Assembly (NCBI GenBank): GCA_013151955.1
Contig: JAADHH010000027.1
Coordinates: 1-37,656 of the forward strand
DNA: 37,656 nucleotides
Source: Chloroflexota bacterium
GTDB taxonomy: Bacteria > Chloroflexota > Anaerolineae > Ardenticatenales > JAADHH01
Direction: 5' to 3'
In this document: piece after piece, positions 1 through 37,656 of the stretch
Layout: each line of letters begins with the position of its first letter
Numbering within the stretch: position 1 is the first letter of the stretch
Notes under the pieces: model-generated
The model's input: only the letters and a program-made list of their open reading frames with translations
What the model was told of the DNA's origin: nothing
Databases searched by the model: none
Made by a program: the position numbers and the translations under genes

Positions 1-1
1 C

Positions 2-871
2 CGCGAGTACACGCGCCGGCTCGGTCTGGCGCTCGGCGTCGTCGGCCTGATGAACGTGCAGTACGCCATCAAGGAGGGCGTGGTCTATGTGCTCGAAGTG
101 AACCCGCGCGCCTCGCGCACCGTGCCCTTCGTCAGCAAGGCGACTGGTGTGCCGCTGGCCAAGATCGCCACGCAGGTGATGGCCGGCCAGACGCTGGAAG
201 AATTGGGCTTCACCGAAGAGCCAAAGCCACCGGGTGTGTTCATCAAGGAGGCGGTGCTGCCCTTCAACCGACTGCCGCCCGCCGATGCGATTTTGGGGCC
301 GGAAATGAAGAGCACCGGCGAGGTGATGGGCGCAGCACGTGGGTTCGGCGAAGCGTTCGCCAAGGCGGAGTGGAGTGCGGGCCAGCACCTCCCCTTCGAC
401 GGCGGAACGCTGCTGATCACGGTCAACGACAACGACAAAGGCCCGGTGGTGAAGATCGCCCGCGATTATGCACGGCTCGGCTTCCGGCTGATGGCCACAC
501 GGGGTACAGCACAGGCGCTCGCACAGGCCGGCCTGGAGGTCGAAACGGTGCTCAAGGCGAGCGAAGGGTCGCCGAACATCGTGGACCTCGTTCACGATGG
601 CCAAATTGATTTGATTCTGAACACGCCTCTGGGGCGTGTCGGGTTCACCGACGGACGGCAAATCCGCGTGGCAGCGACGGCGCGCGGCGCGCCCCTGATC
701 ACGACCCTCTCCGGCGCAGCGGCGGCCGTCCGTGCCATCCGCGCCGTGCGAGAAGAGCGGGTCACGGTGAGAAGTTTGCAAGATTATCACGGAATCAAGG
801 TACGGAGAGAACCAGCAAAGCAAGCCCTCTCTGCACCCGCTATCATCCGACGTAGAAGAAAGGAACCAATC
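2..871 (+). CDS. carB: Carbamoyl-phosphate synthase large chain, C-terminal part (cut by left edge)
   Basis: This is the end of the large subunit of carbamoyl-phosphate synthase, which makes carbamoyl phosphate for arginine and pyrimidine synthesis. The frame is open from base 2, so the N-terminal part lies outside the window. Visible are the end of the second ATP-grasp half ([22 protein letters not shown], then KEAVLPFNR) and the MGS-like allosteric domain (ITVNDNDKG, then [17 protein letters not shown]). The family normally ends soon after the motif seen here as SLQDYH (about base 790). No stop follows: the frame continues through about 25 basic residues straight into argG. The end given here is therefore the base before the argG start, not a stop codon. 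Whether the cell makes a fusion or two proteins cannot be told from sequence alone. Confidence 0.9.
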
Positions 872-2134
872 ATGGAACATAAAATCAAGAAGGCGGTGCT
901 GGCCTATTCCGGCGGGCTGGACACCTCTGTGATCGTCCCCTGGCTGCGGGAGAACTACGGCTGCGAGGTGGTCGCCTTTTGCTCGAACCTGGGACAGGGA
1001 GACGGGGAACTGGAGGGTCTGCGCGAAAAGGCGCTGGCCAGCGGAGCCAGTCAGGTCTATGTGGAGGACATGCGCGAGGAGTTCATCACCCAGTACATCT
1101 TCCCCACGTTGCAGGCCGGCGCGATTTACGAACGCAAGTACCTGCTGGGCACCTCGTTCGCCCGCCCGCTCATCGCCAAGCGGCAGGTGGAGATCGCCGA
1201 GCTGGAGGGGGCCGACGCGGTCGCTCACGGCTGCACCGGCAAGGGGAACGACCAGGTGCGCTTCGAGCTGACCTTCAAAGCACTGAATCCCAAGCTGAAG
1301 GTGATTGCCCCGTGGCGTGAATGGGACATCCGCTCGCGGGAAGACGCGCTCACCTACGCGAAGGCGCACAATGTGCCGGTCGCGGCGACCGAGAAGAAGA
1401 TTTACAGCCGCGACCGCAACCTCTGGCACCTCAGTCACGAGGGAGGCATTTTGGAAGACCCCTGGGAGGAGCCGGAGCCGGACATGTACCTGCTGACGGT
1501 CTCCCCGGAAGATGCGCCGGACGAGCCGGAGTATGTGGAGATCGAGTTTGTCCAGGGGGTACCAAAAAAGGTCAACGGTGTGGCGCAAGGCCCGATTTCG
1601 TTGATGGCGCGGCTGAATGAGCTGGGCGCACGGCACGGCATTGGCCGGATCGACATGGTGGAGAACCGGCTGGTGGGCATGAAATCACGCGGTGTGTACG
1701 AGACGCCGGGGGGCACGCTCCTCTACACCGCACACCGTGAGCTGGAATCGCTCTGCCTGGATCGGGAGACGCTGCATTACAAGGACCGCGTCGCCTTACG
1801 CTATGCAGAGATGGTCTACTACGGCCAGTGGTTCACGCCGCTCAAGGAGGCGTTGGACGCCTTCGTGCAGGCCACGCAGCGGAACGTGACCGGCGTGGTC
1901 CGGCTGAAGCTCTACAAGGGCAACTGCATTTCGGTGGGGCGCAAGGCTCCGCACACCCTGTACCGTGAAGACTACGCCTCGTTCGGCCAGATGGACGTGT
2001 ACGACCAGCGCGACGCCGAGGGGTTCATCAACCTGTTTGGTCTGCCACAAAAGGTGAAAGCGTTGGTGGACATCGAGGGGTACGGGCAATCGGAGTATCG
2101 CGCGCCCGATTACAGCAAGTTCAAGCGGGATTGA
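872..2134 (+). CDS. argG: Argininosuccinate synthase
   Basis: ArgG joins citrulline and aspartate with ATP to give argininosuccinate, the step before arginine. The protein is 420 residues from the ATG at 872, a normal family length, and opens with the ATP-binding loop AYSGGLDTS. Other family motifs are present, such as [14 protein letters not shown] and GRKAPHTLY near the C terminus. The start is preceded by AGAAAGGA about 7 bases upstream, so internal initiation is plausible. Upstream carB reads into it in the same frame with no stop. The pairing makes sense because both enzymes feed arginine synthesis. A stem-loop with a T-rich tail follows the stop at 2148-2186. Confidence 0.95.
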
Positions 2135-2147
2135 GTGGAGCGAGGAA

Positions 2148-2186
2148 AGACCTCTAGCAGGCTGTCGGAGAGGTCTGTTTTCTCCT
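2148..2186 (+). terminator. Probable intrinsic terminator after argG
   Basis: An 8-bp stem AGACCTCT / AGAGGTCT (2148-2155 and 2169-2176) with a 13-base loop is followed by GTTTTCTCCTT. It begins 13 bases after the argG stop. The T tract is short and interrupted. Confidence 0.55.
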
Positions 2187-2191
2187 TATCA

Positions 2192-2269
2192 GGACACAGA
2201 TTCTCACAGAAAAACAGAGATAAACCTTTCAGAAAAATCTGTGTGCGAAGCCTGTGAGAATCTGTGTCC
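2192..2269. repeat. 18-bp perfect inverted repeat, 42-base spacer
   Basis: The arms GGACACAGATTCTCACAG (2192-2209) and its exact complement (2252-2269) flank an A-rich spacer that can form a shorter, imperfect inner stem (CAGAGAT with ATCTGTG). It lies between argG and the sigma factor gene. No protein is encoded. It looks like a miniature palindromic element, but no flanking target duplication is visible. The remaining sequence from 2270 to 2607 shows no gene and no promoter I would defend. Confidence 0.6.
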
Positions 2270-2607
2270 CCTGCCCTCTTGTCAACTGCCCCGTCAGGGA
2301 CCACATTTTCTGAGCGAAGTCTCGGACAACACGTAGTTACTTCTCACAGTCTACTAAGGGTTTTCTCATCTTCCTCTCATCTTCCCGCAGTATGCTGTTA
2401 TGGTAAACTGAATGCAGCGGGCGTCTTCCCGGCGTCTTCTCTAACGAAACAAGGAAATATCAGCCGTGACCGGTAAGAAATAGTGCACCAGGAATCGTCT
2501 AAGGGCAAACACCCCTACAACGATGATTTGAAGTGCTGTCAAAACGCTAACGATGTGCGTATGGGTCAATGTACATCACACATCCCATCTGCATGAGGAG
2601 TGGAGAC

Positions 2608-3543
2608 ATGGATTTAAGCAAAAACGGAGCAACCAGAGGAGAATGGGACCCCCTCGTGGGCATGTATCTGCAGGAGAGTGCCGGACACAGTCTTTTGACC
2701 TCGGAGGAAGAACGAACCCTTTCCACGCAGTGGCTCGACGCCATCGACGCGCGCGACGAGCTTGCCGGCGAGGAAGCGACGGCGGAAAGGAAGGTCAGGC
2801 TGGAGAGCGTTGTCAGCCGGGGACAGGATGCGCGCAAACAGCTCATCTCCGGCAATCTTCGTTTGGTGGTACACATTGCCACACGTTTCCAAGGATATGG
2901 TCTGCCTCTGTCCGACCTGATACAAGAAGGCAACATGGGGTTGATGCACGCTGTGGACAAATTCGATCCGACGATGGGGTACAAATTCAGTACCTACGCA
3001 ACGTGGTGGATTCGTCACGCGATCGGGCGGGCGATTGCGGCGCATGGGCGTACGGTCCGCTTGCCCGTACACATGGCCGATAAGGCGCGGCAGATCAAGA
3101 GTGCCTCGGCCCGGCTGGCCCAACTGGAAGGGGGAGCGCCAAGCACATCGGAAATTGGCAAGGCCGTAGGCGTCTCCGAAAAGCGTGTGCGCCAGATCAT
3201 GCGCCATGCAAGGCCGGCAATCTCCCTGGACCGGCCGGTGGACGAAGACGACCGGCGAGAACTGATCGAGCTTCTGGCCAATAGGGATACCGCAGACCCG
3301 GAGAACTCAACCGTCCTGCTAGGGCTGCGCGATCACTTGCAGTCCGTGCTCGGCTCTTTGACTCCGCGTGAAGCCCGTGTCCTGAACCTTCGCTATGGTC
3401 TGCAAAATGGCAAGGAACACACACTGGAGGAGGTCGGCAACAAGTACGGCCTGACTCGTGAACGCATCCGTCAGATCGAACGTGATGCTCTCAAGAAACT
3501 TCGTCACCCCAGTCGCAGCCGGCAGCTACGCACCTATCTGTGA
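2608..3543 (+). CDS. Group-2 RNA polymerase sigma-70 factor
   Basis: A 311-residue sigma factor that directs RNA polymerase to a set of promoters. Seen in order: region 1.2 (DPLVGMYLQE, about residues 14-23); region 2 (about 80-150, with GNLRLVVHIA, DLIQEGNMGL and YKFSTYATWWIR); region 3 (RLPVHMADKA onward); and region 4 (250-305, LTPREARVLNLRYGL then RERIRQIERDALKKLR). It lacks region 1.1 and the long non-conserved insert of primary sigma factors, so it is an alternative, SigA-like factor. In region 2.4 two residues that in E. coli RpoD contact the -10 element differ: WWIRHAIGR has His and Gly where RpoD has Gln437 and Thr440. The start at 2608 is chosen because GAGGAG lies 9 bases upstream; a longer in-frame start at 2569 has no ribosome site. 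The gene stands alone and is convergent with mocA. Confidence 0.93.
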   Translation: MDLSKNGATRGEWDPLVGMYLQESAGHSLLTSEEERTLSTQWLDAIDARDELAGEEATAERKVRLESVVSRGQDARKQLISGNLRLVVHIATRFQGYGLPLSDLIQEGNMGLMHAVDKFDPTMGYKFSTYATWWIRHAIGRAIAAHGRTVRLPVHMADKARQIKSASARLAQLEGGAPSTSEIGKAVGVSEKRVRQIMRHARPAISLDRPVDEDDRRELIELLANRDTADPENSTVLLGLRDHLQSVLGSLTPREARVLNLRYGLQNGKEHTLEEVGNKYGLTRERIRQIERDALKKLRHPSRSRQLRTYL

Positions 3544-3555
3544 AGAGAAGAAGAA

Positions 3556-3590
3556 AAGAAGTTCAACTTCTCGGAGAAGTTGAACTTCTT
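3556..3590. repeat. Palindrome family A, copy 1 (17-bp arms)
   Basis: Arms at 3556-3572 and 3574-3590 are perfectly complementary around a single central base. Each arm is itself nearly palindromic (GAAGTTCAACTTC). It lies between the convergent sigma and mocA genes and supplies the mocA stop codon, so it could terminate transcription from both sides. Thirty-three bases (3557-3589) are identical to 36215-36247. Confidence 0.8.
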
Positions 3591-4204
3591 GTTGTTGGGA
3601 CCCTTCCAAACGAACGCAGGTCTTCGGGCCGGTCGATATCTATGAGGATTCCCGGGTCATCGACGGAGACGGAACATCGCCGTTCGCGGTGACTGTGGAC
3701 GATGTCGCGGAGGGTGGTGCCGGGGGGGGCGTTCAGCACGTCCGGCCAGATCGTCCTGTGCAGCAAAAGGGGATGCCCGTGCCGCCGTTTATGTCGGGGT
3801 TGATAGATAGAATGTGACCCCGCGCGGCACGCAGCCAAAAGGGCATGCACCGTCTTTCGCTCGATGAAGGGCTGATCGGCGAGGGCGATCAACGCGGCCG
3901 TGACATGCGGGGGAAAGGCTCCCAGCCCGACCCGCACCGAGTCGATCATTTCCCCATTTCGATGGTGGGGATTGAACACAGTCTGGACGGGCAAAGGCTG
4001 CACCGCTTCTTCCACTGCGCGATGCGCCTGCCCGACGACAACGACGATACAGCCCACGCCGCTATCCAGGAGGAGCCGGGCGACGCGGGCGACCATCGGT
4101 TTTCCTTCTATGGGGAGGAGTTGCTTGATGGCTCCCATGCGCGTGGAAAGGCCCGCAGCCAATACCAGCCCCCCCACTTCGCCGCCCACGGTTCTTTCCA
4201 CCAA
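3563..4204 (-). CDS. MocA/MobA-like nucleotidyltransferase
   Basis: This is an NTP-transferase-fold protein of the MocA type. Members add CMP to molybdopterin to make the cytosine form of the molybdenum cofactor; relatives act on other substrates. The N-terminal nucleotide-binding signature GLVLAAGLSTRMG followed by KQLLP is clear, then ALADQPFIE (the metal-binding acidic motif region), RHGHPLL, and a C-terminal DIDRPEDL. Length, about 210, fits the family. The start is uncertain: a TTG at 4204 is the longest, but GTG codons at 4201 and further in are possible, and no strong ribosome site decides it. It is the last gene of the leftward metF run, 43 bases after the NERD-like gene. Its final codons lie inside palindrome A. 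No molybdoenzyme is present in this window, so the substrate is inferred from the family only. Confidence 0.8.
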   Translation of the reverse strand: MVERTVGGEVGGLVLAAGLSTRMGAIKQLLPIEGKPMVARVARLLLDSGVGCIVVVVGQAHRAVEEAVQPLPVQTVFNPHHRNGEMIDSVRVGLGAFPPHVTAALIALADQPFIERKTVHALLAACRAGSHSIYQPRHKRRHGHPLLLHRTIWPDVLNAPPGTTLRDIVHSHRERRCSVSVDDPGILIDIDRPEDLRSFGRVPTTRSSTSPRS

Positions 4205-4247
4205 TGCCGGTTTGCCCTGGCCGGGAAGCCAGAGCGCGCAAAGTCCA

Positions 4248-4940
4248 CTATCCCCCGGCCACCTTGACGATGGCCGCCTGAATCGTTTTGTTGATGGGCC
4301 GCATGGCCTTGCTCACATCGCCACGAAGTGTGCGCTTCAATTCTTTCGTGCGAACGACCGGTACATCGGCGCCACGCACTTCCAGTTTTAGGTTGCGGTT
4401 CAGAAAGACCACGATCCCCTTTACATCAATCTCATCTGCGTACTCCGGCCACTGTTTGCCGACCCAGCTTTTCACCCGTTCTATATCCCGTCCAAGATCG
4501 ACCGAGGGATTGCCCAACGATTCCCGCGCCATCCCCTGAAAGACGTGCGACAATTTGAAATCTTGCTTCCATTTGCCGTCGCTGTAGGTTATGTGGCCAT
4601 CCTGACGCTGGGGGCGTATTACGACCAGGCCGCGAGGCGTCAACATGACGTGGGGTGTTGGCAGGACATAGTTATAGAGATGATAGCGATCATCCAGTCC
4701 TTTGAATGCCTGCCTGATCGCTTCGTGGGCGATGGGCTCGCGTGACCACCGCTCCACATGATAGGCCCCGAGCGTGGCCAGAGCGAATCCGGCGAAAGTG
4801 CTCAGATAGGCCAACTGCAGGTAGTTGGAGCGAAGGGAGATCGCCAGACCTCCCAGGAGAAACACAAACCCGGCGATACTGGCATATTTGGAGATCGCTT
4901 GCCGGCTTTTTATTGTACGTTCGTTGGTAATGACTTTCAT
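4248..4940 (-). CDS. Membrane protein with degenerate NERD-like domain
   Basis: A 230-residue protein. Two N-terminal membrane segments (about residues 20-36 and 43-60) are followed by a soluble region of about 165 residues. The stretch from 72 (EAIRQAFKGL) through YNYVLP, HVMLTPRGLVVI to QDGHI resembles the core of nuclease-related NERD domains. However, the acidic residue and the lysine that NERD nucleases use seem absent (HVML, RPQRQ), so nuclease activity is doubtful. The start is the ATG that overlaps the fabF stop by four bases, with AGGAGAGG upstream inside fabF. This indicates translational coupling to fabF. Function is unknown; a role with the lipid-synthesis genes upstream is only suggested by the coupling. 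Confidence 0.75.
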   Translation of the reverse strand: MKVITNERTIKSRQAISKYASIAGFVFLLGGLAISLRSNYLQLAYLSTFAGFALATLGAYHVERWSREPIAHEAIRQAFKGLDDRYHLYNYVLPTPHVMLTPRGLVVIRPQRQDGHITYSDGKWKQDFKLSHVFQGMARESLGNPSVDLGRDIERVKSWVGKQWPEYADEIDVKGIVVFLNRNLKLEVRGADVPVVRTKELKRTLRGDVSKAMRPINKTIQAAIVKVAGG

Positions 4941-6214
4941 GAAATAGCATTCCTCTCCTGGTAACGACGAAGTACCACACACGCATTTTGTCCGCCCAAC
5001 CCAAACGAGTTTGAAAGGGAAGTGCGCACGTCGGCCTCTCGTGCCTGGTTGGGCACATAATCCAGGTCGCAGTCTGGGTCCGGAGTTTCGTAATTGATTG
5101 TGGGGTGGATGATGCCGGTACGCAGCGTCTGGATACACGCCACAGCTTCCAGCGCGCCGGCGGCTCCCATGCCATGAGCGATCATGGACTTGGTAGCGCT
5201 TACCGGAATGTTGTACGCTTCTTCCCGGAAAAGCCGTTTGATGGCCCGCGATTCTACGGCATCCCCCACGGGCGTGGATGCACCATGCGCGTTGATGTAG
5301 TCGATCTCTTCAGGCTCGACGAGCGCATCTTCCAGGGCCCATTGCATGGCCTGCATGGCACCGGTACCATTGGGATCGGGAATGGCAATGCTATAAGCGT
5401 CTGCCGATGCCGAGGATCCGAGCACTTCGGCATAGATTTTCGCCTGGCGCTGAAGGGCATGTTCCAGGCTTTCCAGGATCAGGATCGCGGCCCCTTCCCC
5501 CATGAGAAACCCATCGCGGTTCTTGTCAAAAGGGCGCAGGGCTTTCGACGGTTCCTTGTCGTAGGTGGAAAGGCCGCGCATTGCCAAGAAGCCGGCGAAC
5601 GACACTTCCATTACCAATGCTTCGGTGCCGCCACAGACCATTGTGTCTGCCCGGCCCATGCGAATCAGATCGACCGCCGTTCCGATGGCTTGTGTTCCCG
5701 AAGCGCAGGCCGTAGCCACCGTAGCCGTATAACCTCGAATTCCATAGTGCTTGCTGATGTAATAGGCCGCCATGTTGGGCAAACTTGAGGCGACTACCGT
5801 GGGGCCAAGCTTGCGCCACCCCTTGCTGCGCACGGTGTCTACGCCGCCGATGGACATGTCGAAGCCTCCCAAAGCGGTGCCAATCACGATCCCCGTATGT
5901 GTCGAATCCTCTATCGGGGCCGTCAACCCGGCATCCGCAAATGCCTGTTGTGCTGCCGCGACGGCGAATTGTGTGTTGCGGGCCATTCTACGGGCCGTCT
6001 TGCGCCCGACATAGTCCGCGGCATCAAAGTCGTGTACTTCGGCTGCGATCTGACACGGGTAGTTAGCAGCATCAAAGGCCGTGACGGGGCCCACACCAGA
6101 ACGCCCGGAAACCAAACCCTCCCAGAATGTTTCCACACTTTTTCCTATCGGCGTAATGACACCCATGCCGGTAATCACCACGCGCAGCCTTCCCCGTCGA
6201 TCACGTGTTTGCAC
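4937..6214 (-). CDS. fabF: Beta-ketoacyl-ACP synthase II
   Basis: This condensing enzyme of type II fatty-acid synthesis elongates acyl-ACP with malonyl-ACP. At 425 residues it has the family length. The thiolase-fold active site is complete: Cys170 in TACASGTQAIG, His310 in NAHGASTPVGD and His347 in SMIAHGMGAAGALE. The C-terminal glycine loop reads NSFGLGGQNA, where many homologues have His rather than Gln. I chose the GTG at 6214 because AAGGGGGA lies just upstream and the conserved start of the fold follows at once; an in-frame TTG at 6265 would add 17 unconserved residues. The start lies inside the end of plsX (overlap of 14 bases), and the stop overlaps the next gene, so translation is probably coupled through all three. 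Confidence 0.95.
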   Translation of the reverse strand: MQTRDRRGRLRVVITGMGVITPIGKSVETFWEGLVSGRSGVGPVTAFDAANYPCQIAAEVHDFDAADYVGRKTARRMARNTQFAVAAAQQAFADAGLTAPIEDSTHTGIVIGTALGGFDMSIGGVDTVRSKGWRKLGPTVVASSLPNMAAYYISKHYGIRGYTATVATACASGTQAIGTAVDLIRMGRADTMVCGGTEALVMEVSFAGFLAMRGLSTYDKEPSKALRPFDKNRDGFLMGEGAAILILESLEHALQRQAKIYAEVLGSSASADAYSIAIPDPNGTGAMQAMQWALEDALVEPEEIDYINAHGASTPVGDAVESRAIKRLFREEAYNIPVSATKSMIAHGMGAAGALEAVACIQTLRTGIIHPTINYETPDPDCDLDYVPNQAREADVRTSLSNSFGLGGQNACVVLRRYQERNAIS

Positions 6215-7220
6215 TGGTTCCCCCTTGTACAGTATCCTCGATTCCTGCGCGTATCGCCGGCACAACTTTTTGCTCGACGGCCCGGTGAGCTACGGTCAAC
6301 GCATTCATCACAGCCTTTGCATTGGAACGTCCGTGGCCGACAATGACCACCCCTTCGAGTCCTAACAGGGGGGCACCGCCAATTTCGGAGTAATCCGTGC
6401 GTTGAGCAAAACGTGCAAGAGCACCTTTTCCGAGCCACCCCCCTAGCATGGCCAGAGGGTTGCGTCGGAATTCTTCGCGCAACATGGTCTTGATCATGTT
6501 TCCCATTCCTTCAGACAACTTGATGATCACATTGCCCGTAAACCCGTCCGTTACGATTACATCTGCGGTGCCCTCGAAGATATCTTTCCCCTCCACGTTG
6601 CCGATGAAGTTCAAGCCCGGTGTGTGCCGTAATTTCTGGTGTGCAGCCTGCACCAACTCGGACCCCTTGCTCTCTTCCTCCCCATTGGAAATCAGGCCCG
6701 TCCGGGGGTTGCGTATACCAAGCACGCGCTCCGCGTAGGTCGCCCCCATGATGGCAAATTGTCGCAGGTATTCCGGCTTGCAGTCGGCGTTTGCGCCAAT
6801 GTCCAGCAACAGGCAATGGCCTTGCAGCGTTGGGAATATGGTGGAAAGCGCCGGGCGACGAACTCCTCGAATGCGTCCCAGAAGGAGCACACCGGCGGCC
6901 AACATGCCCCCGGTGTTGCCCATAGAGACAAATGCCGAGACCTCCCCACGCTTCAACAAACGCATGCCGACCGCCATCGAGGAATCGGGTTTGGCCTTCA
7001 CAGCCGCAGAAGGATGTTCGTCCATGGCGATGACCTCGGAGGCATGGACGATGGGCAAGTCCAGGTGTTGTGCGTTTTGGCGGGCCAACTCTTCCGCAAT
7101 CACCTCGCGTTGGCCGACCAGGACGACCGGCAGGTGGCGCTCTGTGACAGCTCGGATGGCGCCGGCGAGCGCCACCGACGGGGCGTGGTCCCCTCCCATA
7201 GCGTCTAGGGCAATTTTCAT
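6201..7220 (-). CDS. plsX: Phosphate acyltransferase
   Basis: PlsX converts acyl-ACP to acyl-phosphate, the acyl donor for PlsY in phosphatidic acid synthesis, and acts at the inner face of the membrane. The 339-residue protein starts with the family signature IALDAMGGDHAP and shows SMGNTGGMLAAG, DIGANADCKPEYL, SNGEEESKG, VTDGFTGNVIIK and GGAPLLGLEGVVIVGHG, all typical. Its ATG overlaps the stop of the upstream metF-type gene (ATGA). Its end overlaps the fabF start. Co-location of plsX and fab genes is common and links fatty-acid elongation to phospholipid synthesis. Confidence 0.96.
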   Translation of the reverse strand: MKIALDAMGGDHAPSVALAGAIRAVTERHLPVVLVGQREVIAEELARQNAQHLDLPIVHASEVIAMDEHPSAAVKAKPDSSMAVGMRLLKRGEVSAFVSMGNTGGMLAAGVLLLGRIRGVRRPALSTIFPTLQGHCLLLDIGANADCKPEYLRQFAIMGATYAERVLGIRNPRTGLISNGEEESKGSELVQAAHQKLRHTPGLNFIGNVEGKDIFEGTADVIVTDGFTGNVIIKLSEGMGNMIKTMLREEFRRNPLAMLGGWLGKGALARFAQRTDYSEIGGAPLLGLEGVVIVGHGRSNAKAVMNALTVAHRAVEQKVVPAIRAGIEDTVQGGTSANT

Positions 7221-9064
7221 GGACGGTCCAGTACCTCAAGAATCTCGGCGGCGATTTCGTATCGCCCGAACGGAGGGATCAAGTAGACGCCGCGCGCGAA
7301 CTCGGGCAACGTGAGCAGCAGCTCGCGGGCCAGCTTGATGCCAACATGGCGACCTTGTGTGCCGGCCTTTCGCATCCGGTCCCGTACGTTTGGCGGCAGA
7401 ACGATGCCGGGCACTTCGTTGTGCAGAAATTCAGCGTGTGCTGTGCTCTGCAAGGGGAGAATGCCGACGAACAGGGGAATTGAAAGCGGGCCGTAGCCTT
7501 CTTGGTATGCCGCGATAAAACGGCGCGCAACCGCCGGGTCGTAGAGCGGCTGGGTGAGGGCGAAATCTGCGCCCGCTTCGATTTTGCGATGCAGCACGCG
7601 CGTTTCGCGTTCCAGGTCGCGAGCGTCCATGTTCAATGCCACCCCCGCAAAGAAGCCCGTAGGCTGGCCAATGGGCGACCCGGCCTGGTCGAGACCTTGA
7701 TTGAGTTGATGTTTGACGACCTTCACCAGTCCAGAAGGGACGACGTCGTAATTTGCCGCTGCTTCCGGGTAATCGCCAATGCTGGGGGGGTCCCCCATCA
7801 CGACAAAGATGTTGCGAACGCCCAGGGCATGAGCGGCCAGGAGGTCGCCTTGCACGCGGAGGATATTTCGCCCCCGGGTGGGGAAGTGCAGCACGGTTTC
7901 CACCCCCACATCTTGCTGGATCAGATGGCAGGCGGCCCACGGGCTCATCCGCATACGAGCCATCGGGCTATCGGCAACGTTGATCACGTCAACATCTGCG
8001 TCACGGAGTGCGCGCGCGGCGGAGAGCAGGTTTGCGGGATCGAAGCCACGAGGGGGGTTCATCTCCACGCTAACCACGAATCGTCCGGCAGCCAGTTTCT
8101 GGGCCAGCCGGGTCGGCTCTTCGGGAGGACGCATGCGTGGTTCCCATTTTGTGCGCGGCAAGGCTGCCGGGGGAGAGATTTTGTGCGGCCTGGTCATGCC
8201 ATCCAGGGCGGCACGCATGGCTGCGGTGTGCTCAGGTGTGGTTCCGCAACACCCGCCGATCAAGGTGGCCCCCGCTGCGGCAAACTGGCCGGCATAGTCG
8301 CCGAAGTAATCTGGGTTTGCGGCGTAAATCACCCGTCCCCCGATCCGCTCCGGCCATCCGGCATTCGGTTGCACGCTCAACTTGGTACCGGGCAATTGTT
8401 CGGCCAGGGTACACAACACCTCCAGCGCACGGGCCGGGCCGACCGAACAGTTCAGGCCCAGCACGTCAATCTTCAGGTCGTGCAATTCCTGGGCAACTTC
8501 CGACGGGCTAAATCCTAACGGGGTACGGCCATCCTCGGCGTAGGTCATTTGGGCGACAACCGGCAATTTGCAAACAGTGCGTGCGGCAAGGATCGCCTGG
8601 CGAATCTCGCGCAAGTCGGAGAATGTTTCCAGGATGATCAAGTCGGCTCCGGCTTTGGCCAGCGCAGCGATCTGCTCGGCAAAGAGGGCCTGCACTTCTG
8701 CGGCCGTCAGTCGTCCCAGCGGGGACATGCGTTGGGGCAACGGCCCAACCGCTCCGGCGACCAGTGCGTCGCGGCCCGATTCTCGCACCGCGCGGCGGGC
8801 CAGTTCTACGCCGGCGGTATTGATCGCCTGTAGCTCATTCTCCAGCCCATATTCGGCCAGCTTGAGCCGGTTGGCGCCAAAAGTATTCGTTTCGATGATG
8901 TCCGCGCCGGCGTCCAGATAGGCTTGATGCACTTGCAGCACAGTCTCTGGATCGGTACGGTTCAAGTTGTCGAAGCAGCGGTCGAAAGGAAAGCCTTGTG
9001 CATAGAGCATGGTTCCCATCGCGCCGTCAACGAGTAAAGGTCCCTGGTTGAGATTAGGTTTCAT
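7217..9064 (-). CDS. Bifunctional homocysteine S-methyltransferase / methylenetetrahydrofolate reductase
   Basis: A 615-residue fusion of the YitJ type. Residues about 1-290 form the homocysteine S-methyltransferase barrel, with zinc ligands Cys206 (GLNCSVGP) and Cys272-Cys273 (GGCCGTTPEH). Residues about 320-615 form the methylenetetrahydrofolate reductase barrel (VSVEMNPPRG, VADSP, NIFVVMGDPP, GADFALTQPLYD). The protein thus can make methyl-tetrahydrofolate and probably use a methyl donor to form methionine. There is no cobalamin domain. The ATG has no Shine-Dalgarno sequence. Instead a TATAAT lies six bases upstream of it with a TTGCCG 17 bases further, so the mRNA is predicted to be leaderless. 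It is the first gene of the run metF-plsX-fabF-NERD-mocA. Confidence 0.93.
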   Translation of the reverse strand: MKPNLNQGPLLVDGAMGTMLYAQGFPFDRCFDNLNRTDPETVLQVHQAYLDAGADIIETNTFGANRLKLAEYGLENELQAINTAGVELARRAVRESGRDALVAGAVGPLPQRMSPLGRLTAAEVQALFAEQIAALAKAGADLIILETFSDLREIRQAILAARTVCKLPVVAQMTYAEDGRTPLGFSPSEVAQELHDLKIDVLGLNCSVGPARALEVLCTLAEQLPGTKLSVQPNAGWPERIGGRVIYAANPDYFGDYAGQFAAAGATLIGGCCGTTPEHTAAMRAALDGMTRPHKISPPAALPRTKWEPRMRPPEEPTRLAQKLAAGRFVVSVEMNPPRGFDPANLLSAARALRDADVDVINVADSPMARMRMSPWAACHLIQQDVGVETVLHFPTRGRNILRVQGDLLAAHALGVRNIFVVMGDPPSIGDYPEAAANYDVVPSGLVKVVKHQLNQGLDQAGSPIGQPTGFFAGVALNMDARDLERETRVLHRKIEAGADFALTQPLYDPAVARRFIAAYQEGYGPLSIPLFVGILPLQSTAHAEFLHNEVPGIVLPPNVRDRMRKAGTQGRHVGIKLARELLLTLPEFARGVYLIPPFGRYEIAAEILEVLDRP

Positions 9065-9070
9065 GGGCGT

Positions 9071-9099
9071 ATTATACCATTATCTCCTCATCCCGGCAA
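9071..9099 (-). promoter_or_regulatory. Promoter of the metF-plsX-fabF run, predicted leaderless
   Basis: On the minus strand, TTGCCG (9099-9094), a 17-base spacer, then a perfect TATAAT (9076-9071). Only six bases (ACGCCC) separate the -10 box from the ATG at 9064, so the expected transcription start is at or next to the A of the start codon. Confidence 0.75.
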
Positions 9100-9120
9100 G
9101 GATGGGGAATGGGTGTTTTG

Positions 9121-9161
9121 AATCAAGGTTGCCAACTTTTAGCAAGTTGGTAACCTTGATT
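9121..9161. repeat. Palindrome family B, copy 1, between divergent promoters
   Basis: Arms AATCAAGGTTGCCAACTT (9121-9138) and 9144-9161 match except for one G/T position, with a five-base loop. It lies between the divergent metF and pspA promoters and touches the pspA -35 box. The core AAGGTTGCCAACTTTTAG recurs at 21828-21845. Confidence 0.75.
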
Positions 9162-9190
9162 TGGCGATTATTTGCGAGGTGTGGTACAAT
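9161..9190 (+). promoter_or_regulatory. Probable pspA promoter
   Basis: TTGGCG (9161-9166), an 18-base spacer and TACAAT (9185-9190). The -35 box is weak. The expected mRNA leader is about 85 bases. Confidence 0.45.
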
Positions 9191-9282
9191 AATCTTATGC
9201 AACGTTTCCTCTCTGTTCCTCGTATATACTATGTGGCACAAAATGGCTGACAATCGCTTAGTTTTGATAAGGAGGAAAGCAA

Positions 9283-9966
9283 ATGCCGTCGTTATTGGAT
9301 CGCGTAGGAACATTGATTTCGGCCAACATCAATTTCCTGGTAAGCCGTGCATTGAAGGCCAACAATATGGCTGTTGTAGATGAGTACATTCGCCGCGTCG
9401 AGGACAACCTGGAAGCGCTGGAAGATGCCGCCGCAACCGTGGGCGGAGAAGCGAAAACGATGCGCCGTAAGTATGAGGAGTTCCAAGCCAAGTCTGAGGA
9501 GTTGGATGGGAACATCGACCTCTTCTTGAAAGAGGGCAAGGAAGACCTGGCCATGGCTGCGCAAAGTCGCTATAACACCCTCCAGCGGCTGGCCAAGACG
9601 TATCACGAGCAAGCGGAACGCCAGCAGTCAGAATACCAGAAGCTGTTGGATGCCAAGCTCAAGTTGGAAGCGAGGTTGACCGAGGCCAAACAAGAGCGTG
9701 TGGAGCTTCAGGCTATGCTGGACCTGGCCAAGTCGAAGGAGCTGACGCACAAAGTGGTCGAAGGAGTCGCCGGTGTGACCACAGCCGAGGCCGGTATCAG
9801 CGATATCCGCGAGGAGATCGAGCGCCGGCTGGACAAGGCCACGGCGCAGGGCGAGGTCGCCGCGTCCACCCTGGAACAGCAGATGTCCGAGGCCCTGGAA
9901 GAACACGCCCTCAGCTCGCAACTGGCCGAACGAAAGAAGCGGTTGGGGCTGGCGGAGGAGGCGTAG
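9283..9966 (+). CDS. pspA: PspA/IM30 (Vipp1-like) family membrane-stress protein
   Basis: A 227-residue protein of the PspA/IM30 family, members of which coat damaged inner membrane and form ESCRT-III-like assemblies. The length is typical. Almost the whole protein is charged alpha helix suited to coiled coil. It opens with an amphipathic segment (LLDRVGTLISANINFLVSRA), then NMAVVDEYIRRVEDNL. No catalytic site is expected. The start has an ideal ribosome site, AAGGAGGAAA, seven bases before the ATG. It is transcribed divergently from the metF run. An ABC exporter pair follows downstream; stress at the envelope would be a common theme, but co-transcription is not shown. Confidence 0.88.
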   Translation: MPSLLDRVGTLISANINFLVSRALKANNMAVVDEYIRRVEDNLEALEDAAATVGGEAKTMRRKYEEFQAKSEELDGNIDLFLKEGKEDLAMAAQSRYNTLQRLAKTYHEQAERQQSEYQKLLDAKLKLEARLTEAKQERVELQAMLDLAKSKELTHKVVEGVAGVTTAEAGISDIREEIERRLDKATAQGEVAASTLEQQMSEALEEHALSSQLAERKKRLGLAEEA

Positions 9967-10018
9967 GCGGGGGATTGTGGTGCGTGGGGCGTGTTGCGTC
10001 TCTGAAATGATGAATGGA

Positions 10019-10105
10019 GTGAAACGTAATGCGTAATTCGTAATACGTACGGCCGTTCGTCGTGAAGTCCTTACGCATTACGCAACACGCAACACGCACT
10101 ACGTT
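10019..10105. repeat. Modular short-repeat element, copy 1 (module 1)
   Basis: GTGAAACGTAATGCGTAA (10019-10036) is identical to 36489-36506. CGTAATGCGTAA (10025-10036) is mirrored by its complement at 10071-10082, and CGCAACACGCAACACG follows. It sits between pspA and the next gene; no coding sequence is apparent. Confidence 0.6.
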
Positions 10106-10140
10106 TTGCGCGACACACTTTTTCGCTAGGACAACGAGGT

Positions 10141-10377
10141 GTGAAGCCACAGTTTGTCGTTTGCGTTCAGAATAGAGGTTGCGATGACTTGGTATTGGGA
10201 CGAGTTTACCAAGTTCTACCGGATGAATCCGCCGCTAACGACTCGTATATCCGGGTGGTAGACGAGTCCGGAGAGGATTATCTGTATCCGGCGGACTACT
10301 TTGTATCCATAACCTTGCCCGAAGCGGCCGAGGGGGCTTTGTTGGTTACGACATCGTCCTACCTGACAGTTGCATGA
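10141..10377 (+). CDS. Small conserved protein of unknown function (78 residues)
   Basis: A GTG-initiated, acidic 78-residue protein. AGGA lies nine bases before the start. The pattern CVQN, GRVYQVLPDE, YIRVVDESGEDYLYPADYF looks like a small beta-rich (SH3-like) fold. I recall similar short hypothetical proteins from other bacteria, but not a function. It has no membrane segment or metal site (only two cysteines, at about 8 and 14). It lies between pspA and an ABC exporter operon, with 165 bases to the next start; a promoter of its own is not obvious. Confidence 0.65.
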   Translation: MKPQFVVCVQNRGCDDLVLGRVYQVLPDESAANDSYIRVVDESGEDYLYPADYFVSITLPEAAEGALLVTTSSYLTVA

Positions 10378-10542
10378 TGACCGGTATCTGGCAGTTGGAA
10401 ATTATCCCAACACTTGCGAAGTTGCTGTACCGACCGATTTTACGGGCGTTGCAGCGACTTCCAGCCACCGAAAACTCGGTGTGTGGCTCCTGAAACGGGA
10501 TTGCTCCGGCTCGATAATATCGAAGAAAGGAGGAAATCGTCC

Positions 10543-11460
10543 ATGACAGCGTCAGTAATCGAAGTTAAAGACTTTCGTAAAACCTACGGTGATTTCGTTG
10601 CTGTGGACCGTATCAGTTTCGACGTAAAGCAGGGCGAAATATTTGGCTTACTCGGCCCCAACGGTGCTGGAAAGACCAGTACGCTGGAGTGCCTGGAGGG
10701 CCTGCGTATGCCGAACGGTGGTTCGTTACGGGTGGCCGGCATGGATCCGGCCAGTGAATCTCGCAAACTGCGCAACCTGATCGGTGTGCAGCTACAATCG
10801 GCGGGGTTGCCAGAAAGTATCACGCCGGACGAAGCCATAAAATTCTTCTGCGCCTATCACGACGTTGCGCCCCGTTTCGACTTGCTGGAGCGACTGGGCC
10901 TTGCCGAGAAACGGAACGCCCAGTTCTACGAACTTTCCACCGGCCAGCAACGTCGTCTGGCCCTGGCTTTGGCAGTAGCGCACAACCCCCAGGTGCTCTT
11001 TCTGGACGAACCGACAGCCGGTTTGGATGTAGCGACCCGCGTCGAGTTGCACGGCATGATGCGAGAACTACAAACCGCCGGGACCACAATCATCCTCGCA
11101 ACGCACGACATGGCCGAAGCGGAACAGATGTCGGATCGCGTGGCCATCCTGCTGCAAGGAAAAACCGTTCACATCGGCACCCCGATGGAAATCACAGCTA
11201 CTGGCGGGGGCCTGACAAAGATTTCTGTGCGCACGCAAGCATCCAGTTTGCAAGCCCCTGACATCACCTTTCCGGGTGTGAGCAAGCACATATCGAAAGC
11301 CGAGTACAGTATTTACTTCAGCTCGGATATCGGACGAACGGTATCAGCCATTATCACCTACATCGAGGCCCAGGAGGATACCCTGATAGACTTACGTGTG
11401 GAGCGACCATCCTTGGAAGACCGTTTCCTTGAAATCACCCATAACGGAGTTGCGCAATGA
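10543..11460 (+). CDS. ABC transporter ATP-binding protein (exporter type)
   Basis: A 305-residue ATPase that powers an ABC-2 type exporter. Walker A GPNGAGKT is at residues 38-45, the signature LSTGQQR at 131-137 and Walker B VLFLDEP at 151-157, followed by the switch histidine in LATHDMAEAEQMSDR. A C-terminal extension of about 75 residues is typical of the CcmA/drug-export subfamily. The ATG at 10543 is chosen because AAAGGAGGAAA precedes it; the frame is open further upstream but unconserved. Its stop overlaps the permease start (ATGA), so the two are one transcription and assembly unit. The substrate cannot be read from sequence. Confidence 0.92.
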   Translation: MTASVIEVKDFRKTYGDFVAVDRISFDVKQGEIFGLLGPNGAGKTSTLECLEGLRMPNGGSLRVAGMDPASESRKLRNLIGVQLQSAGLPESITPDEAIKFFCAYHDVAPRFDLLERLGLAEKRNAQFYELSTGQQRRLALALAVAHNPQVLFLDEPTAGLDVATRVELHGMMRELQTAGTTIILATHDMAEAEQMSDRVAILLQGKTVHIGTPMEITATGGGLTKISVRTQASSLQAPDITFPGVSKHISKAEYSIYFSSDIGRTVSAIITYIEAQEDTLIDLRVERPSLEDRFLEITHNGVAQ

Positions 11461-12269
11461 ATGCGTTTATTCACCACTTCTCTTTTGAATTTCGAGCGGG
11501 TGTCCGCAACAAGCAGTTGCTGTTTATGAACTATCTGTTCCCCCTCGGTTTCTACCTGATGATGGGATTTGTTCTGGCGGATATCAACCCGCTCTTTCGG
11601 GAAGACATCATCCCGGCGATGGTCGTATTTGCTATCTTGGCCGCAACATTACTGGGGATACCCGATCCACTGGTCAATGCCCGCGAAAACGGCATCTTCC
11701 GCAGCTACAAGGTCAACGGAGTCCCTTCTCTCTCGATCCTGGTCATTCCGGCTTTGACGACCATTCTGCACCTGTTGATTGTGACCGTGCTCATCACGGT
11801 AACGGCCCCGCTGCTCTTTGGTGCATCCTTGCCGGTGAACTGGCTCAATTACGCCCTGATCTTCTTGGCGACGGCCCTGGCTTGCGCGGGGTTGGGCGTC
11901 CTGATTGGCGTGGTTTCTCCCAATTCACGCGTGACGGTACTCTGGTCGCAGCTTGTTTTCCTTCCATCTATGCTAATAGGTGGCCTGATGTTCCCATACA
12001 GTATGTTGCCCGAAGCGGCCGGAAAAGTCGCGCGGCTATTGCCTGCTACTCAGGCAATGAATGCTCTCAATGGGTTGGCGATGGGAAAAGTGGCCGATTT
12101 TTCCCCATGGGGTTCTGTCATCGCCTTATTCATTAGCGGCGTTTTGGCATTTGGATTGGCCGTCTATCTCTTTAGTTGGGACAGTCGCAACACAACACGG
12201 CGCGGGCATCCTGCATTGGCATTTCTGGTTTTGCTGCCGTATGTTGCCGAAATGATGTCGCTTCTGTAA
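11457..12269 (+). CDS. ABC-2 type transporter permease
   Basis: A 270-residue membrane protein with about six hydrophobic segments (near 25-40, 50-70, 95-125, 130-155, 160-185 and 220-240). It forms the channel for the ATPase encoded just upstream, whose stop it overlaps by four bases. ARENGIFRSYKVNGVP in the first cytoplasmic part and MLIGGLMFPYSMLP before the last segments are typical of ABC-2 permeases. The substrate is unknown; drug, lipid or peptide export are all possible. Confidence 0.88.
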   Translation: MNAFIHHFSFEFRAGVRNKQLLFMNYLFPLGFYLMMGFVLADINPLFREDIIPAMVVFAILAATLLGIPDPLVNARENGIFRSYKVNGVPSLSILVIPALTTILHLLIVTVLITVTAPLLFGASLPVNWLNYALIFLATALACAGLGVLIGVVSPNSRVTVLWSQLVFLPSMLIGGLMFPYSMLPEAAGKVARLLPATQAMNALNGLAMGKVADFSPWGSVIALFISGVLAFGLAVYLFSWDSRNTTRRGHPALAFLVLLPYVAEMMSLL

Positions 12270-12270
12270 C

Positions 12271-12315
12271 GCGAACGCCCTCCCGAACTCTCCGAGCCTT
12301 GGGAAGGCCGTTCGC
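12271..12315 (+). terminator. Stem-loop after the ABC permease gene
   Basis: GCGAACG (12271-12277) pairs with CGTTCGC (12309-12315) across a 31-base loop, starting one base after the stop codon. No T tract follows, so termination is uncertain; it could instead stabilise the mRNA 3' end. Confidence 0.3.
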
Positions 12316-12337
12316 CTGATATGAATCTAAGGAACCG

Positions 12338-13519
12338 ATGAACCGTACACGTATTGTTTTCATTTTGTTCGTGAGCCTGGCTGTGTTGGCCGTGGGAACG
12401 TCGCTGTTGGTGCAACGGCTGGGCAATCCGTTGCCCCAACCGGCCGCCACCACACTGGAAGTGCGCCTGGTCGTGGCCCTCCCCATTGAGCCGTGGGTCA
12501 GCCAAGCCGCCGAACAGTTCAACGCCGAAAAACATGATTTGGAAGGCAAGCCGATCCACGTGAGCATTACGCCGATGGACGGCCTGACGGCCATGGGCCG
12601 CTGGGAACGGGGTGAGATGGATCCGCCCCCCACCGCCTGGATACCGGACAGCCGCTACCTCGTCGAGCTGGTCAACGCCGCGCTCAAAGAAGGGCGGGGC
12701 CGCGATGTCTTCCTGACCGACGGGAAGTACCGTGCGCGCCCCGTGGTCGTTTCCCTCTTCTCATGGGGAATCTACCAGAGCCGCAGCGAAGTGCTGAAGG
12801 CCAAATACGGGGAAATCAACTGGCGAACCATCCACGACGCGGCGACGGCGAAAGGGGGCTGGCGCGACCTGGGCGGAAATCCCGATTGGGGCTACTTCAA
12901 GCTCGTTGTGCCCAACCCGCACAAGAACGTCGGCGGACTGGCCGCTATGGTCGCCGCCGGCGGGGAATACTTCGGCAAAACGAACCTCACCGTCGCCGAC
13001 GTGACCGACCCGCAGTTCCAGGCCTGGCTGCGCGAACTGATGGGCGCAGTCACCGACTTCTCCAGCCTCGGTAGCTACTCCGTCGAGAACCTGGCCCTCT
13101 TCGGCTACTCCATGGGTGACGGTGGCCAATTGCTGGAAAGCGACCTGCTGGTCAACATGCAAGGCATTCAGACGCGCTGGCAAGACCCCCTCGTCATCGT
13201 CTATCCCCAATATCTGACCTGGTTCGATTTCCCCTTCACCGTGTGGATGGGGCCGGAGACCAGCGCAGAGGAAAAGAACGCCGCCCTCGCGTTTGAAAAA
13301 TACTTGCTGTCACCGGAGATTCAGAAACGGGCAGTCGCCCTGGGCCTGCGACCGGCCAACCCAGAAGTGCCGGTCACAGAGGGAGACAGCCTGTTCGTCC
13401 GTTGGCAGAAACAGGGGGCGCTGGCCGTTGTCCCCCGCACCCAAGCGATGCGATCCCCTGATCGAGATGTTCTTCTCGCGCTCCTCCGCTGGTTCGATCT
13501 GAATGTGACCGGCGGATAG
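12338..13519 (+). CDS. Membrane-anchored solute-binding-like protein
   Basis: A 393-residue protein with one N-terminal hydrophobic segment (residues 6-26, without a lipobox cysteine) and an extracellular region resembling family-1 solute-binding proteins: AEQFNAEKHD near the start, WIPDS, then GYFKLVVPNPHKN and AFEKYLLSPEIQKRAVALGLRP near the end. The next gene encodes a homologous domain fused to VWA, so the two form a paralogous pair. AAGGA lies six bases before the ATG. No permease for an importer is present in the cluster, so a sensing, scaffold or assembly role is as likely as import. It begins a rightward cluster of five genes to nadE. Confidence 0.75.
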   Translation: MNRTRIVFILFVSLAVLAVGTSLLVQRLGNPLPQPAATTLEVRLVVALPIEPWVSQAAEQFNAEKHDLEGKPIHVSITPMDGLTAMGRWERGEMDPPPTAWIPDSRYLVELVNAALKEGRGRDVFLTDGKYRARPVVVSLFSWGIYQSRSEVLKAKYGEINWRTIHDAATAKGGWRDLGGNPDWGYFKLVVPNPHKNVGGLAAMVAAGGEYFGKTNLTVADVTDPQFQAWLRELMGAVTDFSSLGSYSVENLALFGYSMGDGGQLLESDLLVNMQGIQTRWQDPLVIVYPQYLTWFDFPFTVWMGPETSAEEKNAALAFEKYLLSPEIQKRAVALGLRPANPEVPVTEGDSLFVRWQKQGALAVVPRTQAMRSPDRDVLLALLRWFDLNVTGG

Positions 13520-13547
13520 CGAGCGATAGCCGAGGAGGGCAGACATC

Positions 13548-15281
13548 ATGCGCAAGAGAAAGCACCGTTCAAGCGGGAGAGCGGGGACCGGCTGGTTCAA
13601 GCTGACGAACCGCACCATCGTCTATCTGCTCATCCTGGTCGCCGTCATCGCCTCGGCCTGTGCGCTCTGCACCGGCGGGCTGATCATTGCGACCAAGGGC
13701 CTCGTCGTTTCGTCTCCTTCGTCTACGAACGAAGCGACCCTGACCGTGGCCTACTCGCCGGAGAAGGCGGCACTCTTTCAAAGCCTGGTCAAGCAGTTCA
13801 ACGCGCAGGGCCTCAAATCGGCCGGCGGCCTCTCTTTGCAGGTGACCGGCGTGGAGATGGAACCGGAAGCGATGATCGGCGCGGCGACCACCGGGCAGGT
13901 GCAGGCCATCACTCCCGACTCCTCGCTGTGGCTTGATCAAGTGGATCAGGCCTGGCGACAGGAACACGCCGGCGACACGCAATCGCTCTCCACAGCGCTG
14001 GTCGGCGAGACCACGCGCTACGCGGTCAGCCCTGTGGTCATCGCCATGTGGGAGGACGTCGCCCGTCGTCTGGGCTACCCGGACAAGGCCATCGGCTGGC
14101 AAGACATCCTCCAGGAAGCGCGCCAGAACCCCGACTTCAAGTGGAGCCACCCCTCGACCTCCACGTCCAGCGGGTTGCTGGCGACGCTGGCCGAATTTTA
14201 TGCCGGCGCCGGCCTGTTCCGCGACCTGACGAAAGAGGCTGCACAAGCCCAAACGACCCTCGATTACGTGGCGGCCATGGAGAAGACGGTGCGCTACTAC
14301 GGCGAGGGCGAACTGGCCGTGATGGAACGGGCACGGAAGGAAGGCCCCAGCTTTCTGGACGCCTTTGTGGTCCAGGAACAACTGGTCGTAGACTTCAACC
14401 GGACGGGGGGGCCGGCGAAGCTGGTGGCCATCTATCCCAAAGAGGGGGCGTTGTGGGAAGACCACCCCCTCGCTTTGCTGGAGCGGCCCGAGCTGACTGC
14501 GGCACAGCGTCTCACCTACGCGCGGCTGCGCGAGTTCCTGCTCTCGTCCGAGGTGCAACAGCAGGTGCTGGCCGCCGGCTACCGGCCGGTGGACCTGAAC
14601 ATCCGTATCGATGGCCCGCAATCGCCGATCACGGCGGAGAACGGTGCCGATCCGGTGCAACCCCAGACGACCTTGCAAATCCCGAGTACAGCGGTGGTGC
14701 AGGTGGTCAAAGATGTGTGGTGGTACACGAAGCGACACACCAACGTCTATCTGGTCGTGGACATTTCCGGCAGCATGGAGGGCGAGAAGCTCACAAACGT
14801 ACAAACTGCGCTACAGACTTTCGTTGGCCAGATCAAGGGGGATGAAGAGCGGGTAGGGTTGATCACCTTTTCGGAATATCCAAAAGTTGTCGTACCGCTG
14901 GACAATTTGGGCAATAACCGTGAGGAACTGCAACAGACCATTGCCGGGCTAGAGGCCAAAACGCGCACCGCCTTGCTCGATGCCGTGGATTTGGCCTATC
15001 GAAAGCTACAAAACGAGGCCGACAGCGAACGGATCAACGCCATTGTGGTGATGACCGACGGCAAGGAGAATGCGTCTGGCATCAGTATGCGTGCCCTGAC
15101 CCGCGAAATCAAGGAGGGCAACAAGAGTGGCGTGCCGGTCGTCATCTTTGCCATTGCATACGGCCGGGGGGCCGACACGAAAACGCTCCGCTCCGTCGCC
15201 GAAGCGAGCGGCGGGCAGGTGCGTACCGGCGACCTGGAAACGATACAGGGGCTGTACAAGATTCTCTCTACGTATTTTTAG
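13548..15281 (+). CDS. Membrane-anchored solute-binding and von Willebrand factor A domain protein
   Basis: A 577-residue protein. A membrane segment at about 24-46 is followed by a solute-binding-like domain (about 64-350; LREFLLSSEVQQQVLAAGYRP parallels the end of the preceding protein). A C-terminal VWA domain runs from about 397 to 575. The metal-ion adhesion site is intact: Asp405, Ser407 and Ser409 in VVDISGSMEG, Thr472 or Thr474 in AKTRTALLDAV, and Asp504 in MTDGKEN. VWA domains with this site bind partner proteins through a divalent metal. AGGAGG lies ten bases before the ATG. The gap to the next gene was about 33 bases before a 170-bp miniature element and its target duplication were inserted there. 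Confidence 0.85.
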   Translation: MRKRKHRSSGRAGTGWFKLTNRTIVYLLILVAVIASACALCTGGLIIATKGLVVSSPSSTNEATLTVAYSPEKAALFQSLVKQFNAQGLKSAGGLSLQVTGVEMEPEAMIGAATTGQVQAITPDSSLWLDQVDQAWRQEHAGDTQSLSTALVGETTRYAVSPVVIAMWEDVARRLGYPDKAIGWQDILQEARQNPDFKWSHPSTSTSSGLLATLAEFYAGAGLFRDLTKEAAQAQTTLDYVAAMEKTVRYYGEGELAVMERARKEGPSFLDAFVVQEQLVVDFNRTGGPAKLVAIYPKEGALWEDHPLALLERPELTAAQRLTYARLREFLLSSEVQQQVLAAGYRPVDLNIRIDGPQSPITAENGADPVQPQTTLQIPSTAVVQVVKDVWWYTKRHTNVYLVVDISGSMEGEKLTNVQTALQTFVGQIKGDEERVGLITFSEYPKVVVPLDNLGNNREELQQTIAGLEAKTRTALLDAVDLAYRKLQNEADSERINAIVVMTDGKENASGISMRALTREIKEGNKSGVPVVIFAIAYGRGADTKTLRSVAEASGGQVRTGDLETIQGLYKILSTYF

Positions 15282-15284
15282 TAG

Positions 15285-15470
15285 TATCGCATGTATCTTC
15301 TCAAAAAGTAGGGGCGTACCCTTGCGGTCGCCCTACGGGGCAGCGGTCGCCCTACGGGGCAGGCGCAAGGCCATGCCCCTACCCCGTCGCCCTACGGGGC
15401 AGCGGTCGCCCTACGGGGCAGGCGCAAGGCCATGCCCCTACCCCGAATTATTGAGAAGATACTATCGCAT
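15285..15470. mobile_element. Miniature inverted-repeat element, copy 1, with 8-bp target duplication
   Basis: A non-coding element of 170 bp at 15293-15462 is flanked by perfect direct repeats TATCGCAT (15285-15292 and 15463-15470). Its ends are complementary (GTATCTTCTCAA at left, TTGAGAAGATAC at right), with a further matching GTAGGGGC inside each end. The interior is made of palindromic GTCGCCCTACGGGGC units, and a block of about 59 bp is present twice in tandem. It has no open frame of its own. A shorter inverted copy is at 27582-27713. Confidence 0.88.
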
Positions 15471-15492
15471 AGATTAAGAGGAAGGGTCGCTA

Positions 15493-16302
15493 GTGTCACA
15501 AAACAACCTGGAGGAGCGGGCCTGGTGGGCACTGCTTTCCTACGCATTGTTGCGCTGGGAAAGTGGTGTCGTCATCGCCACGACGATCCTGCTGGCCTAT
15601 TTCTACCCCCGCCCATTCGTGTGGTGGCCGGCGTGGGGATGGATGCTGCTGGGTGCTGTGACCGAGGTGCTCATCGTCTGGACGAGCCTGACGGATGCCC
15701 AAACCGGCCAGCAGGTCGTGGCCGACATGCTACACGAACGCTACAACCCGTCGCGAATCCACACGAAAGAGTATCGCCGGCAGATGGAACGCGCCCTGAC
15801 CTATCGCCGGCGCATCGACGAGACCATACAAGCGAACCCGGCCGGCGTGCTCCGCGACCACCTGGGGGACAAGCTGGGGGAACTGGAAACGTGGCTCGAT
15901 TCGATCTATCGCCTGGCCCAACGACTGGACCGCTACGCTCGTGACACCCTGATCCAGGAGGACCGGGCGGCTGTGCGCGCCGACTTGCGAGAGTTGCAAA
16001 CCAACCTGCGCCACGAGCAATCGCCCGACGTACGCGCGGAGATCGAGCAGACGATTGCACAGAAGAAGACACAGCAAGAAACGTTGGAGAAATTGCAAGA
16101 CACGATGGACAAGGCGGCATACCAATTGGAAACGACAGTATCCGCGCTCGGCACAGTCTACTCCCAGATTCAATTGGTCGGCGCACGTAAAGCAGAGGGG
16201 GGACGCGCCGAGCGACTGCGCCAGGACATCACCGATCAGGTCAACGGCTTGCAGGACTTGCTGGCCACCATGGACGAAGTGTATCGGTCCAGTCGCCAGT
16301 AG
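15493..16302 (+). CDS. Membrane-anchored coiled-coil protein of unknown function
   Basis: A 269-residue protein starting at GTG, with GAGGAAGG seven bases upstream. Two hydrophobic segments (about 26-44 and 46-65) form a hairpin in the membrane. The remaining 200 residues are charged helix, consistent with a cytoplasmic coiled coil (for example LRELQTNLRHEQ, EIEQTIAQKKTQQETLEKL). I do not recognise a named family. The last codons (SSRQ) and the stop are made of a short intergenic repeat that continues downstream, so the true C terminus may vary between strains. Position between the VWA protein and a binding lipoprotein suggests it is part of the same envelope module. Confidence 0.7.
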   Translation: MSQNNLEERAWWALLSYALLRWESGVVIATTILLAYFYPRPFVWWPAWGWMLLGAVTEVLIVWTSLTDAQTGQQVVADMLHERYNPSRIHTKEYRRQMERALTYRRRIDETIQANPAGVLRDHLGDKLGELETWLDSIYRLAQRLDRYARDTLIQEDRAAVRADLRELQTNLRHEQSPDVRAEIEQTIAQKKTQQETLEKLQDTMDKAAYQLETTVSALGTVYSQIQLVGARKAEGGRAERLRQDITDQVNGLQDLLATMDEVYRSSRQ

Positions 16303-16371
16303 GCAGTCGCCAGTCGTCTGACGTCTGACATCTGACGACTGACGTCTGCCATCTGACTACCGTCATCTGAA
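16289..16371. repeat. Modular short-repeat element, copy 2 (module 3 only)
   Basis: Near-tandem, irregular units such as AGTCGCCAGTCGTCTGACG, TCTGACATCTGACGACTGAC and GTCTGCCATCTGAC fill the gap before the lipoprotein gene and extend into the last codons of the gene before. The same units occur at 31619-31692 (opposite strand) and 36531-36557. Confidence 0.65.
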
Positions 16372-16385
16372 AAAGGAGTAACAGG

Positions 16386-17519
16386 ATGTTTCGACGCTTG
16401 AGCATACTTTTCGCCCTGGCTGTGGTGCTCGCCGCTTGCGGGCCGTCCAAGCCAAAAGGTGAGGTGATCGTCTATGTGGCCGCACCCCTTTCCGGATGGC
16501 AGGCCGAAGGGGGCCAGACCGTCGTGGGCGGCGTCCGTTTGATGGCGGACCAGTTGAACAAAAGCGGCGGCCTGTTGGGATACACCGTGCGTGTGGAAGC
16601 GGTGGACGACGAGGCGGACAGCGACGTTGCTGTACAGGTGGCCCAGAAGGTGAAAGCCGCCTTGGAGCGCGGCGACAAGGTCATCGGCGTGGTTGGGCAC
16701 TACAACAGCGGCCAAACCCTGGCCGCCATGGAGGTCTACAAAGACTTGCCGATCATCGTCATCACCCCAACGGCCAGCGACGTCTCGATCACCCAAAAAG
16801 GGTACAAGAATTTCTTTCGCGTCAACGCCACCGATGCGGCACAAGGGCCTTTCGATGCCCATTACCTCGTCGAGCAACTCGGCGCACAACGGGTCGCCGT
16901 CGTCTTCGCCGACAATGCGTATGGTCGGGGGCTGGGCAAACAGGTCGCCGATACCTTGCGACAGATGGGCTACCCGCCGGTAGCCGAAATCGAAATCCAC
17001 GAGGGAGCGGCTACGCAGAAGAAAGCGGTCACCGCGATCCAGAAGACCCGGCCGGACGCCGTCTTCCTGGCCGGCTACGAAACCGAAGGCTACGTCCTGT
17101 TGCCGGAGCTGCGCGCGGGCGGCGTAGATGTCCCCTTCCTTTGCGGCGACGGCTGCTTCGTCTACGCCTTCATCGACGAGTCGGAGTTGGCCGCCGAGGG
17201 GGCCTACGTGAGTGCCATCACCCCGGACACCGGCGCGGTCGCCGACGCAGCCTGGTGGAAAGCCTACCAGCAGGTGGAAGCGCGCGACCCCGGCACATAC
17301 AGCGCCGCCGGATACAGCGCCATGCACGTCCTGGCCGAGGGGGTCAAGAAGGCCGGCACGTTCAATGTGACAAAAGTCGAGCAGGCTTTGCACAGCCTGG
17401 ATATGAAATCGCTGGTGGGACAGATCCGCTACAACGCGCAGGGCGACTTGCAAAATCCACGAATTTTCATCTTCCAGGTGAAGGATGGAGCATTTGGCCA
17501 GGTCTATCCCGCACCGTGA
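16386..17519 (+). CDS. LivK-like branched-chain amino acid-type binding lipoprotein
   Basis: A 377-residue receptor with a lipoprotein signal peptide (lipobox VLAAC, Cys18) and a periplasmic-binding-protein type I fold as in LivK. Typical features are APLSGWQAEGGQTVVGGVRLM at the N terminus, GVVGHYNSGQTLAAMEVYKD, PTASDVSIT, FFRVNATDAAQG, and AVVFADNAYGRGLGKQVADT. It is expected on the outside of the membrane, binding an amino acid or similar ligand. No LivHMGF permease or ATPase genes adjoin it, so it may act as a sensor or partner of the neighbouring solute-binding/VWA proteins. AAGGAG lies eight bases before the ATG. Confidence 0.9.
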   Translation: MFRRLSILFALAVVLAACGPSKPKGEVIVYVAAPLSGWQAEGGQTVVGGVRLMADQLNKSGGLLGYTVRVEAVDDEADSDVAVQVAQKVKAALERGDKVIGVVGHYNSGQTLAAMEVYKDLPIIVITPTASDVSITQKGYKNFFRVNATDAAQGPFDAHYLVEQLGAQRVAVVFADNAYGRGLGKQVADTLRQMGYPPVAEIEIHEGAATQKKAVTAIQKTRPDAVFLAGYETEGYVLLPELRAGGVDVPFLCGDGCFVYAFIDESELAAEGAYVSAITPDTGAVADAAWWKAYQQVEARDPGTYSAAGYSAMHVLAEGVKKAGTFNVTKVEQALHSLDMKSLVGQIRYNAQGDLQNPRIFIFQVKDGAFGQVYPAP

Positions 17520-17567
17520 GGTTCAGGGACGGCCGTTTGGATGTAGCTCACGTAGGAGGTGCGAGGC

Positions 17568-19313
17568 ATGGATTGGCTGCGGATTGCCCTGGCACAGATT
17601 GACACAAAGGTAGGCGACCTGGAGGGCAACGTGGAAAAGGTCTTGTCCTACCTGGACCTGGCGAGAGACGCAGAAGCCGACATCGTCGCCTTCCCCGAAA
17701 TGGCCATCACCGGGTATCCGCCTGAGGATTTGTTGCTCAAACCCGACTTCATCGAAGCCAACCTTCGGGCATTGGAACAGGTCGTTGCCGCTACGCGCGG
17801 CTTGACCGTTGTCGTGGGCTTTGCAGGGTACAGCAATGACGACATCTTCAATGCGGCTGCCGTGGCCCATGATGGCCAGCTCGCCGGTGTCTATCACAAG
17901 CATTACCTGCCCAATTACGGCGTCTTCGATGAAGACCGCTATTTTCAGGGCGGGGAACGGGTGCCGGTGTTCGTAGACGAGGATGTGGTGTTGGGAATCA
18001 GCATTTGCGAAGACATCTGGTACCCCAGCGGCCCTCACGAAATGCAGGCCCTGCTCGGCCATGCGCAGGTGCTCATCAATATCTCCGCTTCCCCGTACCA
18101 CGTTGGGAAGGGCCGCTTTCGAGAACGAATGCTGGCGACCCGGGCGGCAGACAACGTCGCCGTGGTCGCCTTCTGCAACCTGGTCGGCGGCCAGGACGAG
18201 CTTGTGTTCGACGGCGGGAGCGTCATCTTCGATCCGCGCGGCGACCTCATCGCGCGGGGCAAGCAGTTTGCAGAGGAGCTGGTCGTCGCCGATGTGCCGC
18301 TGGCGCAAGTCTTCAGACAGCGCTTGCACGACCCCCGCCGGCGAAAAGAGCGGATGGCGGTCTCGCAAAATGGTGGCGTCGTGGAGCGGATCCCGCTCGC
18401 CCCCTCCCGCCTACACCATAAGACTCGCCGCCGGCGTGAACCCTCACTGGCCCCGCTGCTCCCCTTTCATGCTGAAATCTACCAGGCACTGCTCACCGGC
18501 ACACGCGATTACGTGCGCAAGAACGGGTTCCAAAATGTGGTGATCGGCCTCTCCGGGGGGATCGATTCTGCCTTGACGGCGGCCATCGCTGCCGACGCCC
18601 TGGGGCCGGAACACGTGACCGGTGTTTCCATGCCTTCGGTGTACTCCTCGGACGGCAGCAAGGATGACGCAAAGCAATTGGCCGAGAACCTGGGCATTCG
18701 TTATCAGACGATCCCCATCCACGATATCTTCCAATCCTATTTGGGAACGCTGGAAGGACCTTTCGCCGGCACAGCGCCGAATGTGGCCGAGGAGAATCTG
18801 CAGGCACGTGTGCGCGGCAATCTGCTGATGGCGCTATCCAACAAATTTGGCTGGATCGTACTCACCACAGGGAACAAGAGTGAGCTCAGCGTGGGGTATG
18901 CCACACTGTATGGGGATATGGCCGGCGGGTTTGCCGTCATCAAGGATGTGCCCAAGACGTTGGTGTACGAGCTGGCTCGTTATCGCAACACCCTTTCTCC
19001 GGTGATCCCCGAAAACTGTTTGACCAAACCGCCATCGGCGGAGCTGCGCCCCGATCAAAAGGACACAGACAGCCTCCCCCCCTACGAGATTCTCGATCCG
19101 ATTCTTCACGCTTACATCGAGGAGGATCAGAGCGTTGACGACATGATCGCCGGCGGTATGGAGCCGGAAACGGTGCGCCGCGTGACGCGCATGGTGGACC
19201 GCAACGAGTACAAACGGCGACAGGCTCCGCCGGGAGTGAAGATCACCACCCGCGCGTTTGGCAAGGATCGCCGCTTGCCGATCACCAGCCATTACGGGAG
19301 AAGGAGCGAGTAA
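17568..19313 (+). CDS. nadE: Glutamine-dependent NAD+ synthetase
   Basis: NadE makes NAD+ from nicotinate adenine dinucleotide, using ammonia freed from glutamine. The 581-residue protein has an N-terminal nitrilase-type amidase with the triad Glu44 (FPEMAITGY), Lys111 (YHKHYLPNYG) and Cys147 (GISICEDIW). The C-terminal synthetase has the ATP-binding SGGIDS at 329-334, then TGNKSELSVGY and CLTKPPSAELRPDQ. Both active sites look intact. The ATG at 17568 is preceded by GGAGG eight bases away; an in-frame GTG at 17559 overlaps that site and is less likely. It ends the rightward cluster, 48 bases after the lipoprotein, and is convergent with the response regulator. Its functional link to the cluster is not obvious. 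Confidence 0.95.
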   Translation: MDWLRIALAQIDTKVGDLEGNVEKVLSYLDLARDAEADIVAFPEMAITGYPPEDLLLKPDFIEANLRALEQVVAATRGLTVVVGFAGYSNDDIFNAAAVAHDGQLAGVYHKHYLPNYGVFDEDRYFQGGERVPVFVDEDVVLGISICEDIWYPSGPHEMQALLGHAQVLINISASPYHVGKGRFRERMLATRAADNVAVVAFCNLVGGQDELVFDGGSVIFDPRGDLIARGKQFAEELVVADVPLAQVFRQRLHDPRRRKERMAVSQNGGVVERIPLAPSRLHHKTRRRREPSLAPLLPFHAEIYQALLTGTRDYVRKNGFQNVVIGLSGGIDSALTAAIAADALGPEHVTGVSMPSVYSSDGSKDDAKQLAENLGIRYQTIPIHDIFQSYLGTLEGPFAGTAPNVAEENLQARVRGNLLMALSNKFGWIVLTTGNKSELSVGYATLYGDMAGGFAVIKDVPKTLVYELARYRNTLSPVIPENCLTKPPSAELRPDQKDTDSLPPYEILDPILHAYIEEDQSVDDMIAGGMEPETVRRVTRMVDRNEYKRRQAPPGVKITTRAFGKDRRLPITSHYGRRSE

Positions 19314-19349
19314 GCGAAGAAGCGAAACCGTCTCTTAAAGGTCATTCGC

Positions 19350-20093
19350 TCATTCGGCCTCTGCCGGCTTGGGCAATTGGCGGCGCCGGAAATCCACAAA
19401 GCGATAGCCCGCCCCCCGTTCGGTGAAGATATACTTGGGGTGTGAGGGGTCCGGCTCGATCTTCTGTCGCAGGTAGGTGATGTAGAGTCGCACGTAATGA
19501 TCGGCCCCCTGGTATTCGTGTCCCCACACTTTGGAAAGCAACGTGTCGTGTGACATCACCCAGCCGGCATTGTTGACCAGATGATAGAGCAGTCGCCACT
19601 CCGTCGGTCGCAATTTGACCCGTTTGCCCTGCACGATCACTTCATGGCGGGGAAAATCAATGGAGAGGTCATCGTCGATCACCAGCACAGTCCTATCGGC
19701 CGGCGGCATCATCGCCGTGCGGCGCAGTACCGCCTTGATGCGGCTGGCCAACTCTCGCGGGCTGAACGGTTTGGTGACGTAATCGTCCGCGCCCAGCTCC
19801 AGCCCGCGGATGCGATCCCCCTCCTCTCCGCGCACCGTCAGCATGATCACGGGCACTTCGGAGACCTTGCGAATTTCGGCCAGCGTTTCAAAGCCATCAA
19901 GTCCCGGCATGGCCACGTCCAACACGACCAAATCGGGCAGGTGTTCTCGCACACGCTGTAGGGCTTCCAGGCCATCAGATGCCTCGCTCACCCAATAGCC
20001 GTCGGCCTCCAGGTTCAAGCGAATGAAACGGACCATGCGCGGCTCGTCGTCTACGACCAGGATATGTTTTCGCGATTTGTTTTCAGCCGGCAT
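19350..20093 (-). CDS. OmpR/PhoB-family response regulator
   Basis: A 247-residue two-domain regulator. The receiver domain has the acidic pair in VVDDEPRM, the phospho-acceptor Asp59 ([10 protein letters not shown]) and the lysine in [11 protein letters not shown]. The C-terminal winged helix shows [17 protein letters not shown] and [16 protein letters not shown], ending in GAGYRF, typical of OmpR/KdpE DNA-binding domains. The ATG at 20093 follows GAGGAG by about eight bases; in-frame sequence upstream is the end of the kinase region and is not conserved. It is 23 bases after the sensor kinase stop, and the two form one operon. The target genes cannot be named. Confidence 0.93.
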
Positions 20094-20116
20094 TCCTGTA
20101 TCTCCTCTTCGCCAAG

Positions 20117-21709
20117 TCATTGTCGGTGGGTCATACGTGGCAGGGTAAAGCAGATGGTGGTACCCGGTTGTGGGGTCCTTTTCACCCAAATACGTCCCCC
20201 GTGCGCTTCGATGATTCCCCGGCTGATGAACAACCCCAGCCCGGCGCCTTTGGCCTTTTGTGTTCGCGGGTCACGTCCCCGCACAAAACGCTCGAACACG
20301 CGCTCCTGTTGGTCCGGGAGGATACCCGGCCCCTCATCCGAAACCGATAGGCCTACGACATTGTCGTCTGCCCAGCCCTCGATGCGCACCAATGTGCCCG
20401 GCGGTGAATACTTCACTGCATTGGAGAGCAAATTGTTCAAGACCTGGCGGATGCGCTCGGGGTCGCAACGTGCCGGGGGGTAATCGGGGGGAAAATCGAG
20501 CGTAAAGAGGTGACCCGTGTTCAGGACACGAAATTCTTCCACGACTTGCGCAGCCAACAGGTCCAACTTGGTCGCCGTAAAGCGGAGGGAGAGGCCGTCG
20601 GCCTGTACACGCGCCGTGTCTAACAGATTGTCCACCATACGGGTCAAGCGTTCGGCTTCTTCCTTGATCGTCGCCAGCCCTTCATGGATGGTTTTGTCGT
20701 CCCACTGTACGTCCCGGCGGGCCAAAGTGTCCGCGTAGCCGAGGATGAGCGCCAGGGGTGTCTTCAGTTCGTGGGAAATTGCCGAGACAAAGGCCGACTT
20801 CATCTCCTCCGTCTCTTTGAATTGAGAGATGTCTGTGACATTGACCACCACACTGTGCAACTGGCCCCTTTCATCGTAGAGGGGCGTGAAGATGACGCTC
20901 ACGAAGCCCCCCCTGGTACCGTCCTGCCTCAGGAGGTACCCTTCCTGTCGAATGTGCAGGGGGGTATCGGAGGCATGTTCGCGGGGGAGTTCAGGCCAGT
21001 CTATCGGAATCCCCTGGTTGTTGACCAGGGCAATGACCCGGCTGGCATAGACGTTGGCCTCGCCGGCGACATGCGACCACCCGGTCAACTGCTCCAGGGC
21101 CCGGTTGATTACCTGTATCTGGCCATCGCGACCAAGAATCAGGACACCACCGCCGCTGTGCTCTAAGATCGTTTCGAGCCGTTGTTTTTCCGCGACCGAT
21201 TCCTGGTACAGGCGGGCGTTTCGCACAGCAATAGCCGCCTGGTCGGCAAAGCCCTTCAGCATTTCGCGATCAACGGTGGAAAAGATGGCTTCTTGCCGGC
21301 TACGAAATACATAGATGACACCGGTGATCGCGTTGTCCACGATCAGGGGCAGCGCGACGCCTTGATGCAAATCGAGTGCCAGGGCGGCGGCTACCTGGGC
21401 CAGTTTGGCGCGTAGCTGCGGGATCGACCAATGTCCGTGGGCAAGATCGCCCGATGAGAGTGGAATGCCGGTGAGCAGGGGAGCAAACAGCGGCAACCAA
21501 CGCGATTGCAGACCGTAGGAGGCAACGACAGAAAAAGAATCGTCTGCCTGTCGCAGCGCAATCAGGCCGGCCTGCCCTCCGAGCAATTCGACCGAGGATG
21601 TGAGAACCAGAGTCAACACCTCGTCCAAATCCAAGCGCGCGGTCATGGCCCGAGTGATGCGCAATAAATACTTGCTCTGCTGGCGGCCGTAATCTAGCCG
21701 GATACTCAT
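20117..21709 (-). CDS. Sensor histidine kinase (GAF-PAS-HisKA-HATPase)
   Basis: A 530-residue kinase without obvious membrane segments, so probably cytoplasmic. A GAF domain covers about 20-170 ([20 protein letters not shown] to [14 protein letters not shown]). A PAS domain covers about 180-310 ([20 protein letters not shown], then [13 protein letters not shown]). The dimerisation domain has the phospho-acceptor histidine in [13 protein letters not shown]. The ATPase domain has [17 protein letters not shown] and GAGLGLFIS. The start ATG follows AAGGAGGGGTGA. It phosphorylates the regulator encoded 23 bases downstream. A near-consensus promoter lies about 80 bases upstream, back to back with the mutL promoter. 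Confidence 0.93.
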
Positions 21710-21789
21710 GCTGCGATCACCCCTCCTTATTCAAATATGCTCCCAATTTCCCTTGCCTGAACAGTAACGCAGGAATCCCGTTCCTGCAA

Positions 21790-21818
21790 ATTATACCACA
21801 GCGTGATGGGCGGGTCAA
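21790..21818 (-). promoter_or_regulatory. Promoter of the kinase/response-regulator operon
   Basis: On the minus strand, TTGACC (21818-21813), a 17-base spacer and TATAAT (21795-21790). The leader to the kinase ATG is about 75 bases. It is one of the best promoter matches in the window. Confidence 0.75.
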
Positions 21819-21823
21819 TGCTA

Positions 21824-21864
21824 GGGGAAGGTTGCCAACTTTTAGAGAATTGGCAACCTTCCCC
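21824..21864. repeat. Palindrome family B, copy 2, between divergent promoters
   Basis: Perfect 15-bp arms GGGGAAGGTTGCCAA (21824-21838) and its complement (21850-21864) with an 11-base loop. It lies between the divergent kinase and mutL promoters, in the same setting as copy 1 at 9121-9161, and shares the core AAGGTTGCCAACTTTTAG. Confidence 0.75.
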
Positions 21865-21880
21865 CATTTTCAAACCAGAT

Positions 21881-21909
21881 TTGTACGTTGCCCCCAGTTA
21901 GGATATAAT
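21881..21909 (+). promoter_or_regulatory. mutL promoter, predicted leaderless start at a short upstream ORF
   Basis: TTGTAC (21881-21886), a 17-base spacer and TATAAT (21904-21909). An ATG begins seven bases after the -10 box, at 21917, so the transcript would begin at or next to that ATG. Confidence 0.65.
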
Positions 21910-21916
21910 AACCGGG

Positions 21917-21949
21917 ATGCCATACGGCTTGGGGAAAGGGGCAGGATGA
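21917..21949 (+). CDS. Possible 10-codon leader ORF overlapping mutL
   Basis: ATG at 21917 opens a frame coding MPYGLGKGAG and stopping at TGA 21947-21949. That stop overlaps the mutL ATG (21946-21948) as ATGA. Because its start is where transcription is predicted to begin, ribosomes could load on this leader and reinitiate at mutL. It could equally be chance; the peptide has no known relative. Confidence 0.35.
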   Translation: MPYGLGKGAG

Positions 21950-23685
21950 CTATTCGGGTGTTGCCGCCTGAGGTGGCGAACAAAATAGCGGCCGGTGAAG
22001 TCGTGGAACGGCCGGCGTCTGTGGTCAAGGAGCTGGTGGAGAATGCGTTGGACGCCGGCGCTACCGACATTCGCGTGGAGATTCGAGACGGGGGGCGACG
22101 ATTTGTCCGCGTGACCGACAATGGGCAGGGGATTCCCGCAGCGGAGGTGGAGACCGCATTCGCCCACCACGCCACGAGCAAGGTACAGCAGGCCGATGAC
22201 CTGTTCCATGTGCAGACACTCGGCTTTCGCGGGGAGGCCCTGCCCAGCATTGCCGCGGTATCACACGTGACCCTGATAACCCGCCCGGCAGAGGAGGAGG
22301 CCGGCAGTTATCTGCGCATCGAGGGGGGACACACCCTGTCCCGCCGGCCCCAGGGCGCGCCTGTGGGCACGACCATCTCCGTCGAAAACCTGTTCTTCAA
22401 TATGCCGGCACGACGCAAATTCCTGCGCAGCGCAGCGACCGAAGCGGCCTGGATCGCCACGCTGGTTTCCAGCTATGCGCTGGCCTATCCGGAATGCCGC
22501 TTTACCCTGCACAACGATGGGCGCCGTGCCTTGCAATCTCCCGGCAGCGGGGCCTTGTACGATGCGCTTGTCGCCGTGTACGGCACCGATGTGGCCACGA
22601 AAATGCTGGCCTTGCCTGCAGATGATGACGCGCCGGTGCAAGTGTCCGGCTACGCCGGCATCCCTTCATTGCACCGCGCCAACCGAAAGTACATCACCTT
22701 TTTCGTCAACCGGCGTTGGGTGCGAACGCCCATGCTCAGCGCGGCCGTCATGCAAGCCTATCGCAGCATCGTGCCCACCGGTCGTTTCCCAATCACGGTG
22801 TTGAACATTCGCATAGACCCCACCGAGCTGGATGTGAACGTGCATCCGGCCAAGACGGAAGTGAAATTCCGCGACAGCAACGCCATCTTCCGGCTCGTAG
22901 AACGCAAAGTGCGCCGGCTGCTCGTCGACGAAGCGCCGGTCGCTTCCGCCCAACGCCTGGTTACGGAAACCGGTGGGGCCGCTTCCGTGCCGCCTGCGGC
23001 TCCGGAGTCGTGGTCTGGGCGACAGGGTCTGTTGGCTCTGGAAGCGCAACGCACAGCCGGTGAGCCTGCGCAAGCGGATTCGGTGCCCCTCATCGATGAG
23101 CGCCAACCCCGCCGGCTGCCCGTTCTCCGCGTGCTCGGACAGGTCCATCAAACCTACATCATTGCCGAAGGGCCGGACGGTCTCTATTTGATCGACCAGC
23201 ACACGGCCCACGAACGGGTGCTGCTGGAACGGTTGCGGGCCCAGCGGGCGCGGATGGCCGTGCCCAGCCAGTCGCTCTTGGAACCGGCCACGGTTGAACT
23301 GACCCCCGAACAGCAAGCGGTGGCTGAGGAACAATCCGAAACGCTGGCCCTCCTCGGCTTTGCGCTGGAACATTTCGGGGGCAATACCTGGCTCGTGCGT
23401 ACGATTCCGGAGGTATTGCGCGGCAAGGAGCTTGCGCCGGCGCTGGCCGAAATCCTGGATAATGCCCGCCGCGATCGTTCCGAGCTGAGTTGGGAAGAGC
23501 GCTTGCTGATGTACGCCGCTTGCCGGGGCGCGGTGAAGGCCGGCGACCCGCTGAGCCTGGATGAGATGCGCGCTTTGATCCGGCAGCTCGAAGAGACGGA
23601 CATGAGCCGGACCTGCGCGCACGGCCGCCCCACGGTCATTCGACTCAGCCAGGCTCAACTGGAACGTGAGTTTGGACGGCGATAG
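21946..23685 (+). CDS. mutL: DNA mismatch repair endonuclease MutL
   Basis: MutL links mismatch recognition by MutS to strand removal. The 579-residue protein has the GHKL ATPase of the family: Glu29 and Asn33 in VVKELVENALDAG, DNGQGI at 58-63, ATSKV and TLGFRGEALPSIAAVS near 92-106. The C-terminal endonuclease motif is present at 417-428 as DQHTAHERVLLE, where the usual motif has Ala in place of Thr420; the expected metal-binding Glu423 and Glu428 and the later CAHGRP (557-562) are kept. Nicking activity is therefore expected. The ATG at 21946 starts exactly at the conserved N terminus and follows AAAGGGGCAGG. The epimerase gene follows 16 bases after the stop, so both may share one transcript. 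Confidence 0.95.
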   Translation: MTIRVLPPEVANKIAAGEVVERPASVVKELVENALDAGATDIRVEIRDGGRRFVRVTDNGQGIPAAEVETAFAHHATSKVQQADDLFHVQTLGFRGEALPSIAAVSHVTLITRPAEEEAGSYLRIEGGHTLSRRPQGAPVGTTISVENLFFNMPARRKFLRSAATEAAWIATLVSSYALAYPECRFTLHNDGRRALQSPGSGALYDALVAVYGTDVATKMLALPADDDAPVQVSGYAGIPSLHRANRKYITFFVNRRWVRTPMLSAAVMQAYRSIVPTGRFPITVLNIRIDPTELDVNVHPAKTEVKFRDSNAIFRLVERKVRRLLVDEAPVASAQRLVTETGGAASVPPAAPESWSGRQGLLALEAQRTAGEPAQADSVPLIDERQPRRLPVLRVLGQVHQTYIIAEGPDGLYLIDQHTAHERVLLERLRAQRARMAVPSQSLLEPATVELTPEQQAVAEEQSETLALLGFALEHFGGNTWLVRTIPEVLRGKELAPALAEILDNARRDRSELSWEERLLMYAACRGAVKAGDPLSLDEMRALIRQLEETDMSRTCAHGRPTVIRLSQAQLEREFGRR

Positions 23686-23701
23686 AAATACGGAGGTCTC
23701 T

Positions 23702-24655
23702 TTGTCCACTTGTCTGGTCACCGGCGTAGCCGGCTTCATTGGTTCCCACCTGGCGGAGTGCCTGATTGCAGAGGGCCATCAAGTAGTCGGCGTGGATTGC
23801 TTCACCGATTACTACCCCCGCGCGTTGAAAGAACAAAACCTGGAGAACTTGCGCAATCAGGCGCAGTTTCGTTTTGTCGAGGCCGATTTGTTGGAGATGG
23901 ATCTCGGCGGCTTGCTCCGGGGAGCGCCTCCCATCGAATTCGTATTCCATTTGGCTGCCCAGGCCGGCGTGCGGGCCAGTTGGGGCCGGCAATTCGAGGT
24001 TTACACGCGCAACAATGTGCTGGTCACCCAACGTTTGCTGGAAGCGGCCAAAGGTCTGCCCCTGCGCAAGTTCGTCTTCTCTTCGTCCTCGTCTGTGTAT
24101 GGCGATGCGGAACAGTATCCCACAGCCGAAACGCTGCGCCCGCAGCCCGTTTCTCCCTACGGCGTGACCAAGCTGGCGGCGGAGCACTTGGCACACCTCT
24201 ATTGGAAGAATTTCGCTGTGCCCACTCTCAGCCTGCGCTACTTCACCGTCTACGGGCCGCGTCAGCGTCCCGACATGGCCTTTCACCGGTTCATCCGCGC
24301 CATCGTGCAAGGTGAAACGATCACGATCTACGGGGATGGTGAGCAGAGTCGGGACTTCACGTATGTGCGTGATGCGGTGGAGGCGAATTTGCTGGCCATG
24401 AGGAGCGAGGCCACCGGGGAGGTATTCAACGTGGGCGGCGGGTCGCGGGTCACGGTAAACCAGGTGTTAGGCCAGCTCGAAGAGATCACGGGCCGGTCGG
24501 CACGGGTGGAGCATACGGAGACCCAAAAAGGGGATGTGCGCCACACGGCCGCGGACACCTCGCAGGCCCGCAAAGTGCTCGGCTATGCGCCACGGGTGTC
24601 GCTGCGCGAGGGGTTGCAGCGGATGGTCGCCTGGATGGAAACCATGCAGGCATAG
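23702..24655 (+). CDS. NAD-dependent sugar-nucleotide epimerase (extended SDR)
   Basis: A 317-residue extended short-chain dehydrogenase, closest in pattern to UDP-glucuronate or UDP-glucose 4-epimerases. The NAD-binding TGVAGFIG is at 7-14. The catalytic elements are SSSSVYG and YGVTK, and the sugar-binding C-terminal part shows LRYFTVYGPRQRPDMA and GDGEQSRDFTYV. It would supply a sugar nucleotide for surface polysaccharide. I chose the TTG at 23702 because GGAGG precedes it by five bases and the conserved fold begins right after. An in-frame GTG at 23666 lies inside mutL and has no ribosome site. The exact substrate is not readable. Confidence 0.88.
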   Translation: MSTCLVTGVAGFIGSHLAECLIAEGHQVVGVDCFTDYYPRALKEQNLENLRNQAQFRFVEADLLEMDLGGLLRGAPPIEFVFHLAAQAGVRASWGRQFEVYTRNNVLVTQRLLEAAKGLPLRKFVFSSSSSVYGDAEQYPTAETLRPQPVSPYGVTKLAAEHLAHLYWKNFAVPTLSLRYFTVYGPRQRPDMAFHRFIRAIVQGETITIYGDGEQSRDFTYVRDAVEANLLAMRSEATGEVFNVGGGSRVTVNQVLGQLEEITGRSARVEHTETQKGDVRHTAADTSQARKVLGYAPRVSLREGLQRMVAWMETMQA

Positions 24656-24665
24656 TCACGCGGCC

Positions 24666-24686
24666 CCACCGTTACGCTCGCGGTGG
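24666..24686 (+). terminator. Weak stem-loop after the epimerase gene
   Basis: CCACCG (24666-24671) pairs with CGGTGG (24681-24686) with a nine-base loop, about ten bases after the stop and between convergent genes. No T tract is present. Confidence 0.25.
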
Positions 24687-24760
24687 ACTCTCCTCCACGT
24701 CGAACAAGGCGCAGTCGGGGGGCTTCGCCCGGTCCGGCAGCCCAGGGCCACACGCAAGGA

Positions 24761-25432
24761 TCACTTCACCGCCTCTATCACCAGCAAGATCGGGAATCCC
24801 AGATACTTGCGAGCTTTGGGGATAGCGTCGACCAGTGCGCCATCCCCTCGAAACGAATGGTGCCGGATGTTGGCAAAGCCACTGGCTCGCAGGCCATCCA
24901 CATAATCTTGCATGGTGTGTTGGAACGCACCCAGCCGAAATTCCACGCCCTCTGCTTCAAAGTTTGCCTCGATGCCGGCCGCGGCCATCTCCGGATGATA
25001 GACAGAAAACAACACTCTGCCGCCCGGTTTCAACGCGTCGTACATCTGCGAAAACGCAGCGCGCAAATCTCCCAGATGTTCGCCGACCAGAGCACAAAGG
25101 ACGGTATCAAAACTTTCCCCCCTGAGGGGCCAGGCCCGTTGAAGGTCGGCAAGGGCCAGGGGGATGCGGGGAAACCGGTCGCGCGCAACCCGCAGCATCC
25201 CGTAGGAGAAGTCGATGCCGCAGGGAAAACTCCCGGCTTGCAACATGGGTCGAAAGTGGCGGCCTGTGCCACAGCCGGCGTCCAGGATGCGTTCGGCGGG
25301 GCCGGCCGCGAGGAGACGCGCCGTGTGTCGTTCGTCCATGGCGACCACCGGATTGGGGGTGCGATCATACGTCTTTGCCCAGCGATCGTACCCTTCTCGA
25401 GCCGTGACGTGATGAATTTCCTTGTTGCTCAT
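24761..25432 (-). CDS. Class I SAM-dependent methyltransferase
   Basis: A 223-residue methyltransferase. The SAM-binding motif ILDAGCGTGRHF is followed by the acidic end of strand 2 in CGIDFSYGML and by FDTVLCALVGEHL and ALKPGGRVLFSVYHPE. The substrate is not evident; UbiE-like and small-molecule methyltransferases share these motifs. Start at the ATG 25432, which has only weak upstream pairing (GAAA). It lies eight bases after the ANTAR regulator stop, so it is probably translated by coupling in the same operon. A TTG at 25444 would overlap the regulator and add four residues. Confidence 0.85.
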   Translation of the reverse strand: MSNKEIHHVTAREGYDRWAKTYDRTPNPVVAMDERHTARLLAAGPAERILDAGCGTGRHFRPMLQAGSFPCGIDFSYGMLRVARDRFPRIPLALADLQRAWPLRGESFDTVLCALVGEHLGDLRAAFSQMYDALKPGGRVLFSVYHPEMAAAGIEANFEAEGVEFRLGAFQHTMQDYVDGLRASGFANIRHHSFRGDGALVDAIPKARKYLGFPILLVIEAVK

Positions 25433-25440
25433 CGCGGGTT

Positions 25441-26031
25441 TCAATGCGTGGGCAAGTCCGCCTCGTAGGTGAGGATAATCGCCTCGGCCACTTTTCTCAT
25501 GGGCTGTCGCGTGTTCATGCTCATTTTCTGGATTTTTCGGAATGCATCTGCCTCGCGAAGACCCTGCGAATCCATCAGGATGCCTTTGGCCCGGTCGACC
25601 AGTTTGCGGGTTTCCAGGGCATCGCTCAAATCTTCGACCTCTTTCTCTGCGGCACGAAAATCACGGAAACGGGCCAGGGCCACTTCGATTGCCGGCGGCA
25701 GGTCGCTCTCGCGGAAGGGTTTCATCAGATAGCCGACAACGCCGGCCTCTGCACCCCGATCGATCAAATCGCGTTGGCCATAGGCCGTAAGGAGCAAGAC
25801 CGGAGCAATGCGCTCGCTGGTCAGGATGCTGGCGGCCTCGATGCCATCCATGCCGGGCATTTTTATATCCATGATTACCAGGTCGGGGCGGAGTTTACGG
25901 GCCAGGTTGACGGCACTCTCCCCGTCTCCCACATCCCCTACCACCAGGTAGCCCAACGCGGTGAGCATTTCGTTCAGGTCTCTTCGAGGGACCGACTCGT
26001 CATCAGCAATAATGATTCGAGTACGCGACAT
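25441..26031 (-). CDS. ANTAR-domain response regulator (PdtaR-like)
   Basis: A 196-residue regulator with an N-terminal receiver (acidic residues in IIADDESV, phospho-acceptor Asp55 in LVIMDIKMPG, lysine in YLMKPF). The C-terminal ANTAR domain (about 135-190: DALETRKLVDRAKGILMDSQGL, then AFRKIQKMSMNTRQPMRKVAEAII) is an RNA-binding domain. ANTAR proteins bind twin small hairpins in nascent RNA and stop terminators from forming. GGAGGAGG precedes the ATG. It is 21 bases after the kinase gene, a pairing known from PdtaS-PdtaR and EutW-EutV. It therefore probably controls genes at the RNA level; its own operon has a terminator in the leader (27726-27761). Confidence 0.93.
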   Translation of the reverse strand: MSRTRIIIADDESVPRRDLNEMLTALGYLVVGDVGDGESAVNLARKLRPDLVIMDIKMPGMDGIEAASILTSERIAPVLLLTAYGQRDLIDRGAEAGVVGYLMKPFRESDLPPAIEVALARFRDFRAAEKEVEDLSDALETRKLVDRAKGILMDSQGLREADAFRKIQKMSMNTRQPMRKVAEAIILTYEADLPTH

Positions 26032-26052
26032 GATTTATCCTCCTCCAGGCGT

Positions 26053-27537
26053 TCAATACTTGCCTTCCCGTATCGTCTTTGGAATATGTGCTCCAGCGCA
26101 TACCCCGTGTTCACTCCGAAAAACGAACTCTCCTTGCAGGTCCTCTTCCACCAATGTACGGACGATCTGCAGCCCAAGGTTGCTGTTTTGGCTCAGATCA
26201 AAGCCCGGTCCTAAGCCCCGTCCATCGTCTTGCACGATAATACGCAGCATGTCTCCTTCATCTTCCAGCGTGATCAGGATTGTCCCCGCTTGGCCAATAT
26301 CAAAAGCGTGTTCCAGGGCATTTTGCAGCAACTCGTTAATCACCAGGGCACAGCTTGTGGCTTGTCGTGCCGAGAGGAAGACGCTGGTACCCCGGACACG
26401 AATATTGACCTGGTTCTTTGGATTCAGTGTACTTTGCGCAAACTGGCCGGCAATCCGATTGGCTACCTCCTTCACGTTGATGATTTGCCCCTCATGTTGG
26501 GAGAGGAATTCATGAACAACGGCTACGCTAAGAATGCGATTCACGCTTTCGTTCAGAATCTCCTTTACATTGGGGTCCTCGACCCGTCGCACCTGCATAC
26601 GCAACAAAGAAGCAATCGTTTGCAGATTGTTCTTCACACGGTGGTGGATTTCCTGAATCATCGCTGCACGAACCGCTTTTTCCTGGGCCACGCGACGTGC
26701 CCGGGTGTTGTCGTGCAACGTAATCAAGATTCCTACGGTGCGGGAATTTCCCCAACCCCAGGACCACCGGTTATGAAGAAATGGCAGCTTCCAGGGAGAG
26801 CCAACCAGCGGTATCGCTTTTCGCACCCAAAAGAACTCGCCCTCTGCGGTTTCCTCCTCCAGGCAGATTCCTTCTTTGAGGGCACGCTGGGCCAGTTGCG
26901 CATCCGTGGTATCCAGGTCGGTGAGCAGCTTCCCGACCAAGTTGTCCGTGTACCCCAGTTTCCGGTAGAGTTTGGTAGCCAGACCACTCATATACAGAAC
27001 ACGGCCGTTGGTATCTACGACAACCAGCCCATCGTGGTCGGCAAAGGGAGACAGGTTTTCGACACCGGGCAACCCCTGCCGCAAAGCCGTGTGTACCAGG
27101 GTGTGCAACATCCGCTGGAAGTTTGGGTGGCGGTGACGGTGGCGCTCATGTTCGATTAAGCTCTTTTCCAGGCTCAGGACTCCAGTAACGTCACCGTTGT
27201 CCGCCCGAATCGGGAAGATTTCCTGGATCACGTGGGTGCGATGGCCGCTCAGACGGCGCTCACTGGTCAGGGAGCGACCATTTCGGAATACGCGCTGAAC
27301 GGAAGGGTAATCCTCGGCATCAAACACGCGACCAATCAAATCTTCTTGGTGTACCGGAGAGACAGAGTGCGGACGGGCTTGAGCAATCACTTGCACCTGG
27401 TTGTCATTTCGGCGGCAAAAGACAAAAATGTCGGCCCGGCTGATGTCGGCTAAGATCGGCAACGATGCCATGATAGGCGTCAGCCACGACTCTTCCGCAG
27501 CGCAATTCTTTTGTTGACTCTGGACAACATTGTCCAT
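26053..27537 (-). CDS. PdtaS-like sensor histidine kinase (HisKA_2 type)
   Basis: A 494-residue soluble kinase. Residues about 15-150 form a GAF-like N-terminal sensor as in PdtaS. About 160-285 form a PAS-like domain (DGLVVVDTNGRVLYMS onward). The HisKA_2 dimerisation motif is EIHHRVKNNLQTIASLL, with the phospho-acceptor at His298 or His299. The ATPase domain shows ALVINELLQNALEHAF, QDDGRGLG and NLGLQIVRTLVEEDL. It is expected to phosphorylate the ANTAR regulator encoded next. The ATG follows AAGGGTGG by about six bases. The upstream region holds, going away from the gene, a miniature element inserted 45 bases from the ATG, an intrinsic terminator and a consensus promoter. The ligand is unknown. 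Confidence 0.9.
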   Translation of the reverse strand: MDNVVQSQQKNCAAEESWLTPIMASLPILADISRADIFVFCRRNDNQVQVIAQARPHSVSPVHQEDLIGRVFDAEDYPSVQRVFRNGRSLTSERRLSGHRTHVIQEIFPIRADNGDVTGVLSLEKSLIEHERHRHRHPNFQRMLHTLVHTALRQGLPGVENLSPFADHDGLVVVDTNGRVLYMSGLATKLYRKLGYTDNLVGKLLTDLDTTDAQLAQRALKEGICLEEETAEGEFFWVRKAIPLVGSPWKLPFLHNRWSWGWGNSRTVGILITLHDNTRARRVAQEKAVRAAMIQEIHHRVKNNLQTIASLLRMQVRRVEDPNVKEILNESVNRILSVAVVHEFLSQHEGQIINVKEVANRIAGQFAQSTLNPKNQVNIRVRGTSVFLSARQATSCALVINELLQNALEHAFDIGQAGTILITLEDEGDMLRIIVQDDGRGLGPGFDLSQNSNLGLQIVRTLVEEDLQGEFVFRSEHGVCAGAHIPKTIREGKY

Positions 27538-27573
27538 AGCTGTCCACCCTTACTCTCTTCATAGCCTTTGACC

Positions 27574-27721
27574 GGCGATTCGTATCTTCTCAATAATTCG
27601 GGGTAGGGGCACGGCCTTGCGCCTGCCCTTGCCGGCCTTGCCCCTGCCCCGTAGGGCGACCGCTGCCCCGTAGGGCGACCGCAAGGGTACGCCCCTACTC
27701 TTTGAAAAGATACGGCGATTC
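27574..27721. mobile_element. Miniature inverted-repeat element, copy 2, with 8-bp target duplication
   Basis: A 132-bp element at 27582-27713 is flanked by perfect direct repeats GGCGATTC (27574-27581 and 27714-27721). It is an inverted, shorter relative of the copy at 15293-15462, with the same ends (GTATCTTCTCAATAATTCGG and, at the other side, TTTGAAAAGATAC) and the same inner GCCCCGTAGGGCGAC units. It sits between a terminator and the start of the PdtaS-like kinase gene. Confidence 0.88.
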
Positions 27722-27725
27722 CTAG

Positions 27726-27761
27726 AAAAAAAGTGGCCGGCACGATACGAACAGCGGCCAC
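27726..27761 (-). terminator. Intrinsic terminator ahead of the PdtaS-like kinase
   Basis: On the minus strand, GTGGCCG (27761-27755) pairs perfectly with CGGCCAC (27739-27733) over a 15-base loop and is followed at once by seven T residues (27732-27726). It works only leftward. It may end the rarA transcript, attenuate transcription into the kinase operon, or end a small RNA from the promoter at 27907-27934. Confidence 0.75.
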
Positions 27762-27906
27762 CAAGTAGTACATTTGCCGTCAACGTGTTTGTCAGAATGT
27801 AGAGATGAGGTACAGTCCACGGCAGTTTTTCAACTGTAGGCCACGTACCAGAAAGTCCAACCCCCTTTTTCCACTGTTCCGTAGCGCGTCCGACGACATA
27901 CGATTC

Positions 27907-27934
27907 ATTATATCCGATTGCACAGATTTGGCAA
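27907..27934 (-). promoter_or_regulatory. Promoter between rarA and the kinase operon
   Basis: On the minus strand, TTGCCA (27934-27929), a 16-base spacer and TATAAT (27912-27907), beginning 23 bases after the rarA stop. Transcription would start near 27900, meet the terminator about 140 bases later and, if it reads on, reach the kinase ATG after about 360 bases. Confidence 0.65.
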
Positions 27935-27956
27935 GTCCGAAACGGTACGAGCCACC

Positions 27957-30203
27957 CTAGCAGTCATCCGGCGGCGGCGCGCTCGTGGCGGTCAGGAAGG
28001 CGACGTGCATTGTCCAGGGAATGCGCTGCCCACGCAGCTTGCGTTCGAAGAGAGCCTGCACTTGGGCGATTTCGTCGCCGCTCAAGTGACCTTGGAGGCG
28101 TTGCCGGTATGTGGGGCGGCTGCCCGCGGCCCGCTCCCCAAACCAGCCGGCCAGCAGGGTAGCCGTGATTTGCAGCTCGGTCGCTTGCTGCTCGACGGTG
28201 ATTCGCACGTCTGCCAAGGCGGCCTCTTCGGCAGCCGCGCGCAGGTCGCCGGCATCCCAATTGACCCGTGGGTTGTCCGGGTCTTCATAGATTGCCTCCT
28301 CGGCAGCCTCCACCCGGCCGGCAAGGTCGGCGCCCAGCGTGGAGAGGTCCACCAGGCGATAGAGTCGCGGCGTGTGCCTGGCAATCACGTCGGCCAGGCT
28401 GATTCGCCCGCCGGCCACGAGGAGGGCCGCAACCATACGGAACGCGGTCGTTTTGTCTCCGCACCCCAGCAAGGCATTGCGGCCGACAACGGCGTCGAAC
28501 GTGAGCGCGGGGGCGTGTTCGGCAAGGATGCCGGGCAGGGTCGTCAAATCGCCTTGCAGAATCAGGGGCCGTTGCAGCTCGGGCAGCCGGTTCGCCATCT
28601 CGCGTATGGCGCCGGCCTCCTCTGCAGTGTGTGCCAGCACCCAAACGCCCCCTTCCGGTGTGCGCCGGAGTGCCTCCCACGTCAAAAGCCCGCTGCCGGC
28701 GTGCAGATCGAGGAGGACGTGGTGGCGCTGGAGTTGCGCGCCCTCCAGCACGCGATCGCGCGTCCGGCTCAAACGTTCACCGGCCTGGGAGATCACCCGT
28801 TGCAGCCAGCGTTCGCTGGCCGGATCGGTCGGCCCAAAGGTCAGCACTTCCGGTGGAGCGCCCACATCGCCCTCAACCATGGCCGCCAGTTGCGCCTCGC
28901 GACGCCGTTGCACCTCCTCCCCGATGCGCGATTCGTAGCCTTGATTCCCCGGCTGGTAGAAGACCTGTCCTTGCAGACTGGCCGGCAGATATTGTTGGGC
29001 CACCCAATGATCGCGGTAGGCATGGGGATAAATGTACCCCTTGCCGTGGCCAAAGCCGTCCTTGTCGCGACTGGCATCTTTCAGATGGGTGGGCACCTCC
29101 CCCTCTCGTTCCTGTTCGACGACCGCCAGGGCATCGAAGAAGGCGAAGATCGAGTTGGATTTGGGCGCGGTCGCCAGGTAGAGCGTCGCCTCGGCCAGAT
29201 GGAAGCGGCCTTCGGGCAGGCCCACCCGGTCGAAGGCCTCCGCACAGGCATTGACGGTGCGAATCGCCTGGGGGTCGGCCAGGCCGACGTCTTCACCGGC
29301 GAAAATGAGCATCCGGCGAAAGATAAAGCGGGGGTCTTCGCCGGCGTAGATCATCTTGGCCAGCCAATAGAGGGCCGCGTCCGGATCGGAGCCGCGCAGT
29401 GACTTGATGAACGCGCTGATCGTATCGAAGTGGTAATCGCCCTCTTTGTCGTAGAGCACAGCCCGCCGCTGGATCGATTCTTCGGCCACTTCCAGGCTGA
29501 CGATGATCTGGCCCGCTTCATCGGGGACCGTCGTCTCCACGGCCAGTTCCAGGGCGTTGAGCAGGGCCCGCGCGTCGCCGTTGGCCACGTTCACCAGGTG
29601 GGCCAGCGCCTCCTCGCGAACGACGACCGGCAACGCGCCGTAACCGCGGTCCGGGTCTTCCAACGCTTGCTGCGCGATCTGGCGCAGGTCTCCTTCGCTC
29701 AGCGCTTTCAGTTGGAACACGCGGCTGCGACTGACCAGGGGACGGTTGACCGAGAAGTAGGGATTTTCTGTGGTAGCACCGATGAACACGACCGTGCCAT
29801 TCTCGACCCAGGGCAACAGGGCATCTTGCTGCGCCTTGTTCCAGCGGTGTACCTCGTCCAGGAAGAGGGTGGTACGCTGGTTGTAGAGCCGGCGGCGCTC
29901 CTGCGCTTCGGCGGTCACGCGGCGGATGTCCCGCACGCCGGCGAGCACGGCGTTCAGCGTGGTGAAGTGTGCGCGGGTGGTGTTGGCGATGACGCTGGCC
30001 AGCGTCGTCTTGCCGGTGCCGGGCGGGCCGAAGAAGATCAGCGATGAAAGCTGGTCGGCCTGGATGGCACGGCGCAGCAGGCGGCCGGGTCCCACGATGT
30101 GTTCCTGGCCGACAAATTCGTCCAGGGTACGCGGACGCATCCGGGCCGCCAGCGGGGCTTCCTTTGTCATTCGTTCCTGCAGGGCTTGATCAAAGATGTC
30201 CAT
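27957..30203 (-). CDS. rarA: RarA/MgsA AAA+ ATPase fused to a methyltransferase-like domain
   Basis: A 748-residue protein. The N-terminal part (to about 440) is a RarA/MgsA ATPase, a clamp-loader relative that acts at stalled replication forks. It has Walker [10 protein letters not shown] (59-67), Walker B LFLDEVHR (113-120), sensor GATTENP (142-148) and the C-terminal [27 protein letters not shown]-type helical domain. From about 495 a Rossmann-like domain follows, with [18 protein letters not shown] in the place of a SAM-binding motif. Fusions of RarA to such a domain are known in cyanobacteria and some other phyla, with unknown function. The ATG at 30203 follows GGAGG by seven bases. It is 16 bases after the WecA-like gene. 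Confidence 0.9.
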
Positions 30204-30219
30204 TTTTTGCCTCCGCGCC

Positions 30220-31251
30220 CTATGTCTCGCGCCGCCGTGCCATCGAGCCCAGGAGCGAGAGAGCCAGCGCACCCAGAATGAGCAGGGCCAGTAATTTATC
30301 CAGCGGCGAGGGGAGCAGCAAGGCCAAAGCGCCCGCGCCGGCACAGATGGCGTAGTAGAGCAAGACCACACGCCGTTGCGATAGCCCGATGTCGTACAGA
30401 CGATGGTGTAGATGACCGCGGTCGGCCTCCATCGGAGAGACACCGCGCCGGATGCGGGTGATGATCAGCCAGGCCACATCCAGAATGGGTACGCCGAGCA
30501 CCAGCAATGCCGTGGCCAGTTTCGCGCCGGCCATGATCGAAAGTGCGCCGGCTGCAAAACCCAGGAAAAGGGAGCCGGAGGAGCCCATGAAGACGCGCGC
30601 CGGATGAAAGTTATAGGGCAGAAACCCCAGCGTGGCACCGAGCAAGGCCAGAGGCAGCAGGGCTACGCTGTACTGCCCCAGCCGCCACATGTGCAGAAAG
30701 AGTACCAGGCAAATGATGGCCACGACCCCATCGGCCAGCCCATCCAGCCCATCCAACCAGTTCACCGTGTTCATCATGCCCACCAGCCAAACCAGCGTAA
30801 TCGCCAGAGTCACGGGCCAGGGGAACCAGATTTGCCGGCCGGTGAGCGGATTGGTCGTCACCTCGATGAACAGCAGGAAGCGGATGCCCACCAGGGCAAT
30901 GGCGATTTGAGCGGCAAGTTGTGTCCAGGGGCCAAGGGCGCGTTTATCGTCCCACAGTCCCACCAAAACGGCCAGCGTGCCGCCGAGCAGCAATCCCTCC
31001 AGCCGGGTGATTTCATTGGGATCATGGCGGGCCAGGGGAATAAAGATGCCAACTGCGACGGCCAGCAGGAACGCAAGGTACAGAGCAATTCCCCCTAGAC
31101 GAGGTATGGGGTGATCGTGGACACGCCTCGGTGTGTCCGGAATGTCGAGCACGCCCCATCGCCGGGCCAGGCGAGCAACCAGGGGAGTGATCGCAAAGGC
31201 CGTGAGCCATGCTACCCCCCCAATCAGGCCGAAGGAGGCTGGCAGGCTCAC
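30220..31251 (-). CDS. WecA/MraY-family glycosyl-1-phosphate transferase
   Basis: A 343-residue integral membrane enzyme with about ten hydrophobic segments that moves a sugar-1-phosphate (usually GlcNAc-1-P) from UDP-sugar to undecaprenyl phosphate, the first step of cell-surface glycan synthesis. Active-site motifs are present: the aspartate pair Asp101-Asp102 (LWDDKRALGP), NTVNWLDGLDGLADG (161-175), FMGSSGSLFLGF, and the HIH-type loop DRGHLHHRL, which fits WecA-like enzymes. The start is a GTG that lies one base from the stop of the zinc-finger gene upstream; there is no clear ribosome site, so translation is probably coupled. mraY itself would usually sit in a division cluster, which is absent here. 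Confidence 0.92.
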   Translation of the reverse strand: MSLPASFGLIGGVAWLTAFAITPLVARLARRWGVLDIPDTPRRVHDHPIPRLGGIALYLAFLLAVAVGIFIPLARHDPNEITRLEGLLLGGTLAVLVGLWDDKRALGPWTQLAAQIAIALVGIRFLLFIEVTTNPLTGRQIWFPWPVTLAITLVWLVGMMNTVNWLDGLDGLADGVVAIICLVLFLHMWRLGQYSVALLPLALLGATLGFLPYNFHPARVFMGSSGSLFLGFAAGALSIMAGAKLATALLVLGVPILDVAWLIITRIRRGVSPMEADRGHLHHRLYDIGLSQRRVVLLYYAICAGAGALALLLPSPLDKLLALLILGALALSLLGSMARRRET

Positions 31252-31252
31252 A

Positions 31253-31588
31253 TCAACGGAATCCGCGTTCGGCTTTGTCCTTGCAAGAGGGGCAGCGTGT
31301 TGCTTCGGGGACTACTTCCAGTCGTCCGGGGGCTATCGGTTGGCCACAGTCCCGGCAGAAGCCGTACTGCCCGGTCTGTACTCTGGTCAGCGCCGCCTCG
31401 ACACGGGTCAATTTGCGTTCCAAGATTTGGATCGTGGCCAATGTTTTCTCCCGTTCAAACAGATCGGGGTCATATTCGTCGCCGTCGAACTCCACTTCGG
31501 AGCGCAACTCCTCACGCAACCGCTCCAGCGTCTCCAAAGTTTCCCGACGTTCCCGCGCAAGCAATTTTTCAGGTGAAACGCCTTTCAT
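31253..31588 (-). CDS. DksA/TraR-type zinc-finger protein
   Basis: A 111-residue protein. An N-terminal helical pair (about 8-72) is followed by a four-cysteine zinc finger: Cys78 and Cys81 (FCRDCGQPI), Cys99 and Cys102 (RCPSC). This is the DksA/TraR architecture. DksA-type proteins enter the RNA polymerase secondary channel and shift transcription in stringent conditions; short members have varied roles. The coiled-coil tip lacks an obvious DxxDxA, though acidic residues (DGDEYDPD) are present. It is the first gene of the run with the WecA-like gene and rarA. The ribosome site is weak (GGAAAA right before the ATG). Confidence 0.85.
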   Translation of the reverse strand: MKGVSPEKLLARERRETLETLERLREELRSEVEFDGDEYDPDLFEREKTLATIQILERKLTRVEAALTRVQTGQYGFCRDCGQPIAPGRLEVVPEATRCPSCKDKAERGFR

Positions 31589-31618
31589 TTTTCCGGTTTG
31601 CTCTCCCAGCCCTTCAGG

Positions 31619-31770
31619 TGTCAGTCCTCAGTCGTCAGTCGTCAGATGTCAGATGGCAGTCGTCAGTCGTCAGTCGCCAGATGGCAGTCGTGAAAACGTG
31701 CCAACGTGCATCACGCATCACGCATCACGTTTCACGCCGTTCATCATTCTGCATTCATCGTTTCAGAATC
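31619..31770. repeat. Modular short-repeat element, copy 3 (all modules, minus orientation)
   Basis: Irregular GTCAGTCGTCAGATG-type units (31619-31692) are followed by ACGTGCATCACGCATCACGC and GTTTCACG (31695-31738). Read on the other strand this gives the order GTGAAACGTGATGCGTGATG, then GACTGCCATCTGGCGACTG, matching 36489-36557. It lies between the zinc-finger gene start and the end of the LysM protein gene. No gene is contained. Confidence 0.65.
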
Positions 31771-31776
31771 AGGCGG

Positions 31777-33258
31777 CTACTTTGGCATCGCTTTCAACGC
31801 ATCATAAGCCAGCCGCGTTATTGTCTGTGGATAGTTCGGCTCGGTGATGCACCAATAATACTGCTCGTCCTCGCGAGTCCAGTCTGGATTACAGACGTAG
31901 ATCAAGTTCATCAAACCGATCCACGGTTTCCAGTGTTCACCGGCCCATTTATAGGCACGGACAAAGTAATCCGCCTGCTCTTCTTCGGAAACATGGTGCC
32001 AGTTGTATGGCGAATCGGGCCGGTCGTCTACAGTCCAGCCAAATTCGAGGATGGCGACCTGTGTGCCGGTATCACCATATTTTTCCATGACCGCCCGCAG
32101 GTCCTCCACGTGACGGAAGGTGAACCACCGGCCATGGCCATACACGTCGGGATTGGCCATCACTTCGTCGCCGCTCATTTCCGGCGGGGCCTTGAAGCCC
32201 GGAGCGTGAACGCCCAGCACGTCGAGGTAGCCCTTGCTGCTGCCCCCCATGGCCTGGTACATTTTGTCGAGGTATTCGGTGTCGTCCATGGCGATGGGCA
32301 TGGGGCCGCCGGTCGGTGACAGGCCGGCGCTGATCACAGTGGTGTTGGGGTCGCCCTGCTTGATGGCCTGATAGGCCAGCTTGAGGAGCCGCACATATTC
32401 TGCCGGGTCGGGCGGTTGGTCGCACCACTCGCGGGCCAGGTTCGGCTCGTTCCAGACTTCGTAGGCACGGATTTTGCCCCGGTATCGCGTGGCCATAGCC
32501 CGCAAGAAATCGGCGTAGTCCTGGGCATTGGTGGGCGGCCCTTGCATGGAACAACCCTGGCGCGCCCAATCGGGCTGGCTATCTACGCGGGCCAAGATGT
32601 CCAGGCCAAAGCGGTCGTGGGCCATCTGCACAACGCGGTCGCTGATCGACCAGTCGTATTGACCCTTCCCCGTCCCTTCTATCTCGCGCCACGGGAAACT
32701 TTGCTTGACCCAGCCGAAGCCGGCGTCCTTGATCAGATTGAGGTCCCGGTCGGCTGTCTCCGCGCGCCACCAGAGGAAGGCCTGCATGCCATATTCCGGC
32801 GACGCCATGCGGGTGGGCCATTGTACGGACCGGGACGCGGCCGGTTGCGTGGGGGCCGGCGCGGCTGTGGCCTGGGCCGGCGGCGGCGTGGCCTGGCGTC
32901 CGGGAATGGTCAGTACCTGCCCCACGGAAATCAAGTTGGGGTCTTGGATGCCATTTGCTCGGGCCAATTCGTCAACGCTCAGGCCAAACTTGTTGGCGAC
33001 GCTAAAAAGGGTATCGCCGGTCTTGATCGTGTATGTGGCCGGCTTGGGCGGCAACGGGGTAGCCGTCGGCGGCCCGGCCGTGGGAGCGGTCTCGGCCACG
33101 GCAATCGTCGTCGTGCGCAGCTCCGGGGCCAGCGTGAACGTGGGCCGGGGGGCCTTCGTAGCGGTCGCCGAACGAGGCCGGTTGCCCGACCGGCCACTGC
33201 AAGCGGTCAGTGCCAGCAGAAAGCCGGTGATGAGCAGCACCGTCAGTTTCTTGTTCAT
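31777..33258 (-). CDS. LysM lipoprotein with clan GH-A glycoside hydrolase domain
   Basis: A 493-residue lipoprotein (lipobox LTAC, Cys20). A low-complexity linker is followed by one LysM domain (about 75-119: YTIKTGDTLFSVANKFGLS to VGQVLTIPG), which binds peptidoglycan or other GlcNAc polymers, a Pro/Ala/Thr linker, and a TIM-barrel hydrolase-like domain from about 155. The likely acid/base is Glu271 in EVWNEPN and the nucleophile Glu405 in AILEFGW, as in GH39/GH5-type enzymes. The ATG overlaps the stop of the large hydrolase gene upstream (ATGA), so the two are co-translated, and their hydrolase domains are paralogous. The substrate is unknown; cell-wall or capsule glycan is likely from the anchoring. 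Confidence 0.85.
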   Translation of the reverse strand: MNKKLTVLLITGFLLALTACSGRSGNRPRSATATKAPRPTFTLAPELRTTTIAVAETAPTAGPPTATPLPPKPATYTIKTGDTLFSVANKFGLSVDELARANGIQDPNLISVGQVLTIPGRQATPPPAQATAAPAPTQPAASRSVQWPTRMASPEYGMQAFLWWRAETADRDLNLIKDAGFGWVKQSFPWREIEGTGKGQYDWSISDRVVQMAHDRFGLDILARVDSQPDWARQGCSMQGPPTNAQDYADFLRAMATRYRGKIRAYEVWNEPNLAREWCDQPPDPAEYVRLLKLAYQAIKQGDPNTTVISAGLSPTGGPMPIAMDDTEYLDKMYQAMGGSSKGYLDVLGVHAPGFKAPPEMSGDEVMANPDVYGHGRWFTFRHVEDLRAVMEKYGDTGTQVAILEFGWTVDDRPDSPYNWHHVSEEEQADYFVRAYKWAGEHWKPWIGLMNLIYVCNPDWTREDEQYYWCITEPNYPQTITRLAYDALKAMPK

Positions 33259-36164
33259 TTTGGCATGTTGGCCAGGGCAGCGTAGGTCTGAGTCGGTTGC
33301 CAGCCGTTGGTCACAATGCCCCACATGGCTTGCTCGGACCCCGGGGCCACGACCTTGAAGTTGAGGTTCCAAAGGAACATCACGCCAACCCATCCCCACC
33401 TCTTGGCCATTTGATAGGCCTGTACTGTCCAGCGAGCCTGCTCCTCCGGCGTGTTATCCGAAGCGTATTCGTAATTTGCGACCGGTGACGCAGACGAGGC
33501 CCAGCCAAATTCGGTGGCCCAGACACGCTTGCCGCTATCCCCATATTTGACCATGATATTGCGGTACCCTTCCATCGTACCGCGGAAAACCCAACTGTGA
33601 TGGTGATTGTCGGACGGGCCACGGAAGGCGGCGTCTGGGTCACTCCAGGTGCGCCAGTCCGCATCGGGTGGCACGTTGTAGCCGCTGGGATGTGCGCCGA
33701 TGGCATCGGAGTAATTCTTCAGGCCGTGCTGGTACATTTGCTCCAGGTAGTTCATGTCGTCCACGGCACGACCGCCCACATCTCCGGCCGGCGTGAGCGC
33801 GCCGCTGATGACGATGGCCGAGGGGCAATTGGCCTTGATGGAGGCATACGCTCGTTTGAGCAGCTCGATGTAGCGGCCGGCGTCGAGCGGCTCGCCGCCC
33901 CACTCATACCAAAGATTTTGTTCGTTCCAGACTTCGTAGGCTTGTACTTTGCCACAATATCGCTTGGCGACCTGCCCCACGAAGTTGGCATACGTTTGCG
34001 GATCTGCCGGGGGGCCATTCGCGCTGAAGTCGGTGTTCGGCGGGCGGGCCCATTTCGGAGCCTTGACGATGCTGAACATGACGTTGATGCCGTTGGCACT
34101 CATCGTGTTGGCGATGCGGTCCATCTCCCCCCATTGGATTTGTCCCCGTACCGACTCGGCCACTTTCCATTCCACCTGTTGCTTGACCCAGTTGAACCCC
34201 AAGCCCTTCACAGAACTTACAATCGGATTCAGGTCCTGGTTCCACATGTGAGCCTGGATGCCATACCCGAAGTTCGTGTTTCGGGGGGCCGGGGCGGGAG
34301 AGCTGCTGCCACCGGAGGCCACAGCCACCTTGGGTTTCGGTTTGGGGGTAGCAGTGGGGCGCGGTGTGGGCGTGGGCGGTATGGGGGTGGGCGTGGGCGA
34401 AGGGATCACCAGGGCCAGCTTGGAACCGGCCCCATAGGTCGTCGCGCCGTTGTCATCCGAAAGGGAGGCGCGGACTGTGTAAAGCCCGTCAGAGGAGGGG
34501 GCCGTCCAGGCAAAGGCCGGGTTCGTGACCGGCTTGACCTCACCGGCAACCTGCTGCCCGGCGGCGTTCTGCACACGCCAGACCACGGCAAAGCGCGATT
34601 CGAGCGGGGCCACCCCTTCCGACTGGTATTGGGCGATTACTTTGGCCACCCGTGGGTCGCTCTGCGCCACATCCAGGAGCGACACGCCTCCAATGTGGTA
34701 TTGCGATAGCAGGCCCAGTTTTCGTGAGAGGGTGGCGGCGTTTTGCAGTACGATGGTGTGCTCGCCGTTGCTGTCTCGATAATGGTGGATGCCGATTTGT
34801 GTTTGGGGGTCGAACGTAAACCCGCGCTGTTGGCCGAGATCGGCCACATTCAACTGGACCGTTTGTCCCGGGTTGACCAACATGTCCCCCGATTGGTTGA
34901 CGACACGCCCCACCGAAGCCAGGGCCTGGTCGTACGGTATGGGCCGGTAGATTCCGTTGGAGCGCTCGTAGCTCGCCGTGGGGATCAGGAAACGAAGCTT
35001 GTAGCGATCAACCTGACCGACGGCCCAAGAGAGCAGGGCTTCCATCTGGCCGCCGGGGACGTAGGCCTGCGGGCTTTGCAGCGCAGGCACCACAATGTTG
35101 TCGGCAACCAGGCCGAGGGCCACCCAATCGTACGCGCCCGTTTCCCAGCGATCCTCGGCGATCTGTCGCGGGGGATCAACACGCACGGATAGTTTCTTGC
35201 TCTTTTCGTGCAGGGCCTTGGCCAGTTCGGTGATGAAGGTGCTGAATTCGCCCCGCAATTCGGGATCGACCTGGCTGTAATCAACCTCGATACCCGGATA
35301 TCCCCGCGTTGTCAGCAGGGTGACAATTTGGTCAATGTGGTGTTGCCATAGTTGAGCATCGATCAGCAAGTTGTCGGTCAGGTCGCTGCGCACCACGCCC
35401 TGTTGCATGTTGTGCAATACGGGGACCAATGCCGCATTCGGAACCGTCTGGTCGGGCGACAGCGTGAATGATTCGCCGATGGACCCGTCACCCTGCAAGT
35501 AGAAAAGGCGCGGGTTCACCTCGGCCAGGGCGATGTTCTTGTTCAGTTTGACCGGAGCATTCAGTTCGGTCGTGGCCCGTGGTTTCAGCGCGGCGGTCTG
35601 CATGACGGCCACGGAGGAGGGGATGTAGGCCAGGTCGCTTTCCAGAGTGTCGTCCTCCGGAATCAGTTTGTGGGGGATCCAGGCCCATTCTCGTCCGGTC
35701 CAGGAATATAGGTCCAGCGTTTTATACGGCTCACTATCGTTGGGAATGGGCACACTAAGATGTGCCTGGGCGGAAGCCTGACCCCGCGTATAGATTTGGT
35801 ACAACGGGCTTTTCAGGGCCAGGTTTGGCGGCAGCGCCTGTGCTGCATCCAGCACCTTCGGTTCTACATTGCCCTGCAAAAGGTCCAAACGGGGGACAGA
35901 GACCATCTTGACTTTGATGTCATTGCTCAGGGTTCCTGCTTGCAGGGTAAGTTGGGTGCCGTCGGGATCGGCGACAGAGCCGCCGTCGCGACTGATCTTG
36001 GTGTAGCCCGGGGCGATGATACGACCAGGAAGAGAGATTGGCGGCATTGCCAAGACCAACACAAATAGGAGTGCGAGTAGCCCATTGACGAACCAGGCTG
36101 ATGCACCCCCTTCCAGAACCGCTTCGATATTTTGTAAGTTCGTACTTGGTTGCTCACGCAGCAC
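33255..36164 (-). CDS. Membrane-anchored multidomain glycoside-hydrolase-like protein
   Basis: A 969-residue protein. After a membrane segment (24-41) comes a beta-rich region of about 200 residues. A GH18-like barrel of the spore-wall hydrolase type follows (about 215-540), with GIEVDYSQVD at 291-300, where active GH18 enzymes have Glu in the place of Ser297. Then come a beta-sandwich-like region, a Pro/Thr linker (PTPTPIPPTPTPRPTATP, about 595-615), and a C-terminal clan GH-A domain with Glu748 (EVWNEQN) and Glu885 (ATEFGW). The first barrel is probably a glycan-binding pseudo-enzyme and the second is probably active. I chose the GTG at 36164 because AAAGGAG lies nine bases upstream; alternatives are a GTG at 36191 or a TTG at 36224 inside a palindrome. 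It is followed with a four-base overlap by the LysM hydrolase. Confidence 0.82.
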   Translation of the reverse strand: MLREQPSTNLQNIEAVLEGGASAWFVNGLLALLFVLVLAMPPISLPGRIIAPGYTKISRDGGSVADPDGTQLTLQAGTLSNDIKVKMVSVPRLDLLQGNVEPKVLDAAQALPPNLALKSPLYQIYTRGQASAQAHLSVPIPNDSEPYKTLDLYSWTGREWAWIPHKLIPEDDTLESDLAYIPSSVAVMQTAALKPRATTELNAPVKLNKNIALAEVNPRLFYLQGDGSIGESFTLSPDQTVPNAALVPVLHNMQQGVVRSDLTDNLLIDAQLWQHHIDQIVTLLTTRGYPGIEVDYSQVDPELRGEFSTFITELAKALHEKSKKLSVRVDPPRQIAEDRWETGAYDWVALGLVADNIVVPALQSPQAYVPGGQMEALLSWAVGQVDRYKLRFLIPTASYERSNGIYRPIPYDQALASVGRVVNQSGDMLVNPGQTVQLNVADLGQQRGFTFDPQTQIGIHHYRDSNGEHTIVLQNAATLSRKLGLLSQYHIGGVSLLDVAQSDPRVAKVIAQYQSEGVAPLESRFAVVWRVQNAAGQQVAGEVKPVTNPAFAWTAPSSDGLYTVRASLSDDNGATTYGAGSKLALVIPSPTPTPIPPTPTPRPTATPKPKPKVAVASGGSSSPAPAPRNTNFGYGIQAHMWNQDLNPIVSSVKGLGFNWVKQQVEWKVAESVRGQIQWGEMDRIANTMSANGINVMFSIVKAPKWARPPNTDFSANGPPADPQTYANFVGQVAKRYCGKVQAYEVWNEQNLWYEWGGEPLDAGRYIELLKRAYASIKANCPSAIVISGALTPAGDVGGRAVDDMNYLEQMYQHGLKNYSDAIGAHPSGYNVPPDADWRTWSDPDAAFRGPSDNHHHSWVFRGTMEGYRNIMVKYGDSGKRVWATEFGWASSASPVANYEYASDNTPEEQARWTVQAYQMAKRWGWVGVMFLWNLNFKVVAPGSEQAMWGIVTNGWQPTQTYAALANMPK

Positions 36165-36214
36165 AGTACACTGCTCCTTTCCCCTTGCCACATTGTCCTC
36201 TTTGTCTTGACTTG

Positions 36215-36247
36215 AGAAGTTCAACTTCTCGGAGAAGTTGAACTTCT
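36215..36247. repeat. Palindrome family A, copy 2
   Basis: Arms AGAAGTTCAACTTCTC (36215-36230) and complement (36232-36247) around one base; identical over 33 bases to 3557-3589. Here it lies in the leader of the hydrolase operon, about 50 bases before the start codon, so its hairpin would be transcribed. Confidence 0.8.
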
Positions 36248-36291
36248 GCTTTCTAACAACGTGTTAAGGTGTGATAAATCATACGCGCGCT

Positions 36292-36320
36292 ATTCTAGCA
36301 CAACTGGATTCTTTTGGCAA
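36292..36320 (-). promoter_or_regulatory. Promoter of the glycoside hydrolase pair
   Basis: On the minus strand, TTGCCA (36320-36315), a 17-base spacer and TAGAAT (36297-36292). The leader to the GTG at 36164 is about 120 bases and contains palindrome A. Confidence 0.65.
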
Positions 36321-36344
36321 ATACCCCCGTGACAAAGACGATTG

Positions 36345-36373
36345 TTGCAAAAAAAGTAATTTACTGGTATAAT
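36345..36373 (+). promoter_or_regulatory. Promoter of the parvulin gene
   Basis: TTGCAA (36345-36350), a 17-base spacer and TATAAT (36368-36373). It is back to back with the hydrolase promoter, with 24 bases between the two -35 boxes. The leader of about 215 bases includes a modular repeat element. Confidence 0.7.
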
Positions 36374-36488
36374 AAGTAGACCATAAGGACACTAGAAACT
36401 TGCACATTCATTCATGCGGTATGGTAGGGATGGTCACCACGAGCGGCTGCTCGCCACGAAGGATGAAAATGGCGTCGAGCGTGAGGAC

Positions 36489-36557
36489 GTGAAACGTAAT
36501 GCGTAACACGTGACAACGTTTCACGTTTCACGACTGCCATCTGACGACTGGCGACTG
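36489..36557. repeat. Modular short-repeat element, copy 4 (all modules)
   Basis: GTGAAACGTAATGCGTAA (36489-36506), a middle part with CAACGTTTCACGTTTCACG (36514-36532), then GACTGCCATCTGACGACTGG and CGACTG (to 36557). It shares module 1 with 10019-10036 and the whole order with the reverse strand of 31619-31770. It lies in the 5' leader of the parvulin gene. Confidence 0.65.
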
Positions 36558-36594
36558 AATTCTCATAATAAATACGGGAGGTCATACACCAAAC

Positions 36595-37587
36595 ATGGTT
36601 ATCCGCACCGGAGTTGTAGCGCTCGTGCTGTTCATGATTAGTGGCTTGTTGGTGGCTTGCGGTGGCGCACAGGGCACCCCTTCGCCGGCCAGCGGTCAAG
36701 CCACCGCGACCGTGCCCTCTGCGGCGAACGCGGCATCGCCGACGAGCGCCCCCGCCGCTTCCCCAATCGTGACCGCCACAGTCGTCACGGCGACCGCCCC
36801 GGCCGGCGTGGTCGCCATGGTAAACGGCCAGCCGATTTCCGAGGATGCCTTCGACCAGCAGATGGCCCAGGTACGCGCTTTTCTGAAGCAGCAAGGCACC
36901 GACCTGGAGTCGGACGAAGGAAAACAAATCCTGGATCAGGATCGTCATCGAGCGCTGGAACAAATGGTCGATCAGGAGCTGGTGCGCCAGGCCGCAATAA
37001 AGTTGGGTATCGAAGTGACCGATGCCCAACTTGAAAAAACGGTCCAAAAAGGAATCGAACAGGGCGGAGGCCGCGAGAAGCTGGATGCCTGGCTGGAACA
37101 GAACCAATTGACGTATGAGAATTACAAAGAATTGATCCGCAACGACCTGATCGCCAATGCCGTCCGGCAGAAAGTGGTCGGCGATGTGCCGCAGACAGCC
37201 CGCCAGGTACACGCGCGGCACATCCTGGTGAACTCGAAAGAAGAGGCCCTGGACATCCTGGCCCAGCTCAAGGCGGGCGGCGACTTTGCAGCCCTGGCCA
37301 AGGAGAAGTCGCTGGATGTAGTCAGTCGTGAGAAGGGGGGGGACCTGGGTTTCTTTCCGGCCGGTATCATGACCCCCGCATTCGAGAAGGCAGCATTTGC
37401 GCTGAAGCCAAACGAGATCAGCGGTGTCGTGCAAACCCCTTTCGGGTTCCATATTATTCAGGTGCTCGAGGTAGATCCGGCACGCGAGCTATCCCAGGAT
37501 ATGCAACAACGTATCGAAGACCAAAGATTCCGCAGGTGGCTGGCACAACAGCGGAGCCAAGCTACGATCGAACGCTATTTACCCTAA
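36595..37587 (+). CDS. Parvulin-type peptidyl-prolyl isomerase lipoprotein (PrsA/SurA-like)
   Basis: A 330-residue extracytoplasmic folding factor. The signal peptide ends in a lipobox (LLVAC, Cys22), followed by an Ala/Thr/Pro-rich tether to about residue 70. A SurA_N-like helical chaperone part runs from about 72 to 200 (VNGQPISEDAFDQQMAQ, ELVRQAAIKLGI). The parvulin domain is at about 205-300, with ARHILVNSKEEAL, GGDFAALAKEKS, GGDLGFFPAGIM and PFGFHIIQV. It probably helps secreted proteins, such as the neighbouring hydrolases, to fold. GGGAGGT lies 12 bases before the ATG, a rather long spacing. The last 69 bases of the window after it hold no gene I can support. Confidence 0.92.
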   Translation: MVIRTGVVALVLFMISGLLVACGGAQGTPSPASGQATATVPSAANAASPTSAPAASPIVTATVVTATAPAGVVAMVNGQPISEDAFDQQMAQVRAFLKQQGTDLESDEGKQILDQDRHRALEQMVDQELVRQAAIKLGIEVTDAQLEKTVQKGIEQGGGREKLDAWLEQNQLTYENYKELIRNDLIANAVRQKVVGDVPQTARQVHARHILVNSKEEALDILAQLKAGGDFAALAKEKSLDVVSREKGGDLGFFPAGIMTPAFEKAAFALKPNEISGVVQTPFGFHIIQVLEVDPARELSQDMQQRIEDQRFRRWLAQQRSQATIERYLP

Positions 37588-37656
37588 CCAAGCCCGCGAC
37601 CTGAAACGATGAGAGATAGAGGGTGGAGATAGGGAGCGTGAAGCTTCGGCAAGCAA

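Follow-up and report, generated by a model that had tools for sequence, protein, structure and literature searches.

The window, that is, the whole stretch of 37,656 nucleotides that was analysed, comes from a Chloroflexota bacterium and carries on its minus strand a gene pair of the PdtaS/PdtaR two-component type, namely a PdtaS-type GAF kinase with a HisKA_2 domain and a response regulator with an ANTAR output domain. The closest solved relative of the regulator is Rv1626 of M. tuberculosis (PDB 1s8n, E = 3.5e-60). The ANTAR gene adjoins the kinase gene in 30 of the 30 loci checked, and in the window genome only among these loci does rarA adjoin pdtaS. The rarA-like reading frame (27957-30443, minus strand) ends at 27957, upstream of a promoter-terminator unit. 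It encodes 828 residues, with RarA/MgsA domains extending to about residue 513; the last 300 residues appear by eye to be of the methyltransferase type and have no Pfam match. A first-pass annotation of the interval between rarA and the kinase gene had described a near-consensus promoter, a strong terminator and an inserted mobile element, followed by the kinase and ANTAR regulator genes. All of these are present, and the two genes lie downstream (Table 1).

Table 1. Features of the pdtaS-antar locus, with positions in the window
Feature	Position	Strand	Remarks
PdtaR-like response regulator gene	25441..26031	-	Receiver and ANTAR domains
PdtaS-like cytosolic histidine kinase gene	26053..27537	-	GAF_PdtaS, HisKA_2, HATPase_c
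Hexaloop hairpin TGGAC[AATGTT]GTCCA on the kinase start codon	27521..27536	-	A1 and G4 in the loop; closed by A-U, then C-G
Alternative pairing of TGGACAGC (27546-27539) with GTTGTCCA (27528-27521)	27521..27546	-	Rival fold to the hexaloop hairpin, with the ATG in the loop
Target-site duplication GAATCGCC, one copy	27714..27721
Target-site duplication GAATCGCC, other copy	27574..27581
MITE-like element, 10-bp inverted ends (one mismatch)	27582..27713	-	67 matches genome-wide; ends and duplications also seen in other copies
Intrinsic-terminator-like hairpin GTGGCCG/CGGCCAC with seven T	27726..27761	-	Corresponds to the GGYCGA...TCGRCC hairpins that precede pdtaS in relatives
Promoter-to-terminator stretch	27762..27900	-	tRNA-Pro(GGG) here in many relatives; no tRNA in the window
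Promoter TTGCCA-16-TATAAT	27907..27934	-	Resembles the promoter of tRNA-Pro-pdtaS units in relatives

The promoter matches the consensus at 11 of 12 positions; as good a match is reached by 0.2% of dinucleotide-shuffled versions of the leader and by two sites in the whole window. The terminator has a loop of 15 nt between its stem arms (27761-27733), and its T tract occupies 27732-27726. When loops of up to 16 are allowed, 0.05% of the leader shuffles contain a terminator as good; a hairpin scan with loops of at most 8 misses it. The inserted element lies between the terminator and the kinase gene. It is 132 bp long, has the ends GTATCTTTTC/GAGAAGATAC and is flanked by the 8-bp duplication GAATCGCC. 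Being short, multi-copy and without coding capacity, and having inverted terminal repeats and a target-site duplication, it qualifies as a MITE; an exact 8-bp duplication was also found at four of seven other copies checked. Across the genome (L163-L181) the family shows the ends GTATCTTYTC/GAGAAGATAC and 8-bp duplications, in versions of 111-170 bp.

The leader of the window has no tRNA. No Rfam family attains its gathering score there and nothing below that score is convincing, and the folding of the leader is no better than chance (z -0.85 relative to shuffles). Nothing resembling it above chance was found in 60 related genomes, nor were relatives of it found in the GTDB contig collection; the window genome is the sole member of its family in the compared genome set. 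The hairpin CAGTT-GAAA-AACTG, also listed in the first pass, does exist in the leader, two bases from where it had been placed (27836-27823), and no conservation of it was seen. The possibility that the leader is a 6S RNA arose from its size and its long end-to-end pairing, and was rejected because 27690-27960 has no match to RF00013 and a real 6S RNA is located elsewhere in the genome. The latter lies at L001 1501-1683 (G000:C107:7278-7460) and scores 70.7 bits to RF00013.

Of 150 class genomes, 92 have the kinase. A set of 130 leaders was assembled, consisting of the first 30 loci and the upstream regions of 100 further class kinases. Of the 123 class leaders that reach 300 bases, 62 carry a tRNA-Pro(GGG) no more than 350 bases from the kinase, and in 52 of these 62 a terminator-like hairpin follows the tRNA. 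A GGYCGA...TCGRCC stem is common to many of the hairpins between the tRNA and pdtaS. In Anaerolineae loci such as L035, L040, L049, L057 and L087, tRNA-Pro(GGG) immediately precedes pdtaS-antar. The window leader aligns with the promoter-tRNA-hairpin layout of L055, with gaps at the tRNA; the homology of the promoter and terminator to the tRNA units is based on modest alignment scores, of which this one is the best (z 4.7, 60 shuffles). Between the promoter and the terminator of the window there is no tRNA. Since the same promoter-hairpin frame often encloses tRNA-Pro(GGG) in the relatives, the unit in the window looks like a tRNA unit minus its tRNA, and 27934-27726 is probably the shell of a former tRNA-Pro(GGG) transcription unit from which the tRNA has been lost. 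The loss would have occurred by descent, the MITE having landed behind the terminator since, and the promoter would also serve the kinase through terminator read-through. The only close copy of tRNA-Pro(GGG) in the window genome is at C50, with a promoter-like sequence and a T tract of its own. A tRNA relic was also sought by direct alignment of the leader to tRNA-Pro, which was not significant. A regulon defined by the conserved terminator-hairpin sequence GGYCGATGG was discarded as well, all 30 matching loci being inside reading frames and without a T tract.

Several families (f31, f10, f28, f22, f30 and f41) retain a terminator-like hairpin upstream of pdtaS although no tRNA is close by. 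In L074 and L056 such a hairpin is 16-26 bases from the kinase start, which is too close for a separate promoter. It is therefore possible that some attenuation of the pdtaS operon itself takes place, and terminator-like hairpins may act on the operon in this manner.

When single hexaloop hairpins were scanned, a cluster appeared at the kinase start. In the window the hairpin (27536-27521) has the ATG in its 5' arm and lies just outside the segment considered in the first pass. Its stem has five base pairs, where hexaloop stems were required to have at least three, and the pairs covary in relatives. Hexaloop hairpins whose loop has a purine as its first base and G as its fourth (R1/G4), on a stem of at least 4 bp, were counted relative to the pdtaS start, the start sites being chosen by script. 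In the 130 leaders there are 44 such hairpins, from 18 families, with the loop starting at 0 to +14, as against 1 to 6 for each of the other loop classes. At -15 to -1 there are 17, from 12 families, as against 0 to 3 for each other class, and there is no peak elsewhere nearby. In 561 other genes of the same genome no R1/G4 excess is seen at the starts (17 in each bin). A wider R1/G4 hairpin regulon in this genome was accordingly dropped, there being no excess at these 561 starts and no A1/G4 pair.

The loops and stems of the relatives are constrained in several respects. Loop position 4 is G in 47 of 52 cases, and position 1 is A in 27, G in 24 and C in 1. In the group as a whole, therefore, the requirement for A1 is loosened to one for a purine. 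The base at position 4 stays G whichever of V, A, G, E or D is encoded. The silent site of the GAC codon in the stem is kept in 49 of 52 cases (background 52%), and that of the GTC codon in 46 of 52 (background 26%); the Val codon adjoining the stem is at background, with all four codons used. GTC is dominant in 17 of 19 families (p = 1e-8, P values here taking leaders or families as independent and ignoring kinship within families). Compensatory stems are exemplified by TGAAC[AGTGTT]GTTCA, CAAC[ACAGGT]GTTG and TGGAT[GATGTA]ATCTA, the last with a two-sided change that turns Val into Ile. The covariation of the stem pairs is 0.208, compared with 0.166 in shuffles (0/500) and at most 0.113 in slid controls.

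A test set, comprising 27 kinases from other classes and 13 further members of the class, was fetched after the R1/G4 rule had been stated. In these loci the region from -30 to -1 contains 15 R1/G4 hairpins, compared with 8 for the seven other loop classes combined. Several of the R1/G4 hairpins are situated entirely in non-coding leaders and have unrelated stems, namely TGTC[AACGAG]GACA, AGTC[GATGAA]GACT, TAGTC[GATGAG]GACTA, TGGC[GACGAA]GCCA and GATC[AAAGAA]GATC. Counted leader by leader in the other Chloroflexota classes, the result is weaker, with R1/G4 in 9 of 27 and other loop classes in 0 to 5. About half of all leaders have no convincing hairpin. Among these are the five members of family f2 that have the gene, which are of the same order.

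The known targets of ANTAR proteins provide the terms of comparison. Those that have been characterised consist of two hexaloop hairpins with A1 and G4. In the eut genes of E. faecalis the linker between them is 5-12 bases, and the closing pairs AC/GU of eutP P1 are required by EutV, induction being abolished when they are swapped (PMC3369931). EutV also needs A at loop position 1. Linkers of 2-25 were admitted in a search for actinobacterial targets (PMC8164766). The loop in the window has both A1 and G4, and its closing pairs, A-U then C-G, are those of eutP P1. An adjacent second hairpin at a linker of 2-25 nt was not found in the window, and the hexaloop hairpin has a competitor in an alternative pairing. 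The fold of 27512-27546 that contains the latter has an energy of -11.1 kcal/mol (z -2.69, window only); a longer stretch of the window folds no better than shuffles. Because of the single hairpin and the competing pairing, the site falls short of the full definition, and it is best described, from its sequence, as a putative site that is like an ANTAR target.

The reading preferred here, at a probability of roughly 0.58, is that the locus combines the shell of a former tRNA unit with a start-codon hairpin through which the ANTAR protein encoded by pdtaS-antar controls the translation of its own operon. The PdtaR-like protein from the same operon, activated by PdtaS upon a presumed physiological signal, would bind the start-codon hairpin. 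Once bound, it would block the access of ribosomes at the pdtaS start, and the translation of pdtaS, and through it that of the operon, would be lowered. The pair would thus repress itself, a direction which is suggested by analogy. In mycobacteria, according to earlier work cited in PMC8164766, targets overlapping the ribosome site are translationally repressed by the ANTAR protein in its activated state, and in M. tuberculosis PdtaR binds RNA near a start codon (PMC8131098). A broader proposition stands at about even odds, namely that in several Chloroflexota classes pdtaS-antar carries an ANTAR-type site where its own ribosome site and start codon lie, partly within coding sequence, which would provide self-feedback on translation, with a purine-1/G4 loop rule and with one hairpin sometimes sufficing.

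The promoter-terminator unit has been considered in other ways. The small RNA of about 170 bases suggested in the first pass would, in its fuller form, be a free RNA of about 175 bases with a function of its own, the kinase being expressed by weak read-through. The strong promoter and terminator with no gene between them speak for such an RNA, but the leader has no Rfam match and no relative above chance in the 60 related genomes, folds no better than shuffles and is distinct in place from the 6S RNA of the genome; this explanation is considered unlikely. It had also been allowed that the terminator could simply serve rarA. That it does so is possible, because rarA ends upstream of it and convergent gene ends often have terminators. 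That it merely ends rarA transcription, the kinase having another promoter, is quite improbable, however, given that the 11/12 promoter is situated between rarA and the terminator, that rarA is next to pdtaS in one of 30 loci, yet terminators ahead of pdtaS are common, and that, from the terminator to the kinase, no promoter-like site has more than 8 of 12 matches. The third suggestion, autogenous antitermination, survives in its first part, autogenous control being plausible, but not in its second, antitermination at 27761-27733. According to it, the ANTAR protein would bind the leader RNA (27900-27726) and prevent the terminator, whereupon the operon would be read through. Promoter, terminator and ANTAR operon are indeed in the right order, and terminator-like hairpins without a nearby tRNA are found in several families, including those of L074 and L056 close to the start. 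In EutV targets, however, the second hairpin overlaps the terminator (PMC8934654), and in the window no A1/G4 hairpin does so. Nor does the leader contain tandem A1/G4 hairpins, in agreement with the failure of the first pass to find paired hairpins with A/G loops. In the 130 class leaders, tandem A1/G4 pairs with stems of at least 3 bp number 5, compared with 4.5 expected, and with stems of at least 4 bp there are none. Moreover, R1/G4 hairpins show no peak near terminators, the short leaders of family f2 have no such terminator, and the only ANTAR-like hairpin of the window is about 190 bases from its terminator. In relatives, the terminator-like hairpin is usually the end of a tRNA-Pro(GGG) unit. 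Antitermination at this terminator is accordingly rated very unlikely. Within family f40 only (L077, L187, L192, L195, L196, L202 and L212), a hairpin with an A1/G4 loop, CCTC[AKCGCC]GAGG, occurs 20-60 bases before the terminator.

With regard to the start-codon hairpin, its arms coincide with codons 2 and 5 of an M-D-x-V-V motif that is itself conserved, and the protein could therefore cause it. It might then be a by-product of the motif and of codon choice, with no role at the RNA level. Nearly every case has the motif in frame, and most start-codon cases overlap its D..V part. At the start of the ANTAR gene a comparable chance hairpin, which was examined as a second site and dropped, is explained by the receiver protein motif IIADDE and indicates that protein motifs can mimic such hairpins. 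A by-product, however, would hardly be expected to freeze GAC and GTC and leave the neighbouring Val codon free, or to keep G4 constant whatever the residue encoded there. Furthermore, compensatory changes alter the protein (V to I in L188, D to N in L063), the 5' arm in L103 is upstream of the only available start, and the same loop rule holds in the non-coding leaders of other classes; an origin in the protein motif is thus highly improbable. The hairpin could also regulate initiation through a recogniser other than the ANTAR protein, or by itself as a structural brake, in keeping with the presence of one hairpin in the window and with a loop position 1 that is not strictly A. Against this, the hexaloop R1/G4 rule and the AC/GU closing pairs are those of ANTAR sites, and an ANTAR gene is beside pdtaS at every locus checked, which makes recognition by something else, or by nothing, rather doubtful.

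Autogenous translational control by the ANTAR protein, as preferred here, has likenesses to several known systems. It shares with the actinobacterial and mycobacterial targets (PMC8164766) the G4 hexaloops at the ribosome site or start codon, a PdtaR-type regulator and, by inference, translational control. It differs in that it concerns another phylum (PMC8164766 does not mention Chloroflexota), in that the target would be the operon of the ANTAR regulator itself, in that position 1 is A or G, and in that a second hairpin is clear in some families only, none having been found in the window. The EutV/EutW leaders of E. faecalis (PMC3369931, PMC8934654) have the same A1/G4 hexaloop and, in eutP P1, the same AC/GU closing pairs, but there the second hairpin is on the terminator and antitermination results, whereas the hairpin described here covers the start codon and the terminator is some 190 bases away. 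The PdtaS/PdtaR system of M. tuberculosis (Rv1626, PDB 1s8n; PMC8131098) has a kinase of the same PdtaS GAF family and an ANTAR response regulator; in the Chloroflexota loci checked, by contrast, the genes are adjacent and form an operon with a candidate site of its own.

A further parallel is offered by the receptor NmPAL, which contains an ANTAR domain. In engineered use one hairpin can suffice for this receptor (PMC11381354). A single small hairpin can be bound there and made to control a Shine-Dalgarno site; the placement is engineered and the receptor is light-sensing.

RNA targets of ANTAR regulators have been described for Firmicutes, Proteobacteria and Actinobacteria, and Chloroflexota are not mentioned in the literature cited. 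If the reading is correct, the site on the regulator's own operon would be a case of autogenous translational control by an ANTAR protein, and the opening codons of a gene would be seen to contain a regulatory hairpin. It would also provide a concrete RNA for binding and structural work in a phylum with few genetic tools. The terminator, probably inherited from a tRNA unit, is thereby set apart from the likely ANTAR site.

Two hairpins at a linker of 2-25 nt are found in some relatives, for example L035, L041, L063 and L067. In family f96 (L265, L269 and L280), which has an R1/G4 hairpin, a second AACGAA stretch without a clear stem recurs at a constant distance, about -15 relative to the start of the kinase, and may represent a second ANTAR loop. 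In some families the second hexaloop hairpin is just upstream and carries the ribosome site, as in L035 (TTAGCTT[AAGGTC]GAGCTAG), L063 (TTTTCTC[GGAGCT]GAGAAAG) and L041 (GCTC[GAGGTC]GAGC). The L035 leader folds into two tandem hexaloop hairpins around the ribosome site and the start codon.
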